DNA of 64,000 nt, taken from Halohasta litchfieldiae. Its GTDB lineage: Archaea; Halobacteriota; Halobacteria; Halobacteriales; Haloferacaceae. The notes beneath the pieces are model-generated. The model was not told where the DNA came from, made no database searches, and saw only the letters and a program-made list of their open reading frames with translations. Position numbers and translations under genes: made by a program. Position 1 is the first letter of the stretch; the number at the start of each line of letters is the position of its first letter. The stretch lies in NCBI RefSeq assembly GCF_002788215.1, contig NZ_CP024845.1, positions 1,116,001 through 1,180,000 of the forward strand. The letters are read 5' to 3'. Below are positions 1 through 64,000 of this stretch, in pieces.

Positions 1-165
1 ACCACGTGGCGTGTTGAACCGACCGAATCCGCCTAAGTCGCCGTGACAAGGCGGCACGACACTACCACACTCCTTTCGTTTCACCAAACCGCGAGCCACA
101 GCGATGGCGGGCGTATCAGCTCACGACGACGAGCGTTTATCAGGGTCGACCACGTAGCACGGGCG

Positions 166-1311
166 ATGGCTGACTCGGAGGCCGACGTGCCTCGTCCAGA
201 CAATCTTGAGACATGGTATCACCTCACTAATGTTCGGATCGAGGACGGACGGATTATCTACTACGGCGAGCCGCTGATCCCCGAGCGTCGGCTTCTCGAC
301 GAGCTCTGGCCAGCGTTTCAAGACGTTGGCTACGAACTCAAACTCGCACAGTCCGACCAGAGCGTCGGGACTGCACTGGTTGCGGTCCCGGTCGAAGAGA
401 CGACAGACACCGGTGGCGTCCCATGGACACACATCGCGCTCCTCGCGGCCACGGTGCTGTCGACGCTGTTTGTCGGTGCCACCGCTTGGTATTTCGTGCC
501 ACTCGACGAGGTTCTTTCAAGTCCCCTCACACTGTTACAAGCATGGCCGTTTACAGCCTCCGTGCTGGGCGTCCTGTTGACCCACGAACTCGGCCACTAC
601 GTGATGGGCCGGTACCACGACGTCGACGTCTCGCTGCCCTACGTGATCCCGTTTCCCTCCTATTTCGGAACGTTCGGTGCAGTGATCAAAATGAGCGGAC
701 GGATGCCGAGCCGGAAAGCGCTGTTTGATATCGGCGTCGCCGGGCCGGTTGCGGGGTTGGTTGCGACCGTCGTCGTCACGATCATCGGCCTCTCGCTGGG
801 GCCGATAGAGATTCCGGCCGCAGTGGTCGAACGGAGCCAGTCCGGCGCCTCAATCGTCTTCAATAATCCGCCCCTACTCGATATTATTGCCTCGCTACTC
901 GGCGAGCAAACGAGCTACAGCGACCCGGCACGTAATCCACACCCCGTGATCATCGGCGGCTGGGTCGGGATGTTTTTTATCCTGTTGAACCTGATGCCGG
1001 TCGGCCAGCTTGACGGTGGCCACATGGTCCGGGCGATGATCGGCCAGCGTCAAGAGACGATTGCCGCCCTCGTCCCGACAGCGCTGTTCGGGATTGCTGG
1101 CTATCTCTACTTCGTCCGGGAGCTGTCGCTTAACGATTCGGTCATACTCTGGACCATCTGGGGCGGCATCGCGCTGGTAATCGCATACAAGGGTCCCGCC
1201 GAGCCAGTCGACGAGAGTTCGATTGGCCTGCCCCGGCTGCTGCTTGGCCTCCTCACGTTCGGGATCGGCCTGCTGTGTTTCATGCTGGTCCCGATTCAGG
1301 TACAAGGCTGA
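166..1311 (+). CDS. Site-2 protease family (M50) membrane metalloprotease
   Basis: A 381-aa polytopic membrane protein of the M50 site-2 protease family, which cleaves substrates within the membrane. The zinc-binding HELGHY motif is at residues 140-145 and the second ligand motif QLDGG around D283; hydrophobic segments flank both. A longer in-frame reading back to 43 gives an Arg/His-rich stretch unlike a haloarchaeal N-terminus, so the ATG at 166 (MADSEADV) was chosen. It is followed after 25 nt by convergent thiL. Substrate unknown. Confidence 0.9.
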   Translation: MADSEADVPRPDNLETWYHLTNVRIEDGRIIYYGEPLIPERRLLDELWPAFQDVGYELKLAQSDQSVGTALVAVPVEETTDTGGVPWTHIALLAATVLSTLFVGATAWYFVPLDEVLSSPLTLLQAWPFTASVLGVLLTHELGHYVMGRYHDVDVSLPYVIPFPSYFGTFGAVIKMSGRMPSRKALFDIGVAGPVAGLVATVVVTIIGLSLGPIEIPAAVVERSQSGASIVFNNPPLLDIIASLLGEQTSYSDPARNPHPVIIGGWVGMFFILLNLMPVGQLDGGHMVRAMIGQRQETIAALVPTALFGIAGYLYFVRELSLNDSVILWTIWGGIALVIAYKGPAEPVDESSIGLPRLLLGLLTFGIGLLCFMLVPIQVQG

Positions 1312-1336
1312 GGTGGTCGGACAGAAACAGCGGTTC

Positions 1337-2203
1337 TCAGTGGGTGTAACCACGGTCAGCGAGTGGGTCACCGTCGACAGTGACGCCCGCCTTAGCGTCG
1401 GTAACCTCGCCGATCACCGTCAGCGGTGTCGGTGAGTCGGTCTGAACCGCTTCGAGTGCCGCTTTGGGAACGGTACAGACGAGTTCGAAATCCTCGCCGA
1501 AATGAACTCCGGCCTCCCAGCGGTCGAGATCGAGCGTTTCGACGCTCGCGTCAATCGGAACGCTGTCACGGTTGATGGCAAAGCCACAGTCGCTTGCCTC
1601 GGCGAGCTGGTGGAGCGACCGGGCAAGACCGTCGCTGGAATCCATCAACGCGGTCGCCGTTCCAGCCAGTCGTCGACCGGTCTCGATTCGCGGCGGGAAC
1701 CGGAACAGTTCGTTGGCTCGGTCGGTCTCACCCTGTTCGAACAGTGCGAGGGCCGCCGCACTCCGACCGAGCGTGCCGGTGACACAGACCAGATCACCCG
1801 GTTCGGCTCCCGACCGGGAAACGGGCTGGTCGACCTCACCGATAGCGGTGGTCGTCACCGTGAACTCGGAGTGGTTGTCGAGATCACCACCCACGTAGTC
1901 AGCCCCGACCGACGCACACACCGTCTTTGCGCCGTCGACAAAGGCCCGGAGCTCGCTGTCGACGAACGACTGGTCGGCGTAGGCGGCGACGGCGGCGGTC
2001 GGATCGGCTCCCGTCGCCGCCAGATCCGACAGCGAGGCCCCGACCGACCGCCACCCCGCAGTGTATCGGGTTGTGCCGACCGGAAAGTCGGTCGACTCGT
2101 GAAGCATATCGGTCGTAATCGCTGTCGAGCCGACGACTGCGGCATCATCGCCGGCGTGTGGGAGATCCGAAGCGAGCAGTCGAAGGGCCTCACGTTCGTC
2201 CAT
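1337..2203 (-). CDS. thiL: Thiamine-monophosphate kinase ThiL
   Basis: ATP-dependent phosphorylation of thiamine monophosphate to thiamine pyrophosphate, the last step of cofactor synthesis. The 288-aa length is close to the family norm. Signature segments are visible: HAGDDAAV (16-23), TTDMLHESTDF (30-40), WRSVGASLSDLAATGA and the later MDSSDGLARSL, which bind Mg-ATP and substrate in AIR synthase-related proteins. Transcribed towards the protease gene, with no thiamine gene adjacent. Confidence 0.93.
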   Translation of the reverse strand: MDEREALRLLASDLPHAGDDAAVVGSTAITTDMLHESTDFPVGTTRYTAGWRSVGASLSDLAATGADPTAAVAAYADQSFVDSELRAFVDGAKTVCASVGADYVGGDLDNHSEFTVTTTAIGEVDQPVSRSGAEPGDLVCVTGTLGRSAAALALFEQGETDRANELFRFPPRIETGRRLAGTATALMDSSDGLARSLHQLAEASDCGFAINRDSVPIDASVETLDLDRWEAGVHFGEDFELVCTVPKAALEAVQTDSPTPLTVIGEVTDAKAGVTVDGDPLADRGYTH

Positions 2204-2239
2204 CGATTTCTACCGTTCCTTGCGACCTCGTGAATAAAA

Positions 2240-2285
2240 GCATGCGACATCCTCGCCCGCTCCACGGGAGCGGGACACCAAGAAC
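2240..2285. repeat. Hairpin resembling an IS200/IS605-type element end
   Basis: GACATCCTCGCCCGCTCC is followed by a hairpin: CCCGCTC (2256-2262), loop CACGG, GAGCGGG (2268-2274). ATCCTC placed next to a GC-rich hairpin resembles the right ends of IS200/IS605 and tnpB-only elements. No transposase or tnpB lies nearby, so at most this is a relic or a solo end. An ordinary terminator for the genes on either side is the alternative. Confidence 0.35.
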
Positions 2286-2430
2286 GCGACCGGCAGAACC
2301 GACCGGTGTCATGCGGACAGTCAGTCGACACCAGCCGATAGACTGAGAAGAAGTGTCAATTTATTAGTACAGTCGCTACCGAGGCCAAGAGGCTTGATTA
2401 CAACAGTTGTTATAGTTATAATGACACCTA

Positions 2431-2970
2431 ATGAGGCGAACCTACATCGTGGTCATGACTGCCGTTGTCGTGGTGGCTCTCGGGGGAATTACGTATCTCA
2501 GCACCGGACAGCAACCCGCGGTCGACGTGGGCGACGTCGACTCGGATGGCGAGAGCGAATCGAATGGAGCGGTCGACAGAGAGTCGACAGAACCGGCCTA
2601 CGATCAGCGGACAGCCACGGAGCCGGCGTTCGCCTTCAGCGTAGCTGACGTCGAGCGCTGTGGGTCGACCTGTCGAGAGGTGACCGCAACGGTGACCAAC
2701 TCCGGAAACGAAACAGCAACTGACGTCCGGGCCTCGACCAGCCTCTATGCTGGGGAGAACAGCACTGACAGCGAGGCACGGATCTGGGAGGAAACCGAGA
2801 CCATCGGCACGCTCGAATCTGGCGCGTCCTCCACGACGACCGAACGGATCGAGCTTTCGTTCGGGGATGCAGCCACGATTCAGGAGAACGATGGCTGGAT
2901 CACCATTCAAACCACAGTCGAGTCAGCAGAACACACCACCACGTTCCAGCGGACCAGACAGGTGATCTAA
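2431..2970 (+). CDS. Exported/anchored haloarchaeal protein with CARDB-like domain
   Basis: Unrecognised 179-aa protein. Residues 5-24 form one hydrophobic segment (signal anchor), then an acidic low-complexity linker (to about residue 60) rich in Asp, Ser and Glu, then a beta-rich domain with a Cys pair (ERCGSTCREV) and VTNSGNETATDV, typical of CARDB-like extracytoplasmic domains in haloarchaeal surface proteins. TATA-like AT-rich sequence lies near 2409-2421. Probably acts outside the membrane; role unknown. Confidence 0.7.
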   Translation: MRRTYIVVMTAVVVVALGGITYLSTGQQPAVDVGDVDSDGESESNGAVDRESTEPAYDQRTATEPAFAFSVADVERCGSTCREVTATVTNSGNETATDVRASTSLYAGENSTDSEARIWEETETIGTLESGASSTTTERIELSFGDAATIQENDGWITIQTTVESAEHTTTFQRTRQVI

Positions 2971-3030
2971 CCGAGTCGACGACCCTCGGGTGACCCCAAC
3001 AGGTATTGTGATGAGTATAGACGTACGGAT

Positions 3031-3453
3031 ATGAAAGAACGCCGGAAACACGAACTCGCGGACACGGCCCAGCAGATCGTGGGTGGGTTTCTGCTGTCGG
3101 GGCCGTTCGTCGTGACCCAAGAGGTGTGGATGCTCGCACAGAATATGACCATGTTCCACAGTCTGTTTCTCGTGAGTGCCATCATGGCTATCGGCTACGG
3201 TGGCCTCTACGGGGCCGACAACGACCGAAACCCCCGCTACGAGGCCGCAGTCGCTGGGGTTCCCGTCCGGTTCATCTCGGTAATAATCGTTGCGTTCGGC
3301 TCTGTCGGAGTTCTCGCGTTCTCGATCACCGCCCCCGATCTGTTTTTGACTGACGTCTCCCGACCTGAGCGCCACTTTGTCACGTTCCGTGCGTTGAGCG
3401 TCGGCGCGGTGTTCAGTGTCGTCGGCGCGGTGACAACCGATAGTCTATTTTAA
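3031..3453 (+). CDS. DUF2391-type integral membrane protein
   Basis: 140-aa protein with about four membrane segments and a conserved amphipathic start (KHELADTAQQIVGGFLLSGPF) matching what I recall of the DUF2391 family, common in haloarchaea. The central GYGGLYGADNDR loop separates helices 2 and 3. Starts at the only well placed ATG, 60 nt after the preceding gene, possibly co-transcribed with it. No biochemical function is known to me. Confidence 0.75.
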   Translation: MKERRKHELADTAQQIVGGFLLSGPFVVTQEVWMLAQNMTMFHSLFLVSAIMAIGYGGLYGADNDRNPRYEAAVAGVPVRFISVIIVAFGSVGVLAFSITAPDLFLTDVSRPERHFVTFRALSVGAVFSVVGAVTTDSLF

Positions 3454-3515
3454 ACACCGGGTGGATCGAACCGGCTGTCTTCTCCCTCGCTGTTCGTCGC
3501 CCGGTCGACGGAGCG

Positions 3516-4025
3516 TTACTTCTCGGATCGGTCTCGGGCCGACTGAAAGCCTAGTTCCTCATTCTCGGCGGCACGTCGCGTCTCCCGCTCGGCGATTGCT
3601 TCGGAGTCCGGGCTGGCATCGTCATCGACGCGCCCAAACGACTGATGGACTTTGGCGTGACACCACCGACACAACGAGACCGTGATCTCGTGGCTCGTTC
3701 CCTCGCCATCGGCGTATGACAGGTGGTGTTCTTCGAGCAGCGGTCGACGTTCGTCGTGGGCTACCCGAACTTCTTCGAGGCCACACCGCTCGCAGTTTCG
3801 CTCGTTTGTCGTCGACCGATAGTGTCGACACTCCTGCCACTCCCTCTGTTCGCCGACGTGACACGCGTAGTCGTCGGCTGCCCGTTCGGCAGCGAACTCG
3901 TGGTCGACGCCCGCGTGTTGGAGTGCGAGCCGACACCGACCGTCGCCGGTGAGATGATCGCAGACGCCGGCGATCTCGTAGGGGTCGTCGACGCCGACGG
4001 GCGTCCCCTCGGGCGTTCGCTCCAT
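3516..4025 (-). CDS. HNH-like zinc protein
   Basis: 169-aa cytoplasmic protein. An N-terminal Cys/His-rich part (GVCDHLTGDGRCRLALQHAGVDHE) precedes an HNH-type core: CERCG, then LEEHHLSY, then SLCRWCHAKVH, so two CxxC pairs flank an HH motif. This fits an HNH nuclease fold with structural zinc, though many haloarchaeal members are of unproven activity. The ATG at 4025 follows a TATA-like run by about 20-28 nt, so an upstream extension to 4178 was rejected. Divergent from the DUF192 gene. Confidence 0.75.
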   Translation of the reverse strand: MERTPEGTPVGVDDPYEIAGVCDHLTGDGRCRLALQHAGVDHEFAAERAADDYACHVGEQREWQECRHYRSTTNERNCERCGLEEVRVAHDERRPLLEEHHLSYADGEGTSHEITVSLCRWCHAKVHQSFGRVDDDASPDSEAIAERETRRAAENEELGFQSARDRSEK

Positions 4026-4039
4026 ATCTCTGCTCGGAC

Positions 4040-4055
4040 CTACATATATAAATAG
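4040..4055. promoter_or_regulatory. TATA box in divergent HNH/DUF192 intergenic region
   Basis: ACATATATAAATAG lies between starts at 4025 (minus) and 4076 (plus). It is about 25-30 nt upstream of the GTG at 4076, right for a leaderless transcript, and being nearly palindromic may also serve the minus-strand gene. Confidence 0.5.
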
Positions 4056-4075
4056 TGGCCGACTAATCCGACGCT

Positions 4076-4444
4076 GTGCGTCTCGTTCACCGCCGCGGTC
4101 CGCCGGACGACCTCTCGCCCGAGGAGCGAACGATTGCCACCGAAATCGAGATCGCCGACTCGTTTCTCTCCCGAGCACGGGGGCTCATGTTTCGGCGGTC
4201 GATCCCCGACGACTACGCGCTCGTGTTTCAGTTCGAGACGCCCGAAGACCGAGATCTGCATATGGTGTTCGTCCCGTTTGCGATTGATGCGGTCTGGCTC
4301 GTCGGTACCGAAGTTACCGCGGTCAAGCGACTCCGACCGTGGATCGGGCTCGGCCACAACGTAGCTGACACCGTTATCGAACTCCCGGCAGGGGCCGCAG
4401 ATGACATTGAACCGGGCGATACGGTCGAGTTAGTCGACGAATAA
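4076..4444 (+). CDS. DUF192 family protein
   Basis: 122-aa protein with the DUF192 core: FLSRARGLMFRRSI, DYALVFQFE, DLHMVFVPFAIDAVWL and a C-terminal ADTVIELPAGAADDIEPGD. DUF192 proteins are small beta-barrels, often exported; this one has no signal peptide. Its GTG start suits a leaderless transcript from the TATA box at about 4045. Function unknown for the family. Confidence 0.85.
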   Translation: MRLVHRRGPPDDLSPEERTIATEIEIADSFLSRARGLMFRRSIPDDYALVFQFETPEDRDLHMVFVPFAIDAVWLVGTEVTAVKRLRPWIGLGHNVADTVIELPAGAADDIEPGDTVELVDE

Positions 4445-4530
4445 CCAAATAGTCGACCAGTAGCTCAGGCCAGTCGACACAACGAGAGAGACGGCAGCTT
4501 TATTTCCCTGTATGTGTGAACAATTGGTAC

Positions 4531-4586
4531 AATGGAGCACCCACACTCCAGCGAGGATAGAGTAAGTCGGGGCAACCCGGCTGGCC

Positions 4587-4602
<16 letters not shown>
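4531..4602 (+). CDS. Possible 23-codon leader ORF before the LeuA-like gene
   Basis: ATG at 4531 opens 23 codons (starting MEHPHSSEDR) ending TGA at 4600-4602, overlapping the synthase GTG at 4587 in another frame. TTTATT at 4500-4505 sits 26 nt upstream, so the ATG would be the leaderless start of the transcript. It has no run of Leu or Ile codons, so classical attenuation is not indicated. It could be a leader peptide, a chance ORF, or a sign that the synthase start is elsewhere. Confidence 0.3.
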
Positions 4603-6167
<1,565 letters not shown>

Positions 6168-6211
6168 GCTGGCCTTTTAAATACGCTGTCGGAAGCGGAT
6201 GTTACTGAATC

Positions 6212-6226
6212 CGTATATATAAATCA
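6212..6226 (+). promoter_or_regulatory. TATA box for gene at 6247
   Basis: GTATATATAAATCAG, whose TATA core is about 28 nt before the GTG at 6247, as expected for a leaderless haloarchaeal transcript. Confidence 0.5.
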
Positions 6227-6246
6227 GATTAGCCTGTAGCCTCGCT

Positions 6247-6567
6247 GTGGCGTTTATTGTCGAGATCAAACCCTCGGCCCGCAAGCGCAACGGCGATGTC
6301 GGCCGGGCGGTCAATCGCGAGGGGACCACCCGCCGCTTCGAGAGCCGCGGGGCCGCCGAGGCGTGGGCCGACGATCTGACTGGCGGCGGCCGGGACCACG
6401 TCTGGATCAAAGCCGCCCATCCGGCCGATCAGTCGACCGTCGACGCCTATCTGGTCTCCCAAAACGCCCGCGGGAAATTAGAGGCCGCCTACGACAAACG
6501 TAGGCGTCGACTGCGCGGTGGTGACCGAAGCCAACAACACGGACTGAGTGACTCGATTACTGACTGA
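6247..6567 (+). CDS. Small basic conserved haloarchaeal protein, unknown function
   Basis: 106-aa protein without a recognised domain. It has more Arg/Lys than its neighbours (KPSARKRNG, KRRRRLRGGDR near the C-terminus), a possible nucleic-acid contact. The middle reads like a small alpha/beta fold (VGRAVNREGTTRRFESRGAAEAWADDL, here only partly quoted by position 20-45). The GTG start is supported by the TATA box at 6216. Stands alone between the synthase and a membrane gene. Confidence 0.65.
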   Translation: MAFIVEIKPSARKRNGDVGRAVNREGTTRRFESRGAAEAWADDLTGGGRDHVWIKAAHPADQSTVDAYLVSQNARGKLEAAYDKRRRRLRGGDRSQQHGLSDSITD

Positions 6568-6650
6568 GTGGATATGGCTGTCGATGAATCATCAGTGATA
6601 GTCGAGACGAGTTGTTGAACATTTTATACAATCTGTGCAAATCTGTCTCT

Positions 6651-7037
6651 ATGGCTGCCCCCGTTTGGGAGATTTCAGTAAGTACAGTGGTGAGTTTCGT
6701 GGTCGGCTATCTGCTGTGGCCGCCGAGAGCCGTCTACTGGGCCGCGTTGGTTCCGTTCCTCGGGAGTCCAGCCACGGTCGGGATTGTCTTCCTTACAGCC
6801 GCGGTGGCGGGTGCTGTGGTTGCGTGGAGTCGCCCTTACCGACTTAGTTCTGTTACGTACGGTGGTCTCCTCGCCTACGTTTTCGGGATGCTAGGCATCG
6901 AACTGGCTGTCTCCGCCGATAGTCCGGTCCATTTGTTCTTTTATGCGACGCTACTCGTCTGTTTCGTCCTCGGTGCCGCTGCCGAACGTCGACGGGTCGG
7001 GCCAGTGGGTGGATTGTCGACGAACGATAGCAACTAG
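6651..7037 (+). CDS. Small integral membrane protein, unknown function
   Basis: 128 aa with four hydrophobic segments and a short polar tail. ATG at 6651 lies about 27 nt after TTTATA (6622-6627), so the leaderless start is preferred over the in-frame upstream one at 6612. No motif identifies a function. Downstream lies the tRNA-Ser region. Confidence 0.65.
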   Translation: MAAPVWEISVSTVVSFVVGYLLWPPRAVYWAALVPFLGSPATVGIVFLTAAVAGAVVAWSRPYRLSSVTYGGLLAYVFGMLGIELAVSADSPVHLFFYATLLVCFVLGAAAERRRVGPVGGLSTNDSN

Positions 7038-7084
7038 TGGCGGCGTGATGAAACGCGTCGCTCAGTAGGTTGTATCCGGGAAAA

Positions 7085-7107
7085 GCGCCGAGAGAGGGAT
7101 TTGAACC
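7085..7107 (-). repeat. Partial copy of the tRNA-Ser 3' end
   Basis: GCGCCGAGAGAGGGATTTGA (7085-7104) nearly matches GCGCCGAGAGAGAGATTTGA at the 3' end of the real tRNA (7228-7247), with one difference. Only the T-arm and acceptor 3' strand are present, as left by recombination at a tRNA or by partial duplication. Between the copies are an inverted T-arm-like segment (GATTCAAATC near 7144) and a 9-bp hairpin, CCGAGAGCC/GGCTCTCGG (7185-7208). Confidence 0.55.
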
Positions 7108-7228
7108 ATGGTCGTTTCGCTCACTGCGTTCGCTCTACTCCCTGATTCAAATCTCTTGTCTGGCACACAACCACTCGCGGGAGACCGAGAGCCACAGAGG
7201 GCTCTCGGCGTGTTGCTCGCGGTAGAAG

Positions 7229-7313
7229 CGCCGAGAGAGAGATTTGAACTCTCGAGTCCGAATGGACAGTAGATTTCGAATCTACCGCCTTGGCCAGGCT
7301 AGGCTATCTCGGC
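7229..7313 (-). tRNA. tRNA-Ser (anticodon CGA)
   Basis: 85-nt cloverleaf on the minus strand: acceptor GCCGAGA pairs with TCTCGGC, the anticodon loop TTCGAAA is closed by GTAGA/TCTAC and gives anticodon CGA (reads UCG), there is a long variable arm as in class II serine tRNAs, and the T-loop is TTCAAAT. Discriminator base is G; CCA is not encoded. No intron seen. Confidence 0.93.
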
Positions 7314-7454
7314 TTGCATCCACATGTGTGGTCGTATCGGGTTAAAAGATTGCGATTAACAGGAACACTGTAATGCGATTTCATCACAACCAGTCGGCGA
7401 CTACTGCTCACCAGCTCACGCGTGGAATCACCGCACGTCTGCCCGCTGTTACCG

Positions 7455-7796
7455 CTATTCGCCTGCCGCAATCGGCTCGGCGAGCGAGGCGAGTTCCTCG
7501 GCGGTGAGTTCGACGATGCCGCCGGCCTTGATATCGGTCGACCCCGAGACCGGCGTGAACTTCAGCTCGTACTCGTGCCAGTCGCCGAACCGCGCCGTCG
7601 GATCGAGGATTTCGGCCTCGCTGAATCCGGCGGTCGACTCGGTGACGACGACCTTCGAGGAAGTCGACCGAGATTTCGACCGTGGTTCAAGTTCGAGATC
7701 GTACTGGTGCCAGTCACCGAACCGCGCGGTGACATCTAGAATCTCTCCCTCTCGGAATCCGCCTACTGACTCACGGAGTTTGAAGAACTGTTTCAT
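7455..7796 (-). CDS. Small protein with two tandem copies of a 27-residue motif
   Basis: 113-aa protein of unknown function. Residues near 13-38 and 47-72 are related copies built on GF-x-EGEILD-x-TARFGDWH-x-Y-x-L, each ending in EP/TP, then a C-terminal stretch (IKAGGIVELTAEELASLAEP). The second copy keeps ARFGDWH exactly. Start ATG 7796 lies about 28 nt after an AT-rich box (near 7824-7836 on the minus strand). The repeat suggests a two-lobed beta structure. Confidence 0.65.
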   Translation of the reverse strand: MKQFFKLRESVGGFREGEILDVTARFGDWHQYDLELEPRSKSRSTSSKVVVTESTAGFSEAEILDPTARFGDWHEYELKFTPVSGSTDIKAGGIVELTAEELASLAEPIAAGE

Positions 7797-7943
7797 CGTA
7801 GCTGTTAGTAGCGGGGCGACACTGAAAAGTATTTTTTGAATGAACAATCAGCCTGTTGAATGATCGTTTGCTAGATTTCGTAATGTGCCGTAATTACTCG
7901 GTATATAGCCATTAACCGAGGTTTAGATAGTATTAGTTGCCAA

Positions 7944-8246
7944 CTACTTTACGGTCACGTAGGTCAGGAAGACGAGTGCGACCGTCTGGAGTGCCCGGAG
8001 GGCGGCGACAGCCTGCTGGGCGCTTGGCGCGCCAGCGTACAGCATGCCGCTGCTGAAAAAGAAGTAGATCGCTACGGCGTTCTCGACGAGCAGAACCGCG
8101 GCGAAGGCGGCCAGCCCGGCGGTCATCTCCGAGCCGAACGTCCGGTAGTTGCGGACCCAGACGGTCGACAGGATACCGAGGAGGACGACGTTGACCGCCG
8201 AGAGGGCGGTGGCGACTGCCATCCACGGCTCCATCAGGCCCCACAT
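7944..8246 (-). CDS. Membrane protein paired with ArsR-type regulator
   Basis: 100-aa protein with three hydrophobic helices, including AFAAVLLVENAVAIYFFFSS. Its ATG abuts the stop of the upstream HTH gene (8247-8249) with no gap, so they are co-translated. This pair (ArsR-type wHTH plus small membrane protein) recurs in haloarchaea; the membrane partner may sense a signal for the regulator, which is inference. Confidence 0.7.
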   Translation of the reverse strand: MWGLMEPWMAVATALSAVNVVLLGILSTVWVRNYRTFGSEMTAGLAAFAAVLLVENAVAIYFFFSSGMLYAGAPSAQQAVAALRALQTVALVFLTYVTVK

Positions 8247-8519
8247 TCACATCGCCTCCAGAATGCGGTCGAACTCCTCGCGGTGGCGTTCGAAGCGGTC
8301 GGTCAGGAAGTAGAGTTTCCCGTAGTCGTCGCCACCGGCTTCGATAACGTCGTGTTCCTGTAACATGTCGAGGTGGTGTCTCACGGTGTTGTAGTCGACT
8401 GCTAGGTGCTCGGCGATCTGGTTGGCATTGCGGGGCTGTTCGTCGATGACGTCGACGATACGCGCCCGGTTCTCACCGCCGCGCATCCCGACGAACAGAT
8501 ACCAGAGTGCCTTCTCCAT
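8247..8519 (-). CDS. ArsR-family winged-helix transcriptional regulator
   Basis: 90-aa single-domain wHTH: RARIVDVIDEQPRNANQIAEHL, then the recognition helix DYNTVRHHLDMLQEHDVIEA and a wing DDYGKLYFLTD. Fits the haloarchaeal ArsR/HTH_20 class. No Cys pair is present, so metal sensing of the classical ArsR type is unlikely. First gene of a two-gene operon with the membrane protein downstream. Confidence 0.85.
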   Translation of the reverse strand: MEKALWYLFVGMRGGENRARIVDVIDEQPRNANQIAEHLAVDYNTVRHHLDMLQEHDVIEAGGDDYGKLYFLTDRFERHREEFDRILEAM

Positions 8520-8617
8520 CCGTTCGAATTCTCGTAGTCAGGGGTTATTAGTTCGGCGATCATTGATTTCGATTGTCGTGACAACCACCGATACAGATTG
8601 GCTACCTGACCATCTAG

Positions 8618-8821
8618 TGCGGCGAGAAGCTGTCGTCGCTGGGGATCGTCGCCGCCACGTTGGTCGTCATCTCGCTGTCTGCCTCAGTTATGAAGCCTAA
8701 CGATGGGCTGGCACCATCCTCTCCGGTCGCCTTACTAAACCAGTCGACTGTCGCTCAGGCTGCCGCGGCGGAATCAGTCGGCCCCGTTCTATTGTCCATT
8801 GAGTTGTCGTCCGTGGACTAG
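8618..8821 (+). pseudogene. Possible signal-peptide-like gene fragment without a start
   Basis: Frame open from 8618 to TAG 8819-8821 encodes a hydrophobic leader (KLSSLGIVAATLVVISLSAS) followed by a short Ala/Ser-rich tail. A stop at 8615-8617 precedes it and no ATG or GTG precedes the hydrophobic part. Its end runs antisense into the repeat of the lipoprotein gene. It may be the remnant of a secreted protein gene or chance. Confidence 0.22.
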
Positions 8822-9168
8822 TTTTCCGTAGATTCGTCATCCATAGATTCGTCGTCCATAGATTCGTCATCCATAGATTCGTCGTCCATAGATTCGTCAT
8901 CCATAGATTCGTCATCCATGGATTCGTCATCCATAGATTCGTCATCCATAGATTCGTCATCCATAGATTCGTCGTCCATAGATTCGTTGCCCATGGATTC
9001 GTCGTCCATAGATTCGTTGCCCATGGATTCGTCGTCCATAGATTCGTCGTCCATAGATTCGTCGTCCGACTCTTCTCCGCCTGTCTCGCCCGTACAGCCA
9101 GCAAGGGCGACAGCTGCGAGAGTACCTGTTGCTCCAATAACCGTCCGTCGTGTACGATTGTCCGACAT
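8818..9168 (-). CDS. Tat lipoprotein consisting mostly of a DDESM pentapeptide repeat
   Basis: 116-aa protein: a twin-arginine type signal (RTRRTVIGATGTLAAVALAG) with lipobox LAGC at about residue 25, then about 16 DDESM/GNESM repeats to the end. In haloarchaea such acidic Met-containing linkers usually join the lipid anchor to a folded domain, for example fasciclin or halocyanin. Here the protein stops inside the linker. After the TAG the same frame still encodes repeat-like residues (STDDNSMDN) for 20 codons, suggesting the C-terminal domain was lost. Confidence 0.7.
   Translation of the reverse strand: MSDNRTRRTVIGATGTLAAVALAGCTGETGGEESDDESMDDESMDDESMGNESMDDESMGNESMDDESMDDESMDDESMDDESMDDESMDDESMDDESMDDESMDDESMDDESTEN
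8831..9070. repeat. 16 tandem copies of a 15-bp unit
   Basis: GATTCGTCRTCCATA repeated 16 times without interruption, with units 8981 and 9011 reading GATTCGTTGCCCATG and the last ending CCGAC. It encodes the DDESM repeat on the minus strand. Perfect phase suggests expansion and contraction by slippage, so copy number probably varies among strains. Confidence 0.95.
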
Positions 9169-9326
9169 ACAGTCGTTTACCTCGGATCGGTACGGTAAAT
9201 GAATATTTCAAGAAGCATACAAAATGGATGCTGAGTCCGTGAGGGATCCGTTCAAATTTCGTTCAATATTCATGGCGAGCCAGCCGTCGACGTGAGACTT
9301 TTGCGCCCACCACACGACACTGTTGT

Positions 9327-10466
9327 ATGTACCAGTCTCTCAGCGCCGACCAGTTCCGCGACCGACTTGATGCCGACGAGCCACTGACGGTCGTCGACAC
9401 TCGGCCCTCGGAAAGCTTCGAAAGCTGGCGCGTCGCCGACGCAGTCCAGTTCGTTTATAAGCCAGATCACGAGTTCGACAGGGACACCTTCGAGGCCGAA
9501 ACCGGACTCGGCCCCAGCGACCCCATCGTGACGATGTGTGCAATCGGCAAATCCTCCGGCGCGCTTGCTGAGGAACTCGATGCCGCAGGCTACGAGAACG
9601 TCGCCGTCGTTGAGGGGGGAATGGAGGCTTGGAGCGCGGTGTACGACCACGTCACTATCGAATACGACGAGTTCAGCGTCGTCCAACTCCAGCGGCGGGC
9701 CAAGGGCTGTCTGGGCTACGTTATCGCAAGCGAGGGCGAGGCCGCAGTCGTCGACGCCACCCGTCACACTGAGGAGTTCGAGGCCGCGGCCGACTCCCTC
9801 GACAGCGAGATCGTCGCCGTCTTCGACACCCACGTTCACGCCGATCACATCTCCGGCGGCCGCGAGCTTGCTGCCGAAGTAGGCGTCCCCTACTACCTCG
9901 GCGCGACCGCGACCGACCGCGACGTGAGTTACGAGTTCGAGCCGCTCGACTCGAACGATGTCGTCGACGTCGGTGGACTCGACATCAAGGCACTGTCGAC
10001 GCCGGGCCACACCTCGGAGATGGTGAGCTATCTGGTCGGCACCGAAGCCGTACTGACGGGTGATACGATCTTTGTCGACTCGCTTGGTCGGACCGAACTC
10101 CAGTTTGGCGACGGCGATGCCGCAACCGGAGCCGAGCTGCTTTATGAGTCGCTCCACCGAACGCTCATGGCCGAACCGGATTCAGTGAACGTATTGCCGG
10201 GGCATTTCGCGGTCGACAACGACGGCACCGTGGCGATCACCCCGGGCGAGCCGGTCGACACGACAGTTGGCCTGCTCAGAACCGACTTGGATCTGTTGGC
10301 GCAGGATCGAGAAACGTTCGTTGAGACCCTGACTGAGCGACTGCCCGAAAAGCCGCCCAACTACGAGCGTGTGATTGGGATCAACACCGGACAGGAGGCA
10401 GTCGACGATGGGGAGGCAACCGAACTCGAACTCGGGCCGAACCGGTGTGCCGCCGAGGCTGACTGA
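9327..10466 (+). CDS. Rhodanese - metallo-beta-lactamase fusion, persulfide dioxygenase-like
   Basis: 379 aa. N-terminal rhodanese domain (about 1-110) has a catalytic-loop cysteine in VTMCAIGKSS (C71). The MBL-fold domain has HVHADH (169-174), GHTSE (H228), GDTIFVD (D246) and a late GHF, the metal set of glyoxalase II/ETHE1-like hydrolases. Rhodanese-ETHE1 proteins oxidise glutathione persulfide; haloarchaea use gamma-glutamylcysteine instead, so the natural thiol here is inferred. The domain order is rhodanese first, reversed from many bacterial fusions. Confidence 0.85.
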   Translation: MYQSLSADQFRDRLDADEPLTVVDTRPSESFESWRVADAVQFVYKPDHEFDRDTFEAETGLGPSDPIVTMCAIGKSSGALAEELDAAGYENVAVVEGGMEAWSAVYDHVTIEYDEFSVVQLQRRAKGCLGYVIASEGEAAVVDATRHTEEFEAAADSLDSEIVAVFDTHVHADHISGGRELAAEVGVPYYLGATATDRDVSYEFEPLDSNDVVDVGGLDIKALSTPGHTSEMVSYLVGTEAVLTGDTIFVDSLGRTELQFGDGDAATGAELLYESLHRTLMAEPDSVNVLPGHFAVDNDGTVAITPGEPVDTTVGLLRTDLDLLAQDRETFVETLTERLPEKPPNYERVIGINTGQEAVDDGEATELELGPNRCAAEAD

Positions 10467-10697
10467 CTACTCCTCGCGGACACCACCGCCTTCGATAGCG
10501 CGGAGCGTTAGATAGGTGATGAGGGCGAGGAAGACGAACGGGACGATGTGGAGCCCAACCATGAGGAACATCGGGAACGGCTCGTACCCCCACGGCGCGA
10601 AGACCACAAACAGCACGGCGAAGAAGGCGATGATGCCCAGTGGAACGATGTTGACGACGATATCCAAAATCGCCTCTCGCGTAAAGAGCGTGGACAT
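10467..10697 (-). CDS. Small two-helix membrane protein (DUF6684-like)
   Basis: 76 aa with two long hydrophobic helices split by APWGYEPFPMF. TREAILDIVVNIVPLGI resembles a small haloarchaeal membrane family I recall as DUF6684. It ends immediately next to the stop of the rhodanese gene (convergent, no spacer). Function unknown. Confidence 0.65.
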   Translation of the reverse strand: MSTLFTREAILDIVVNIVPLGIIAFFAVLFVVFAPWGYEPFPMFLMVGLHIVPFVFLALITYLTLRAIEGGGVREE

Positions 10698-10792
10698 GGG
10701 TCAGTGTTCACTCGTCGACGGCAAAAGCAAACCTGTGAATTGGTGGCCCGATAACCAGTGGTAGTTGAGCCACGGGTATCGAGGGTCGACTG

Positions 10793-12322
10793 TTATCTGA
10801 GCCACTCAAGCGAACAGTTCTCGACAAGTAGCTCAGCCGCTTGATCATATGGAGACGACTCCACGGTCGACCCCGTCGACTGCTCCCGACCAGCGGCCGC
10901 AAACACGCTGTCGACGAAGACCTCTCGAACAACCTCGTTTTCGAACAGGCCGTGGAGATAACAGCCCAACACGTCGCCATCACTGGCTCCGAGGGCGGCT
11001 GTCGACTCGCCATTCCGACTGAACGGCGTCTCGACAGTATCGGTCGACTGCGTGGTTCCCATATGGATCTCGTAGCCCGAAACCGGACCCTCGGCCCCCG
11101 CAAGTGGACCACTGCCATCGAGTTCGAGTGTAGTGTCGACGACCTGCTTTTCGGTTGAAAAGGTTGTCTCCACCGGAAGCAGCCCGACACCCGAAAGCAT
11201 CGACTGCTCGGGGTCGAGATTCGTGCCTTCGATATCTGCCTTATAAATCCGTTTGCCGAGGAGCTGGTAGCCACCACAGAGGCCAACGATTGGTCCCTCG
11301 AACTCTCGAAGTCGGCGGTCGAATCCCGCCTTTTGAATGGCGAGCAGATCGTCGACCGTGTTTTTCGTACCCGGAATCACAACCGCATCGGCCTTTGTAA
11401 GAGGGGCATCGAGCGGCACGTATGCAACCCGGACCCCCGGCTCGGCGGCCAGCGGTTCGAGGTCGGTGATATTGGAGGCTCGTGGCAGTCGTGGAACCGC
11501 GATGGTCACAGTTTGCTCGGCGTCGACACCGTCATCGTCACCAAAGACCGCGCGCTCGTCGGTCGACGGGAGTGCGAGGCTGTCCTCCTCGGGGAGTCCA
11601 GGGTCGTCGTAGGGGAGGACGCCCAGCACGTCGACGCCGGTCCGTTCCTCGAACTCTCTGAGTCCGGAATCGAGCAGTGAGAGATCACCCCGAAATTTGG
11701 TGATGACGACGCCGCGGACCTGCTCGCGGAGGTCCTCGGGCATCAGTTCGAGCGTCCCCACGAGCGAGGCGAAGACGCCGCCGCGTTCGATGTCGGCGAC
11801 GAGGATGATTTCGGCGTCTGCGAATCGGGCAGTCTCGACGTTGGCCAGATCGCGGTGCTGGAGGTTGATCTCGGCAATCGAGCCCGCGCCCTCGGCGACG
11901 ATTATCTCGTGATCTTTGGCGAGTCGACTGTGGGCCTCGACGGCGGCCTCGCGGGCACTCTCCCAGTGATTCTCGTAGTAGCTCCCGGCCTCGAAATGGC
12001 CGACAGCGCGGCCGTCGACGATGAGTTGTGACTCGCCACTACCCCGTGGCTTGAGGAGGACTGGGTTCTGGTCGGTCGTTGGCGAGACGCGGGCCGCGTG
12101 GGCTTGGACGTACTGAGAGATGCCGATTTCACCGTATGGCCCACCGTCTTGGTCGACGGTTTCGGGCGCTCGCGGGACGACACGAGCGTTGTTGCTCATG
12201 TTTTGGGCTTTAAACGGGGCGACCGAGACGCCGCGATCCGAGAGCAGTCGACAGAGCCCGGCGGCGACGGTGCTTTTGCCGACATGGGAGGCGGTGCCAG
12301 CGACGAGAATCGTCCGAGCCAT
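10793..12322 (-). CDS. cbiP: Cobyric acid synthase CbiP/CobQ
   Basis: 509-aa glutamine-dependent amidase making cobyric acid from adenosylcobyrinic acid a,c-diamide. N-terminal DTBS-like ATPase: VGKST (P-loop, 14-18), [13 protein letters not shown]-terminal type I glutamine amidotransferase with nucleophile in [11 protein letters not shown] and the late His in [10 protein letters not shown]. Two nucleotides downstream of cobO on the same strand, so the two late cobalamin steps are one operon. No riboswitch seen. Confidence 0.95.
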
Positions 12323-12324
12323 CC

Positions 12325-13023
12325 TCAGTACTCGGTCCCGCGACGGGCGCGCTGGCCCGCGTCGATTGGGTGTTTTTCTTTGCCGATCTGGGTGACGAGG
12401 TCGACGTGGTCGTAGAGATAATCGGGCTTGGTGTGGCTCCCCGTGATGACGAGTTCGAGGTTTTCGGGTTTGGTGTCGACCAACTCTTGAACCGTGTCGG
12501 GGTCGATCAGTTCGCGGTCGGCCGCATACAGCAGTTCGTCGAGAATCAGCATATGGACGCCGTCTTCGGGTGGGTCCTCAAGATCGAAGGGTTCGGTGAG
12601 GTCGGCGTCGGCCGCGGCAGCGATCAGTTCTTTGGCGCGTTCGAGTCCGGCCTGTGCATCATTTTGGTGGTCCGTTTCGTCGCTGCCGTCGGGCAAGGCG
12701 TGCCAGCCGTAGTGGCCGGTGTTCTCATACGAGAAGCCCGGCATCGCGGCGATGGCGTTGTACTCGCCGCGAACGTCGTCGACGCTGTCCGCGCCGCCCT
12801 TCATGAACTGGAGCATGTGGACCCGAAAGCCGTGGCCAGCGGCGCGAAATCCCATCCCCATTGCGGCGGTCGTTTTGCCTTTGCCGTCGCCCCAGAACAG
12901 CTGGACGAGGCCGAACTCCTCGGGCACGCTGGCTTCGATTGGTCGGGCCTCGGGGCTAACGCCTTTGCCGGGTGTGCGACGGTGCTGGGGTTCATCGTCG
13001 ACGTCTGGGTCCGTGTCACTCAT
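12325..13023 (-). CDS. cobO: Cob(I)yrinic acid a,c-diamide adenosyltransferase CobO
   Basis: 232-aa ATP:corrinoid adenosyltransferase of the CobA/CobO type. P-loop [12 protein letters not shown] starts at residue 45; MLQFMKGG and [11 protein letters not shown] (Walker B) follow, and the C-terminus has [17 protein letters not shown]. The ATG at 13023 removes a non-haloarchaeal looking extension back to 13179 rich in Cys/Leu. An acidic N-terminal extension of about 40 aa precedes the core. Operon with cbiP. Confidence 0.93.
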
Positions 13024-13125
13024 AGATACCAGTTGGTTGGGCTCCGAGGCAATGGCGGTTGTGTTTGAGCCAAATAAGGTATTTGTGCACTTGCATGGGT
13101 GAGAATGGCAGTAGTAATTTTGAAG

Positions 13126-13166
13126 CACCAGAAAGCCCCGACTCGTCTCTTTCAGTCCTAACCACT
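13126..13166 (-). repeat. Short copy of the GGACTGAAAG...GGGGCTTTCTGG hairpin element
   Basis: On the minus strand the sequence runs GGACTGAAAG, a short self-pairing GACGAGTC, then GGGGCTTTCTGGTG. These are the same end modules as the long elements at 13189 and 37527 but with the whole interior missing. It sits head to head with the 13189 copy, 22 bp away. Confidence 0.6.
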
Positions 13167-13188
13167 GCCGGAGGATCAACCACGTTGA

Positions 13189-13306
13189 GTGGGACTGAAA
13201 GGGGCCGCCGTCTCAACGAACCCCGGTGAAGTAAGCACCACAGCGAGTGTAACGAGCGAGGAGCGCAGCGAGCCGCGGGAGTTGAGGCGGCGGGGGCTTT
13301 CTGGTT
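13189..13306 (+). ncRNA. Candidate structured RNA / palindromic element, copy 1
   Basis: 118-nt intergenic hairpin. Ends GTGGGACTGAAAGGGGC and GGGGGCTTTCTGGTT pair through GAAAG/CTTTC; inside, GCCGCC (13204-13209) pairs with GGCGGC (13286-13291) and TCAAC (13213-13217) with GTTGA (13281-13285). The loop holds AAGCACCACA and GAGGAGCGCAGCGAG. A second copy at 37527 keeps the ends and loop modules but changes both sides of the inner stem, so pairing is conserved. Function unknown. Confidence 0.55.
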
Positions 13307-13397
13307 CTCGACGTTTCTTATTCACCTAGCACGCTAGGCAGTAAGTCGAACCACGTAGAGTCGAAAGCCACACAGGGGTCCCAAGCAATCATCCAGT

Positions 13398-13757
13398 ATG
13401 ACAAGCGAAGGCGAGACTCGGGCCGTCAGCGTCGTCGTCGACGCCAGCCCCGAGGGCGTCCAGAAGTACACCGCCCGCGTGGCCTGCGACGACGGCGAGA
13501 TCGAATCGGTCGACCCCGGAGCCCTCGAACGCTTCTTCGAGATCGTCGAAGGCGGCGAGGGGAGTCGGTTCGTTCGCACTCGGGCCGTCGACATGACCGG
13601 CGAGGCCCGGCATATCGAGGAGCCAACACCACTTTTCAGTGTCCGCTTTACCGAGCCCGTCGACCTCACAGCCATCTCGCTGCATTTCGAGACGATTCTG
13701 GATCACGACAGCGAGGACGTCCCCACTGAGTCGCTCCGGTTCAACGCCATCGAGTAG
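13398..13757 (+). CDS. Conserved haloarchaeal protein, unknown function
   Basis: 119-aa acidic cytoplasmic protein, no recognised motif. It looks like an alpha/beta single domain (AVSVVVDASPEGVQKYTARV, later TPLFSVRFTEPVDLTAI). Located 48 nt before tyrA on the same strand, so possibly co-transcribed, but no aromatic-pathway role is evident. Confidence 0.65.
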   Translation: MTSEGETRAVSVVVDASPEGVQKYTARVACDDGEIESVDPGALERFFEIVEGGEGSRFVRTRAVDMTGEARHIEEPTPLFSVRFTEPVDLTAISLHFETILDHDSEDVPTESLRFNAIE

Positions 13758-13805
13758 TACCACAAGCATCGAACACCTTTTGAGACGCCGAGCGAAAGGC
13801 GGGGT

Positions 13806-14564
13806 ATGAAGCTACTCGTCGTCGGTGCCGGGGAGATGGGTCGGTGGGTGGCCGACACCGTCGACGCGGAAATCGCCTTCAGCGATGCCGACTCCGCAGT
13901 CGCCGCCGATGCCGCCGCCGCCCGGCAGGCCCGCCGGGTCTCGCCAGCAACTGACGAGCAGTTCGACGTGGTCTGTCTCGCCGTCCCGATGTCGGCGGTC
14001 GACGACGCTATCGAACAGTACGCCCCACTCGCCACCGAGGCCATCTTCGACGTCTCGGGCGTGATGGCTAGCCCACTCGCAGCGATGGCGGATCAGGCTC
14101 CCGATCTTGAACAGGCGAGTTTCCACCCCCTCTTTGCCCCGCCACGAGTCCCGGGCAACGTCGCGGTCGTCACCGCCAATGACGGTCCACACCTCCAGTC
14201 GATCCGCGAAGCAATGACCGACGCCGGAAACACGGTCTTCGAGACGACCCCCGAAGAACACGACGACGCGATGGAAACGGTCCAAGCCAGCGCCCACACG
14301 GCCGTGTTGGCCTACGGACTCGCAGCTGACTCGGTCCGCGAGGAGTTCGCCACCCCCGTCTCTGCGAAACTCGAAGAGATCGCAACCACCGTCACCGAGG
14401 GCGACGCTGGGGTCTACAGCGAGATCCAGTCGACCTTCGACGGCGCGGAGGCGGTCGCCGAGGCCGCCAAGCGGATCGCCGAGGCCGACGACGAAACGTT
14501 CGCCGAACTGTATGACGATGCCAAAACCAATATGAACGCAACCGGCCGGGAGCGCCACCAGTGA
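13806..14564 (+). CDS. tyrA: Prephenate dehydrogenase (TyrA family)
   Basis: 252-aa NAD(P)-dependent enzyme oxidising prephenate to 4-hydroxyphenylpyruvate in tyrosine synthesis. Rossmann motif GAGEMG (7-12) at the N-terminus, then CLAVPMSAVDDAI, DVSGVMASP and the substrate loop ASFHPLFAPP, as in stand-alone archaeal TyrA; no chorismate mutase domain is fused. Its TGA overlaps the GTG of the next gene (14561), so the two are translationally coupled. Confidence 0.87.
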   Translation: MKLLVVGAGEMGRWVADTVDAEIAFSDADSAVAADAAAARQARRVSPATDEQFDVVCLAVPMSAVDDAIEQYAPLATEAIFDVSGVMASPLAAMADQAPDLEQASFHPLFAPPRVPGNVAVVTANDGPHLQSIREAMTDAGNTVFETTPEEHDDAMETVQASAHTAVLAYGLAADSVREEFATPVSAKLEEIATTVTEGDAGVYSEIQSTFDGAEAVAEAAKRIAEADDETFAELYDDAKTNMNATGRERHQ

Positions 14565-16030
14565 TCGACCGCGAGGCAGTTCGCTCCAACGCAAAGTACC
14601 TCCGACAGGTCCGCCCAATCGACCCCGAGGAGATCAGCGAGTATATCGAATCCCAGCCACACCCCGCGGTTGTCAAACAGACACTCCGCGAGGAGGCCTT
14701 CGACCTCGGCCTCGTCGAGCGAGAAGACGGGACGTTCGTCCCAGTCGAGGCGGGACCGGTCGACTACCGCCAGTGGGAGCCCGAGGCGTTTCCCGAACGC
14801 TACAGTTTCGCCCTCGAAGACCAGTTAGTCAAACGCTACGGGGCGAACTGGCATCGCGGCGACTCGGGCCGAGAGCTTAGAGAGCGCATAACGGGGTTAA
14901 AAGAGGACTACTACGCCGGAGCCGACGTCGAGTACGACGAGACTGCGGCGCTGGGCTATGCCATCTACCACTTGCCGGACTACTACGCCGCAGTCGGCTA
15001 CGACCTCGACACACTGACCGAACGCGGCTTGCTGGACCGCACCCTGCGCGTGCTTGATGTCGGAGCCGGCTCGGGTGGCCCAGCGCTCGGCCTACACGAC
15101 TACCTGTTCGCCGACGACGAGCGCGGTGACGACGTCTCAGTCGATCCGGAGGCCGCACTGGTCGACTACCACGCCGTCGAGCCGAGCGCCTCGGCGGACA
15201 TCCTCGAACCGATGCTGGCCGAAACCACGCTCAACTTCCGGTCGACGATTCATCGAACGACCATCGAGGAGTATCTGGTCGACGGAGCAGGGGACGAAAA
15301 ATTCGATCTGATCTGCTTCGGTAACGTCCTCAGTGAACTCGACGATCCCGTGGCGGTCGTTGAGGATGCCCTCGATCTGCTGGCCGACGATGGGACGCTC
15401 CTCGCCCTTGAGCCGGCAGATCTCGAAACCGCTACCGGCCTCCGGGAGATCGAACGCGAAGTCGCACCGCCAGCAAGCGATGTCACGATCTACGCGCCCA
15501 CACTCCGGCTCTGGGAGGGGAAGGCCCCCTCGGACCGCGGCTGGTCGTTCGACGTTCGACCCGATCTGTCGGAGCCAGCGTTCCAACAGCGACTCGACGA
15601 GGGCCAGTCGACCGACGACGTCGACACAGACCCGGGCGCGTTCGTCAACGTCGACGTACAGTTCGCCTACAGCCTCCTGCGGACTGACGGCGAACGCCGG
15701 TTCCCGTTCCGGGCCTCGCGGGACCGGCATGCCCAGATGGCGGCGATGGACGATCACGTCACCGACCGAATCAATCTCCTCGCCGTGAAACTCAGCCACA
15801 ACCTCAGCGATGGCGGCAACCCACTGTTCAAGATCGGTGACGGCAGCCAACAGGTCGACCAGTACGCCGTCCTCACCAAAGAGTCCGGCCTCAATCGTGA
15901 TCTGGAGGACGCTCCCTACGGTGCGGTATTGGAGTTCGAAAACGTGCTCGTGCTCTGGAACGACGACGAGGAAGCCTACAATCTGGTTGTCGACGCCGAG
16001 ACAGTGGTCGACTCGGTATCGGGCTACTAA
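14561..16030 (+). CDS. Rsm22-like ribosome-associated SAM methyltransferase
   Basis: 489-aa class I methyltransferase-fold protein. Residues 1-120 are an acidic helical region; motif I reads LDVGAGSGGPALG (from about residue 165), with LICFGNVLSELDD as the post-II region and LLALEPADLETATGLREI following, as in Rsm22/METTL17-type proteins linked to the small ribosomal subunit. I see no cysteine cluster like the iron-sulfur site of the mitochondrial proteins. Overlaps tyrA by 4 nt at the start and a convergent gene by 4 nt at the end. Confidence 0.8.
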   Translation: MIDREAVRSNAKYLRQVRPIDPEEISEYIESQPHPAVVKQTLREEAFDLGLVEREDGTFVPVEAGPVDYRQWEPEAFPERYSFALEDQLVKRYGANWHRGDSGRELRERITGLKEDYYAGADVEYDETAALGYAIYHLPDYYAAVGYDLDTLTERGLLDRTLRVLDVGAGSGGPALGLHDYLFADDERGDDVSVDPEAALVDYHAVEPSASADILEPMLAETTLNFRSTIHRTTIEEYLVDGAGDEKFDLICFGNVLSELDDPVAVVEDALDLLADDGTLLALEPADLETATGLREIEREVAPPASDVTIYAPTLRLWEGKAPSDRGWSFDVRPDLSEPAFQQRLDEGQSTDDVDTDPGAFVNVDVQFAYSLLRTDGERRFPFRASRDRHAQMAAMDDHVTDRINLLAVKLSHNLSDGGNPLFKIGDGSQQVDQYAVLTKESGLNRDLEDAPYGAVLEFENVLVLWNDDEEAYNLVVDAETVVDSVSGY

Positions 16031-16557
16031 TCGGCTCGTTCAGCCACTGCTGGGCGAGTATCCGCCGGTCGGTACCGGTCGATACCGAACACGACGAGCG
16101 CGACGACCAGTGCAACGACGACGACCCACTGATCTGCCGAGACGTACCAGCCGGGGGTTGGCGGTCGCCACGGCGGCAGCGGAAAGAGATACGTGTTCGT
16201 GAGCATCAGTCCATCGGCGTAGCGTTGAGGAAGGTCGACAACAAGATGCGAGAGCGAACCACTGAAAAGTAATACAAAGGCCCGTCGCTGGTTTTTGCCG
16301 TGTTCGAACAGCAGTGCACCGATGGCCGACAGCACAACGACTCCACCGAGGCTGTTGATACCGCTCCACTCGAAGGGGACCCCCGTAGCGGCGGTAATGA
16401 GCTCCTCGGAGACCACCAGATCGAGTCGGTCGAGATCCGGCAGTATCGAGCCGACGATCCCGACCGCGACCCATTTCGCATCGAGCCAGTCGACGGACCA
16501 TCCCACGACCGTGAACAGTGCGTAGGCCAGAAACACGTGGGTGAGCCACTCGGCCAT
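16027..16557 (-). CDS. Membrane-bound metal-dependent hydrolase (YdjM/DUF457-like)
   Basis: 176-aa membrane protein. The start MAEWLTHVFLAYALF and the motif GSILPDLDRLDL carry the His/Asp pattern of the YdjM-like membrane-bound metal-dependent hydrolases; a second cluster is GSLSHLVVDLPQR. About four to five helices. Its ATG overlaps the stop of the upstream gene by one nucleotide (TGATG), so both are one transcript. Substrate unknown. Confidence 0.8.
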   Translation of the reverse strand: MAEWLTHVFLAYALFTVVGWSVDWLDAKWVAVGIVGSILPDLDRLDLVVSEELITAATGVPFEWSGINSLGGVVVLSAIGALLFEHGKNQRRAFVLLFSGSLSHLVVDLPQRYADGLMLTNTYLFPLPPWRPPTPGWYVSADQWVVVVALVVALVVFGIDRYRPADTRPAVAERAD

Positions 16558-17045
16558 CAGCGATCACCCCGGGGAACGAACGTCAGGTCCCGAACGTCGA
16601 CCTGCCAGTGCCACAAAAAGATACCCGCAGCGAGCAGGCCACCGAGGAGTGAGGCGACATAGACGTACTGAAAGTCGGTTGTATCTCGGTAGTCGACCAC
16701 GATCTCAGTGGCGTCGATTACAGTCGACTGCTCGGCGAGCACGCCGAAGACCTGAATCGAACCCCCCTCACGGACCGAGTCGGTGACCGACTCGGGGACT
16801 GATTCGACAGTAAATTCGAGTTCTGGATCAGTACCAGCAGTGATCACGAGGCGCTGGCTGGCGCGGTCGACTGACTCGACATCGCCGAACAACAGCACCT
16901 GCTGGCCGTCGTAGGCGGCGGGCTCGACCGCGATCTCCTCAGTGTCGGGATACGTCCAGCGATCCGCCTCCGCATACAGCACACAAAGGCCGACCGCCGC
17001 ACAGACCAATAGATAGATGGCCGCAAGTCGATAGCCCCGTTTCAT
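16557..17045 (-). CDS. Membrane protein with central beta domain
   Basis: 162 aa: helix at 7-25, an extracytoplasmic domain (about 30-125) with VEPAAYDGQQVLLFGDVESV and GGSIQVFGVLAE, which look like OB-fold strands, and a second helix at about 128-148 (YVYVASLLGGLLAAGIFLWH). Exported OB-like domain held between two helices. First gene of an operon with the YdjM-like gene. Function unknown. Confidence 0.65.
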   Translation of the reverse strand: MKRGYRLAAIYLLVCAAVGLCVLYAEADRWTYPDTEEIAVEPAAYDGQQVLLFGDVESVDRASQRLVITAGTDPELEFTVESVPESVTDSVREGGSIQVFGVLAEQSTVIDATEIVVDYRDTTDFQYVYVASLLGGLLAAGIFLWHWQVDVRDLTFVPRGDR

Positions 17046-17071
17046 TACCGATTCGTACTACCACGTTCGGA

Positions 17072-17083
17072 GACACATATATA
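17072..17083 (-). promoter_or_regulatory. TATA box for the 17045 operon
   Basis: TTTATATATGTG on the minus strand, 27-38 nt upstream of the ATG at 17045, fits a leaderless promoter for the two-gene membrane operon. Confidence 0.5.
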
Positions 17084-17169
17084 AACGGATGCGTTTCTGC
17101 TCGGGATCAGACACCGACGGCGGCTGAATCGTCCGCAGGTTCTTAGCCCGTCGACGCCCTACTGGAAGT

Positions 17170-17718
17170 ATGTCCACAGCACGAGCGACGTTCGGCGGCG
17201 GCTGTTTCTGGTGTATCGAAGCCCCTTTTAAGGAGTTGGCTGGTGTTCGAGCGGTTACCTCGGGCTACGCTGGCGGCGACACCGAGAATCCGAGCTACCG
17301 AGCGGTCTGTTCGGGCTCGACCGGCCACGCCGAGGTCGTCCAGATCGAGTACGATCCGGAGACGGTGAGCTACGTCGACCTGCTGGAAGTTCTCTTTACG
17401 GTCCACGATCCGACCCAACTCAACCGTCAGGGGCCGGATGTCGGCAGCCAGTATCGGTCGGCGATCTACACCCACTCCGAGGAACAACAGGAGCAGGCCG
17501 AAGCGTTCATTGAGGAACTCGAAAACGAGGGCGTCTACGACGACGAAATCGTCACGGAGGTCGAACCCCTTGAGACGTTCTACGAGGCCGAGGCCAAACA
17601 TCAGGACTACTACGAACGCAATCCCAAGCAGTCGTACTGTACGTTCCACATCCCGCCGAAACTCGACAAGGTCCGCCACAAGTTCGCGGATCGACTCAAA
17701 GACCAGCCGGTTCACTGA
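17170..17718 (+). CDS. msrA: Peptide-methionine (S)-S-oxide reductase MsrA
   Basis: 182-aa repair enzyme reducing methionine-S-sulfoxide in proteins. Hallmark GGGCFWCIEAPF has the catalytic Cys at residue 12 and a second Cys at 15; GYAGGDTENPSYRAVCSGSTGHAE and YRSAIYTHSEEQ are classic MsrA segments. Resolving cysteines probably include the one in QSYCTFH. No msrB is adjacent. Its stop overlaps the convergent zinc-finger gene. Confidence 0.96.
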   Translation: MSTARATFGGGCFWCIEAPFKELAGVRAVTSGYAGGDTENPSYRAVCSGSTGHAEVVQIEYDPETVSYVDLLEVLFTVHDPTQLNRQGPDVGSQYRSAIYTHSEEQQEQAEAFIEELENEGVYDDEIVTEVEPLETFYEAEAKHQDYYERNPKQSYCTFHIPPKLDKVRHKFADRLKDQPVH

Positions 17719-17972
17719 GCCGCGGCCGTCGACTCCCGGTGACTGATACAGTCGGTGAGCGATTCGGCATCGAGACTGGCTGGCAGTTGGTGTGTCGACC
17801 CGTGAGCACTGTCGTCGGTAGCCCGGATGTGGGTCCGAAGGGCGTTGACCGCCCGAAAGCCATCGGTGGTATCGTAGACCCCCAACCGCGAGGTCCCACA
17901 GATCGGACACTGCCATCGGTAGGTCCTCGTCTCGGAGTGGGTTTTGTTCTTGGCCGACTGAAGTCGTTCCAT
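17712..17972 (-). CDS. Small zinc-finger-like protein
   Basis: 86-aa protein with one CPICG pair followed by H-x3-H-like histidines (ALRTHIRATDDSAHGSTH), suggestive of a C2H2-type finger. Ser/Thr/His-rich tail. Ends overlapping the msrA stop by 7 nt (convergent). May be a small nucleic-acid-binding protein; no named family recognised. Confidence 0.55.
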   Translation of the reverse strand: MERLQSAKNKTHSETRTYRWQCPICGTSRLGVYDTTDGFRAVNALRTHIRATDDSAHGSTHQLPASLDAESLTDCISHRESTAAAQ

Positions 17973-18029
17973 GTTGTCGACCTGTAGCGCCGATGGCCGG
18001 AGAAGCTACGCTGTTGTATTATCAGCCTT

Positions 18030-18692
18030 TTATATAGTAGCCGACTCCGGCGTGGCCATCAGCGTCGACTCGACGAGCGCGTTGTGGCCCCGCCGCAACA
18101 GGTTCGACACCGACTGCTGGGAGACCCCGAGTTCGTCGGCGACCGCCTCCAGCGACGCTGCTCGTGGACTTTCGAAGTAGCCCACCTCCCAGGCGGTGCG
18201 GAGGGCGTCGGCCTGTCTGTCGGTCAGTCCGTACTGTTCGCCGTTCAGCGGTTGGGAGAGTTCGTGGAGCCGAAGGAGTTGAAAACCGACGTCGATCTCG
18301 GCACAGTAGTCCCGGAACGCCCCCAGCGCCTCGTGGCCGTCGAACCGCATCTGGAGCCGCCAGTGGTCGACCGTCCCGACGGCCTCCAAAATGACGGCGT
18401 TCATCTGGGTCGACAGATAGACGACCGACTCGACGTTTTCGGTCCACTCGGCCCGGTAGAGCGTGGCGTCCTCGAAGCTATCGAGCTGGCGGAGCCCCTG
18501 TACGGAGGGGTCGGCGGCCGCCGCGTCCTCGAAGGCCTCGACGTCGACCGCCGACACCCAGAAGTAGGGCGTCAGCACCGAGTCAGTGGCGACGACACGC
18601 TCGACTTCAATCCGCGCACCCGGCAGCACAGTCAGCGTTTCGTGGAGGGCAAACGCGTGGGCAGGCACCTGAAACTCACCGAACAAACTCAT
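18030..18692 (-). CDS. HTH-10 (bacterio-opsin activator type) transcriptional regulator
   Basis: 220 aa: N-terminal sensor-like domain (1-155) of the kind found with haloarchaeal HTH-10 proteins, and a C-terminal HTH: LTDRQADALRTAWEVGYFES, then VADELGVSQQSVSNLLRRGH. ATG 18692 is preferred over 18728 because MSLFGEFQVPAHAFAL is the usual N-terminus of this class. Next to an MFS exporter and an iron-type lipoprotein on the same strand, so it may control them. Confidence 0.82.
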   Translation of the reverse strand: MSLFGEFQVPAHAFALHETLTVLPGARIEVERVVATDSVLTPYFWVSAVDVEAFEDAAAADPSVQGLRQLDSFEDATLYRAEWTENVESVVYLSTQMNAVILEAVGTVDHWRLQMRFDGHEALGAFRDYCAEIDVGFQLLRLHELSQPLNGEQYGLTDRQADALRTAWEVGYFESPRAASLEAVADELGVSQQSVSNLLRRGHNALVESTLMATPESATI

Positions 18693-18753
18693 TGGGAGCC
18701 ACAGGCCGTCACCTCGGATAAGTCTCACGCACAGGTGGGTTCGGCGACTGTAT

Positions 18754-20016
18754 TCAGTCGGCAGTCGACCCAGCCAGCGTCGGCGTCGACGCGAGCCGCC
18801 GGACGGCCGGAAGCGCGACTAAAGCGATCCCAATCTCTAGGCTCCCGACGACCAGAAAGGCAGTCAGATAGTCGGTGGCCGAGCCGACGATCCCGCCGAT
18901 CAGAAACCCGGTCAAAAATCCCAGACTCCCAAAGACGTTGAAGCCACCCATTGCGACCCCTCGCTCGGCCGAGTCGACCAGATCAGTCACCAGCGCCATC
19001 GTCGCTGGGGCGACAAACGCTCCGGCGACCCCGACAAGCACCATGAGTCCCATTGCGAGTTCAACGCTGGCGGCCAACCCAACCGCAATGATCGTGACTC
19101 CGTACCCAATCGAACCAGCGACGACCGGCACAAACCGGCCGATCCGGTCCGACAACGAGCCGAGTGGGTACTGGAGCAGTGCGAACGGAAAAAAGAACAG
19201 CGCGAGTGCGATGCCGACCCCCGCGGCATCCAACCCGAACACATCGCCGAAGTAGAACACACCCACAAGTGAGAAGAACCCGGCAGTAAGTCGGTCGATG
19301 AAGCCGAAAGCGTAGGGAACGCCGAGGGCAGGCGTCGACCGAAGCGTCGCCATCGCGGTCCCGAACCCGCGGCGGTCGCTGGCGGTCGACGCCGTTTCAG
19401 TATCAACGGTATCGGAGACAGTCGACGCCAACAGGCCCGCGCCGGCGAGCACCGCGGCTCCAGCATAGACTGGCCCAAAGGGGTCGACCGCCGAGAGTTG
19501 ACCACCCGCGACCGAGCCGAGGGCCGCCCCGAGACCGATGGCAATCCCCGCCGCGCCCATGTTTCGGCCATTGCCACCCGAGAGATCCATTAACATCGTG
19601 ATGCTCAGCGAGAACGCGCCAATCGTGAACGCACCGCCCAACACACGGACGACGAGTGCGCCCCGAAAGCCAACGCCGAGCGTCGGCAGCAACGCCAACA
19701 GGAGATAGCTGACTGCGCCGCCGACTGCACCGGCGAGAACAAGGGGCGTTCGTCGACCCAGCGCGTCGCTCGCGGCTCCCCAGACGACCGCAAACGCGAC
19801 GAAAGCCCCGAACTCGGCGACCAGAAACCACATCCCGGCCTGAATTGCCCGCGGCGCGCCGAGGGCGACGATCAGTCCATCGAGACCGGGATACAGCAAC
19901 ACCTGCGAGACGAGCACCGCCCAGACGACGACCGCCAGCCGAAGCCGGGCGGTGCCGAGGCTTCGACCGACGCTGCGGAGGCTCCACTCTCGTCGACTGG
20001 TCGCTGGCTGGTCCAT
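18754..20016 (-). CDS. MFS transporter
   Basis: 420-aa major facilitator superfamily protein with about 12 helices. The loop 2-3 signature region reads WGAASDALGRRTPLVLAGAV and the loop 8-9 counterpart GSLSDRIGRFVPVVAG, as in drug/solute exporters. Only 9 nt separate it from the upstream iron-type lipoprotein gene, so they are probably one operon; efflux of a metal complex or siderophore is possible but inferred. Confidence 0.85.
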   Translation of the reverse strand: MDQPATSRREWSLRSVGRSLGTARLRLAVVVWAVLVSQVLLYPGLDGLIVALGAPRAIQAGMWFLVAEFGAFVAFAVVWGAASDALGRRTPLVLAGAVGGAVSYLLLALLPTLGVGFRGALVVRVLGGAFTIGAFSLSITMLMDLSGGNGRNMGAAGIAIGLGAALGSVAGGQLSAVDPFGPVYAGAAVLAGAGLLASTVSDTVDTETASTASDRRGFGTAMATLRSTPALGVPYAFGFIDRLTAGFFSLVGVFYFGDVFGLDAAGVGIALALFFFPFALLQYPLGSLSDRIGRFVPVVAGSIGYGVTIIAVGLAASVELAMGLMVLVGVAGAFVAPATMALVTDLVDSAERGVAMGGFNVFGSLGFLTGFLIGGIVGSATDYLTAFLVVGSLEIGIALVALPAVRRLASTPTLAGSTAD

Positions 20017-20025
20017 GATGAGACG

Positions 20026-21099
20026 TTAGGAGAGATCAACGGTCGGCGTACTGAAAAAGGCCGTCTCATAACCCTCGTGGCGAGCGACCTGTGTCGGCGT
20101 TGTTACCTCGACTGAGAGAGCTTCCTGACCGGTCAGACCGGGTGCGCTGAGACCGTAGTGGAAGCCGATCTCAGGGTCGAGTGCCGGTGTGAGCGACTCC
20201 GAAAGCACGGTCTCACCGTCGGTGCCGTCGACAGTCGCACTGAGGCCCATCCCGGGAACGACAAACTCGTTGTAGCGCGTTGCGGTGGTCACTGCGAGAT
20301 ACGGCGACTCACCGAACCGGTCGGCCTCCAGCAGGCTCGCCCGGTAGCGAATATCGTCTGCGAGCGCCTCGCCCATCGATGTGCCACCTAACTCTCGGAC
20401 TGTCCCGAGCGAGAGTCCACCCATCTCCATCGGGTCGACAGCGCCCTCCTGGCCGGCTTGGTCGTCGTACTGCTGGAAGTCGAGTTCGTTGCGGCCCGAC
20501 TCGCTGTACTCGAAGTCGATTGCGACCGTTTCCGGCTCACTGAGTCGACCCTCGAAGGAGCCGAACCGATCTGCGGTGACACCACCGACAGTCACCTCGG
20601 CGGTGTAGCTCCCGTCGCCGTCGAGATGGTAGTTATCGCCGTAATGGAACCCCATCCGCTGGGAGAGCATCGGATAGATGGTTTCGCGGTTGTTCACGTT
20701 GTTCCCGCCAGTGACGGCAATGTTGACGCTCGAAACGGGGAGCACAACCCCACTGTCGGCGTCCCGAACCGCGGCCATCAGGTGGACCGCGTCGTCGGCC
20801 TCGACCTCGAAGATGCGGGCCTCGTACCCCTCGCCGTCCTCGCTGCGGAACACCCGCCAGAATCGGTGCGGAAAGGTGTACATCAGTTGGACGCGTCGAC
20901 CACCGCTGGTCGTTCCCATCCCGGCCATTTCCATCGCTTCGGTGTGAGTTGGCCAGTAGATGGCCTCGGGGCGGGGGTCGACCAGCGCTGGCTCCCGGCC
21001 GTAGGTCGTGTCGGCGGCGGACTCGAAGGCGTCGACACAGCCTGCGGCCGATGTAGTCAACCCTGCCGCAGTCGCTGCGAGAAACTGTCGTCTGTCCAT
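20026..21099 (-). CDS. Tat lipoprotein, putative iron-transport component
   Basis: 357 aa. Twin-arginine signal MDRRQFLAATAAGLTTSAAG with lipobox cysteine (SAAGC, C21). The body resembles the haloarchaeal iron-transporter-annotated lipoproteins related to periplasmic Tpd/P19: YPMLSQRMGFHYGDNYHLDG, MAAVRDADSGVVLPVSSV, and a second GFHYG near the C-terminus. Clustered His/Met residues (THTEAMEMAGMG) could bind metal. Divergent from the DyP-like gene, sharing a palindrome in the 98-bp gap. Confidence 0.7.
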   Translation of the reverse strand: MDRRQFLAATAAGLTTSAAGCVDAFESAADTTYGREPALVDPRPEAIYWPTHTEAMEMAGMGTTSGGRRVQLMYTFPHRFWRVFRSEDGEGYEARIFEVEADDAVHLMAAVRDADSGVVLPVSSVNIAVTGGNNVNNRETIYPMLSQRMGFHYGDNYHLDGDGSYTAEVTVGGVTADRFGSFEGRLSEPETVAIDFEYSESGRNELDFQQYDDQAGQEGAVDPMEMGGLSLGTVRELGGTSMGEALADDIRYRASLLEADRFGESPYLAVTTATRYNEFVVPGMGLSATVDGTDGETVLSESLTPALDPEIGFHYGLSAPGLTGQEALSVEVTTPTQVARHEGYETAFFSTPTVDLS

Positions 21100-21140
21100 A
21101 TCGACGTTTGGTTACACGGCTTCATACAGATTCTGATCGC

Positions 21141-21155
21141 TCCCACTGAGTGGGA
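21141..21155. promoter_or_regulatory. Perfect palindrome in divergent promoter (operator candidate)
   Basis: TCCCACTGAGTGGGA: 7-bp arms with a 1-nt centre, in the 98-bp gap between the iron-type lipoprotein (start 21099) and the DyP-like gene (start 21198), 43-57 nt from either start. Symmetric and centrally placed, it is a good operator candidate for a dimeric regulator, for example an iron-responsive one (inference). Confidence 0.45.
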
Positions 21156-21197
21156 CTGAGCAGAACGGGTTTTGAGGCTGGCGTCCCTACCCCGCCT

Positions 21198-22529
21198 ATG
21201 GAACTCCCGGGACCGAACGCCTCGCGTCGACGCTTCCTGAAGGCGGCCCTCACGGTCGGTGGAGCGAGCGCACTGTCGGCCTGTCTCGACCGGTTCAGCG
21301 AGGAGCCGATTCCACAGGGTACCGACGACCCAACCTCGTTTCCTGACCGGCAGTTCGCCTGGAACGACAGCCTCGAACGCGACGACCACGGCAACGTCGT
21401 CCTCCCCGAACACCACCTCTTTGTATACCTGAACTACGACGGCGAGGCAGGCAGCGAGGGAGTGCCGACAGCCACCGACCGCGAACAGTTGGAGACAGCC
21501 CTCCGGACCATCGAGCGTGCCTACGAATGGAGCAACCGGGGCGTCGTCTTCGACCTTTCGTACTCGCCGGCCTACTTCGACCGCTTTGAGGAGCCACTGC
21601 CCGACTCGGTCGACCTCCCGTCACCCGAGCGACTCACCCCGGTCGACACGCCCACGCTCGACGAGCAGGACGCCCTGCTGCATCTCGCCTCGGACCGAAG
21701 CGACGCGCTGCTAGCTATCGAGGAGACACTGTTCGCAACTGGTGACGACGCTCCCGACACGCTGAATGGCGTCGACGTAGCGGGTCGACTGAGTGACGTG
21801 TTCACGGTCGACGACCGCCGAACCGGGTTTATTGGGCCGGGACTCCCGGCAGCCAATCAGGATGGCGTCGCTGGGATTCCCGACAACGGGCCGGTTCCCG
21901 AGGAGTCGCCGCTTTTTATGGGATTCAAGGCCGCCTTCGCCGGGAATCAGGCCACCGAGGAGTACGTCACGATTTCGACGGGACCGTTTGCCGGTAGCAC
22001 GACCAAACACGTCGCCCGGCTTCGCCAAGAACTCGACAAATGGTACGGCGAAAACAGCCACGATGACATGGTGAGCAAACTGTTTAGCCCGCGTCACGCC
22101 GAGTCCGGCGCGGTCGAAGGTGTCGGCGAGAACCTCGGCGATCACAGCGGGATCACCGACGAGATCTACGAGCGAATCACCGAGACAGCCGAAGAGTTTG
22201 GCGTGGTTGGTCACGCCGAGAAGGCTGCTAGAGCAAATCGGGACGCCGAGGGCAACGTCCGAACCTTGCGTCGACACGTTGAGTCGACTGACGACGACAC
22301 TGCGAGTCTTCAGTTCCCATCGCTCCAGCAGGGGATCAGTGAGTTCAACGCGGTCCAAGAGGCGATGAACGGCACGGATATCGTCGCGGAGAATCCGGCG
22401 ATCAAGCCGCGGGTGAAAAACGGAATCTTTCGCTACGTGTTCGTTCAAAACAGGGGCAACTTTCTCGTGCCGCCGCGGTCACTCCGGGCGTTTCCGACGT
22501 CGACCGGCGATGCCCCAGCCGAGCAGTAG
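21198..22529 (+). CDS. Tat-exported DyP-type peroxidase-like protein
   Basis: 443 aa with Tat signal (SRRRFLKAALTVGGASA, then LSACL lipobox-like). The body resembles the haloarchaeal proteins related to dye-decolorising peroxidases: ESPLFMGFKAAFAGNQATEE, ISTGPFAGSTTKHVARLRQ, and a C-terminal NRGNFLVPPRSLRAFP. In bacteria EfeB DyP proteins partner with an iron-import lipoprotein; the divergent neighbour fits that pairing. Start at ATG 21198; the 16 upstream codons are atypical. Confidence 0.68.
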   Translation: MELPGPNASRRRFLKAALTVGGASALSACLDRFSEEPIPQGTDDPTSFPDRQFAWNDSLERDDHGNVVLPEHHLFVYLNYDGEAGSEGVPTATDREQLETALRTIERAYEWSNRGVVFDLSYSPAYFDRFEEPLPDSVDLPSPERLTPVDTPTLDEQDALLHLASDRSDALLAIEETLFATGDDAPDTLNGVDVAGRLSDVFTVDDRRTGFIGPGLPAANQDGVAGIPDNGPVPEESPLFMGFKAAFAGNQATEEYVTISTGPFAGSTTKHVARLRQELDKWYGENSHDDMVSKLFSPRHAESGAVEGVGENLGDHSGITDEIYERITETAEEFGVVGHAEKAARANRDAEGNVRTLRRHVESTDDDTASLQFPSLQQGISEFNAVQEAMNGTDIVAENPAIKPRVKNGIFRYVFVQNRGNFLVPPRSLRAFPTSTGDAPAEQ

Positions 22530-22541
22530 CGGCCTGTCGTT

Positions 22542-23195
22542 CTACAGTGCGTTCTCGATAGCGCTACTGATGGCGTCGTAGCTTGCAACACTGTCGAGGA
22601 CCGTGCCGTCGACCCGAGCACCGGGTGTCCCACCGATACCCAGCTCTTGGGCTCGATTGCCGTTGGCTTCGATGACCTGTTGATACGTTCCGTTACTGGC
22701 GTCGCTCAACACCCGACACGGGTCAGCACCGACCTGCTCGGCGAGGTCGCCGATCCGTTGCCATGAGTAGTCCTCTTGATTTTCGTAGGCCGCCGTGGCG
22801 AACTCAAAAAAGGTCTCGTCATCGTACTCAGCTTGGATACTCCGGGCGGCGTTTGCGACCGGTTCGTTCCACTCGCTGTTGACAACGAGAAAATCATAGC
22901 GTTCGAACTGCACGTCGTCACCCGCATACTCCGATTCGAGTCGATCGAGATCATTCAATACGAAGGTTGCACAATGCGGGCAGGCAAAGTCCTCAAACAG
23001 TTCGACGGTAATCGCCGCGTCGTCGCCTCCGAGAGTCGGCTGTGGTAACTCGTCGACCGGCTCGCGGTCGGTCAGCTCACAGCTGTGAGAGGTGTCAGCC
23101 GCCGAGTTGCCGCCACCGAGACAGCCCGAAAGGCCGACTGTTCCAACCGCAACTGCGCCCGTCGCCGCGAGATACCCACGCCGAGTTTGATCCAT
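22542..23195 (-). CDS. DsbA-family thioredoxin-fold Tat lipoprotein
   Basis: 217-aa thiol-disulfide protein outside the membrane. N-terminal TRRGYLAATGAVAVGTVGLS with lipobox GLSGC (C25), then a thioredoxin domain with active site CPHC (72-75) and the cis-Pro loop GIGGTPGARVDG. DsbA-type helical insertion is present in between. Probably oxidises or isomerises exported proteins. Confidence 0.88.
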   Translation of the reverse strand: MDQTRRGYLAATGAVAVGTVGLSGCLGGGNSAADTSHSCELTDREPVDELPQPTLGGDDAAITVELFEDFACPHCATFVLNDLDRLESEYAGDDVQFERYDFLVVNSEWNEPVANAARSIQAEYDDETFFEFATAAYENQEDYSWQRIGDLAEQVGADPCRVLSDASNGTYQQVIEANGNRAQELGIGGTPGARVDGTVLDSVASYDAISSAIENAL

Positions 23196-23341
23196 ACTCG
23201 TTCCTAGGTGGCCGAATATATATGCCCACTGTCATTGGGCCCGTGAGACCGACTCAAACCGGGGACAGCGTCGACCAGACGGCCGTCGGCCCGCTACTGT
23301 CCGGCGGTAGTACTATGTTTCGTGTCTGCATATACCATGGT

Positions 23342-23764
23342 ATGCCGACAGTCACGTTTCGTGGCCGGGAAATCGAGTGCAACGAAGGCGAGACGCTCCG
23401 CGATGTGTTACAGGATGCCGGGCTGACGCCACACAACGGAAAAACGAAGACGTTCAACTGCAGGGGGTTTGCCTCCTGTGGCACCTGTGCAGTTGCGGTC
23501 GACGGCGAGGTCAGCGACGTGGGACTCCGTGAGAAGGGTCGACTGCTTGTCCCACCGCATCATCCGAACTACGACCTCCGGCTATCCTGCCAGACGAAGG
23601 TTATAGGCGATGTCCGCGTCGAAAAGTATCCCGGCAACTGGGGCACGAAGATCGCCAAGGGACCACTGCCGCCGGTCGACGAGGTCGACTCCGCAGAGAC
23701 CGACCCCGCAGAGACCGACTCCGCAGAGTTCGACTCGGAGGCCAGCGAAGCGACCGTCGACTGA
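23342..23764 (+). CDS. [2Fe-2S] ferredoxin
   Basis: 140-aa electron carrier with a beta-grasp fold. Ligand set: C-x5-C-x2-C (NCRGFASCGTC) and a fourth Cys 33 residues later (LRLSCQTKV). The CX5CX2C spacing is that of adrenodoxin-type rather than plant-type ferredoxins, unlike the usual halophilic ferredoxin. An acidic tail with DPAET/DSAET repeats follows the domain. ATG 23342 (MPTVTFRG) is used; an in-frame ATG at 23315 is the alternative. Confidence 0.8.
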   Translation: MPTVTFRGREIECNEGETLRDVLQDAGLTPHNGKTKTFNCRGFASCGTCAVAVDGEVSDVGLREKGRLLVPPHHPNYDLRLSCQTKVIGDVRVEKYPGNWGTKIAKGPLPPVDEVDSAETDPAETDSAEFDSEASEATVD

Positions 23765-23813
23765 CCGTCGACGATTTCGAAGGATGCGGCGTGCCGGTGA
23801 AGACGTACTGCTG

Positions 23814-24881
23814 TTAGTTCGTTGATTGGGGGAGTAGTATCGTCGCCTTACCGCCTCCACCGTCAGACTGCGTTTCAACGGAGAGTTGTCCATCGTAGTA
23901 CTCAATGAGCCACTTCGAGAGCCAGAGTCCGAGACCGCTGCTGTGCTGTAGTTTCGTCTCGTCTTGATCGTTGTTGATAAGCAGCTGTTCGTCCTCTGGA
24001 AACCCGTCTCCATTATCGCAGATCTCAATTCGTACCATCCCGTTTGCTCGTGAGCCTCGAACAGTGATCTCCGGTGGATCGCCCCCGTATTCGCACGCGT
24101 TTTCGACTAACTCCGAGATCGCTTCTTCGATATAATCGCCCGCGAGAACCGAGAGCTCAGCCGAGATATCCAGCGTCAAACTCATATCCGGATACGACTC
24201 TTCCCACTCGCCACGCGTACTGTCGAACACCGAGACGAGGTCAATCGGGTACGTCTCTGCGTCTTGGTCGACCAACTCATCGATAACCTTGATTTTCGTC
24301 TGTGTATCAGAGAGGTCCGAACCGATATCGGCCACCTTCTGACCGAGATCCGTTCTGTCCGACGCTGTGATCTCAGCATCGCTCCGCAACTGCTCTCCGT
24401 AGCCGAGTAACATCTGTGCTGAATGTCGGAGATTGTGACGCACGAATCGGTTTACAACCGACGCTTTCTGGCGTTGCTTCGCAACGGTGCGAGCACGAAT
24501 CCGACGCACGTCATGAAACCCAATCAGCACGTGTGCAAATGCGCTCACACCGACGATGATCCCCCCGGAGAGCAGCGGGAAACGTACCTGTCCGCCTGCT
24601 GCGATCTGGAACGTGATCACTAACCCCAAGACGGCAGTTGTAACGACGACTCCGAGTGTATTCCACCCTGCGACACGAAGGAGATGATCCGAATCAACAG
24701 TACTGCGATACAGTACCAGTCCACCCACACCGAACGCACCACCAAGTACGAGTATTGCACCGGCAATGATAATTCCAGGGAAACTAGTTGTACTGCCGGC
24801 AAAATACTGAACGACAATATATATCAAACCAATTCCAGTTATACTAATTATTGATGCCGCAAAAATACGCTTCCAATTCAT
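23814..24881 (-). CDS. Membrane sensor histidine kinase
   Basis: 355 aa. Residues 1-125 have four hydrophobic helices and no PAS domain; the dimerisation/phosphoacceptor region contains FVRHNLRHSAQ, then N-box ELVENACEYG, G1 DNGDGF, and G2 SSGLGLWLSKW. Typical of haloarchaeal kinases without a linked response regulator. It begins the phosphate block, upstream of which phoU lies on the same strand, so a role in phosphate sensing is possible but not shown. Confidence 0.88.
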   Translation of the reverse strand: MNWKRIFAASIISITGIGLIYIVVQYFAGSTTSFPGIIIAGAILVLGGAFGVGGLVLYRSTVDSDHLLRVAGWNTLGVVVTTAVLGLVITFQIAAGGQVRFPLLSGGIIVGVSAFAHVLIGFHDVRRIRARTVAKQRQKASVVNRFVRHNLRHSAQMLLGYGEQLRSDAEITASDRTDLGQKVADIGSDLSDTQTKIKVIDELVDQDAETYPIDLVSVFDSTRGEWEESYPDMSLTLDISAELSVLAGDYIEEAISELVENACEYGGDPPEITVRGSRANGMVRIEICDNGDGFPEDEQLLINNDQDETKLQHSSGLGLWLSKWLIEYYDGQLSVETQSDGGGGKATILLPQSTN

Positions 24882-24993
24882 ATCGGATTATTATATTCTA
24901 TATTAAAAATTGTACTGGTTAATTTATAATATAATTTATATATTTTGAACAGTCTCTACTCGGAGCCCAACTTCTTCATTGGTAATACAGTTT

Positions 24994-25662
24994 TCAGTAA
25001 AGCAGTTGATCGTCGCCGTCGACCATATATACGGTCCGGGCGGCGATGTTGACCGCGTGGTCGCCGACGCGTTCGATATCCCGCACCGTCAGGAGGCCAT
25101 GCGAGGCCGCGGTGCGCGTCGACTCCCGGTCGCCAGCCTCGGCATCATCAGCCAACAGTGACCGGATAATCCGCTGGGTGGTTCGGTCACAGGCCGCATC
25201 GAGGTCGTCGTCCCGTGCGGCAACCGCCCGACAGGCGTCGGAATCGGTCGACTCGTAGGCGGCAATCGCATCCTCGACCATCTCGCGGGCGTCGCCGCCG
25301 AGGGACGCGATGTCGACGGCGGGATGAATTCCCTCGCGTCCGGCGCGGGTGTGTTCGGCGAGGTTCGTCGCGAGATCCGCGATGCGTTCGAGGTCGGTGA
25401 TGATTTTAAACGAGGCCGTGATGCGTCGGAGATCGCCCGCGACCGGCTGTTCGAGCGCAATGAGGTCGATACAGGCGGCTTCGAGTTCGAGATAGCGCTC
25501 GTTGATCTCACTGTCGCCGTCGACCACCTGCTCGGCGAGTCGACGGTCGCCGGTGGCGGCGGCCCTGAGAGCGTCATCGTAACGGTCGACGACCAACTCG
25601 GCCAACAGGACGACCTCGGTTGTGAGCCACGAAAGCTGGTCGTGGTAGTCGGTCCGTGACAT
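24994..25662 (-). CDS. phoU: PhoU-family phosphate regulator
   Basis: 222 aa with two PhoU-type three-helix repeats: ERIADLATNLAEH in the first half and RVGDHAVNIAARTVYMVDG in the second, the E/D metal-binding pattern of the family. PhoU restrains Pst transport and links it to signalling. Divergent from pstS across a 354-bp AT-rich region. Confidence 0.92.
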   Translation of the reverse strand: MSRTDYHDQLSWLTTEVVLLAELVVDRYDDALRAAATGDRRLAEQVVDGDSEINERYLELEAACIDLIALEQPVAGDLRRITASFKIITDLERIADLATNLAEHTRAGREGIHPAVDIASLGGDAREMVEDAIAAYESTDSDACRAVAARDDDLDAACDRTTQRIIRSLLADDAEAGDRESTRTAASHGLLTVRDIERVGDHAVNIAARTVYMVDGDDQLLY

Positions 25663-25665
25663 TGC

Positions 25666-25761
25666 TTAGCTGAACTGGCCCGTGATGGACTCCACGAGGC
25701 AGTCAGGGGTACTGCTCGATTCCTCGGTTGTGCTGAGTGAGTTGGACTGTTGCGTTGCCAT
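25666..25761 (-). CDS. Possible 31-aa peptide upstream of phoU
   Basis: ATG 25761 to TAA 25666-25668 encodes a Ser/Thr-rich peptide ending PDCLVESITGQFS, with only 3 nt between its stop and the phoU ATG. The spacing suggests coupling, but there is no homology I recognise and the ATG lies inside the palindrome CCATATATGG. Could be a leader peptide or untranslated leader. Confidence 0.3.
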   Translation of the reverse strand: MATQQSNSLSTTEESSSTPDCLVESITGQFS

Positions 25762-26016
25762 ATATGGCCTCCATAGCGGGTGACGAGGGCGATCCCCGAC
25801 AGTCGGTCGAGTGAGCGGTGTCGCTGCGCGTCGACTATCGCTACCACGAGACCTCTTAAATGAGCTGCTAAGTGTGGTATTGAGAGGTACCGAGCCGACA
25901 GTAGGTTCGGGTGACACCGCATCCAGAGGCAAATCTATATAGTACTATATTGATGTTGTGAGGATATATACTACTCATAGCATCGTATTTTTACACCGTA
26001 TCCAAACGTACTGGTG

Positions 26017-27027
26017 ATGGCAGGTAATGACCACACCCGTTCTCCCGGCTCGGTATCACGACGTAAATTCCTCGTCGGCGCTAGCTCTGTCGGTGCCGTT
26101 GGCATCGCAGGCTGTACCAGCACCTCCGGCGATGGTGGTCTCGGTGGCGGCGACGGCGACAGTGGCGACGGCCCCTCGGGAGAGGTCATCGTTACCGGGT
26201 CGAGTACGGTGTTTCCGGTCTCCGACGAGATGGCCGAGCGGTTCATGGACGAAAACGACAATGTCAATGTGATCACTGACTCGACCGGCAGCGGTGGCGG
26301 CTTCGCCAATAACTTCTGTCCCGGCTCCTCGGACATCAACGGTGCCTCCCGCCCGATCAAGGACGCCGAAATCCAAAGCTGTGATGAAAACGACGTCGAG
26401 GCCGTCGAATTCCAGATCGCCGGCGACGCCCTGACGATGGCGGTCAGCCCCGAAAACGACTGGGTCGACAGCATGACCTTCGACGAGCTGGCCCAGATCT
26501 GGAACGGCGACGACCCCGCCCAGACGTGGGCCGACGTCAACCCCGAATGGCCCGACGAGGAGTTCGAACTGTTCGGCCCCGACGACACCTCCGGAACGTT
26601 CGACTGGTTCACCGAGAACGTCGTCGGCGAGGCCGGCAACCACCGCAGCGACTACGAGCCGACCGAGGACGACAACACGATTATTCAGGGCATCTCGAAC
26701 AACGAGTACGCGATTGGCTACTTCGGCTACGCCTACTACCAGGAGAATCAGGATATGCTCAAAGCGCTCAGTATCGCTGAAACCGCGGACAACGAGCCAG
26801 CGGCCCCGAGCTTGGAGGCTGCACAGTCTGGCGACTACCCGATGGCCCGGCCGCTGTATATCTACGCCAGCGCCGACTCGCTCAGCGAAAAAGATCAGGT
26901 CTACGCGTACACGGAGTACTATCTCGAAAACTCCAGTGCGGAGTTCATCGCCGACGACATCGGCTACGTCCCCTCCAATCAAGAGCAAGTCGACGAGAAC
27001 CTGTCGACGCTCGAAGAGTACGCCTGA
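26017..27027 (+). CDS. pstS: Phosphate ABC transporter substrate-binding protein PstS
   Basis: 336-aa Tat lipoprotein: SRRKFLVGASSVGAVGIAGC gives the signal and lipobox, followed by a Gly/Asp linker. Phosphate-binding segments are VTGSSTVFPVSDEMAERF, STGSGGGFANNFC, NGASRPIK and DDTSGTFDWFTE. TATTTTTA at 25987 is right for transcription from the start codon. A GTG at 26014 is the alternative start. First gene of the pstSCAB cluster. Confidence 0.95.
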   Translation: MAGNDHTRSPGSVSRRKFLVGASSVGAVGIAGCTSTSGDGGLGGGDGDSGDGPSGEVIVTGSSTVFPVSDEMAERFMDENDNVNVITDSTGSGGGFANNFCPGSSDINGASRPIKDAEIQSCDENDVEAVEFQIAGDALTMAVSPENDWVDSMTFDELAQIWNGDDPAQTWADVNPEWPDEEFELFGPDDTSGTFDWFTENVVGEAGNHRSDYEPTEDDNTIIQGISNNEYAIGYFGYAYYQENQDMLKALSIAETADNEPAAPSLEAAQSGDYPMARPLYIYASADSLSEKDQVYAYTEYYLENSSAEFIADDIGYVPSNQEQVDENLSTLEEYA

Positions 27028-27146
27028 GGTCGACAACACCCGAACTTCGGCAACACGCGTGAGTTCAACAACACGTCCGCTTGCGCCGCCGTCGCTATCG
27101 CATCACGAATGAATTAAGACTACCACACAATATCTATGAGTCACTT

Positions 27147-28079
27147 ATGAATGGCGAGTCAGCGTTGACGCGCGGGGCGACCGACCGCGACGTCAAAGAA
27201 AAGCTGGTCGGTGTGTTGTTGTTTTCCTGTGCAGCACTGACCATATTCGTGACCGCAAGCATTCTGTTTACGCTTGTCTACGACACAGTCACGTTCTTCG
27301 GGTTCGAAGAAACGTCGATCATCGGCTTTCTGACCGAACTCGAATGGGAACCGAGAAACGGATTTTACGGCGTCTGGCCGCTCGTGAGTTCGACGCTGAT
27401 CGTCACCGTCGTCTCCGCGCTGGTTGCGATTCCAATCGGCACGGCGGCGGCCGTCTACCTCTCGGAGTACGCGAGTCCGAAAATGCGGTCGGTGATCAAA
27501 CCTGCCCTCGAAATCCTCGCGGGCATCCCGACAGTCGTCTACGGCTATCTCGCATTGGTCTATCTGACGCCGTGGCTTCGAAGCATCGGCCTCCCGTTGG
27601 GAAGTTTTAATCTCCTCAGTGCGTCGATCATGGTCGGGATCCTCATCGTGCCGATGGTCTCGTCGCTCTCCGAAGACGCGATGAGCGCCGTCCCCGATTC
27701 GCTCCGACAAGCAGGCTATGGACTCGGCGCAACCAAGTACGAAGTGTCGACGCGAATCGTCATTCCGGCCGCAGTCTCGGGGGTTTTCTCGTCGTATATT
27801 CTCGCCCTTTCGCGGGCCATCGGCGAGACGATGATCGTCGTCATGGCCGGCGGCCTCCAGACGAATCTGTTCGATCCGCTCGATCCGTTCGGCAGTTTGG
27901 CCGGGTCGGGCCGGACAATGACTGCCGCGATGGTCAACGCCGTCACGAGTGACGCCACCGGTGGCTCACCGGAGTACTACAGCATGTTCGCCATCGGCCT
28001 CTCGCTGTTCGCTATTACGTTCCTGATGAATCTCGCAAGCAACCGAATCGCCGCACGATACCGTGAGGTGTACCAATGA
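27147..28079 (+). CDS. pstC: Phosphate ABC transporter permease PstC
   Basis: 310-aa inner-membrane permease with six helices. The EAA loop that contacts PstB reads AVPDSLRQAGYGLGATKYEV with RAIGETMIVVMAGG after it. ATG 27147 is used since the 22 codons upstream are Arg-rich and unlike PstC. Its stop TGA overlaps the ATG of a 14-codon ORF that leads into pstA. Confidence 0.93.
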   Translation: MNGESALTRGATDRDVKEKLVGVLLFSCAALTIFVTASILFTLVYDTVTFFGFEETSIIGFLTELEWEPRNGFYGVWPLVSSTLIVTVVSALVAIPIGTAAAVYLSEYASPKMRSVIKPALEILAGIPTVVYGYLALVYLTPWLRSIGLPLGSFNLLSASIMVGILIVPMVSSLSEDAMSAVPDSLRQAGYGLGATKYEVSTRIVIPAAVSGVFSSYILALSRAIGETMIVVMAGGLQTNLFDPLDPFGSLAGSGRTMTAAMVNAVTSDATGGSPEYYSMFAIGLSLFAITFLMNLASNRIAARYREVYQ

Positions 28080-28120
28080 CCGACCGACACGTCCCCAACC
28101 CCTCCGAGGTGACCGTCTAA
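28076..28120 (+). CDS. 14-codon coupling ORF between pstC and pstA
   Basis: ATG 28076-28078 overlaps the pstC stop (ATGA), the ORF encodes MTDRHVPNPSEVTV, and its TAA 28118-28120 overlaps the pstA ATG at 28120 (TAATG). Both junctions are termination-reinitiation arrangements. It may be a coupling cistron or the leftover of a pstA 5' end after a frameshift. Peptide function is doubtful. Confidence 0.45.
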   Translation: MTDRHVPNPSEVTV

Positions 28121-29754
28121 TGGCCAGCGAAACACCGACCTCCGAGACGTGGTTCGGCTCCGCGGAGAAGGTCGGTCGACTCCGTGGGCGCGTCTTCAAG
28201 TGGACCTGTCTCGGTGCGACCGTGCTCACGCTGGCGCTGATGCTCGTCTTCCTGCTGTACGTCGCAAACGACGCGTTCAGGCCGTTGTCGGCCGATCCGG
28301 GCTGGCTCGCAACGATGGGACTCACCGTCGTCGTTCCCATTGCCCTGCTCGCGGGCTACTACTACCGCCGCGACCGGTCGGCCGGTCAAGTCGCCTACAC
28401 GGCCCTCGGATTGCCCGTGCTCGTGGCGCTTGCCTCCGGCGGTCTCTGGCTGCTGTTCCGCCACATCGTTACGCCACGCGAATGGTTCGTCTTGGTCGTC
28501 TCTATCGTCGTTGCGGGTGGCATCGTTGTTGGTCACTCGCGGGTGCGACACGACGCAGTCACCGAACGACTCGTGGTGACCGTGCTCGTGCCACTGCTTG
28601 TGGTCGTCGGGATTCCGACGGTCGTCCCCGGCCTTGGTCAACTCCTGTATCTCCTGCCGGTCTTGCCGAACACGTTGTTCTCGTTGCTGCTCGGATTCGT
28701 CCTGCCGGTTGCGGCGGTCGTCGGGTGGCGCATTCGAGACGTTCGGGACGATGACCGCGACGGCGCTATCGCCGCTGGGATCACTGCCGTTGGTGGACTC
28801 GCCGGATTGGCCGTCGGTCCACTGGTCGGAATCCATCCGACGAGTTGGTTCGTTTTCGCCGCGCCAATCGTCGGCGCACTCGTCGTCTACGTCGAACACG
28901 TCGTCCGAACCGACAAGGGCCGCTCGGGGCTCGCGTTCCCCGTTGTCGTCGCCGCTGGCATCGCCGCCGGACTGGCCGCCACCCAACTGCTCGGCTTTGC
29001 CGGGCCCAACGCGTGGCTCGATATGCAGTTCCTCACGAGTCCCCACAGCACGACGCCGACTGATGCCGGGATCTATCCGACGCTCGTCGGCTCGGTGCTC
29101 ATCCTCATCGTGATCGTTCTGTCGGCGTTCCCGGTCGGGATCGGCGCAGCGATCTACCTCGAAGAGTACGCCACCTCACAGGGCCGCTTCGGAACGGTGA
29201 TGGAGCTGATTCAGGTCAACATCGCCAATCTCGCTGGCGTTCCGTCTATCGTCTACGGTGTGCTCGGACTGGCGATCTTCATCAACCTCATCGGGATGGG
29301 TCGCGGGACGGCGGTCGTCGCCGGCTTCACTGTTGGCTTGTTGATCCTCCCGATCATCATCATCTCGACCCAAGAGGCGATTCGGGCGGTTCCCGACTCC
29401 CATCGGCAGGCCTCCTATGCGATGGGCGCAACCAAGTGGCAAACCGTCCGCAACGTCGTCCTGCCCGAATCGCTCGCCGGGATCTTCACCGGGACGATCC
29501 TCGCGCTCGGCCGGGCAATCGGCGAGACGGCACCGCTGCTGATGATCGGTGTTGCGGCAACCGTTCGCGTCTCGCCGGACTCGTTTTTGAGTCGTACCGG
29601 TGCGATGCCGCGACAGATCTTCTCGTGGTCGACACAGATCACGACCGAGTTCCGATACGGCGTGCTCGCGGCGGGTGTCGTGACGCTGCTGGTCGTGCTG
29701 TTGACGATGAACGCCGCGGCAATCGTGCTCCGAAACCGCTCACAACAGAACTGA
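28120..29754 (+). CDS. pstA: Phosphate ABC transporter permease PstA with large N-terminal membrane extension
   Basis: 544 aa, against about 280-300 for bacterial PstA. The last 245 residues are the permease: [20 protein letters not shown], the EAA loop [20 protein letters not shown], and [18 protein letters not shown]. The first 300 residues add about seven hydrophobic helices in pairs separated by short charged loops, with no motif I recognise. Long PstA proteins occur in haloarchaea, but the role of the extension is unknown. Confidence 0.9.
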
Positions 29755-29759
29755 TACCC

Positions 29760-30695
29760 ATGAACCCTACAGACAGCTCGACAGATCGAACCATGAGGCG
29801 GGTCGAAACCGACGGCGGCGTCTCGACCGCCGACGACGCCGAATCGACCGCCGATCCAACAGAAACCGACAGCGACTCGGAGAAACTCGTCGACGTGTCG
29901 TCGTCGTTCACCGTTTCGGACGATGACGAAGGTCGGCCGCAGGCGGCCGAGACGGCCATCGAAACACGCGATCTCGACGTGTATTACGGCGACGAGCAGG
30001 CACTGCAGTCGGTTTCGATGGAGATTCCCGAACGCCAAGTCACCGCGCTCATCGGCCCCTCGGGCTGCGGCAAATCCACCTTCCTCCGCTGTCTCAACCG
30101 GATGAACGACCTCATCGATATCGCACACGTCGACGGCGAGGTGCGCTTTGAGGGGAAAAACATCTACGACGAGGACGTCGATCCCGTCGCGCTGCGCCGA
30201 CGGATCGGCATGGTGTTTCAACAACCCAATCCCTTCCCGAAAAGCATCTACGACAACGTCGCCTTCGGGCTCGAAGTCCAAGACGAGGAGGTCACCGACG
30301 AAACCGTCCGCCGCGCGCTCGAACGAGCCGCCCTGCTCGAAGAAGTCGACGGTCGACTCGACGAGTCGGGACTCGAACTTTCGGGTGGTCAACAGCAGCG
30401 ACTCTGTATCGCCCGTGCCATCGCCCCCGATCCTGATGTGATTCTAATGGACGAGCCCGCAAGCGCGCTCGATCCGGTCGCTACCTCGAAGATCGAGGAT
30501 CTGATCGCCGATCTCTCCGAGGAGTACACGGTCATCATCGTTACCCACAACATGCAGCAGGCCGCCCGCATCTCCGACAAGACGGCGGTCTTTCTGACCG
30601 GCGGCGAACTCGTCGAGTACGACGATACCGAAGACATCTTCGAGAATCCCGAACACCAGCGCGTCGAAGACTACATCACCGGCAAGTTCGGCTGA
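29760..30695 (+). CDS. pstB: Phosphate ABC transporter ATPase PstB
   Basis: 311-aa ATPase. Walker [10 protein letters not shown] (99-107), Q-loop [19 protein letters not shown], signature [15 protein letters not shown], Walker [14 protein letters not shown], switch His in VTHNMQQA. The first 65 residues are an acidic Ser/Asp/Thr-rich extension not needed for the fold. Starts 5 nt after pstA. Confidence 0.95.
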
Positions 30696-31102
30696 TCGGT
30701 CGACGGCGGCTAGCGGTTTTACGGCGGCTCGTTTTTGATGGCAAACAGTTCGCGGATCGAGACCTATTGAGTCGACTCGGCGAGTTCTATCGAAAAACAG
30801 CGTCAGGTTCGTCGCGTTACGAGACTCCTCCAGTTGCGACTCATCGTCCCCATTTGATCAAAAACATATAAAAATAATACTGGCAAATATCTGATTAATT
30901 CAGGTTACTACATACGGAAACGTACCGCTATTAAATCTATATAGTATACCATACGTTACGGTTTATCACATTCCAACTATTACAGAGAAACGTACTAAAC
31001 ACGGTTTTTGAACCCCAGTACAGCGTGATTCGAGACTATGTTGATACCTCTGTGACTACATATATGAGTACATTTATCACGTATCTCTCGTGATAGTATA
31101 GT
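30696..31102. other. 407-nt AT-rich intergenic region, no gene
   Basis: No coding sequence seen. From about 30850 the region is AT-rich, with TATA-like stretches ACATATAAAAATAATACT, CTATATAGTATACCATAC and TACATTTATCAC; the last is about 27 nt before the ATG at 31103 and is probably its promoter. The density of palindromic TATA-like sites suggests several regulator or promoter sites. Confidence 0.6.
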
Positions 31103-32125
31103 ATGGAGACACGGAAAGTTCAGGTGACAGGTGGGTCGACCTACACCGTCTCGATTCCCAAATCGTGGGCCAACGACAACGGGGTGAGCGCGGGGAGCAC
31201 CGTCGAGTTCTACCCCGAGGGTGATTCGTTGTTCATGACCCCAACCGGCGACGACGACCGGACCGAGGGGACATTGGATATCACGGGTTTGGAGGGGACC
31301 GAGCTGATCCGAGCGGTGACGACGATGTACGTCAGCGGGTTCGACGTGATCGTCCTCGAAAGCGCCCGGATCACCAACGACCAGCGGCGGACGATCCGAG
31401 AGGCAACACAGAGTCTCGTCGGTCTCGAAGTCTTAGAGGAGACTAAAGGCGAAATCGTCATCCGAGACCTGCTGGATTCCTCGGAGCTATCGATCCACAA
31501 CGCGGTCACACGCATGCGACTCATTGCCTCGTCGATGCTCGAAGACGCGCTGTTGGCGCTGCGGGATCTCGACCGAGATCTCGCCGCAGACATCATCCAG
31601 CGCGACGACGACGTCGACCGACTCTGGATGGTCGTCTCCCGTATTTTCCGAGCAACACTCCGGACCCCGAAGGCGAGTGAGGAACTCGGTCTACCACGCG
31701 AGATCTGTTTCGACTACCATTCGAGCGCTCGCCAGCTCGAACGGATCGGTGACCACGCGACCAAGATCGCCCATCTCACGCTCAACATCGAGCGCGAAGT
31801 TCCCGAAGAGGTCCTCGAGGCCCTCGACGATCTCCACGAGGAGGTCGTCACTGTTATCGACGGCGGGATGGATGCGCTGTTCACCGACGACAGCGACGAG
31901 GCCACCAAGTTGGCCAACGATGTCAGAGAACGTGTTCGGGAGGTCGACGCGACCGCCCGCCGGATCGACGAACTACTCAGAGAGCTCGACCCCGCACGCG
32001 CACAACACCTCGGACTCATCGTCGACTCGGTCTCACGAAGCGCCGACTACGGCGGCAACATCGCCGAAACCGCACTCCAAAAGGCCGCCCCGACCCCCGG
32101 TTCATCGTCGGCACACACTGAGTGA
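31103..32125 (+). CDS. AbrB/SpoVT-PhoU fusion regulator
   Basis: 340 aa. Residues 1-45 form a swapped-hairpin AbrB-type DNA-binding domain (METRKVQVTGGSTYTVSIPK SWAND), and from about 115 two PhoU repeats follow, with ERIGDHATKIAHLTLNIE and the second DYGGNIAETALQ. Such proteins are haloarchaeal candidates for phosphate-responsive transcription factors, combining sensing (PhoU) and DNA binding. Downstream of pstB with its own promoter. Confidence 0.88.
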   Translation: METRKVQVTGGSTYTVSIPKSWANDNGVSAGSTVEFYPEGDSLFMTPTGDDDRTEGTLDITGLEGTELIRAVTTMYVSGFDVIVLESARITNDQRRTIREATQSLVGLEVLEETKGEIVIRDLLDSSELSIHNAVTRMRLIASSMLEDALLALRDLDRDLAADIIQRDDDVDRLWMVVSRIFRATLRTPKASEELGLPREICFDYHSSARQLERIGDHATKIAHLTLNIEREVPEEVLEALDDLHEEVVTVIDGGMDALFTDDSDEATKLANDVRERVREVDATARRIDELLRELDPARAQHLGLIVDSVSRSADYGGNIAETALQKAAPTPGSSSAHTE

Positions 32126-32205
32126 CATCCAGTTTAGTCACCGTCCAGACTCCGTCTCCCCGGTCGACCACAACCGCTGTCTCTTCATTGCTGATCGTCA
32201 CCTCG

Positions 32206-33324
32206 TCACTCCGTCGACCGCTGGCGGCTGACTGCCTCGGTCGGCCGTCTCGCTGTGTGGGATACGATCTCCGAGTCGGGGTCGGGTGATTCCTTCGGCG
32301 GGAGATAGAAGTAAACGCAGTTGCCACGCCCGCTGCGGCGTTCGATCTTGAGTTCGCCGCCGAGCGATTCGATACACCATTTCATCACGAACAGCCCGAC
32401 ACCGGAGCCATGAGAAGTGGTTGTCGTCTCGGTGTGTTCGGAGAGGGCATCGATCTCCATATCTGGGATCAAGGGACACTCGTCTTCGATCCGGATCTCG
32501 ACGCGGCCCGTATTGGGTGACTCCTCAATGACGATCCGGACCGATGGCTCGGGCGTCTCGGCGTGGACGATGGCGTTTTCAATGGCATGTGTCAGCGCGT
32601 GGTCGAAGGCGTCGTCGACAGCGATCCACATCTCGGTCCGTTCGTCGATTTCGATATTGCTGGGTTCGAACCGCTCGACGGTTTCGGCGACAACGTCGAC
32701 TGCCGGTCTGCGGGTCCAGTAGGACTGTTCGCGTGTGATCGTGTTCTCGATCTGTTTGACCGACTCCGAGACCCGACTCAGATCCCCTGCGGCGGTCTTG
32801 ATCTTCTCGGCGGACGTTCTGGCGGCCTCGGTTTCGGCGACGCCAACGACATGGTCAGCGAACCCCGAAATGACGTTGATATCGTTGCGGAGGTTGTGCC
32901 GCAACAATCGATAAAACAGACTCACCCGGCGGTCGTTGTGTTTGTATTCGGTAATATCGGTGACTTCACCCAACACGTAGGGTCGACCGTCGATTGCTAT
33001 TCGGGTGAGGTTGATCGACACCCAGATTAATTCGCCGTCGGCCCGCTTGATCCGCCACTCGAAGGCCTGTGGGGTGTCTTCGGCAGCGGCGATCCGACGG
33101 AGCGCCTCCGCCTGCGTGTAGGAGTAGGTGTTGGCACTGACCTCCTCGAAGCTCATCTCGCGGAGTGCTTCGGCCGAATAGCCATACAGCTCCTCTAGCT
33201 GTGTGTTGACATCCAGAAACGCGCCCGTCTTCGGATCGTGTAACACGGTCCCGACTTGGAGCGTGTCGAACTCGTCTGGCAGAGTCACTCCGTCACGAGC
33301 TGATTGCTGCCGCCCATTAGACAT
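32206..33324 (-). CDS. PAS-domain sensor histidine kinase
   Basis: 372-aa cytoplasmic kinase. PAS/PAC domain at about 15-140 (FLDVNTQLEELYGYSAEAL, FEWRIKRADGELIWV, GEVTDITEYKHNDRR), phosphoacceptor region RLLRHNLRNDINVISGFADH, N-box HAIENAIVHA, and GSGVGLFVMKWCIESLGGEL as the G2 box. Convergent with the PhoU-AbrB gene. Its place in the Pho block suggests, but does not prove, phosphate signalling. Confidence 0.9.
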   Translation of the reverse strand: MSNGRQQSARDGVTLPDEFDTLQVGTVLHDPKTGAFLDVNTQLEELYGYSAEALREMSFEEVSANTYSYTQAEALRRIAAAEDTPQAFEWRIKRADGELIWVSINLTRIAIDGRPYVLGEVTDITEYKHNDRRVSLFYRLLRHNLRNDINVISGFADHVVGVAETEAARTSAEKIKTAAGDLSRVSESVKQIENTITREQSYWTRRPAVDVVAETVERFEPSNIEIDERTEMWIAVDDAFDHALTHAIENAIVHAETPEPSVRIVIEESPNTGRVEIRIEDECPLIPDMEIDALSEHTETTTTSHGSGVGLFVMKWCIESLGGELKIERRSGRGNCVYFYLPPKESPDPDSEIVSHTARRPTEAVSRQRSTE

Positions 33325-33426
33325 GTATCTTCGTCTACTAAAACGACCACAGTAAATCTCGCTATGAACGCTATATATATCTCAGGTGTGTATATACTGC
33401 CAGATCACTGAAAAATGAGACGACAG

Positions 33427-33576
33427 TCAGAGTCGGACGACGAGTTCGAGCGTGATCAGCAACGTGCAGACAAGTAGGAGGCCAGCGAGATAGCAGACCG
33501 GTTTGAGCTGCTCCCAGACCGTGGTGGCCGCAGGCAGCCCACCATCCGTCTCGGACTGGAACTCGTCAGTACTCAT
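33427..33576 (-). CDS. 49-aa single-helix membrane protein
   Basis: ATG 33574-33576 overlaps the TGA of the upstream gene (ATGA), so it is translationally coupled. The peptide has a polar N-terminus (MSTDEFQSETDGG) and one membrane helix (CYLAGLLLVCTLLITLELVV), ending in RL. Tail-anchored or single-pass; partner of the upstream small protein is inferred. Confidence 0.6.
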   Translation of the reverse strand: MSTDEFQSETDGGLPAATTVWEQLKPVCYLAGLLLVCTLLITLELVVRL

Positions 33577-33938
33577 CGGTTGAGGGGCCGTACTGCCTGT
33601 CGGGTAGCGTCGTCCGATTCGATCTCTGTCACACGCCAGATGTTGCCCCGACCGTGGGCCTGCTGAAGTGTCACTGACACCTGACTGTCGACCCCTAACT
33701 CGGCGAGTTTGTCGGTGATCGTCGGACTCTCGCTGTCGCCGGGCTCTGCCCGGCTGCTTGAGAAACTTCGTTCCTCTCTGTTGTCGGCCTGTGGCCGACT
33801 GCCAGATGAGCTCCGCTCATCCACGTCAACGACCTGATAGGTCCGACCGGTCTCCGACCGAAGCGTCATCGCACCATACTGGTTGAGTTCGACCGCAACG
33901 GTACACGATGTCCGCCGTTCTGACTGGGTGCGACGCAT
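33573..33938 (-). CDS. Small beta protein interrupted by a Ser/Arg-rich insert
   Basis: 121-aa protein of unknown function. The conserved-looking parts are the N-terminal half (VAVELNQYGAMTLRSETGRT, YQVVDVD) and the C-terminal SQVSVTLQQAHGRGNIWRVT, like small haloarchaeal beta-barrel proteins. Residues about 40-72, rich in Ser, Arg and Glu, are encoded by the mini-hairpin array at 33738-33821 and have no coherent fold, as expected of an in-frame insertion. Coupled to the 49-aa membrane protein. Confidence 0.65.
   Translation of the reverse strand: MRRTQSERRTSCTVAVELNQYGAMTLRSETGRTYQVVDVDERSSSGSRPQADNREERSFSSSRAEPGDSESPTITDKLAELGVDSQVSVTLQQAHGRGNIWRVTEIESDDATRQAVRPLNR
33738..33821. repeat. 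Array of four 17-bp mini-hairpins
   Basis: Four inverted repeats, each 7-bp arm, 3-nt loop, 7-bp arm, starting at 33738, 33760, 33783 and 33805: GCCGGGC/GCCCGGC, GAGAAAC/GTTCCTC (one wobble), GTCGGCC/GGCCGAC, GATGAGC/GCTCATC. Spacers are 5-6 bp. Stem sequences all differ while geometry is constant, so it is structure rather than sequence that repeats. It lies wholly inside the 33573-33938 coding frame. Confidence 0.85.
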
Positions 33939-34204
33939 ACACGAGTGTCGACTCGGTGTTTATGTAAATCCGACTATGAGTTGTTAGTACCCATCTACAG
34001 CAGTATATAAACTATATACAATACGGTCTCGCCGAGGGAATCGCCGAATCGACCCACAGAGCCCGGAAACAGACGTAACGAATCAACCGGAGATCGCAGA
34101 ACGCTCCGGATTGCTATATACGGGGTCGTACTGCTATATATCACACATAAGTACTCTTACCAGTTTTTAATTCACCTGCGGGGAACCGATAGATCAGATA
34201 GCAA

Positions 34205-34921
34205 ATGACTGAATTCTCCGGGGCTATTGACGCGCTTCATGATCGTGTTACTGCGGCCGACTGGGACGAGATTTACATCGTCGGCGACCCACATGGCTGC
34301 CGTGCCGAACTCGAAGCACTCTGTGAGAAACTCGGCGTAACCGAGCAGGATCTCGTGGTGTTTGTCGGCGATCTCGTTCGCAAAGGACCCGATAGCAAGG
34401 GCGTCGTCGATCTCGTTCGAAACGCGCCGAACATGCTGACTGTGCGTGGAAACAACGAGGAAAAACTGCTCCGTGGCGAGAAAACGATCCCCGAACTCAC
34501 CGACGAGGATCTGGAGTGGATCGCCTCGCTGCCGGTGGTCATCTCGCTGCCCGAGACGCTCGTCGTCCACGGCGGGATCGATCCACGGAAACCCAACGCC
34601 GACCACGATGTCGACGATCTACAAAACACGCGGTCGATGGTGCCCGGCGGGAGCTACGACCCACCCTACTGGTTCGAGCAGTACGAGGGTCCCGAACGCG
34701 TCTTTTTCGGCCACACCGTCCTCGAAGCGCCGATCATCCGGGAGCATGCGGTCGGCCTCGACACCGGCTGTGTGTACGGTGGGGAACTCACCGCCTACAA
34801 CTGGCGAACTGACGAACTCACCGCTGTGGCTTCGGGTGAGACGTTCGTCGACCGGCGAGATGAGAAGTTCATCGACCCAGGTCAGTCGACCGAACCGGAC
34901 CACCACGCATCTAACCGATGA
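34205..34921 (+). CDS. Calcineurin-like metallophosphatase
   Basis: 238-aa phosphoesterase. Metal-binding motifs of the PP1/PP2A/ApaH-like class: YIVGDPHGC, VFVGDLVRKGPDS, VRGNNEE and, further on, VVHGGIDPR and FFGHTV. Could be a protein phosphatase or a diadenosine tetraphosphatase-like enzyme. Its stop overlaps the ppk1 start (ATGA, 34918-34921), so it is expressed with PPK1 and may act on the same phosphate metabolism. Confidence 0.88.
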   Translation: MTEFSGAIDALHDRVTAADWDEIYIVGDPHGCRAELEALCEKLGVTEQDLVVFVGDLVRKGPDSKGVVDLVRNAPNMLTVRGNNEEKLLRGEKTIPELTDEDLEWIASLPVVISLPETLVVHGGIDPRKPNADHDVDDLQNTRSMVPGGSYDPPYWFEQYEGPERVFFGHTVLEAPIIREHAVGLDTGCVYGGELTAYNWRTDELTAVASGETFVDRRDEKFIDPGQSTEPDHHASNR

Positions 34922-37404
34922 CCGGGCCGTCGAAATCCACTCTACTGCTGGATCAGCTCCAGTCACTACTGCCAGTCTCGTCGCTGCTGGAGTCGGTCGA
35001 CAGCGATGTAGATACGGACGAGCGACTGCCCACTGACACCACCCAGTCGACAGCCGACCCGGTCGACCTCTCGCCGTCGACGTGGCGGATCGACAGCCCA
35101 CCGCAAACGCCACCGATTGCAACGGACTCGGCAGAAGACCGGCCCCCAGAGGCCGACTGGAAGACGCTGTGTGCTGACGACGATCAGGACGACGAGGCAC
35201 TCTCGAACCCGGTCGCCTATCTCAACCGAGAGCTCAGCGAACTCTCTTTCCAGTGGCGAGTGCTGTATGAGGCTCTCGATGACGACAATCCGCCGCTTGA
35301 GCGGCTGAAGTTCCTCGCCATCCTCACCAAGAACATGGACGAGTTCTTCATGAAGCGGATCGGCGGCCTCAAACAGCAGATTGCGGCTGATGTGACCGAT
35401 CAGACGGTCGACGGACGAACACCACAGGAGCAGTGGGAGGAGGCACTCGATTTCGCCCGCCCGATTTTTGAGACTCAATCACGGTGTTATCACGAAGCGG
35501 TCAAACCCGCGTTGGCCGACAACGAGATCGAAATCGTCGACTACGAGAACCTTTCGGGCGAGGAGACCGCCGCACTCCGGTCGTACTTCGAGCGGGCAGT
35601 CCTCCCGACACTGACACCGCTGACGTTCGATCCGGCCCATCCGTTTCCCTTTATTTCGAATCTCAGCCTCTCGCTTGCGGTGTTGTCGGTCGACGACGAG
35701 GGAACCAAGAAGTTTTCTCGTGTAAAGCTCCCGGAGAACCGGCCACGCCTTGTCCCCGTCTCTGGGACTGACGAGATGCCGATCGTTCCAGCCGATGACG
35801 CGACCATCGAACACGCCGATGTCGGTCGGTTCGTCCGGCTCGAAAGGGTGATTGCCGCAAACATCGATCTGCTGTTTCCCAACGTTGAGGTGCTCGACTG
35901 TTCGACGTTCAGGGTCACGCGGAACGCCGAAGTGCGGCGCAACGAGGAGGTCGCCGAGGGGCTCATCGAGATGATCGAAGACGTGCTTCGACAGCGACGG
36001 TTTGCGACGGTCGTTCGAGTCGAGGTTGCAACCGATATGCCCGACGAGGTCCGGTCGCTGCTTGTCGACCAACTGGAGATCACCGAGCGTGAACTGTTCG
36101 AACTCCCCGAACCACTGGGTTTCGAGGACTTCTTTCAACTGCTTGAACTCGACAACACCGTTCTCAAGCTACCGTCGTGGGAACCACAGCCTCATCCGCG
36201 GTTTATCGGCCACGACAGCGACCGGCCAGACGAACTGTTCGCCGAAATCGCCCGCAATGATATTCTCGTCCACCACCCCTACCACTCGTTTACCGAAACG
36301 GTCCAGACGTTTCTGGATACCGCGGCCCACGATCCCGACACCTTAGCGATCAAGGTCGCCATCTACCGCACGGCTCCCGACTCGCAGGTGATTCAGTCGT
36401 TGATCGAGGCCGCAAAAAACGGCAAACAGGTCGCCGTCATGGTGGAACTCAAAGCCCGATTTGATGAAGAAAACAACCTCCGGTGGGTCAAACGGTTGGA
36501 GGAGGAGGGAATCCACGTCACCTACGGCACGATTGGACTCAAAACCCACAGCAAGGTCGCACTCGCAGTCCGTGATGAGGGAGACGCCGACGATGTCGAA
36601 CTCTACTCGCATATCGCAACCGGGAACTACCACTCGGAGACTGCCAAAAGCTACGAGGATCTCGGGCTGTTTACTGACGACCGCGACATCGGCCAAGATC
36701 TCGTCCAACTGTTCAACTCCTTTACCGGCCACTCCAAACACGAATCCTACCGGAAACTGCTCGTCGCCCCCGAGACGCTTCGGGATCGAATGACCGACCT
36801 CATTCAACGTGAGGCCGACCACGCACGGGCGGGCCACCAGGGTCGCATCGTCGCCAAAATGAACGCCCTGGAAGATCCCGACATCGTCAGTGAACTGTAC
36901 GCGGCCTCACAGGCTGGCGTCGACATCGACCTCATTGTCCGGGGAATCTGTCGACTCCGACCGGGAATCAAGGGACTCAGCGAAACGATCCACGTTCACA
37001 GCGTCGTTGGTCGGTTTCTCGAACACTCACGGATATTTAAGTTCGGGAACGGGGGTGAGCCGGAGTACTACATCGGGTCGGCCGACTGGATGACTCGCAA
37101 CTTGGATCGCCGGGTCGAGGCGGTCACACCCGTTGAGAATCCGACGCTCCAACGCGAGTTAGATGACGTTATCGACTCACTACTCGGGGACAATCGCAAG
37201 CGCTGGGAGATGGACGCCACCGGTCGCTACGTCCAACAGCGGCCCGGATCGGGGCCACAACAGATCGCTCACGAGCAACTCATGCAACGCGCACGTGAGG
37301 CTGTACCGGAGACGCCGACCGAGTACGAGACCAACGAGCGAGATCAGCGCGAGACCGCTGTCGACCTCGACGAAGTATACTTAGAAGAGCCGTTTGATTC
37401 CTGA
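34918..37404 (+). CDS. ppk1: Polyphosphate kinase 1 (PPK1)
   Basis: 828-aa enzyme transferring the ATP gamma-phosphate reversibly to polyphosphate. After an acidic 95-residue extension come the N domain (YLNRELSELSFQWRVLYEA, FLAILTKNMDEFFMKRIGG), the head domain, and two phospholipase-D-like catalytic domains: GLKTHSKVAL with the likely phosphorylated His at 544, IATGNYH, and VGRFLEHSRIF. PPK1 is uncommon in archaea; here it is coupled to a phosphatase and lies next to the Pst cluster. Confidence 0.95.
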   Translation: MTGPSKSTLLLDQLQSLLPVSSLLESVDSDVDTDERLPTDTTQSTADPVDLSPSTWRIDSPPQTPPIATDSAEDRPPEADWKTLCADDDQDDEALSNPVAYLNRELSELSFQWRVLYEALDDDNPPLERLKFLAILTKNMDEFFMKRIGGLKQQIAADVTDQTVDGRTPQEQWEEALDFARPIFETQSRCYHEAVKPALADNEIEIVDYENLSGEETAALRSYFERAVLPTLTPLTFDPAHPFPFISNLSLSLAVLSVDDEGTKKFSRVKLPENRPRLVPVSGTDEMPIVPADDATIEHADVGRFVRLERVIAANIDLLFPNVEVLDCSTFRVTRNAEVRRNEEVAEGLIEMIEDVLRQRRFATVVRVEVATDMPDEVRSLLVDQLEITERELFELPEPLGFEDFFQLLELDNTVLKLPSWEPQPHPRFIGHDSDRPDELFAEIARNDILVHHPYHSFTETVQTFLDTAAHDPDTLAIKVAIYRTAPDSQVIQSLIEAAKNGKQVAVMVELKARFDEENNLRWVKRLEEEGIHVTYGTIGLKTHSKVALAVRDEGDADDVELYSHIATGNYHSETAKSYEDLGLFTDDRDIGQDLVQLFNSFTGHSKHESYRKLLVAPETLRDRMTDLIQREADHARAGHQGRIVAKMNALEDPDIVSELYAASQAGVDIDLIVRGICRLRPGIKGLSETIHVHSVVGRFLEHSRIFKFGNGGEPEYYIGSADWMTRNLDRRVEAVTPVENPTLQRELDDVIDSLLGDNRKRWEMDATGRYVQQRPGSGPQQIAHEQLMQRAREAVPETPTEYETNERDQRETAVDLDEVYLEEPFDS

Positions 37405-37794
37405 GATGTTGCGCGTTGATGCTCTGATTCTGCTTTCCGTTAACTGAGTGCTATTAGTTCGACAGTGAGACTGTGGAGAACCAGACATCCCCCTCCCACC
37501 TACAGCCGATGGACCAGCCGCACTGGGCGGGACTGAAAGGGGCGAGTCGCTCCGGGAAGACGGCCGACGCAAGCACCGCAAGCCGCAGAGCGGCTGAGGA
37601 GCACAGCGAGGCCCTCGACTGGAGCGACTCGGGGGCTTTCTGGTTGTTCACGTCTTGCATGATTTATCAGTCTCTAGAAAGTTGGAATTTATCGATACCA
37701 CCACTATGAATCTAATCAATGACAGAGTTGATGCTCAGAATGGTGGAAGCCGAGAGGTTGGGGTGGCCCCGCGCTATGAGAATACAATGGCTAT
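37405..37794. other. 390-nt intergenic region containing a structured element
   Basis: No protein gene seen. The centre (37527-37645) is the second long hairpin element, annotated separately. The rest, toward 37650-37794, is AT-rich and unremarkable. It marks the passage from the Pho block to the accessory island. Confidence 0.6.
37527..37645 (+). ncRNA. Candidate structured RNA / palindromic element, copy 2
   Basis: 119-nt hairpin with ends GCGGGACTGAAAGGGGC and GGGGGCTTTCTGGTT. The inner stem is 11 perfect pairs, CGAGTCGCTCC (37543-37553) with GGAGCGACTCG (37621-37631), unrelated in sequence to that of copy 1 at 13189. Loop modules AAGCACCGCA and GAGGAGCACAGCGAG match copy 1. Paired change on both stem sides supports a folded RNA or a palindromic mobile sequence. 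Confidence 0.55.
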
Positions 37795-38336
37795 TTAAAT
37801 GAAATAATACAGTACGGCGACTAAGAGAGCTAAAGCCAAATATATCCAAATCTGGCTCAGTCTACTCGCCTTCTCTTTTCTTTGCTTTGATGATTCGGAG
37901 GTATCTTGATCCTCCGATTTAGCAATACTACCGTCTAAATTCACGTCTGGAGAGGACTCGTAATCTGGGTCAACACTGTTCCCAACAGTAAGTTTAGGCT
38001 CGAAAGCCGTGTAAGATTCTGAACCAGCCTCACTCAGGTCATCACCGATAGAGACATGCGTTGTGCTTTCTTGAGTGGTTTGGGCAACTTCATCGATTAC
38101 CTCCTCTGTTTCTTTCAACTTCCTGACACCCTCAATACCGAGGTCGTCTGCCACCTCTCTTATTTTCGATGATGGGATCTCGTCACTTTTAAATCCAGAT
38201 TCGGTGCCGAACCATTTCGACCCCAAGTGCTTGAATACAATCAACCCAGGGCAATCGTGCTTTTCAGGTAGGCGGTGTTCAGAACAAAATACATCACCGC
38301 AATAGTTACACTCGTATTGTAAATTACCTTTAGTAG
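37795..38336 (-). pseudogene. AN1-type zinc-finger membrane protein, 5' end lost at IS element
   Basis: The frame is open from the IS edge (38336) to the stop at 37795. It starts within an AN1 finger (CNYCGDVFCSEHRLPEKHDC), missing its first CxxC and start codon, continues with an acidic linker containing YESSPDVNLDGS, and ends in a membrane helix (IWIYLALALLVAVLYYFI). Paralogue of the intact gene at 46237. No 5' portion is visible on the far side of the IS, so sequence was probably deleted on insertion. Confidence 0.75.
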
Positions 38337-39405
38337 GAGGGTGTCATAGAAAGCGTCACACACGAAGACGCAGGATGTTGGAACTGTGTCTACGAGCGCC
38401 AGCATCCTGCAAGAGGAGACTTCTATCGACGAGTTCTTCAATGTAATGGCGACCGAGACGCTCGCGTTGTTCGAGCATCTTGAGTTCGACTTTCTCGAAG
38501 AATTCGATGTGTTCGCCCCCGCTCGCCGGGGGCGAACACGAGATCATCACCCACCAGCACTCTTCCGAGCGTTCCTGCACTGCTACTACAAGAACGTCTA
38601 CGGCATCCGTCCAGTCACGCGAGAACTCCAGAACACGGTCGTCTGGCTCAGCTGTGGCTTCGATCGACCGCCGTCGAGAGACGCGGTCGATCGCTTCCTC
38701 ACCGACCTCGAACACGTCGTCGACGAGGTCTTCGACCGCCTCGTCGAGCAGGCCGCCTGCCGCGGCCTGCTCGACTTGACCTACTCCATCGATTCCACCG
38801 ACGTGAGGACGATGCCCGCCGACCAAGACGCGTCGAAAGGCTACGATCCAACCGCCGAAGAGTACTACCACGGCTACGGCTGTACGATCGTCTCGACCGG
38901 GCAAAAGATCCCGATTGCCGCGGAGTTCACCGAGAGCAAGCAAGCGCCAGAGGAGACGGCGATGCGCGTCACGTGTGACGCGCTCGCCGTCGAGAAACCG
39001 ATCTGGATGCTTGGAGACAGCGCCTACGACACGCTCGGCTGGCACGACCACCTGCTGGCCGCAGGGGTCGTGCCAGTCGCTCCGTACAACGCACGAAACA
39101 CCGACGATCCGAAAGACATCGAGTACAGGGTCGAAGCCCGCATCGACGAACACAGCGAGGACGTTCAGCTGAAGCAATCGACGCTAGACGAGACGTACAA
39201 CCGCCGGAGTGGAGTCGAACGAACCAACGACGCCGTCAAGGACTGCGGCCTCGGGCACGTTCGCGCCCGAGGCCGCGTCCACGCACGAGCACAAGTGTTC
39301 CTCGCGCTGTGCCTTCGTCTCGTTATTGCGATCACCAACGACGAACGCGGAGACAATCCAGGAAGCACCGTCATCACGCTATGAGAACTATTCTATGACA
39401 CCCTC
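38337..39405 (+). mobile_element. Complete 1069-bp insertion sequence with 15-bp terminal inverted repeats
   Basis: Perfect 15-bp terminal inverted repeats GAGGGTGTCATAGAA (38337-38351) and TTCTATGACACCCTC (39391-39405) enclose one DDE transposase gene. I see no target duplication (flanks TAGTAG and ACACC). It adjoins the truncated AN1 gene on the left and lies 40 bp from the integrase on the right. Fits the IS4/IS5-like DDE class. Confidence 0.88.
38386..39384 (+). CDS. IS4/IS5-like DDE transposase
   Basis: 332 aa. DDE catalytic pattern: YSIDSTDVRT (first Asp), WMLGDSAYDT (second Asp) and GVERTNDAVK (Glu), as in DDE_Tnp_1 proteins. The N-terminal part has FRAFLHCYYKNVYGIRPVTR, a typical haloarchaeal transposase helix. 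GTG at 38386 is used; ATG at 38443 is an alternative. The frame appears intact, so the element may be active. The coding strand holds five perfect inverted repeats (see findings). Confidence 0.9.
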   Translation: MSTSASILQEETSIDEFFNVMATETLALFEHLEFDFLEEFDVFAPARRGRTRDHHPPALFRAFLHCYYKNVYGIRPVTRELQNTVVWLSCGFDRPPSRDAVDRFLTDLEHVVDEVFDRLVEQAACRGLLDLTYSIDSTDVRTMPADQDASKGYDPTAEEYYHGYGCTIVSTGQKIPIAAEFTESKQAPEETAMRVTCDALAVEKPIWMLGDSAYDTLGWHDHLLAAGVVPVAPYNARNTDDPKDIEYRVEARIDEHSEDVQLKQSTLDETYNRRSGVERTNDAVKDCGLGHVRARGRVHARAQVFLALCLRLVIAITNDERGDNPGSTVITL

Positions 39406-39445
39406 ACACCAATATAAAAATCAGACGCTGGCAAGTGTTCTACAA

Positions 39446-40585
39446 CTACCGCTCGTCGCCGAATACTTCGGTCACGTTCTCGGCGGTCTCGCTCGTCTCG
39501 ATATGCGAGTACATCTGAGAGGTCGTCTTCGGATCGGCGTGCCGGAGGGTCCGTTGAGCAGCGGCGGCCCCACGTTCTCGATACAGTTTCTCGCCGACGC
39601 CACGCCGTGCGCCGTGTAGTGTGAGGTAGTCGCGATCACCGTCGACCTCGATCTCGCCATCCCGGCACAGTCGTTTCAAGATGCTTCGAGCGCCGTTTGT
39701 AGACAATGCTGGCGGCACAACCCCAAGGGTTCGACAGTGGTCGAGCAGGCTTCGCTCGTCGTCATCCGGGCGTTCGAACTCATCGGGCAGCACGCGGTAC
39801 ATCGACGGCGCATGATGGGAGATAAACACCGGCCAGTCGTCGCTGGTTGGGTCGACGGCGCGTTTGAGCTGTTCGAGTGGTCGATGCGTCTGGCCGGGCA
39901 GTTGGACGGACTCGCGCTGTTGGTTCTTGCCGAGGATGTCGATCTGGTTGTTCTCGATATCGACGTCCGACCATCGAATGCCGTTGCGTCGGTCGTCCCG
40001 AGAGTCCGCTAATATCTCGCCCCCGCGTGCGCCCGTGAAGGCGATGACATACACCAGCGCCTTGTCTCGGAGTTCGACGACCGCGCCAGTGCCTTTCTCG
40101 TCGATGGCCTCAGAGGCCACCCGGTCGACGTGATCGAGCAGCGCCCGCCGCTCGGTCGGCGACCAGAACTGCTGGTTGCTGCTGTTCGCGGAGGGTCGTT
40201 CGGGCAGCTCGTCTTTGGAGATCTCCTTTTGGGCTGGGTTCTCGGTGATCTTGTCCCACTTGAGACAGTGATCGAGGAACGCCGAGACGTTATCGTAGTA
40301 GGCCCACGCTGTTGAGGCCGTGATTCCGCTGGTGTCGTCGGTCTCGGTCGACTGCCGGGCGTTGACCCGTTGCCGGAGGTAGCCAGCGTACTCGGCCATC
40401 GTTGCTTTGTCGATGTCGGCCAGTGTGGTCTCGCCACGGCCACCCGCCCAGTCGACCCAGTGGCCCAGCACGTACTCTAAGTTTGATTTGTAGTTGCCGG
40501 ACTTCGAGCCACGCTGTAGGAACTCGTCGACGGCGTCTTCGAGGGGCTCTGCCCCCGGAGTAGCGTCTCGCTGAGTGGAATCCAT
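39446..40585 (-). CDS. Tyrosine recombinase / integrase
   Basis: 379 aa. N-terminal SAM-like core-binding domain (about 15-120), catalytic domain with R187 (FTGARGGEIL), H324-x-x-R327 (LHGARRGVGE), H349 (LRHADPKTT) and nucleophile Y359 (SQMYSHI). All key residues present. XerC/D-like, typical of haloarchaeal plasmids and integrative elements. A related integrase fragment lies at 52.3 kb, so the two may mark the edges of an inserted segment. Confidence 0.92.
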   Translation of the reverse strand: MDSTQRDATPGAEPLEDAVDEFLQRGSKSGNYKSNLEYVLGHWVDWAGGRGETTLADIDKATMAEYAGYLRQRVNARQSTETDDTSGITASTAWAYYDNVSAFLDHCLKWDKITENPAQKEISKDELPERPSANSSNQQFWSPTERRALLDHVDRVASEAIDEKGTGAVVELRDKALVYVIAFTGARGGEILADSRDDRRNGIRWSDVDIENNQIDILGKNQQRESVQLPGQTHRPLEQLKRAVDPTSDDWPVFISHHAPSMYRVLPDEFERPDDDERSLLDHCRTLGVVPPALSTNGARSILKRLCRDGEIEVDGDRDYLTLHGARRGVGEKLYRERGAAAAQRTLRHADPKTTSQMYSHIETSETAENVTEVFGDER

Positions 40586-40890
40586 CTTCTCGGCTTACCC
40601 TACAGCGTCGCCCCTAGTAAATCTACTGTGTATTACCGGAGTAATGCACAGTGGCCTGAATTCGGTATTGTGGTTTTGTAGAGTTGGAGTAGAAGCGTTC
40701 TGGTAGGAGAATACGGCATTTGAGTGGTTTCGGTGGCGTGGTGTAAAGTGTATGCAGCTATATGGAATCTTTCGGCCCAGCTAACCGAGAAACGCCTTAG
40801 ATAAGCATAACTTGAATTCACGGTCCAACAGCTGAAACAACTGATTAGCACCCACATATCACAATCTCGACACTGAAAGCTACCAGTTTA
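40586..40890. other. 305-nt intergenic region, nothing recognised
   Basis: Lower GC than its surroundings; no convincing ORF, tRNA or repeat. It holds the promoter region of the integrase on its left side and the 3' end of the next minus-strand gene on its right. Confidence 0.5.
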
Positions 40891-41373
40891 CTAGAGTGAA
40901 CTGAGGTCTCGCTGCTCTGGATCAGAGCCTCTGTCGACGCTGAATTTCTTCTTTGGATTCTTGATCTCGCCATCTTCCAAGCAGGCCACCAACCATCCGC
41001 CACGACGATCGGCGTCGATGTGGTCGAACGGGAAAATTACTTGATCAGCCAATCGTTCGAGGACAACCCGCAGTGAGCGACGGAACACATCACCGGTCGG
41101 TTCATCTAACATCTCTGGATCGGCGAGAACGTAGATCGTGGCATCTTTCTCCCACTCTAGCTCCCGCGAGTCGAAGTCGACTTCTTGGGCGAGGTCTTTC
41201 GCATCTTCGCCGAGTGGGGTTGCTACGTCGCTGTCGGGATCGTTGAGGCCATTGGCACAGAGAAGCATCCACTCGTCGGTGAACATCTCACACCAGTTTC
41301 TCGCGTGCGTATGTAATGTTGAGATCTGGCAAGTCGCAGCGAGAAGCGCGTAGGTGTGAGCGTCCGAACTCAT
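40891..41373 (-). CDS. Hypothetical acidic protein
   Basis: 160-aa protein, no recognised family. One Cys-containing N-terminal helix region (LLAATCQISTLHTHARNWCE) and an acidic middle, then VIFPFDHIDADRRGGWLVAC, which looks like a beta strand pair. Accessory-type gene between integrase and a sensor-regulator; perhaps element cargo. Start ATG 41373. Confidence 0.55.
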   Translation of the reverse strand: MSSDAHTYALLAATCQISTLHTHARNWCEMFTDEWMLLCANGLNDPDSDVATPLGEDAKDLAQEVDFDSRELEWEKDATIYVLADPEMLDEPTGDVFRRSLRVVLERLADQVIFPFDHIDADRRGGWLVACLEDGEIKNPKKKFSVDRGSDPEQRDLSSL

Positions 41374-41464
41374 TCAGTCGTTAGTTGGTGGTAGTCGCAT
41401 TAACATGTGACTCTTATCCAAGATAGCGAAATAGCGGTCTATTCAGAAGTCGACAAATAGAGCC

Positions 41465-41493
41465 GTGCAAGATACAGAGGCTGTATTTTGCAC
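41465..41493. repeat. 29-bp near-perfect palindrome
   Basis: GTGCAAGATACAG (41465-41477), AGG, CTGTATTTTGCAC (41481-41493): 13-bp arms with one mismatch. In the gap between the hypothetical gene and the regulator, both on the minus strand. Could be a terminator for the regulator gene or an IS/attachment remnant. Confidence 0.5.
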
Positions 41494-41606
41494 ACGCTGG
41501 GCAGATATGTTTAGAAGTTGTCAAAAACCAAGTTGTGATCGACAGCTCTGGGTCACCTGCTTGTCTACCACCACTCCAGTCGGAGAGTTTGTTCACCCCA
41601 TTATTG

Positions 41607-43511
41607 CTACCTGCCGTCTCCGTCGAATGGTGGCAACAGGAACAGTGATTCAAATATTTTCTTTTGGCCCAAGCGGAGGTGCTGATGGAATGTCGGCGGT
41701 GTTACGCCGAACAGTGTTGCCAACTCCTCACCAGATACATTACGAGGCCACTCAAAATAGCCCGAGCGGACCGACGTCTCAATTACAGCCCGTTGCCGGT
41801 CAGTCAAGTCGCTCGTGAGTTCGACCCGTTCGGGGGACTCTGTACTCCGTGATCGTTGTCGACGTGAGAGGAGTTCGACAGTCGGGTATTGCTGTTGGAT
41901 TCGATCAATGATTCGACGGGCGGGGACGGTGGTCGGAAGGTGGATCGTCATCTGAAGTGATCCATCCTTGATATTCATCTGCTGTAGATAGCCGCCGTAG
42001 GTCGCAATAACCGAGGTGATTGGTGGCTCCAAAAGCTTGATTACAAACGATAAGGTTTCATCGTCCTGCTCACTGAGCGTCACCAGTTCCAGATGTGGAT
42101 GCTTGCCAACTATTGCTTCTAGAGTCTCGACTACGTCTGTATCGACAGTCCCGTATTCGAGAAACACATCGTCACCGAGAGGGACCACTCGGTCGAGCGT
42201 GATCGTGCCGTCGTGATCTGAATCGATACTCATGTCGCTGAGGAGATCGGGCACCAGAAATTGGATTTCTGTAATCTCGGGACTCATGAGTGCCTGCTTG
42301 CGCTCAGTTGCAGCAATCGCGTGGCCCATAATCTCGCCAAGTTGTGCAACCACTGGACACACCTCATTGTCGAAGGCGTGTGGGTTCGCAGCATAGATTC
42401 CAAGCAGTCCATAGCAACTGCCGGCGTAGACAATCGGGACCACAGCCACCGACCGATAGCCGTAGTGCTCGGCGTACTCGTGCCACGGTTCGAACTCCGG
42501 ATTGGACAGCACGTCCTGTGTGACTTGCATCTCTTGGGTCCGAATGGCAGTTCCGGCAGGACCATGCCCGCCGGGGTTGTTCGGGTTTGCCGAGAGTGAG
42601 ACGTCTTCGAGATAGCCCTCAACCCCGCCTTCGGCTCGGGGGCGTATCGCCTGGGATTGGGTGTCGACCTCGCCGATCCAGGCGAACTCGTAGTTATCTA
42701 CATCGGTGAGACGATCACAGACGATTGTCTCGATCTCTCCGCGAGTCGACTGCTCGATCACCGCGGTGGTTATGTTCTGAATTACCTTGTTGATACTATT
42801 TAATTCAGCAAGCTGTTCGTGCTGATGGCGGAGTGCCTGTTCGTGTCGCTTGCGGTCAGTGATGTCGTCGTAGAGTTCGATCCGACCCTCTTCATACACA
42901 CCCGACTTGATTGGGGCACTGCGGTGCTCCAGCCAACGTTCCCCACGTCCATCAGATGCGGTGATTCGACATTCAAATTGCTCGGAAAACGTATTATCGT
43001 TGTAGGTAGTCAAGACAGTCTCCGCAAACCGATCCGGATTGGCAACAGTCCCTCGAATCTCCTCGCGGATAACGTTCCGTTTGTTGCGTCCAATGATTGC
43101 CTGGCGGTCAAGACCGAAGTACTGCTCAATGGCTGTGTTGAACCACACAACCTCGAACGTGGAATCCAAGATGAAGATACCGACACCGACCGTATCCAGA
43201 ACTTCCAACACCGGATTCAGTTCGGCCATTGACAGTGGTTGAGACGCACTGTCAGCGTCGACATCGTTGGATGTGGGTGTGCTGTGTGACTGCTGCGTGT
43301 CACGAGGTGGTCGCCACCATACTTGTTGATTCCCAACAATTTTCCGGTCTAGGAAATCATCCTTGACAAGTGTTCTCAGTCTGTCGTCGACAGCCTCTAG
43401 TGGGCAGTCGAACTCAGCAGCAACCTCTGTGGTCGACATCGGTGTGCCAGGTGGGCCAAGCCTATTGACTGTCGCAAGCACAGTCGTCGGGGCAGGCTCG
43501 GAATATTTCAT
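41607..43511 (-). CDS. PAS-GAF-bacterio-opsin-activator HTH-10 regulator
   Basis: 634 aa. N-terminal winged helix (EVAAEFDCPLEAVDDRLRTL), PAS (IFILDSTFEVVWFNTAIEQY, DDITDRKRHEQAL), GAF domain (LNSINKVIQN to about residue 390, GYRSVAVVPIVYAGSCYGLL), a BAT domain, and C-terminal HTH-10 (LTDRQRAVIETSVRSGYFEW). Start ATG 43511 is about 26 nt after AAATATTTATC on the minus strand; 43526 and 43553 are alternatives. The class includes regulators of anaerobic respiration, and decayed denitrification-type genes follow. Confidence 0.87.
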   Translation of the reverse strand: MKYSEPAPTTVLATVNRLGPPGTPMSTTEVAAEFDCPLEAVDDRLRTLVKDDFLDRKIVGNQQVWWRPPRDTQQSHSTPTSNDVDADSASQPLSMAELNPVLEVLDTVGVGIFILDSTFEVVWFNTAIEQYFGLDRQAIIGRNKRNVIREEIRGTVANPDRFAETVLTTYNDNTFSEQFECRITASDGRGERWLEHRSAPIKSGVYEEGRIELYDDITDRKRHEQALRHQHEQLAELNSINKVIQNITTAVIEQSTRGEIETIVCDRLTDVDNYEFAWIGEVDTQSQAIRPRAEGGVEGYLEDVSLSANPNNPGGHGPAGTAIRTQEMQVTQDVLSNPEFEPWHEYAEHYGYRSVAVVPIVYAGSCYGLLGIYAANPHAFDNEVCPVVAQLGEIMGHAIAATERKQALMSPEITEIQFLVPDLLSDMSIDSDHDGTITLDRVVPLGDDVFLEYGTVDTDVVETLEAIVGKHPHLELVTLSEQDDETLSFVIKLLEPPITSVIATYGGYLQQMNIKDGSLQMTIHLPTTVPARRIIDRIQQQYPTVELLSRRQRSRSTESPERVELTSDLTDRQRAVIETSVRSGYFEWPRNVSGEELATLFGVTPPTFHQHLRLGQKKIFESLFLLPPFDGDGR

Positions 43512-43655
43512 GCTAGTAATAGGCATAGTTGACACGATAAATATTTCTACCATTTGAAATTATTGGGCAGTATACAAGACAGAATGTGCCTTTCTGGTGT
43601 ATTTTCTACACAGTCTGTAATAGTGGCAGATTAGACACATTCTGGTCCGAAATAG

Positions 43656-43958
43656 GAACTCGATAGTTGTCGGAGGATCTTCGGCCTCGAATTCCGTCTC
43701 GAATATATTCAAGAGCGACTCCACACCAGCCAGTTACTCTCGGAAAAACAGCAAGAACTTGTCTTGGAGGCCGTCGATCGGGGGTACTACGACACACCCC
43801 GAGATTGTACGCTGACCGAACTCGCCGACGCGGTGGGGATCGCTAAATCGACCTGTAGTGAGACCCTACATCGCGCCGAGGAGACAATTATCGAACACTT
43901 CATCGAAGACCTCCCAACGCCGATCGAGTCGGAAAGTCGGATCGTCGCGCCGGAATAG
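43656..43958 (+). pseudogene. C-terminal remnant of an HTH-10 regulator
   Basis: 100 codons open after a stop at 43653-43655, with no valid start. The HTH-10 end is clear: LLSEKQQELVLEAVDRGYYD, LTELADAVGIAKSTCSETLH, EETIIEHFI. Sensor domains are missing. Convergent with the norB remnant. Internal TTG at 43764 could in principle initiate a 64-aa HTH protein. Confidence 0.7.
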
Positions 43959-43970
43959 CACTTTAGGAGG

Positions 43971-44501
43971 TCAAGCCGGAAGCTTTTCTGCATCGTTTCG
44001 TGCGGCGAGGAGGTGTCTGATAGCACCGAGAGCGAACGTCGTCGCTCCGAGAATCATAGGGACATCGCCGAGACTCCGGGCCCAGAGTAACCGTTTGTTC
44101 CGCGGCCGCTCGTAGAACTCCGGACTCCGCGCGGCGTCGTATCCTTCCGCATACACCGTGCGAAGCTGGCTGAATCCCAGCGGCAGTAACGACGCGACCG
44201 TCATGACGACGAGACCGATATTCGTCAACCAGAACGTTGCTTGGAACCAACCAGGTTCCCACGCGACTTCCGGTGAAACGACACGGAGGATGTGCGTACA
44301 GAGCCCAAGTGCGAGCAGTCCGAATGTGCCAAACGTTGCCGCGTGCGCGTGGGCTACCGTCAGGTAGGTGCCGTGTTCGAAGTAGTTGATGACGGGGATG
44401 TTGATGAAGAAGCCAAGCACCCCACCACCGACGAAGTTCCAGAAGCTACTGCCGAGAATAAACAGCAGCGGGCTGTGTCTGAAAACGGATCCAAATGGCA
44501 T
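43971..44501 (-). pseudogene. C-terminal remnant of quinol-type nitric oxide reductase (NorB)
   Basis: 176 codons covering only the last helices of a haem-copper oxidase-like subunit that normally has about 760 aa: SSFWNFVGGGVLGFFINIPV, then NYFEHGTYLTVAHAHAATFG with conserved His, then further helices. A stop directly precedes the first Met, and no upstream part is present. The quinol-fused NOR of haloarchaea is the best match. Unlikely to work. Confidence 0.75.
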
Positions 44502-44559
44502 ATCTCACCCCGGCGTGAGCATCTGTACCACAAATCATAGTCATTGTAGCGATTTGTTG

Positions 44560-45651
44560 TCACACGATGTCGACCAGTCGACGAACAAGACCGACGCTAA
44601 CACCAACCCACGCGATGAGCGCGACATAGACGAACAGCTCCGGAATATCAGTGAGAACAGTGAGATCGGTGACCGTGCCCAGTCGGAGGCTACTTTCAGT
44701 GTACATTCCCAGCGGGAAGACCATCCCCCAGTAGCGTGGTCTGTACCCCTCAAGAGTGTGCGGCAGTGCGATCCCGCCGACCGTATGTCGCCACACACCG
44801 AGTATGATCAGCAGTGGAATCCACCACGTCGCTGTTGCCCAAAAAAAGAAGGTGAAACCGGTCAGAAACGGTTCGATATCGGCCAGAAACAGCCATTGAT
44901 CGGTCGTTTCGAGCAGGATTGCCCCCGCGAGCGTCGTGATCGCCACCGCCCCCATATTGATCCAGTACGGCGGTGTCGCCGACCGCGGATCAAACGCGTA
45001 GAACGTCATCCGGTAAAACACCAGCGTGATGAGGATCAGATAGAACATACCGCCGATCGAGTAGAGACCGACCGCGACCAACAGCAGCGACTCGGTCGAC
45101 TGAGAAAGGGGCGCGAGTAGCCCGGCCAATACCGCCACTGATTGGGTGGCAACCACTACGAGGAACCAACTGCCGTCGATGCCGTGGGCGATCGGTTCAT
45201 CGGTTGTAGTGATCGTCAAGGCGAAAAAGACACGATAAATGAGCAGCACCCACAGCAGACTCCCCACTACAAGCAGGCCTGTTGCGACCGTCGTTGACAC
45301 CCCAAAAATGACGAACTGGCTGCCGAGGACACAAGTTCCGGCGATCATCGTAAACGAGACCATTCCACGGTCGTACGACTGGAGATCATGCAGTGCGACC
45401 GACGGAATATGGCCGATCCTTGCAAGGGTTAATCCACTGATGAGGAGGTAAGCGACCACGTTGAGGCCGAATAGTCCCCAACCAATCCGTGTGAATCCTA
45501 GTTCATGGGTGGCGATCGAGACGATACCGGTCGCCATCACAAACGCGAAATACAGCGTGTTCCACTCGTCTACTACCGTGACTGCGTCACTGTCGGCGAG
45601 CGAACCAGTCAGAGATTCTCGTGTATTGGTCATTTCGTCAGTTATCGTCAT
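44560..45651 (-). CDS. TDT-family transporter (TehA/SLAC1-like)
   Basis: 363-aa membrane protein with ten helices typical of tellurite-resistance/dicarboxylate transporters and SLAC1 anion channels: YFAFVMATGIVSIATHELGF at the start and RYWGMVFPLGMYTESSLRLG near the end. Intact frame. ATG 45651 lies about 25 nt after TTTATT; an in-frame TTG at 45672 is the alternative. Likely moves nitrite, sulfite or another anion given the remnant neighbours (inference). Confidence 0.87.
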   Translation of the reverse strand: MTITDEMTNTRESLTGSLADSDAVTVVDEWNTLYFAFVMATGIVSIATHELGFTRIGWGLFGLNVVAYLLISGLTLARIGHIPSVALHDLQSYDRGMVSFTMIAGTCVLGSQFVIFGVSTTVATGLLVVGSLLWVLLIYRVFFALTITTTDEPIAHGIDGSWFLVVVATQSVAVLAGLLAPLSQSTESLLLVAVGLYSIGGMFYLILITLVFYRMTFYAFDPRSATPPYWINMGAVAITTLAGAILLETTDQWLFLADIEPFLTGFTFFFWATATWWIPLLIILGVWRHTVGGIALPHTLEGYRPRYWGMVFPLGMYTESSLRLGTVTDLTVLTDIPELFVYVALIAWVGVSVGLVRRLVDIV

Positions 45652-45693
45652 TGGCGAGTCATTGAAAACCAATAAACCCGAAGGGTTGGGCTA

Positions 45694-46035
45694 TCAGATG
45701 TCGGCGCTGTTGGGGTAGTAGTTCAGCACGTCGTCACGCCAGCCATCCTTGTCTTTACCGATGTCCTCAAAGTTCTCGACGAACTCGATTCGATTGACCC
45801 ATTTGGCCATCTTGTAGCCCAGTTGGCTTTCGATCCGGAGCCGGTAGGGCGCGCCGTGGGCCACCGGCAGATCGCCGTCGTTCATCTCGTAGGCCAGAAT
45901 CGATCACGGCTCTTTAGCCTTCTCCAGCCGAATCGCTTCGTAGTAGAACTCCGGCACCACGTCGTCGACCGACACCAGAACCACGTTCCCGCAGAGTTCT
46001 ACAACGACGTTCAAGCGGCCGCCAAAGAGGATGGG
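45694..46035 (-). pseudogene. Molybdopterin-dependent oxidoreductase remnant with in-frame stop
   Basis: Frame encodes VSVDDVVPEFYYEAIRLEKA, then TGA at 45904-45906, then SILAYEMNDGDLPVAHGAPY, RLRIESQLGYKMAKWVNRIE and the C-terminus. These are the C-terminal parts of sulfite-oxidase/YedY-like proteins (ILAYEMN and YGYK/GYKMAKWV motifs). The molybdopterin-binding N-terminus is absent. Nonsense plus truncation marks it non-functional. Confidence 0.78.
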
Positions 46036-46078
46036 CTATGGTCGGTGATCTTCGACGATATCGAGTAAGTCGACTCGT

Positions 46079-46137
46079 CTCACTAACCAAGATTGGAAGC
46101 CGAGACTGCCGAAAACAGCAGTCGTTTGGTTAGTGAG
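46079..46137. repeat. Inverted repeat CTCACTAACCAA / TTGGTTAGTGAG, left bracket
   Basis: 12-bp perfect arms (46079-46090 and 46126-46137) with a 35-bp loop. A second copy with the same arms occurs at 50473-50527. The two bracket the AN1 gene, a small gene, the Orc1/Cdc6 module and two further genes. Confidence 0.8.
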
Positions 46138-46236
46138 GCCAGCCACCGATCACACCCCACCGCCGACCTCGAATCCGATAGACGGCGAGCAGGCCAGTCG
46201 ACTGTAGAGTCACTTTCACTGTGGGCTCAACCGCCA

Positions 46237-46779
46237 CTAAATCAAATAGAAGATGTACGCCAGTAGAGAAAACACGACAACACCAACCAGTACGAGCTGG
46301 AGATCGGACAGCCGCTTTGTGTCGACGTCGTCGGTCTCGTCTGACTCTGCATCCGACTCGCTGGTTTTGATCGAGCCGTCAGGATTCAGATCAGGTGACG
46401 ACTCATACTCTGGCTCGGCAGTCCCGTACACCTGCCCCTCATCGACGTCGACTGTCTCATACTCGCTGTCGTTCTGGTAGTTCGGATTGTCGACGTTGGC
46501 TTCGGCGACCGTGTAGTTCTTGTCGGAATCGGGCGTCGACTCGTCGCTATCAGTGCTGGCGGCATTGATTTCGTCGACAGTCTTCGTCTCTGGTCGCTCA
46601 CGGCGTTTGTCCTCGCCGAGTGTCTCAAATTTCGTGTTGAACCACTTACCATCGGTTTCGACGTACAGGGCCACACAGTCGTGGTTCTCTGGTAAAATAT
46701 GAAACTCGCAATGAATCTTCCCACACCCACGGCACCGATGGCCGAGAGTGGTTTCATTACAGACCGTGCATTTGTTCAT
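46237..46779 (-). CDS. AN1-type zinc-finger membrane protein
   Basis: 180 aa. Complete AN1 finger: C4, C7, C16, C19, C24, H27, H33, C35 in the canonical spacing. A Ser/Asp/Glu-rich linker (about 65-155) contains YESSPDLNPDGSI, shared with the truncated paralogue at 37795. One C-terminal helix (LQLVLVGVVVFSLLAYIFYL) gives a tail-anchored topology with the finger in the cytoplasm. Start ATG 46779; the 17 codons upstream are untypical. Function unknown. Confidence 0.75.
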   Translation of the reverse strand: MNKCTVCNETTLGHRCRGCGKIHCEFHILPENHDCVALYVETDGKWFNTKFETLGEDKRRERPETKTVDEINAASTDSDESTPDSDKNYTVAEANVDNPNYQNDSEYETVDVDEGQVYGTAEPEYESSPDLNPDGSIKTSESDAESDETDDVDTKRLSDLQLVLVGVVVFSLLAYIFYLI

Positions 46780-46928
46780 CGCTACTGTCCTGTCGGTTTG
46801 AAACAGTGATACAAATAGGTGTGTATACAAATTTGAGTGATCAATGCCACCTCGAAAATCATTCTCATTGTTAAACCCCGGTTAAGCACTGTTTAACGTT
46901 TTATCAGGCTGTAGACCCATCAGCAGGT

Positions 46929-47393
46929 ATGCAGTTATCCAAAAAACAACAGGGCGGTCTGCTGGCGGGTGGACTCGTCGGCGCTGCGGTCGTCAGTTGG
47001 CTCACCTCAGACAGCGAACCGGATCACGACGAACTGCTCGAAGAAGCCTACAACGCCGTCGACTCGGCTACCGACGGATCAGTCGCAATCAGTTCCGACC
47101 ACGGCGTCGGCAACGGCGAGGGTATCGGCAGTATCGACGGGATAGAAGGAGTGCCCGACATGGCTGTGACCAGTTTCGGTGGGCCGAGTCTGCTTGTCGA
47201 AGTCGAAACACCCGGTGCGCTGGCCGACCGAACAGCCGACGTTATCGAACAAATCAATGGCTTCCAGAAACAGGGCTACAAGCGCGTGTTAGTCGTCCCC
47301 TCGGAAGCGACCGACGCCGCTGTAGCAGTGGCAGACGATATCGGCGGTAAGGTGACGGTGTCGACGCCGTCCGGCGTGGCTCAACTGCTATAA
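46929..47393 (+). CDS. Small anchored protein, unknown function
   Basis: 154 aa: hydrophobic N-terminus (LLAGGLVGAAVVSWL) and a globular alpha/beta domain (VTSFGGPSLLVEVETPGALA, later KRVLVVPSEATDAAVAVADD). TTTTATC at 46900-46906 is about 25 nt upstream of the ATG. Sits in the bracketed replication module, so probably plasmid-derived. No family recognised. Confidence 0.6.
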   Translation: MQLSKKQQGGLLAGGLVGAAVVSWLTSDSEPDHDELLEEAYNAVDSATDGSVAISSDHGVGNGEGIGSIDGIEGVPDMAVTSFGGPSLLVEVETPGALADRTADVIEQINGFQKQGYKRVLVVPSEATDAAVAVADDIGGKVTVSTPSGVAQLL

Positions 47394-47631
47394 CGTCGAC
47401 TGTTGGGATGACCGTTCGATGTCGTCTGTGTCGACACACCACTATCGAAGTGTAAACCGGCTCGAAACAGTTGCCAGCGGCCCGTTTTTCTAGTGTCGAC
47501 CGAACCCGATCTTATGAGCAGTCAGTCGACCACACTCCTGTTTTCACTAGCTTTTCGCCGTTGACCGACACACCGTGTTCAAAGTGTAGATCACTGAAAA
47601 CCAACCGTCCGAGCATTGCTATCCAACACAC

Positions 47632-47697
47632 CACACAGCGGTTTTCCTGAGTAATTCACCGCGTCACTACAGACACACAGCAGTTTTCCCGAGTTAT
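47632..47697 (+). repeat. Origin-type repeats downstream of orc gene (two copies)
   Basis: CACACAGCGGTTTTCCTGAG at 47632-47651 and CACACAGCAGTTTTCCCGAG at 47674-47693, each continued by TWAT. Same core as the repeats upstream of the orc gene. The second copy runs into the orc stop codon (47694-47696). Confidence 0.7.
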
Positions 47698-48977
47698 TTG
47701 TCGACACCGCGTGTCTTGATTCGCTTCCAATCGAGCCCACGTTCGTCGTAGGCTTCTTTGACCTTCGCTGGGTCGACGTCGTCGCTAAACTCGTGTTCGT
47801 TCCACTGGCCGCCGCCTGCACCCTTGTTGCGGTCGATGGTATGGACGAATCCGAACATAACGAGTTTTGAGAGATGGTTGAACATCCCGCGTTGAGTCAG
47901 TGGCTCACTGCCGCTGTCTTCGTTGTAGGCCCGAACGACTCGCGAGTAGGCCCGGTGGATCGTCCGCGTTCGAGCTGGCGTTTTGTCGACGAGGTCGAGA
48001 TGGGCGAGAGCTTTGAGAATATAGAGTTTTTCGTCGTCCTGATCAGCGATTGATTCGACGATATTCCCGTACTCAATCTTCTTGTCGGCCTGTCGAACGT
48101 GTGTCTCGGCTATCTGCTCGACACCTTCACCCTCCGCGATCTCTGCGGACCCGCGGAGGAGGCGAATCGCACGGCGAGCACTCCCAGAGGCTTCCTGGTA
48201 GGCGAGCGCCGAGACAAGTTGGATCGTCTCGTCGGTGTAGGCATCATCGTACAATGCGAGTTCGGCTCGGCTCTGGAGGATCTGTCGGAGTTCTACGGCG
48301 TCATATGGTGGGAATTTAATCTCGGTTTCACAGAGGCTGTCTTTGACCTTCGGTGAGAGATTCTTTCGGAACGTGTAGTCGTTGCTAATCCCAATGACGC
48401 CAACGCGGACCGTTTCGAGATACCCCATATCACGCGACCGCGGCAGTTCGTACAACAGTGTGTCGTCCTTGCCGATCTTGTCGACCTCGTCGAGGACGAT
48501 CAACACCGTCCCGTCGAGGTCATCGAGTTCCGAGTACATGATATCGTATACGTCCTGTGGGGCGTATCCGGTGCCAGTGATCCGGTTGCCCTTGTCTCGG
48601 AGCCGATTGACGATGCCGACCGCAACCTGATAAGACGAGGTTTTGTGGTCGCCAGTCGTGAAATTCTCGCAGTTGATCCAAATAACGTTCAGCGTGACTT
48701 GTTCGTCGGCAGGGAGATCGGCGTTCTTTGTTTCGAGATCGTCGACGAGTTTGTCGCGGAGGTGTTTCGTCGCGGCTGTCTTCCCGACACCGGTATCGCC
48801 ATACAGAAAGGCGTTCTGTGGCGGTCGGCCCTTGTAGATTGGTTTGAGTACGTCTGTAAAATCATCGAGGGCGGCGTCTCGGCAGAGGATTGTCTCGGGT
48901 GTGTAGTCTTCTTCGAGTACTTCGGCGTTTTTGATGAGCTCGACATCATCGGCGAAGATCGAATCAGAACCACCCAT
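47694..48977 (-). CDS. cdc6: Orc1/Cdc6 family replication initiator
   Basis: 427-aa AAA+ ATPase binding origin repeats. Walker A YGDTGVGKT (59-67), Walker B VLIVLDEVDKIG, sensor 1 VGISNDYTF-like segment (GVIGISNDY), arginine region ASGSARRAIRLLR, and C-terminal winged helix (LSKLVMFGFVHTIDRNKGAG). Start ATG 48977 (MGGSDSIFADD); upstream codons to 49109 are only the translated ORB repeats (TQETQETQE). Flanked on both sides by origin repeats. Confidence 0.93.
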   Translation of the reverse strand: MGGSDSIFADDVELIKNAEVLEEDYTPETILCRDAALDDFTDVLKPIYKGRPPQNAFLYGDTGVGKTAATKHLRDKLVDDLETKNADLPADEQVTLNVIWINCENFTTGDHKTSSYQVAVGIVNRLRDKGNRITGTGYAPQDVYDIMYSELDDLDGTVLIVLDEVDKIGKDDTLLYELPRSRDMGYLETVRVGVIGISNDYTFRKNLSPKVKDSLCETEIKFPPYDAVELRQILQSRAELALYDDAYTDETIQLVSALAYQEASGSARRAIRLLRGSAEIAEGEGVEQIAETHVRQADKKIEYGNIVESIADQDDEKLYILKALAHLDLVDKTPARTRTIHRAYSRVVRAYNEDSGSEPLTQRGMFNHLSKLVMFGFVHTIDRNKGAGGGQWNEHEFSDDVDPAKVKEAYDERGLDWKRIKTRGVDK

Positions 48978-49009
48978 TGAGGACAAGTGACGTGTCCACC
49001 CACATAACC

Positions 49010-49396
49010 TTTCCTGAGTTTCCTGAGTTTCCTGAGTCGGGTGAAACAGGCCGCACTCACACAGCGGTTTTCCTGAGTAATCGGTCGACAGCGTAAGACT
49101 CAGAAACACGGTTGCTACGAATTACGTATATAAACACGGTAGAGATGGTGAGCTGATTACTCAGGAAAACTGCTGTATGACACGTCACCGTACAACGGTT
49201 ATCTGGTTAATTCACTACCGGCAATCTACTACTACTATACAAAACGTTTTAATATAGTATAGTAGTAGTATGAGTCCCACCTGAACCGACAGTCGACTAG
49301 TCTAGTAGGTAACTCCGGAAAACTGCTGTGTCAGTGGACCGCAGTCGAGAATAGACCTTGCCTTCACGTCTAATAACTCAGGAAAACCGCTGTGTG
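49010..49396. other. Replication origin candidate with ORB-like repeats
   Basis: Upstream of the orc gene: three exact tandem TTTCCTGAG (49010-49036), one full repeat CACACAGCGGTTTTCCTGAG (49058-49077), then in opposite orientation ATTACTCAGGAAAACTGCTG (49156-49175), a variant at 49307-49330 (ACTCCGGAAAACTGCTGTG) and CTCAGGAAAACCGCTGTGTG (49375-49394). The inverted array surrounds an AT-rich palindrome, the usual layout of archaeal origins. This repeat differs from the common haloarchaeal ORB sequence I know. Confidence 0.75.
49227..49270. repeat. AT-rich 44-bp palindrome, likely unwinding element
   Basis: TACTACTACTATAC (49227-49240) and GTATAGTAGTAGTA (49257-49270), perfect 14-bp arms, surrounding AAAACGTTTT, itself a palindrome, and TAATATA. 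Lies between oppositely oriented origin repeats, where a duplex unwinding element is expected. Confidence 0.7.
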
Positions 49397-49452
49397 AGAG
49401 GTGTCGATACAGCGGCACCGAGGGGAGTCGACTACATCGGAAGCGTGGTGTG

Positions 49453-49911
49453 CTACTCGTCGACCACGTCGTTCAACCACCGCCGTTGGTTCTCGGTGAG
49501 ACCATGCCGTTCGACCGCCTGTGCGCCGTTCGTCTCTGGTTTGCCATGCAGCCACTTCCGACGGTTCGCCTGTAGTAGTTGGATAGCGAGGAATGACAGC
49601 GGTTCGTCGTAGGTCTCGCCGATACGCTCTGAGTGGTCGCTCGTGATCTGTTTTGGCGTCTCTGCGTGGTCGTCGACCTCGCCGAGTGCCCGTTCAACTA
49701 AATCGATTGTTTGGACCAGTTCGCGGTAGGCATCCAGCAGCTCGTCGTGGGTGTTCCGCAGTTGGAACTCTGGGTGTTCGGCGGCGAGTAAGCCAGTCGA
49801 CTGCTCGACGGCGGCGGCGATCTCCGAGTTGGCCGCGGCGAGTCGGTTCTCTACGGCTTCGAGTTTGTCGCGGGTGTGTTGGTCGAGGTCGCCTACGAGT
49901 CGATCAGACAT
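49453..49911 (-). CDS. Coiled-coil-rich hypothetical protein
   Basis: 152 aa, largely helical: LDQHTRDKLEAVENRLAAAN and LLDAYRELVQTIDLVERALG suggest coiled coils, then GLTENQRRWLNDVVDE at the end. Next to the origin in the bracketed module; perhaps a partition or copy-control accessory (inference). Its start overlaps the end of the upstream gene by 8 nt. Confidence 0.55.
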   Translation of the reverse strand: MSDRLVGDLDQHTRDKLEAVENRLAAANSEIAAAVEQSTGLLAAEHPEFQLRNTHDELLDAYRELVQTIDLVERALGEVDDHAETPKQITSDHSERIGETYDEPLSFLAIQLLQANRRKWLHGKPETNGAQAVERHGLTENQRRWLNDVVDE

Positions 49912-50341
49912 GCCGGACCCTCCGAGCGTAAATTGCTACCTGAGTGACTGGCGAGAATTCTATGCTGTTCACTGCGTCCTTTACCAAGTTGGCTTGATCA
50001 GGACACTCAAATACGTCAAGTGCCCGTGGGAACCCTCCGCAGTCGGAGGTGCCTGCGACGACATACACTTGCTGTTCATTATTTCTGGGTTGACCACCGG
50101 CAACGAGACTTTCGCGTTCACGAAAGTACCCTACATGATTAGGCCCATTAGTTTTCTCATTTGGCATCTTTTGTCTGGATGGGATCATCAACGGGACACC
50201 CCGTTGATTTTCAGTTCCCCCGCTGACGTGCCAGTTTCCCCCTCTGGCGTGTTTGCCCTCCTTCACCACGTCGACCTCCCCCTGTCGACATAGTCTTTGA
50301 ACTATTTCTCTGTTGGGCGTAGCATCTCTTGCTTCTGACAT
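49904..50341 (-). CDS. Hypothetical small protein
   Basis: 145 aa, not recognised. N-terminus MSEARDATPNREIVQRLC followed by a Gly/Asn-rich middle with low GC and few acidic residues, unlike core genes. The overlap with the downstream gene supports an operon. Accessory origin likely; a spurious ORF cannot be excluded. Confidence 0.4.
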   Translation of the reverse strand: MSEARDATPNREIVQRLCRQGEVDVVKEGKHARGGNWHVSGGTENQRGVPLMIPSRQKMPNEKTNGPNHVGYFRERESLVAGGQPRNNEQQVYVVAGTSDCGGFPRALDVFECPDQANLVKDAVNSIEFSPVTQVAIYARRVRHV

Positions 50342-50472
50342 TGTATTCAAAAATTCGCAGTTTTCCTACTTCAAGGCGTCACTGGCAACAGCCTCAAACC
50401 GCCAGTCCGGCAGTCTGACACCGAGATACAGCGGCACCACGTGGTGTCGACTGGGATAATCGGCATCGTTTC

Positions 50473-50527
50473 CACTAACCAAATAGTCTAAAATCGTTCC
50501 AATAGAAACCTGCCTGTTTGGTTAGTG
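50473..50527. repeat. Inverted repeat CACTAACCAAA / TTTGGTTAGTG, right bracket
   Basis: 11-bp perfect arms (50473-50483 and 50517-50527), loop 33 bp. Same arms as 46079-46137. Distance between copies about 4.4 kb. Confidence 0.8.
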
Positions 50528-50587
50528 AGAAAAGAACTGTTGTTGCCAGAACAACCCTTTAGGGTCGCTGCATGACCAACTCACGGT

Positions 50588-50929
50588 ATGGCCGACGATA
50601 GCGGCGAGGACAATGATCTCCGGTTTGCCGATCTCGTCTCCGAACCTTCCGACGTACCGAAGATACGCGAGCGTGTGAAAGCCCTCGCCAAACAAGCACG
50701 GGACCGCGGCGAGGACGCTAATGTAGACGATTTTCTGGCCCAATCCCGCAAGAACGACGCCGCCTATATCGCGCCTGTCGACCTCGAAAAAGCCGAGTAG
50801 ATCGCCGACATCTACGAGCAAGAGGGCAGGCCAGAGACCCACCCACGGAACTTTCACTACCGCATTCTCGGCGGCTCTATAAATACTATCGAGGATGGCA
50901 AGTTCTTCACGTCGGTCTGCATATACTGA
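50588..50929 (+). pseudogene. Plasmid-type gene fragment with in-frame amber codon
   Basis: ATG 50588 opens 70 codons (VPKIRERVKALAKQARDRGE, DDFLAQSRKNDAAYIAPVDL) to TAG 50798-50800. The same frame then continues IADIYEQEGRPETHPRNFHY RILGG up to TGA 50927-50929, with protein-like composition. This suggests a Trp codon mutated to a stop in a longer haloarchaeal plasmid protein, and loss of the 3' part. A functional 70-aa product is the alternative. Confidence 0.55.
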
Positions 50930-51102
50930 AACTGTGACAGTGACATCCCCGATGGTGCTTGCATCAATAGCTATTGATTTGTTATATTCTGGTTCATCAG
51001 TACGAAATGGGCGCACGAGATTATTTTCTTAAACTAATTCTGATTTATTGAGACTTCCACTTGCTGCCTCAGGAAGATGTAAAATAACCACCACTACGTA
51101 GT

Positions 51103-52032
51103 TTAGTCTTCGAGAGCCTCGATGATCTCCTGAGCAGTTGAGCTAATCCGACCAAGGCGATCCTGGATCACCTCCGAATTCTCGTTTTCCCACGCTGCCA
51201 AGTAGAATGCAGAACCACTCGTATCCAATTCGAAAAATCGACCGACAATGTAGGCAACGGCCTCAGCTTCGACCTCACGTTTTGCTCGCTCGGGTTCACT
51301 GTCGACATCGAAATGCAACAGTGCATGGGCATACTCGTGAATCAACGTCACGGCGAGATCGGCCTGATTGGATCGGGCCTTTACCTCCACAACAGGGTGA
51401 AACGAATGGATACATCGGTACTTGCAGACGCCCATCGCCTCTCCATACTCCCACTCCTCGGCCTCAACAATGCGAACAGTCACACCGAGATCTTCGCCTA
51501 CCTCCGTAAGCCTCAACACAAGATCGCCAGCGTTCCCTGTGGCCGCGGTCTCTAACACGGGAAGGGGCTCACCCTCGGTTTGAGAGACATCGAAGACAGT
51601 CGTAGGTCTGAACCCGACAAGCCCTTTCGACCACTCTCCTGTAGGGGTCTCGTCGTACTCACAGTCGATCTGATCGTGGTAGCTGGGTGCATTCTTGCAC
51701 TTGGGACAGCGCTTGGAGATGATCGGAGCCCAAATCCAGATCGCCTGCTCGCCCTTTTGGACATGCCTCTCGAAGTCGTTTCGCCAGGTGTGATAGCCTG
51801 CAACCCTCGTTGCCTCAGGACACTGGAGCTTGATCAACAGCGTATTTCGATGTGAGTAGTCATGGAAGCGACTCTGGACATCGAGCCACTCTTGGAACTC
51901 CTTGCTCTCTTGGGCATCATCGACGTGGTCGACGAGCTCGACGATCCGGTGTTCAATCGAACTGTGCATCTCATCGTGTTCGATCTGATTGAAGGAGACC
52001 GACGAGTCACCGGTCGTAGCTATCGTGTTCAC
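51103..52032 (-). CDS. ArdC-like antirestriction / zinc metallopeptidase protein
   Basis: 309 aa. N-terminal ArdC-like ssDNA-binding domain (RFHDYSHRNTLLIKLQCPEA, VAGYHTWRNDFERHVQKGEQ, IWIWAPI), a CPKC zinc pair (109-112), and a C-terminal metallopeptidase motif HEYAH (232-236) followed by EVEAEAVAYIVGRFF. ArdC proteins protect invading plasmid DNA from restriction. Its presence supports a plasmid origin of this region. Confidence 0.85.
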   Translation of the reverse strand: MNTIATTGDSSVSFNQIEHDEMHSSIEHRIVELVDHVDDAQESKEFQEWLDVQSRFHDYSHRNTLLIKLQCPEATRVAGYHTWRNDFERHVQKGEQAIWIWAPIISKRCPKCKNAPSYHDQIDCEYDETPTGEWSKGLVGFRPTTVFDVSQTEGEPLPVLETAATGNAGDLVLRLTEVGEDLGVTVRIVEAEEWEYGEAMGVCKYRCIHSFHPVVEVKARSNQADLAVTLIHEYAHALLHFDVDSEPERAKREVEAEAVAYIVGRFFELDTSGSAFYLAAWENENSEVIQDRLGRISSTAQEIIEALED

Positions 52033-52111
52033 TGAATCGAGTTTACGGCGAATTCGTCAGTTCAGGACGCGCCGCACCTCTCAGGGGCGTATAAAAAAAC
52101 GGGGGTATCGG

Positions 52112-52400
52112 TCACCGGAGTTGGTGTGGTTCGTCAGCGAAGTCGACCGCAATGAGGCAAACAAGGAACTCGTCGAACCGGTCGACGTCGCTGGGCGTGT
52201 CGGTTGCAAGGTGACGCGCCCAGTCGATTGCCCACCGGAACGCGGGATCAGAACCGCCTTTGCCATGGAGATACCACCAACGTGCCGCTTTGAAAACGAC
52301 AAGCGGATTCGTCGGTGGTGGTCGACTGGCGGGCATCGATCCGTCGTTTGAGATGAGCGGCGTAGTCGGCCATGGTCTTGTCGACGTCGAAGGTAATACG
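52112..52400 (-). pseudogene. Fused remnants: integrase fragment and hypothetical fragment
   Basis: From 52400 to about 52310 the minus strand encodes FDVDKTMADYAAHLKRRIDA RQSTT, closely similar to residues 56-81 of the intact integrase (IDKATMAEYAGYLRQRVNAR). Then the frame shifts and a haloarchaeal-looking stretch (WYLHGKGGSDPAFRWAIDWA, RFDEFLVCLIAVDFAD) runs to a stop at 52112. Two broken genes joined, at the right edge of the island. Confidence 0.55.
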
Positions 52401-52478
52401 CGAACCGTATATGCTAACTCAAAGAAAAATTGAGACGTAAGATCAAGCGATACTACCTACACGTGACGAAGTATGGCC

Positions 52479-54743
52479 TCACTCGCGAACGGATTCGAGG
52501 ATGAGTTCCTGTTCGACACGTGCAGCTTTCTGCTGAGCGTCGTGTACGGCATCAAGGTTGACACTGATCGACGTGATGCCGGCGTTGATCAACTCCTGGA
52601 TCATGTTCGGATCCGAAGCTGCCTGGCCACAGATGCTCGTCGAGACGTCGTATTCCCGGCAGATTTCGATCGTCTCTCGGATCAGTCGCAACACCGCGGG
52701 GTGCAACGCGTCGTATCGATCGGCAACAGTCTCGTTGTTGCGGTCAACGGCCAACGTGTACTGCGTGAGGTCATTCGTACCGAACGAGACGAAATCCACG
52801 CCTGCCTCACAGATTTCTGTCGCACACAGCGCGCTCGCAGGGGTCTCGATCATCACACCCCAATCATGCTTTTCTGGATCGATATCCGCCTTTTCCATAA
52901 GGGAACGGGCACGGGTGACGTCGTTCGCATCGTTTACTAGCGGGAACATGAGTTCGACGTTGTCGTAGCCCATCTCGTACAGTTTCTCGAAGGCCTGCAA
53001 CTGGTGTGTAAAGAGTTCGGGGCTATCCAGTGAGCGTCTGAGCCCGCGATAGCCGAGCATTGGATTGTGCTCGATCGGTTCGTCCTCACCGCCTTCGAGC
53101 TGGCGGAACTCATCGGTCGGCGCGTCGAGTGTCCGGATGCGGACTGATCGGGGATAAAACGCCTCGGCGACGGTCCGCATATCGTCAGCCAGCATGTTGA
53201 CGAACGCGTTGGCACCGTGATCGGCAACGTACTGCTCGGGGGTCTTGCTCGTCGAGATCACCATGTGTTCCATCCGAAGGAGACCGACACCGTCCGCACC
53301 GGTACCGGCCGCACGCTCCGCAGCCGCAGGGATCGAGATGTTGGTTTTGATCTCGGTCCCCGTCATGGGCTTCGGCTGGCTGCTGGGGCTGGTCGGCGCG
53401 GGCTCCTCTTCGGGTTCCATGGTGGTCTCTCCTTGAGAGTCACTCACGACTCCGCGGTCCCCATCGACGGTGATAAACTGGTCGTCGGTGAGTGTGTCAG
53501 TGGCGTTTTCACAGCCAGTGATCGCTACGACACCCAGTTCCCGCGAGACAATGGCAGCGTGACTCGTCATGCCACCTTCGTCGGTGACGATCGCACTCGC
53601 CCGCTTCATCGCTGGCATCATATCGGGCGTCGTCGTCTCGGAGACGATAATATCGCCCTCATTCACCTTGTCGAGTTGATCGAGCGAGCCCACGATTCGA
53701 GCCGTCCCCGAAACTGTGCCTGGACTCGCACCCAACCCGTCGACCAGCACTGACGTATCGTCCTCGGTGGTCTCACTTCGCCTGTCGTCAGCACCCGATT
53801 CGTCGGAAATAGTCGTTATCGGACGGGACTGGAGGAGGTAGATCTCTCCGTCATTGATCGCCCACTCCACGTCTTGGGGCTGTCCGTAGTGGTCCTCAAC
53901 GAGTTCGCCGATATCGCTCAAGGAGTCCACTTCCACGTCCGAAAGCACACGCTCGTTTCGCTTCTCGGCTGGAACCGACTTCTCCAGTGTTTCGCCGGTT
54001 TTCGGATCCTTGACGTGCATCGTCTTTTTCGTTGAGACGGCCACCGATTCGACGGTATCGTCCTGGCGGTCGTATGTGTAGTGGTCGGGTGAGACGGCTC
54101 CCGAGACGACGGCTTCGCCGAGTCCCCAGGCGGCCTCGACGGTCATCTGGTTTTCACCCGTCGACGGGTGGCTGGTGAACATCACGCCCGACTTGTCGGC
54201 GTCGACCATTCGCTGGACGACCACCGCGATGTCGACGTCGTGGTGTGCAAACCCCTGTTCTTCCCGGTAGTAGATTGCTCGTTGGGTGAACAGAGATGCC
54301 CAGCAGCGCTTGATCCGATCCAACAGGTCGCTCTCCGAAACGTTGAGAAACGTCTCCTGCTGGCCAGCGAACGATGCGTCCGGGAGATCCTCCGCCGTAG
54401 CCGACGAACGAACGGCGACGATCGAGTCCGATCCGAGATCCTCGAACGCGCTGAGAATCTCCGATCGGGTTTCGTCGGGCCACGGTGCTTCGAGGATAAG
54501 TTGCCGAGCGCGCCGTTCGGCTTCAGCAAGTGCCCGTGAGTCCTCGATGTCGATATCGACCGCGTCGAAAAGCTCGTCGGCGATCTCAGTACTCTCAATG
54601 AAATGCCGGTAAGCGTCGGCGGTGACTGTGAATCCCGTGGGGATCGGCAAGTTGTGTGACGATAACTCGCCCAGGGACGCCGCTTTGCCACCTACGATGT
54701 TTACGTCACTGGCGCTGACCGCGCTCAGCCATGCTACTAACAT
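52479..54743 (-). CDS. ppsA: Phosphoenolpyruvate synthase
   Basis: 754-aa enzyme converting pyruvate and ATP to PEP, AMP and phosphate for gluconeogenesis. N-terminal ATP-binding domain (GGKAASLGEL, VRSSATAEDLPDASFAGQQE), swivelling domain with the phosphorylated His395 (GGMTSHAAIVSRELG), and PEP/pyruvate barrel (GADGVGLLRMEHM, FVSFGTNDLTQYTLAVDRNN, SICGQAASDP). A linker rich in Glu/Pro joins the last two. Immediately upstream and divergent lies the gap operon. Confidence 0.95.
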   Translation of the reverse strand: MLVAWLSAVSASDVNIVGGKAASLGELSSHNLPIPTGFTVTADAYRHFIESTEIADELFDAVDIDIEDSRALAEAERRARQLILEAPWPDETRSEILSAFEDLGSDSIVAVRSSATAEDLPDASFAGQQETFLNVSESDLLDRIKRCWASLFTQRAIYYREEQGFAHHDVDIAVVVQRMVDADKSGVMFTSHPSTGENQMTVEAAWGLGEAVVSGAVSPDHYTYDRQDDTVESVAVSTKKTMHVKDPKTGETLEKSVPAEKRNERVLSDVEVDSLSDIGELVEDHYGQPQDVEWAINDGEIYLLQSRPITTISDESGADDRRSETTEDDTSVLVDGLGASPGTVSGTARIVGSLDQLDKVNEGDIIVSETTTPDMMPAMKRASAIVTDEGGMTSHAAIVSRELGVVAITGCENATDTLTDDQFITVDGDRGVVSDSQGETTMEPEEEPAPTSPSSQPKPMTGTEIKTNISIPAAAERAAGTGADGVGLLRMEHMVISTSKTPEQYVADHGANAFVNMLADDMRTVAEAFYPRSVRIRTLDAPTDEFRQLEGGEDEPIEHNPMLGYRGLRRSLDSPELFTHQLQAFEKLYEMGYDNVELMFPLVNDANDVTRARSLMEKADIDPEKHDWGVMIETPASALCATEICEAGVDFVSFGTNDLTQYTLAVDRNNETVADRYDALHPAVLRLIRETIEICREYDVSTSICGQAASDPNMIQELINAGITSISVNLDAVHDAQQKAARVEQELILESVRE

Positions 54744-54877
54744 CAGGTGGATCCATTCCGTACCGGAGTATAAATTTACGCATGCCAGAGAATATAACTG
54801 CTAGTTAATATCCAGAGAAATTAACTCAGTTGTGAGTCCGCACAGTGTTTTGTTTCCGGCCGTGATAGTTTTCAGTG

Positions 54878-55003
54878 ATGCCTACAATTGAGGTATCGGA
54901 CCAGCTGTATAGCCAGCTTCTGGTGGACGATTCCACGGACGACATCGAGGCGGAACTATGGCAACTCCTGTACGAAACACGACGAGATAGAGTGAACAGA
55001 TGA
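54878..55003 (+). CDS. 41-aa protein, antitoxin-like, coupled to gap
   Basis: ATG 54878 to TGA 55001-55003; the stop overlaps the gap ATG (ATGA). Sequence begins MPTIEVSDQLYSQLLVDDST and ends with ELWQLLYETRRDRVNR, resembling the short ribbon-helix or VapB/RelB-like antitoxins common in haloarchaea. Without a toxin next door it may simply regulate or be a leader cistron for gap. Confidence 0.55.
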   Translation: MPTIEVSDQLYSQLLVDDSTDDIEAELWQLLYETRRDRVNR

Positions 55004-56028
55004 TTGAGGTCGGAATCAACGGCTACGGAACGATCGGAAAACGTGTCGCAGATGCGGTCGACAACCAGCCCGACATGTGTATCGTCGGTGTGAGCAAACG
55101 CACACCGGACCACGAGGCCGACACCGCGATCGACCGTGGCTTCGAGCTGTATGCGCCCGACTCTGAGACGGAAGTCACCTTCACTGCCCACGACTTGCCC
55201 GTCGCGGGCACCGTCGAGACACTTATCGCCGACAGTGACATCGTTATCGACGCGACACCTGCCGGTGTCGGTGCGGAGAACGCGCCGAGATACGAGCGCA
55301 CGGAGACGCCGGTCGTATTTCAGGGTGGAGAGGACGCGACCATCGCGCCCACGAGTTTCTGTGCGCGGAGCAACTACGAAGAGACGGTCGGCCAGACGGC
55401 GACGAGGGTAGTCTCCTGCAATACGACGGGGCTGGCTCGACTCCTCTCGCCGCTCGACGACCAGTTCGGCGTCGAGTCGGTCGACTGTACCCTGATCCGC
55501 CGTGGCGGCGATCCGACCCAGTCCGATCGCGGGCCGATCAACGACATCGTCCCCGACCCGGTGACCGTTCCCTCACACCACGCCCCGGACCTCCGAACTG
55601 TGTTGCCCTCCGTCGACGTGATGACGAAGGGTGTGACTGTGCCGGCCACGCTGATGCACCTTCACAGCCTGACGGTGTGCTTAGACGGCGAGCCGACAGC
55701 CGATACAGTCACGACCTGTCTGGATAATGAGAGCCGCATCGAACTCGTCGCGAGTGCTCACGGGCGGGACAGCTGTGCGGACCTCCGTGAATCCGCGCAC
55801 GACCGTGGCCGCCAGCGTGGTGACGTGTGGGAAAATTGTGTCTGGGCAGAGTCGATCACCGTTGACGGACAGCAGCTTTCGCTCCTCCAGGCCGTCCATC
55901 AGCAGGCCGACGTTGTGCCCGAGAACGTCGATGCGATCCGTGCACTCGCTTCGGCAACAGATGCACAGACGAGTCGGCAGCTAACTAACGACGCACTCGG
56001 TGTGGGACTGGACAGTCCGATAGCCTGA
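55000..56028 (+). CDS. gap: Type II glyceraldehyde-3-phosphate dehydrogenase (archaeal)
   Basis: 342 aa. N-terminal Rossmann motif GINGYGTIGKRVADAV, catalytic Cys140 in VVSCNTTGL, then RRGGDPTQSDRGPINDIVPD and TLMHLHSLTV, which are hallmarks of the archaeal type II enzyme rather than the bacterial type I. Adjacent divergent ppsA fits a gluconeogenic role. Several haloarchaea have both types, used in opposite directions. Confidence 0.95.
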   Translation: MIEVGINGYGTIGKRVADAVDNQPDMCIVGVSKRTPDHEADTAIDRGFELYAPDSETEVTFTAHDLPVAGTVETLIADSDIVIDATPAGVGAENAPRYERTETPVVFQGGEDATIAPTSFCARSNYEETVGQTATRVVSCNTTGLARLLSPLDDQFGVESVDCTLIRRGGDPTQSDRGPINDIVPDPVTVPSHHAPDLRTVLPSVDVMTKGVTVPATLMHLHSLTVCLDGEPTADTVTTCLDNESRIELVASAHGRDSCADLRESAHDRGRQRGDVWENCVWAESITVDGQQLSLLQAVHQQADVVPENVDAIRALASATDAQTSRQLTNDALGVGLDSPIA

Positions 56029-56049
56029 CAGGCTAGCCGCCCAGTCCTC

Positions 56050-56997
56050 CTATTTTGCCAGATTCCGAAGCCGTTCGTCGGTGTCGAGACGATCGATGTT
56101 GTCGGCGATAATATCGGCCATTCGATCCCAGTAGCGTGGCGTATAGCCAGCGTTGTGGGGTGTGATCAGACAGTTGTCGTGGCTCCAGAGCGGGTGGCCG
56201 TCCGAGAGCGGCTCCGGATCGGTCACATCGAGTGCTGCTCCCCGGAGTTCGTTGGTCCGGAGTGCGGCAAGGAGTGCGTCGGTGTCGACGACTTCGCCGC
56301 GGGCGATGTTGACGAGCACGCTGTCCGGTGGCATGCGCGCCAGGGCGGTCTCGTCGACGAGATGTTCCGTCTCTTCGGTGAGCGGACAGGCCAAGATCAA
56401 GTAATCCGTGCGGGGGAGAATCTCGGGGACCTCTTCGATACCGACGACTTCGTCGGCATTGCCGCCCTTCGATGGGGAGTTACGAACGCCGATAGTCTCG
56501 ACGCCGAACGGAGCGAGCCGATCGAGGATCGCCCCACCAATGGCACCCATCCCGACGACGGTGACCGTCGAACCGTACAGTTCGTCGGTGTGATAGTGGC
56601 TCCAGGTTCCAGCCTGTGACTGTTGCCAACCACGGTCGAGACCACGCGCGAACGATAGGACGTAGGCGAGCACCTGTTCGGATGCGTTCGGTCCATGCAC
56701 ACCAGATGCGTTGGTCACGTCGACGTCGTTTGCCGCGAAGGCATCGAGCGGCAGATGATCGGTTCCCGCGAAGGTACAGGCGAACAACTCGAGATTCGTC
56801 GCGTTCTCGACAGTCGCGGCATCGATCTCGAAGCCAGTAATGACTCGCGCTTGAGGCAGGAGTTCCTCATACTCCGCAGGTGACGCGATGAGTTTGACTG
56901 TTTGTGTGGGTAGCCGCTCGGCGAGAACGTCCCGGTACGCCTCTGTCGACATCCCATGTATCGTCTGGTTGAGAACAGCAATGTCTATCGATGTCAC
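56050..56997 (-). CDS. D-2-hydroxyacid dehydrogenase
   Basis: 315-aa NAD(P)-dependent enzyme of the D-isomer-specific 2-hydroxyacid dehydrogenase family. Rossmann motif VVGMGAIGGAILDRL, catalytic Arg in VNIARGEVVDTDALL, Glu in DVTDPEPLSDGHPLW and His in LITPHNAGYTP. GTG 56997 is chosen because it is about 30 nt after TATATTTTTG; 57021 is the upstream alternative. May reduce or oxidise glyoxylate, hydroxypyruvate or lactate-type substrates. Confidence 0.9.
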   Translation of the reverse strand: MTSIDIAVLNQTIHGMSTEAYRDVLAERLPTQTVKLIASPAEYEELLPQARVITGFEIDAATVENATNLELFACTFAGTDHLPLDAFAANDVDVTNASGVHGPNASEQVLAYVLSFARGLDRGWQQSQAGTWSHYHTDELYGSTVTVVGMGAIGGAILDRLAPFGVETIGVRNSPSKGGNADEVVGIEEVPEILPRTDYLILACPLTEETEHLVDETALARMPPDSVLVNIARGEVVDTDALLAALRTNELRGAALDVTDPEPLSDGHPLWSHDNCLITPHNAGYTPRYWDRMADIIADNIDRLDTDERLRNLAK

Positions 56998-57025
56998 AAC
57001 TGGGTGCAACTCTACAATCACACAA

Positions 57026-57037
57026 AAATATACCGCC
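57026..57037 (-). promoter_or_regulatory. TATA box for the D-2-hydroxyacid dehydrogenase gene
   Basis: GGTATATTTTTG on the minus strand, about 30 nt before the GTG at 56997. The 114-bp gap to the divergent HTH gene (57112) also carries AT-rich AAATTATTAC near 57079 for the plus strand. Confidence 0.45.
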
Positions 57038-57111
57038 GTTAATGATCAATACTTTGCCATTATAAATGATCAATAAAAAAATTATTACATAGGTGTGTAC
57101 CTGTATTGCGT

Positions 57112-57687
57112 ATGGACGATCCACCGGATAGTTCAGGGACGCAGCCTGCGGCCCCACAGCGGGAACAGTTCACCCTGGATGATGTGTTCGGTGTGTTTGA
57201 GGACCGATCGGACAGCGCAAGACCACTGACTGCCAGTGACGTGATGGATGCGGTCGACTGTTCTCGCCGGACGGCACACAACAAACTCGGTGAACTGGTA
57301 GAACAAGGACGGCTCGAAACCCGGAAAGTCGGTGCTCGGAGCCGTGTCTGGTGGGTTCCGATGCCACGGTCGACGGCGGAGCCGGAACCAGAGCCGACTG
57401 CACAACGGGATCCGGCGGTGGACGTGGAGATCGCCGATGCCGAACTTCTCGGCTCGGGGGAACTTCTTCAAGAGCGCCGAGAGGCGCTCCGGGCGGCCTA
57501 CGATTACGTCCGTGAGAACCCTGAGACGACCAAAACGGAGTTTCTCACCGAGGTGTTCCCCGAGAATTCGGCCGGATACAAAACTGCCGACCAGTGGTGG
57601 GAAATGATCGAACCTGCCCTCGCTGATCTCCCGAATGTCGATGTCGAGTTGGAACGTGATCACTTCTGGCACTTCGTCAAGGGATAG
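57112..57687 (+). CDS. Winged-helix DNA-binding protein
   Basis: 191 aa. N-terminal MarR/ArsR-like wHTH: LTASDVMDAVDCSRRTAHNK, LGELVEQGRLETRKVGARSR, VWWVP. The rest is a helical C-terminal domain (REALRAAYDYVRENPETTKT, YKTADQWWEMIEPAL) of unknown partner. Divergent from the hydroxyacid dehydrogenase, upstream of the transporter, and so a candidate regulator of either. Confidence 0.75.
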   Translation: MDDPPDSSGTQPAAPQREQFTLDDVFGVFEDRSDSARPLTASDVMDAVDCSRRTAHNKLGELVEQGRLETRKVGARSRVWWVPMPRSTAEPEPEPTAQRDPAVDVEIADAELLGSGELLQERREALRAAYDYVRENPETTKTEFLTEVFPENSAGYKTADQWWEMIEPALADLPNVDVELERDHFWHFVKG

Positions 57688-57809
57688 AACCATGAGGACA
57701 ATATTACGAGATAAGAGAGCTGATTATCGTCTCTCGATAGATCGGACGATGTGCGGTTGGTGTATCGGTACGTCAACGACTACGGGGAACCGATCGGAGT
57801 GTGTATTCA

Positions 57810-59549
57810 ATGGGTAGCCCGGAGTTGGCACCCGACGAGGAGACAGTGTCAGAAGCCGACGTATACGACGATCCAGCGGACGCGACCTACCCGACGTCGA
57901 CCTACACACCGGTGGCATACGACAATCTCGATCAGGCACCACAGGATCGGTCACACCCCGATCCGAGTGACGATGGACCGTTCAAAGAGCTCGATTTACC
58001 GAAGGTGCCCAAACTGAAGTACGTCGTCGGGCCGAGCGCGATCATGCTCGGGGCGTCACTCGGCAGCGGTGAGACGCTGTTCTGGCCGACGCTCGTCGCT
58101 CGGTTCGGCTGGGGACTGTTTGGCCTGTTTCTGTTGGCAGCTCTCATCCACTTCGTCGTCAATACCGAAATCCAGCGGTGGACGCTGGCGACAGGCGAGA
58201 GTATCTTCCGGGCCATGGAACGACTCCATCCGGTGGTCCCGCTGGCCCTGTTGGTCGGTGGGTTCGCGAGTCTCGGGTGGCCCGGCTGGGCGGCCAGTGC
58301 AGCCAAAATCGGTGCTGCGGGCCTCTCGCTGGGCACCTACACAGCCTTCGGTGCCGAACTCCCCGGCTGGCGGCTCCTCGGGATCGTCCTCATGGCTTTT
58401 ATATGGCTCACGTATCAGGTGGCGCCGTTGATGTACAACATCGTCGAAAAGTTCCAGATCCTGCTCGTAGCGGCATCGATCTTCTTTGCCGTACTACTGT
58501 TCATGCTCGTCGGGTCGATCGAAACGGTTCTATCGGTCCCAGCGAACCTGACACTTCCCGGTGAGCAACTTCAGGTCGAGACGGTCGCGATCCTCCTCGG
58601 TGCACTCGCATATGCCGGTGCTGGCGGTTATCTGAACCTCTCACAGAGTCTCTGGATCCGCGAGAAGGGGTACGGCATGGGCCGGTACCAGGGACGGATC
58701 AAGAACCCGTTTGCGGGTGACGACCCCGAGACAGTCCACAGAGACGGGTTCACGTTCGTTCCAAATCGGCTCAATCTCGAACGCTGGCGGGGATGGTGGC
58801 GTGTCACACAGTTAGAGCACTTGCTTACGTTCCTCGTCGGGCTGGTAGTCGTTACGACGATCCTCACTCTGGTCGTGTTCACCTACGCAGCCGGGTCGAC
58901 CGGGACGGCCGTCAACATCTGGCTGGATGAGGTCATCCCTGTCGTCGGGCCACTTGCGAGTATCGTGATCTACATCCTGTTGTTCCTGGCGCTCTTTACG
59001 ACCGAATACGCCATCGTCGAGTCGTTCGTCCGGAACAGTTCCGATATCATCTACGAACTGTACGGGCGGGACGCTGGCTGGAGTCTCCCGCGGTTGTTCT
59101 GGATGCTCCTGACGATCTTCTGTGGGTGGGGAATCGCCATCCTGTTTTCCCCGCTATCAGCTGAGAAACCGTTCGGGCTGTTAGTCGTCGGGGCGTCGAT
59201 GTCTGGCCTGATGATGTGGCCGTACATCCTCGCCGTCCAAGTAGTCAATACGGTCAGACTTCCCGAACACACGATGCCTGGTTGGGGACGCATCGTCTCG
59301 ATGTGGTTCGCAGCTGGCTTTTTCGGTTATTTCAGCGTGCTGTTAACCGGGACCTATCTCTCGACACGACTCGGTCTGCGGTTATTCGAGACGAAGGCCA
59401 CGATCATCGGGAGTGGGATCGGCGGTACTGCCCTGTGGTTCGGCTACGTCATTATCCAACTCGCGGTTATGTACCACGTCACTCAAGCGAAGGTGGCGTC
59501 GACGGGGACCGTCGACGACGCCGAGCGGGCGCGAGGTTGGTTCTCATGA
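57810..59549 (+). CDS. Nramp-fold (APC superfamily) membrane transporter
   Basis: 579 aa with about 11-12 helices after an acidic 70-residue cytoplasmic extension. The first helix reads GPSAIMLGASLGSGETLFWP, placing GSGE where classical Nramp has the metal-binding DPGN; the MPH motif of helix 6 is likewise absent. It is therefore Nramp-like in fold but probably not a manganese/iron transporter. Overlaps the next gene (ATGA) and faces the LUD operon. ATG 57810 is chosen. Confidence 0.75.
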   Translation: MGSPELAPDEETVSEADVYDDPADATYPTSTYTPVAYDNLDQAPQDRSHPDPSDDGPFKELDLPKVPKLKYVVGPSAIMLGASLGSGETLFWPTLVARFGWGLFGLFLLAALIHFVVNTEIQRWTLATGESIFRAMERLHPVVPLALLVGGFASLGWPGWAASAAKIGAAGLSLGTYTAFGAELPGWRLLGIVLMAFIWLTYQVAPLMYNIVEKFQILLVAASIFFAVLLFMLVGSIETVLSVPANLTLPGEQLQVETVAILLGALAYAGAGGYLNLSQSLWIREKGYGMGRYQGRIKNPFAGDDPETVHRDGFTFVPNRLNLERWRGWWRVTQLEHLLTFLVGLVVVTTILTLVVFTYAAGSTGTAVNIWLDEVIPVVGPLASIVIYILLFLALFTTEYAIVESFVRNSSDIIYELYGRDAGWSLPRLFWMLLTIFCGWGIAILFSPLSAEKPFGLLVVGASMSGLMMWPYILAVQVVNTVRLPEHTMPGWGRIVSMWFAAGFFGYFSVLLTGTYLSTRLGLRLFETKATIIGSGIGGTALWFGYVIIQLAVMYHVTQAKVASTGTVDDAERARGWFS

Positions 59550-60019
59550 CCGACGAGGTACAGGTCCACCTCCACTGTACGATGTGGGGGACGGCCCCGC
59601 TCCGACTGGCAGACGTCCTGTTCCGTTCGGACCATCTGCTGATCGTGGTGTACGACTATCTGACGCCGCTGGATCTCGCGATGCGGTCCCCGTCTCAGCG
59701 TGCCCGAGCGTTCGTCGACCGGATCGAAAACGAGGGGGTATCCGCCGCCTTGGCGGCCGCTGAAGACGTAACTGAACTGTCCTACGAGGCTCTTGAAACG
59801 CTTCGTGTGTACGACGGCGGCTGGTTCGGGCGCGAGGCGGTCTCGATCCAATCGAAAAACAACGACTCACGGATCGTCCGCGTTCACGGCGCGGTCGAAC
59901 TCGATGGGTTCGTCGACGCGGTTCGGTCGCTATTGGCCAGCCATGACGTCACCGTCGAGCGACGAGATGGCATTGCATACGAGTTCAATGGCCTGCTCGG
60001 ACGGCTCAGTCGCTACTGA
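59546..60019 (+). CDS. Conserved partner of the Nramp-like transporter
   Basis: 157 aa, ATGA overlap with the transporter (59546-59549), so co-translated. Acidic alpha/beta protein with no named domain (VQVHLHCTMWGTAPLRLADV, SDHLLIVVYDYLTPLDLA, then a C-terminal beta segment IVRVHGAVELDGFVDAVRSL). Its end overlaps the convergent LutB-LutA gene by 14 nt. Might regulate or gate the transporter (inference). Confidence 0.6.
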   Translation: MTDEVQVHLHCTMWGTAPLRLADVLFRSDHLLIVVYDYLTPLDLAMRSPSQRARAFVDRIENEGVSAALAAAEDVTELSYEALETLRVYDGGWFGREAVSIQSKNNDSRIVRVHGAVELDGFVDAVRSLLASHDVTVERRDGIAYEFNGLLGRLSRY

Positions 60020-62228
60020 CCCGCTCGGTCCATGCCTGCGGTGCGATCAATTCGATCGGGTGTTTCGGTGGGCGGGCCAGTAGATCATCGAGCTGTTCGA
60101 GACAGGAAGTCCCGCTGGCGACGACGGTCCGGTCTTTGGTCTCTTGCGTCGTGAACTCCTCGGCGAGTTCCTCACCGACGGCCATACTCACGTCGTAGTA
60201 GTCGTTTTTATAGCCGAAGCTGCCGGCCATGCCACAACACTCGACACTGGAGGTAGTTACGTCGTAGCCGAGATCCTCGAGGACCGTCTCGGTGTACTGG
60301 TCGACGCCGATGGTCCGCTGCTGACAGTGGCTGTGGTAGGCGACCTGCTGGCCATCACCCGCGTCGAGGGCCGTCTCATCCCCGCCGTTTGCCAGACAGC
60401 CGTAGACGTACTCGAACACCTCGTAACTGTGCTCGGCAAGCCGCTCGAACGTCTCGGCGTCGAGCAGTTTCTCGTATTCCCGCTGGAAAAGGGCGTGATC
60501 GCTGGGTTCGATCACGACGATATCACGGCCGGCTGCCACCTGCGGCCCGAGTTCGGCCGCTACCGCTTCGGCATGTTTCCGGGCCGTCGAGATCATCCCC
60601 TGTGACAGGGGGGCTCGCCCGCTGGCACTCACGTCGGCCAGACGAACGTGAATATCGAATGCTTCGAGAACCCGGACGGCGGCTTTCCCACGTTCTACCT
60701 GGACGTGGTTGGTGTAGAGGTCGGGAAAGAGGACGACCTCACGTTCGGGGTCGGCGACGGGCGGCCGGTCGGCCATCCAATCTCTGAGCGTCTCTCGCTC
60801 GAACTGCGGTAGTTCTCGCCGCCGGTCGATGCCAGCGAACCGTTCAAGCAACTGTCTGGAGAGGTCGTTATTCGCCAGCCAGTTGGACACGGGTGCAGTC
60901 GCGCTGCCGAGCCGCGCAAGCGTCGAGAAGTTGCCGAACAACCGCTTGTTGAGATCGATGCCCGCAGGCTCTTCGTCCGGCATGAGGCCGTCGACGAGCC
61001 AGTCGAGTTCGGCGTCGGTACCGCGGTTGATCCGGTCGCGGACGACCGTGTTGATCCACGGGATGTCGATCCCGACTGGACAGGCATTCACACACCGCGA
61101 GCAGCCGGTACAGAGGTCGTTGAACTCCCCCGCGGTGTCGAGGCCTTCGATCCCGGCCTCCCAGCCTGTCGCAATCCCGCCGGAGTAGGTCTCACCGCCG
61201 AAGGCGTGGCCGCCGACCTGCTGGAAGTTGGCACAGGAGTTCGAACATGCCGAACAGCGAATGCAGTACAACGTTTCGCGCAACTCCTCGTCGTCACGCA
61301 TCGCCATCCGCCCGTTGTCGATGAGCACGAGGTGGAACTCCCGGTCGTCGGCCGAACCGAGTTCGTTGGTCTCGAAATCGAGTGTGGGCGAGTCGACCGG
61401 CGGCGTGAGCAGGGAGACGTACGACGTGATGTCCTGACCGGTGCCCGAACGCCCAATCAGTTCGATGAACGGGTGGAGGTCCTCGACAGTCGGCACGACC
61501 TTCTCGACGCCCGCGACGGCGACGTGCGTATCAGTTGCGGTGACCGTCTTGCGAGCGTTACCCTCGCTGGTGACCAGCGCCATCGTCCCCGAATCGGCGG
61601 TGACGAAGTTCGCCCCCGTGACGCCGACATCGGCCGCCGTGATCTTCTCGGCGAGTTTCTCCCGGGCGAACATAGTGAGATCTTCCGCGGTTTCGAGGGG
61701 TTCCTCGGGGTTGAACTGTTCGTTGAATAGCTCCGCGATGCCCTCACGGGATTTGTGGATCGCCGGCGCGACGATATGTGAGGGGGCCTCATCGGCGACC
61801 TGCAGGACCCACTCGCCGAGGTCGGTCTCGACGACGTCGACGTCGTCGCCCGCCAGCGCCTCGTTGAGTTCGATCTCCTCGCTGGTCATCGACTTGCTCT
61901 TGACGACGCGCTCGCCGCCGACATCGTCGACCACCTCACGGACGTACGCGTTCGCATCGGCGGCGTCGTCCGCGAGATACAGCGTGCCGCCGTTGGCCTC
62001 GATTGCTTCCCTGAGGTCCTCGATGAGTTCGGGGAGTCGCTCGATAGCATCTTCCTTGATGGCGCGGGCCTCGGATTTGAGCTGATCGTAGTCCTCGAGT
62101 TTGGCGACCGAGTCGTAGCGACCCTGATTGAACCCCTGTGTGTTTGCGGCGACTGCCTCACCCTCTGTTTCGAGGATATGCTTGATGTGCGCTGCCTTAG
62201 TCGATGTCGGAGAGGAGTTCGTCGTCAT
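60006..62228 (-). CDS. LutB-LutA fusion (LUD-type lactate utilisation iron-sulfur protein)
   Basis: 740 aa. LUD domain (about 60-290, LutB type: VGVTGANFVTADSGTMALVT), two [4Fe-4S] clusters: CIRCSACSNSC from C322 and CTGCSRCVNACP from C373, then a C-terminal LutA part with two CCG-type cysteine motifs (YHSHCQQRTIGV, VECCGMAGSFG). In Bacillus LutA and LutB are separate; here one polypeptide carries both. Its start overlaps the lutC stop (ATGA). Oxidises L-lactate to pyruvate with LutC. Confidence 0.9.
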   Translation of the reverse strand: MTTNSSPTSTKAAHIKHILETEGEAVAANTQGFNQGRYDSVAKLEDYDQLKSEARAIKEDAIERLPELIEDLREAIEANGGTLYLADDAADANAYVREVVDDVGGERVVKSKSMTSEEIELNEALAGDDVDVVETDLGEWVLQVADEAPSHIVAPAIHKSREGIAELFNEQFNPEEPLETAEDLTMFAREKLAEKITAADVGVTGANFVTADSGTMALVTSEGNARKTVTATDTHVAVAGVEKVVPTVEDLHPFIELIGRSGTGQDITSYVSLLTPPVDSPTLDFETNELGSADDREFHLVLIDNGRMAMRDDEELRETLYCIRCSACSNSCANFQQVGGHAFGGETYSGGIATGWEAGIEGLDTAGEFNDLCTGCSRCVNACPVGIDIPWINTVVRDRINRGTDAELDWLVDGLMPDEEPAGIDLNKRLFGNFSTLARLGSATAPVSNWLANNDLSRQLLERFAGIDRRRELPQFERETLRDWMADRPPVADPEREVVLFPDLYTNHVQVERGKAAVRVLEAFDIHVRLADVSASGRAPLSQGMISTARKHAEAVAAELGPQVAAGRDIVVIEPSDHALFQREYEKLLDAETFERLAEHSYEVFEYVYGCLANGGDETALDAGDGQQVAYHSHCQQRTIGVDQYTETVLEDLGYDVTTSSVECCGMAGSFGYKNDYYDVSMAVGEELAEEFTTQETKDRTVVASGTSCLEQLDDLLARPPKHPIELIAPQAWTERVSSD

Positions 62229-62740
62229 TGTTGTACGATGATTACGTGGACGGTCTTCGGTCCGTGTGCGCCTTTCACCAGTGCACCCATGTCGGCGGTC
62301 GCACTGGGACCAGTCGCGATGATCCCGCTCCAGTCGTCGTCGCGGAACGAATCTCCGAGTTCGATCAGCGCGTCACCCATCCCCGGGACGATGTCCGCCT
62401 CTCGGAGGACAGCGACGTGCTGGTCGGCGAACAGGCTAACCGGTTCGACACCCGACTCGGTCGTCGAGACCACGATACTCCCGTAGTCGGCGACGCCGAG
62501 GACTGCCTCCGTCACACCGGTGGCAGCCGCCTCGACCGCCGCAGGTGATACTTCCCGGTCGACCGACTCCGGCAGCGAGACCCCGTCGATCGACGGGTCG
62601 ACGCCGACGGTGGGCGTCGAGGCGACCGCCTCGATCTCCGTTTCGACCTCCTCGGGGTCCGTCATAGTAGACGAGACGCCGAAGTCGTCGAGTCGGTTGA
62701 CGAACTGCTCGGTTATCGACGCTGTGCTGGATTCTGTCAT
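62225..62740 (-). CDS. LUD-domain protein LutC/LldG
   Basis: 171 aa with a single LUD domain: TGVTEAVLGVADYGSIVVST, SLFADQHVAVLREADIVPGM and IIATGPSATADMGALVKGAH GPKTVHVIIV. LutC is the third subunit of the LutABC lactate oxidase. First gene of the operon, overlapping the fusion gene by 4 nt (ATGA). Confidence 0.92.
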   Translation of the reverse strand: MTESSTASITEQFVNRLDDFGVSSTMTDPEEVETEIEAVASTPTVGVDPSIDGVSLPESVDREVSPAAVEAAATGVTEAVLGVADYGSIVVSTTESGVEPVSLFADQHVAVLREADIVPGMGDALIELGDSFRDDDWSGIIATGPSATADMGALVKGAHGPKTVHVIIVQQ

Positions 62741-62809
62741 ATTGGGTTTGTTATGTGCATGGGATTGTAAATCACGGGCTTATCGTCGTTAGTGCTTCGA
62801 GTGACACGG

Positions 62810-64000
62810 TTATGTATCGAGTTCGACCATCGTCGCTTCCAGTTCCGAGACGGTCTCGTCGATCTCGTCGACGAGATCGCGCTGGTCAGCAGTAGTTTCG
62901 GTGATCGATTCGACCGCGACAGCAAGCTCGTCGGCACGGTCTGCGGCTTCGTCGACGGTCGTTGCGACCTGTTCGGTCGCGACAGCCTGCTCGTCTGTCG
63001 CTTGAGCGATGTCCTGAATGGCCGCCGTCGTCTGTGAGACGACCGAGACGACTTCCGAGAGCGTCCGTTCGAGTTGCTCGGTCCGTTCGGTGCCGGCGGT
63101 TACTTCATCTATCATCTCGTCGATACTCTCGACGGTCTGGTCGGCGTCCGTCTGAATCTCGGTGATCGTCTGTTCGATCCGTGTAGCCTGTTGTTGTGAC
63201 TCGTTGGCGAGAGTTTTAATCTCGTCGGCGACGACTGCGAACCCGTCGCCGGATTCGCCCGACCGCGCGGCCTCGATGTTCGCGTTCAACGCGAGCAGAT
63301 TGGTCTGTTCGGCGACGTCGTCGATTATGTCGACGATCTCGTCGATCTCTTTGATCCGGCGTTGCAAATCGGTCACGTCGCTCTCGACGGTGCTCGCCGC
63401 GTCGGCGACGACACTCATCATTTCGTGGGTCTCGTCGACTGCCTCCTGACCATCTCTGACCAGTTCGGCTGCCCGTTCGCTTGCTGTCTCGGTTTCGTCG
63501 GCCGACGACGCGATCTGCTCAACCGATGCCGACAGGTCCGCTATCGCGTCCGCGACACGGTCCATTTCGTCACGCTCTGCCGCCGTAAGGTTAGCAATAT
63601 CGACCGTGCTGTCGGTGATCTCTGCCGCCTTGTTCCGGAGCGTCTCGACGGCAGTCGCAACGTCTTGGGTGACAGTCTCTTGGGCTCGGGACATTCTGTT
63701 CCGTTCTTTGACGATATCTGTGACGATGGGGGTCGTCTCGACCGCACCGACCGTTTCTCCGTCGAAATCGGTCAGCGGAACTGCCATCGATCGGTTCCAC
63801 AGATGGCCGTCCGGCGTCGGGACCTTCCGGAAATCCGATTCACGGACCGTCTCACCGGTCCTGGCGACAGTTTCGGCCAAGATTTCCGAGTTGCCCTCGG
63901 TCTCGAAAAATTCGTAGCCGAGCGTCCCGAGTGCGTTGGCTCGCGACCGTCCGTAGGCTGCTTCGGCTGCATCGTTGAAATGGACGAGTCGACGCTCGTC
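62810..64000 (-). CDS. Methyl-accepting chemotaxis protein (partial, N-terminus beyond window)
   Basis: 397 codons visible; the start lies beyond 64000. A PAS-like module comes first ([50 protein letters not shown]), then a cytoplasmic signalling domain with long coiled coils and the hairpin tip [20 protein letters not shown] followed by [18 protein letters not shown], which contacts CheA and CheW. No membrane helix seen in the visible part, so it is probably a soluble receptor. Adjacent to the LUD genes; link to lactate sensing is inference. Confidence 0.93.

Follow-up and report, generated by a model that had tools for sequence, protein, structure and literature searches.

By behaviour, the closest described systems to the repeat family reported here are the small mobile repeats and 'SwitchRepeats' of Haloquadratum (PMC3119063) and, in bacteria, the REPINs (PMC3116915). 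The SMR-A elements of Haloquadratum (HqIRS42, 43 and 55) are about 110 bp long with strong inverted repeats, occur in tens of copies and encode no enzyme; they are near-identical within a type and are sited within near-terminal palindromes of PATE/IS605 elements (PMC3119063). At 'SwitchRepeats', the same site holds a different repeat or one in the opposite orientation (PMC3119063). REP units measure 20–40 bp, and REPINs are extragenic inverted doublets of hairpins found in many copies (PMC3116915).

The present family is represented at two sites in a 64,000-nt stretch of the Halohasta litchfieldiae genome (the window), and we refer to its unit of about 110 nt as the module. Modules resemble SMR-A in this length, in their prominent inverted repeats and many copies, and in encoding no enzyme, and 'SwitchRepeats' match the switching of module interiors described below. 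They differ from SMR-A, compared here by description, in their great diversity, their placement in ordinary intergenic DNA and their fixed internal architecture: mean column identity was 56 per cent across 91 modules, in place of high identity within a type, and 30 tnpB loci carried no module at their 3' ends, in place of a site in PATE/IS605 palindromes. Like REPINs, they are non-autonomous, multi-copy and arranged as extragenic inverted hairpin doublets, but they are archaeal, contain several conserved internal loops and have no known RAYT partner, and instead of a 20–40 bp unit with a GTAG/CGTC tag we found a unit of about 110 nt with the ends GACTGAAAG...CTTTC. In both cases the family lacks a defining, testable feature of the known system.

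HEARO and omegaRNA elements also have an ornate RNA fold and many copies, a good number of them without an ORF. The modules share the ornate, multi-copy fold and differ in having neither a linked IscB or TnpB nor an Rfam match. We also considered the 108-nt insert in the 5S rRNA of Halococcus (PMC7812874), which is similar in length, haloarchaeal, and built as an unbranched long helix with internal loops; its sequence is unrelated, and our covariance model matched none of five expanded 5S genes. In a search of the window no Rfam family matched the modules at its gathering score, permissive searches gave chance matches only, and the one close paper that literature searches for the sequence, or for intergenic repeat RNAs of haloarchaea, brought up was that on Haloquadratum (PMC3119063). 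The hairpin family is apparently undescribed.

Shared fold and covariation

An earlier note on this DNA had proposed a structured RNA family with copies at 13189-13306 and at 37527; the coordinates and sequences of both sites were borne out on re-inspection, and the two, the second spanning 37527-37644, are family members. We built a covariance model (R1) from 91 modules and examined pairing in two alignments, A1 (made with MAFFT) and A2 (70 sequences that the model retrieved, mainly from other genera). The shared fold opens with GGGnGGG-ACU, in which n can be T, C, G or A, followed by a 5-bp stem (P1), a GGG/GGG internal loop and a 13-bp stem (P2); a third stem follows P2 across a short internal loop, and at the apex the conserved AAGCACC and GAGGAGCGCAGCGAG surround a variable hairpin. 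The core is 85–128 nt long, mostly 100–122. The parts of the two window copies, and one related copy elsewhere in the genome, are as follows.

13126..13306, + strand: complete head-to-head doublet, with a degenerate left module (- strand), a centre and an intact right module (+ strand), delimited by comparison with an intact doublet of the genome and with doublets of other genera
13126..13161, - strand: left arm with its interior deleted, GGACTGAAAG-AGACGAGTCGGGG-CTTTCTGGT, retaining P1 alone; based on the intact left arm of a composite in the same genome (2698321-2698433)
13162..13192, no strand: hairpin at the doublet's centre, with the stem CCACT / AGTGG around GGATCAACC
13189..13306, + strand: intact right module, type 1; R1 score 124 bits, E 9.8e-24 (the sequence is in the R1 training set)
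13197..13201, + strand: P1 5' strand GAAAG, pairing with 13297-13301 CTTTC; invariant in A1, covarying in A2
13202..13204, + strand: GGG on the 5' side of the GGG/GGG internal loop, opposite 13294-13296
13205..13217, + strand: P2 5' strand, partner 13281-13293; variable, always paired
13233..13272, + strand: conserved apex, AAGCACC ... GAGGAGCGCAGCGAG flanking the variable hairpin (from A1)
13281..13293, + strand: P2 3' strand, partner 13205-13217
13297..13301, + strand: P1 3' strand CTTTC, partner 13197-13201
37479..37500, - strand: left-arm remnant, AACCAGACATCCCC plus the start of the centre, CCCACC
37523..37645, + strand: second intact module, type 1; R1 score 110 bits, E 5.8e-21 (the sequence is in the training set), fold z-score -3.9
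37535-37539 / 37636-37640 and 37543-37555 / 37619-37631, + strand: P1 and P2 of the second module
Genome positions 1540734-1540861, - strand: copy of a second subfamily (locus L010, around 1501; others are L354 and L356-L375)

The ends around P2 are identical in the two window copies. In the first copy P2 reads CCGCCGTCTCAAC / GTTGAGGCGGCGG, with 12 Watson-Crick pairs and one T.G, and in the second CGAGTCGCTCCGG / CTGGAGCGACTCG, with 12 Watson-Crick pairs and one G.T. The claim that the inner stem had been swapped for a different paired one therefore stands: the P2 sequences are unrelated, both are 13 bp, and both pair from end to end. Fold z-scores on the + strand were -2.9 for the copy at 13189 and -3.9 for that at 37527. 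The 3.33-Mb host genome contains six module copies by BLAST and six by the covariance model. Elsewhere in the window are two ordinary RNAs, a leuA-Halobacteria RNA at 4546-4598 (+, 65.4 bits) and a tRNA-Ser (cga) at 7228-7313 (-).

Across the family, the sequence of P2 is nearly free and its pairing is kept. In A1, 92.9 per cent of cells were paired, against 27.6–47.8 per cent when partners were slid. The covariation score was 0.484 in A1 and 0.625 in A2, the latter alignment being fitted to the model's structure and so leaning towards it, versus at most 0.080 for slid partners; none of 500 shuffles reached the observed value. The outer pair of P1 in A2 was GC in 44 sequences, CG in 22, GU in one and UG in one, and the next pair was AU in 52 and GC in 16; such two-sided changes can also be read directly from the unaligned sequences (CAAAG...CTTTG, CGAAG...CTTCG). 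The GGG/GGG loop had G in 68–69 of 69 sequences on its 5' side and in 68 of 68 on its 3' side, and the unpaired loops were the best conserved columns of A1. Pairing and covariation in both alignments thus support the structured, covarying family that had been claimed. The repeated rewriting of stems with pairing kept indicates that a fold of one strand, probably as RNA, is under selection, and the evidence that a single-stranded fold is selected is strong. The consensus 5' end GGGACTGAAAG resembles AUUGAAAG/C, the handle of crRNAs from type I-B CRISPR repeats in haloarchaea; the resemblance is probably due to chance, because in other genera P1 has covaried to CAAAG or CGAAG.

Distribution and copy number

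Among 148 genomes from the host's taxonomic family, a strict sequence pattern had matches in 58 and its reversed control in none, so the pattern occurs far beyond chance. The covariance-model search of haloarchaeal genomes that the earlier note had suggested recovered a wide family: within Halobacteriales, R1 had matches in 161 of the 194 genomes searched and in 53 of 64 genera. When 148 genomes were sampled across the phylum, R1 matched 21, every one from Halobacteriales, and none outside that order. When more candidates were scored with the covariance model, four genomes contained at least 85, 73, 64 and 60 copies. A scan of the genomes of 84,980 species gave at least 120 matches; among the matches listed, all were from Halobacteria or Halobacteriales MAGs. 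Modules are also carried by 20 haloarchaeal plasmids, with no Haloquadratum record among the plasmid matches. We rejected a halovirus or phage origin, with zero matches in phages or viral contigs. That a module found in about 80 per cent of haloarchaeal genomes, in at least 85 copies at the upper end, has no Rfam entry and no description in the papers searched exposes a considerable gap in the annotation of archaea; if transcribed, the module would be among the most widespread structured RNAs of archaea.

Doublets, switching and spread

The earlier note had taken 13126-13166 for a minimal copy on the other strand that might be a deletion derivative or a partner. We found no separate copy there; the region is a deletion derivative of the partner arm, the left arm of a doublet minus its interior, as is clear from doublets in other genera and from a composite that the same genome keeps intact at 2698321-2698580. 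In the composite two modules lie head to head with a short centre between them, and its outer ends read AACCAGAAAGCCCC / GGGGCTTTCTGGTT. The left arm has also been deleted at the 37527 copy (about 37479-37500) and at a copy at 1092791. Doublets are common in other genera, where the arms are 13–36 nt apart and a motif similar to GGATCAACC, GGATCAGCC, occupies the same place in the centre. By a loose text test, roughly one-third of modules (77/231) belong to inverted doublets in extragenic space. The terminal inverted repeat GTGAACAACCAGAAAGCCCC is present in the window's own genus. At locus L060 (genome position about 659274), near a tRNA, the element's outer ends are inverted around an unusual interior.

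At five of 15 shared sites the two species compared have different, still paired, interiors within the same ends; in one of the five the interior lies in the opposite orientation, and at two further sites the element is absent from one species. Four of 262 modules look interior-inverted, and we noted interiors inverted between intact P1 and P2 arms at L197 (9521-9632), L086 (2819-2939) and G092:C1:494890. In one replaced copy (L266/L285) the 3' arm is new but the 5' arm is the old one, which leaves a single G.G mismatch; ectopic recombination that broke within the stem would be expected to give such a hybrid. Because interiors are replaced en bloc, covariation between copies reflects replacement in part, and not point compensation alone. 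Such switching at the same site between sister species amounts to a natural experiment on stem rewriting without loss of pairing, and it may offer a general frame for what Haloquadratum shows, both its small mobile repeats and its 'SwitchRepeats', so far unexplained.

Four nearly identical copies in one genome delimit a recently copied unit of about 149 bp, running from about 19 nt before the module to about 14–21 nt after it. An empty site at one locus has a clean 3' boundary and an ill-defined 5' boundary. A genome of the window's own genus (G021) is without the element, but about 285 bp differ around the site, so that it is not a precise empty site. The element behaves as a dispersed repeat, which the earlier note had not foreseen. 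At G015:C2 2714262-2733910 four nearly identical modules in one orientation lie within 20 kb, with nucleotidyltransferase- and PIN-like reading frames recognised nearby by eye.

Constraint and the folding strand

We compared ten orthologous modules between two species that are about 95 per cent identical, keeping only sites at which the search motif survives in both copies. The modules were 98.1 per cent identical without a gap column, and the 150 bp on each side were 92.0 per cent identical with 444 gap columns (p 2e-15). Leaving out the 21 positions per module that the motif fixes, divergence within modules was about 2.4 per cent versus 8 per cent in the flanks. For these ten sites in one species pair, the comparison shows purifying selection at individual sites.

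Mismatches in P2 differ by class. We counted P2 pairs by position, with no folding step, in sequences found by their ends and not by their pairing. Among 117 non-redundant modules there were 62 G.T/T.G and eight A.C/C.A mismatches (binomial p about 2e-11), and among all 177 usable modules 93 and 11. A strand-blind process would give equal counts, because each class is the complement of the other; the excess of G.T therefore identifies the strand as read, which carries GGGnGGG, as the folding strand. The simplest reading would be that this strand acts as RNA, though single-stranded DNA folding of the same strand would give the wobble asymmetry too. The doublets, which put two modules on opposite strands, would be odd for one RNA. 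No AT-rich box was found at a fixed upstream place, which counts against a promoter of the module's own just upstream.

Competing explanations

The family is probably best explained as a dispersed halobacterial repeat, non-autonomous and built on a structured RNA module of about 110 nt that often occurs in doublets or joined to a second structured domain upstream. The folded strand would act as RNA, co-transcribed from neighbouring genes or made from its own promoter, and a protein or RNA partner would recognise the constant frame (GGGnGGG, P1 and the GGG/GGG loop). Ectopic recombination between copies, through the conserved ends and stems, may exchange the distal domain, and an enzyme supplied in trans may spread the copies. 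Many copies might then be retained for a useful RNA, or because the RNA is harmless only if correctly folded. A rival account dispenses with RNA function: one DNA strand would fold as single-stranded DNA, and a tyrosine or HUH enzyme would cut and move it, as for REPINs or attC sites. Strand-specific folding is compatible with this, the dispersal and turnover of copies favour it, and the inverted doublets are as in REPINs (PMC3116915). However, several conserved asymmetric internal loops and the apex exceed the needs of a hairpin substrate, individual sites are under purifying selection, the ends in the inspected alignment have no GTAG/CGTC tag or integron-type core motif, and no enzyme is linked to the modules; we give this account roughly a one-in-several chance. 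Far less credible is a neutral quasi-palindrome in which template switching and gene conversion maintain pairing. The en bloc replacement and inversion of interiors would suit such a process, but correction is strand-blind, yet G.T outnumbers A.C about 8:1, the unpaired loops are the best conserved columns and orthologous copies diverge less than their flanks, so that we disfavour it strongly.

Two further readings tie the module to genes. Of 128 modules, 122 are intergenic by a crude gene caller, and where a gene starts downstream the module's 3' end mostly lies 80–100 bp ahead of the start codon; AT content is higher in the 100 nt following the module than in the DNA preceding it, and runs of T are commoner downstream. 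The spacing and the T runs are what a cis-acting element of neighbouring mRNAs (a riboswitch, terminator or processing site) might show, but orientation relative to neighbouring genes is the same as in other intergenic gaps and the named contexts have no common gene function (seven annotated plasmid contexts all differ), which makes a cis-acting role improbable. On plasmids of Natronorubrum, Halopiger and DL31 (L183, L185 and L189), we observed a module near a gene annotated as a DNA-binding or OB-fold protein. Haloarchaea are rich in IS605/IS1341-type TnpB elements, and the host genome itself has 15 TnpB zinc-ribbon matches, as might be expected if the module were a guide RNA (omegaRNA) or an end fragment of such an element. 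When the 3' ends of 30 tnpB loci from relatives were scanned with R1, nothing resembled a module apart from two fragments of 20–22 bits, and these ends read ...GGTAGTTCAC or similar. The tnpB linkage that the earlier note had raised was thus not found, and the guide-RNA reading, refuted for the families sampled, has hardly any probability left.

A constant frame with differing distal domains

Within the preferred reading of a dispersed RNA module, the frame can be separated from what it carries. A second subfamily, present in 18 of the 293 Halobacteriales genomes searched and including a copy at 1540849 of the window genome, keeps the frame and P2 with another distal domain, GTTYACGTGGTCG ... 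CTAT ... GATAT; the frame is therefore more constant than its cargo. We suggest, as a rather unlikely elaboration, that the frame is a duplex-quadruplex-duplex RNA in which the GGG/GGG loop and GGGnGGG would form a three-tier, K+-stabilised G-quadruplex docking exchangeable distal domains of at least two types; the element would then represent a novel class of RNA, both modular and mobile. The idea comes from the conservation of G tracts that are separated by a nucleotide free to vary, and from the high (molar) potassium of haloarchaeal cells.

In a second arrangement, an upstream structured domain GGCGCG...GAGGGATGAG...GGCTGGGGAGG precedes the module on the same strand. At L250, L251, L259 and L205 this domain consists of a variable stem, a conserved CTCCGT loop and the GGCTGGGGAGG end, and some copies share the apex GCACCG...GAGGAGCGCA.
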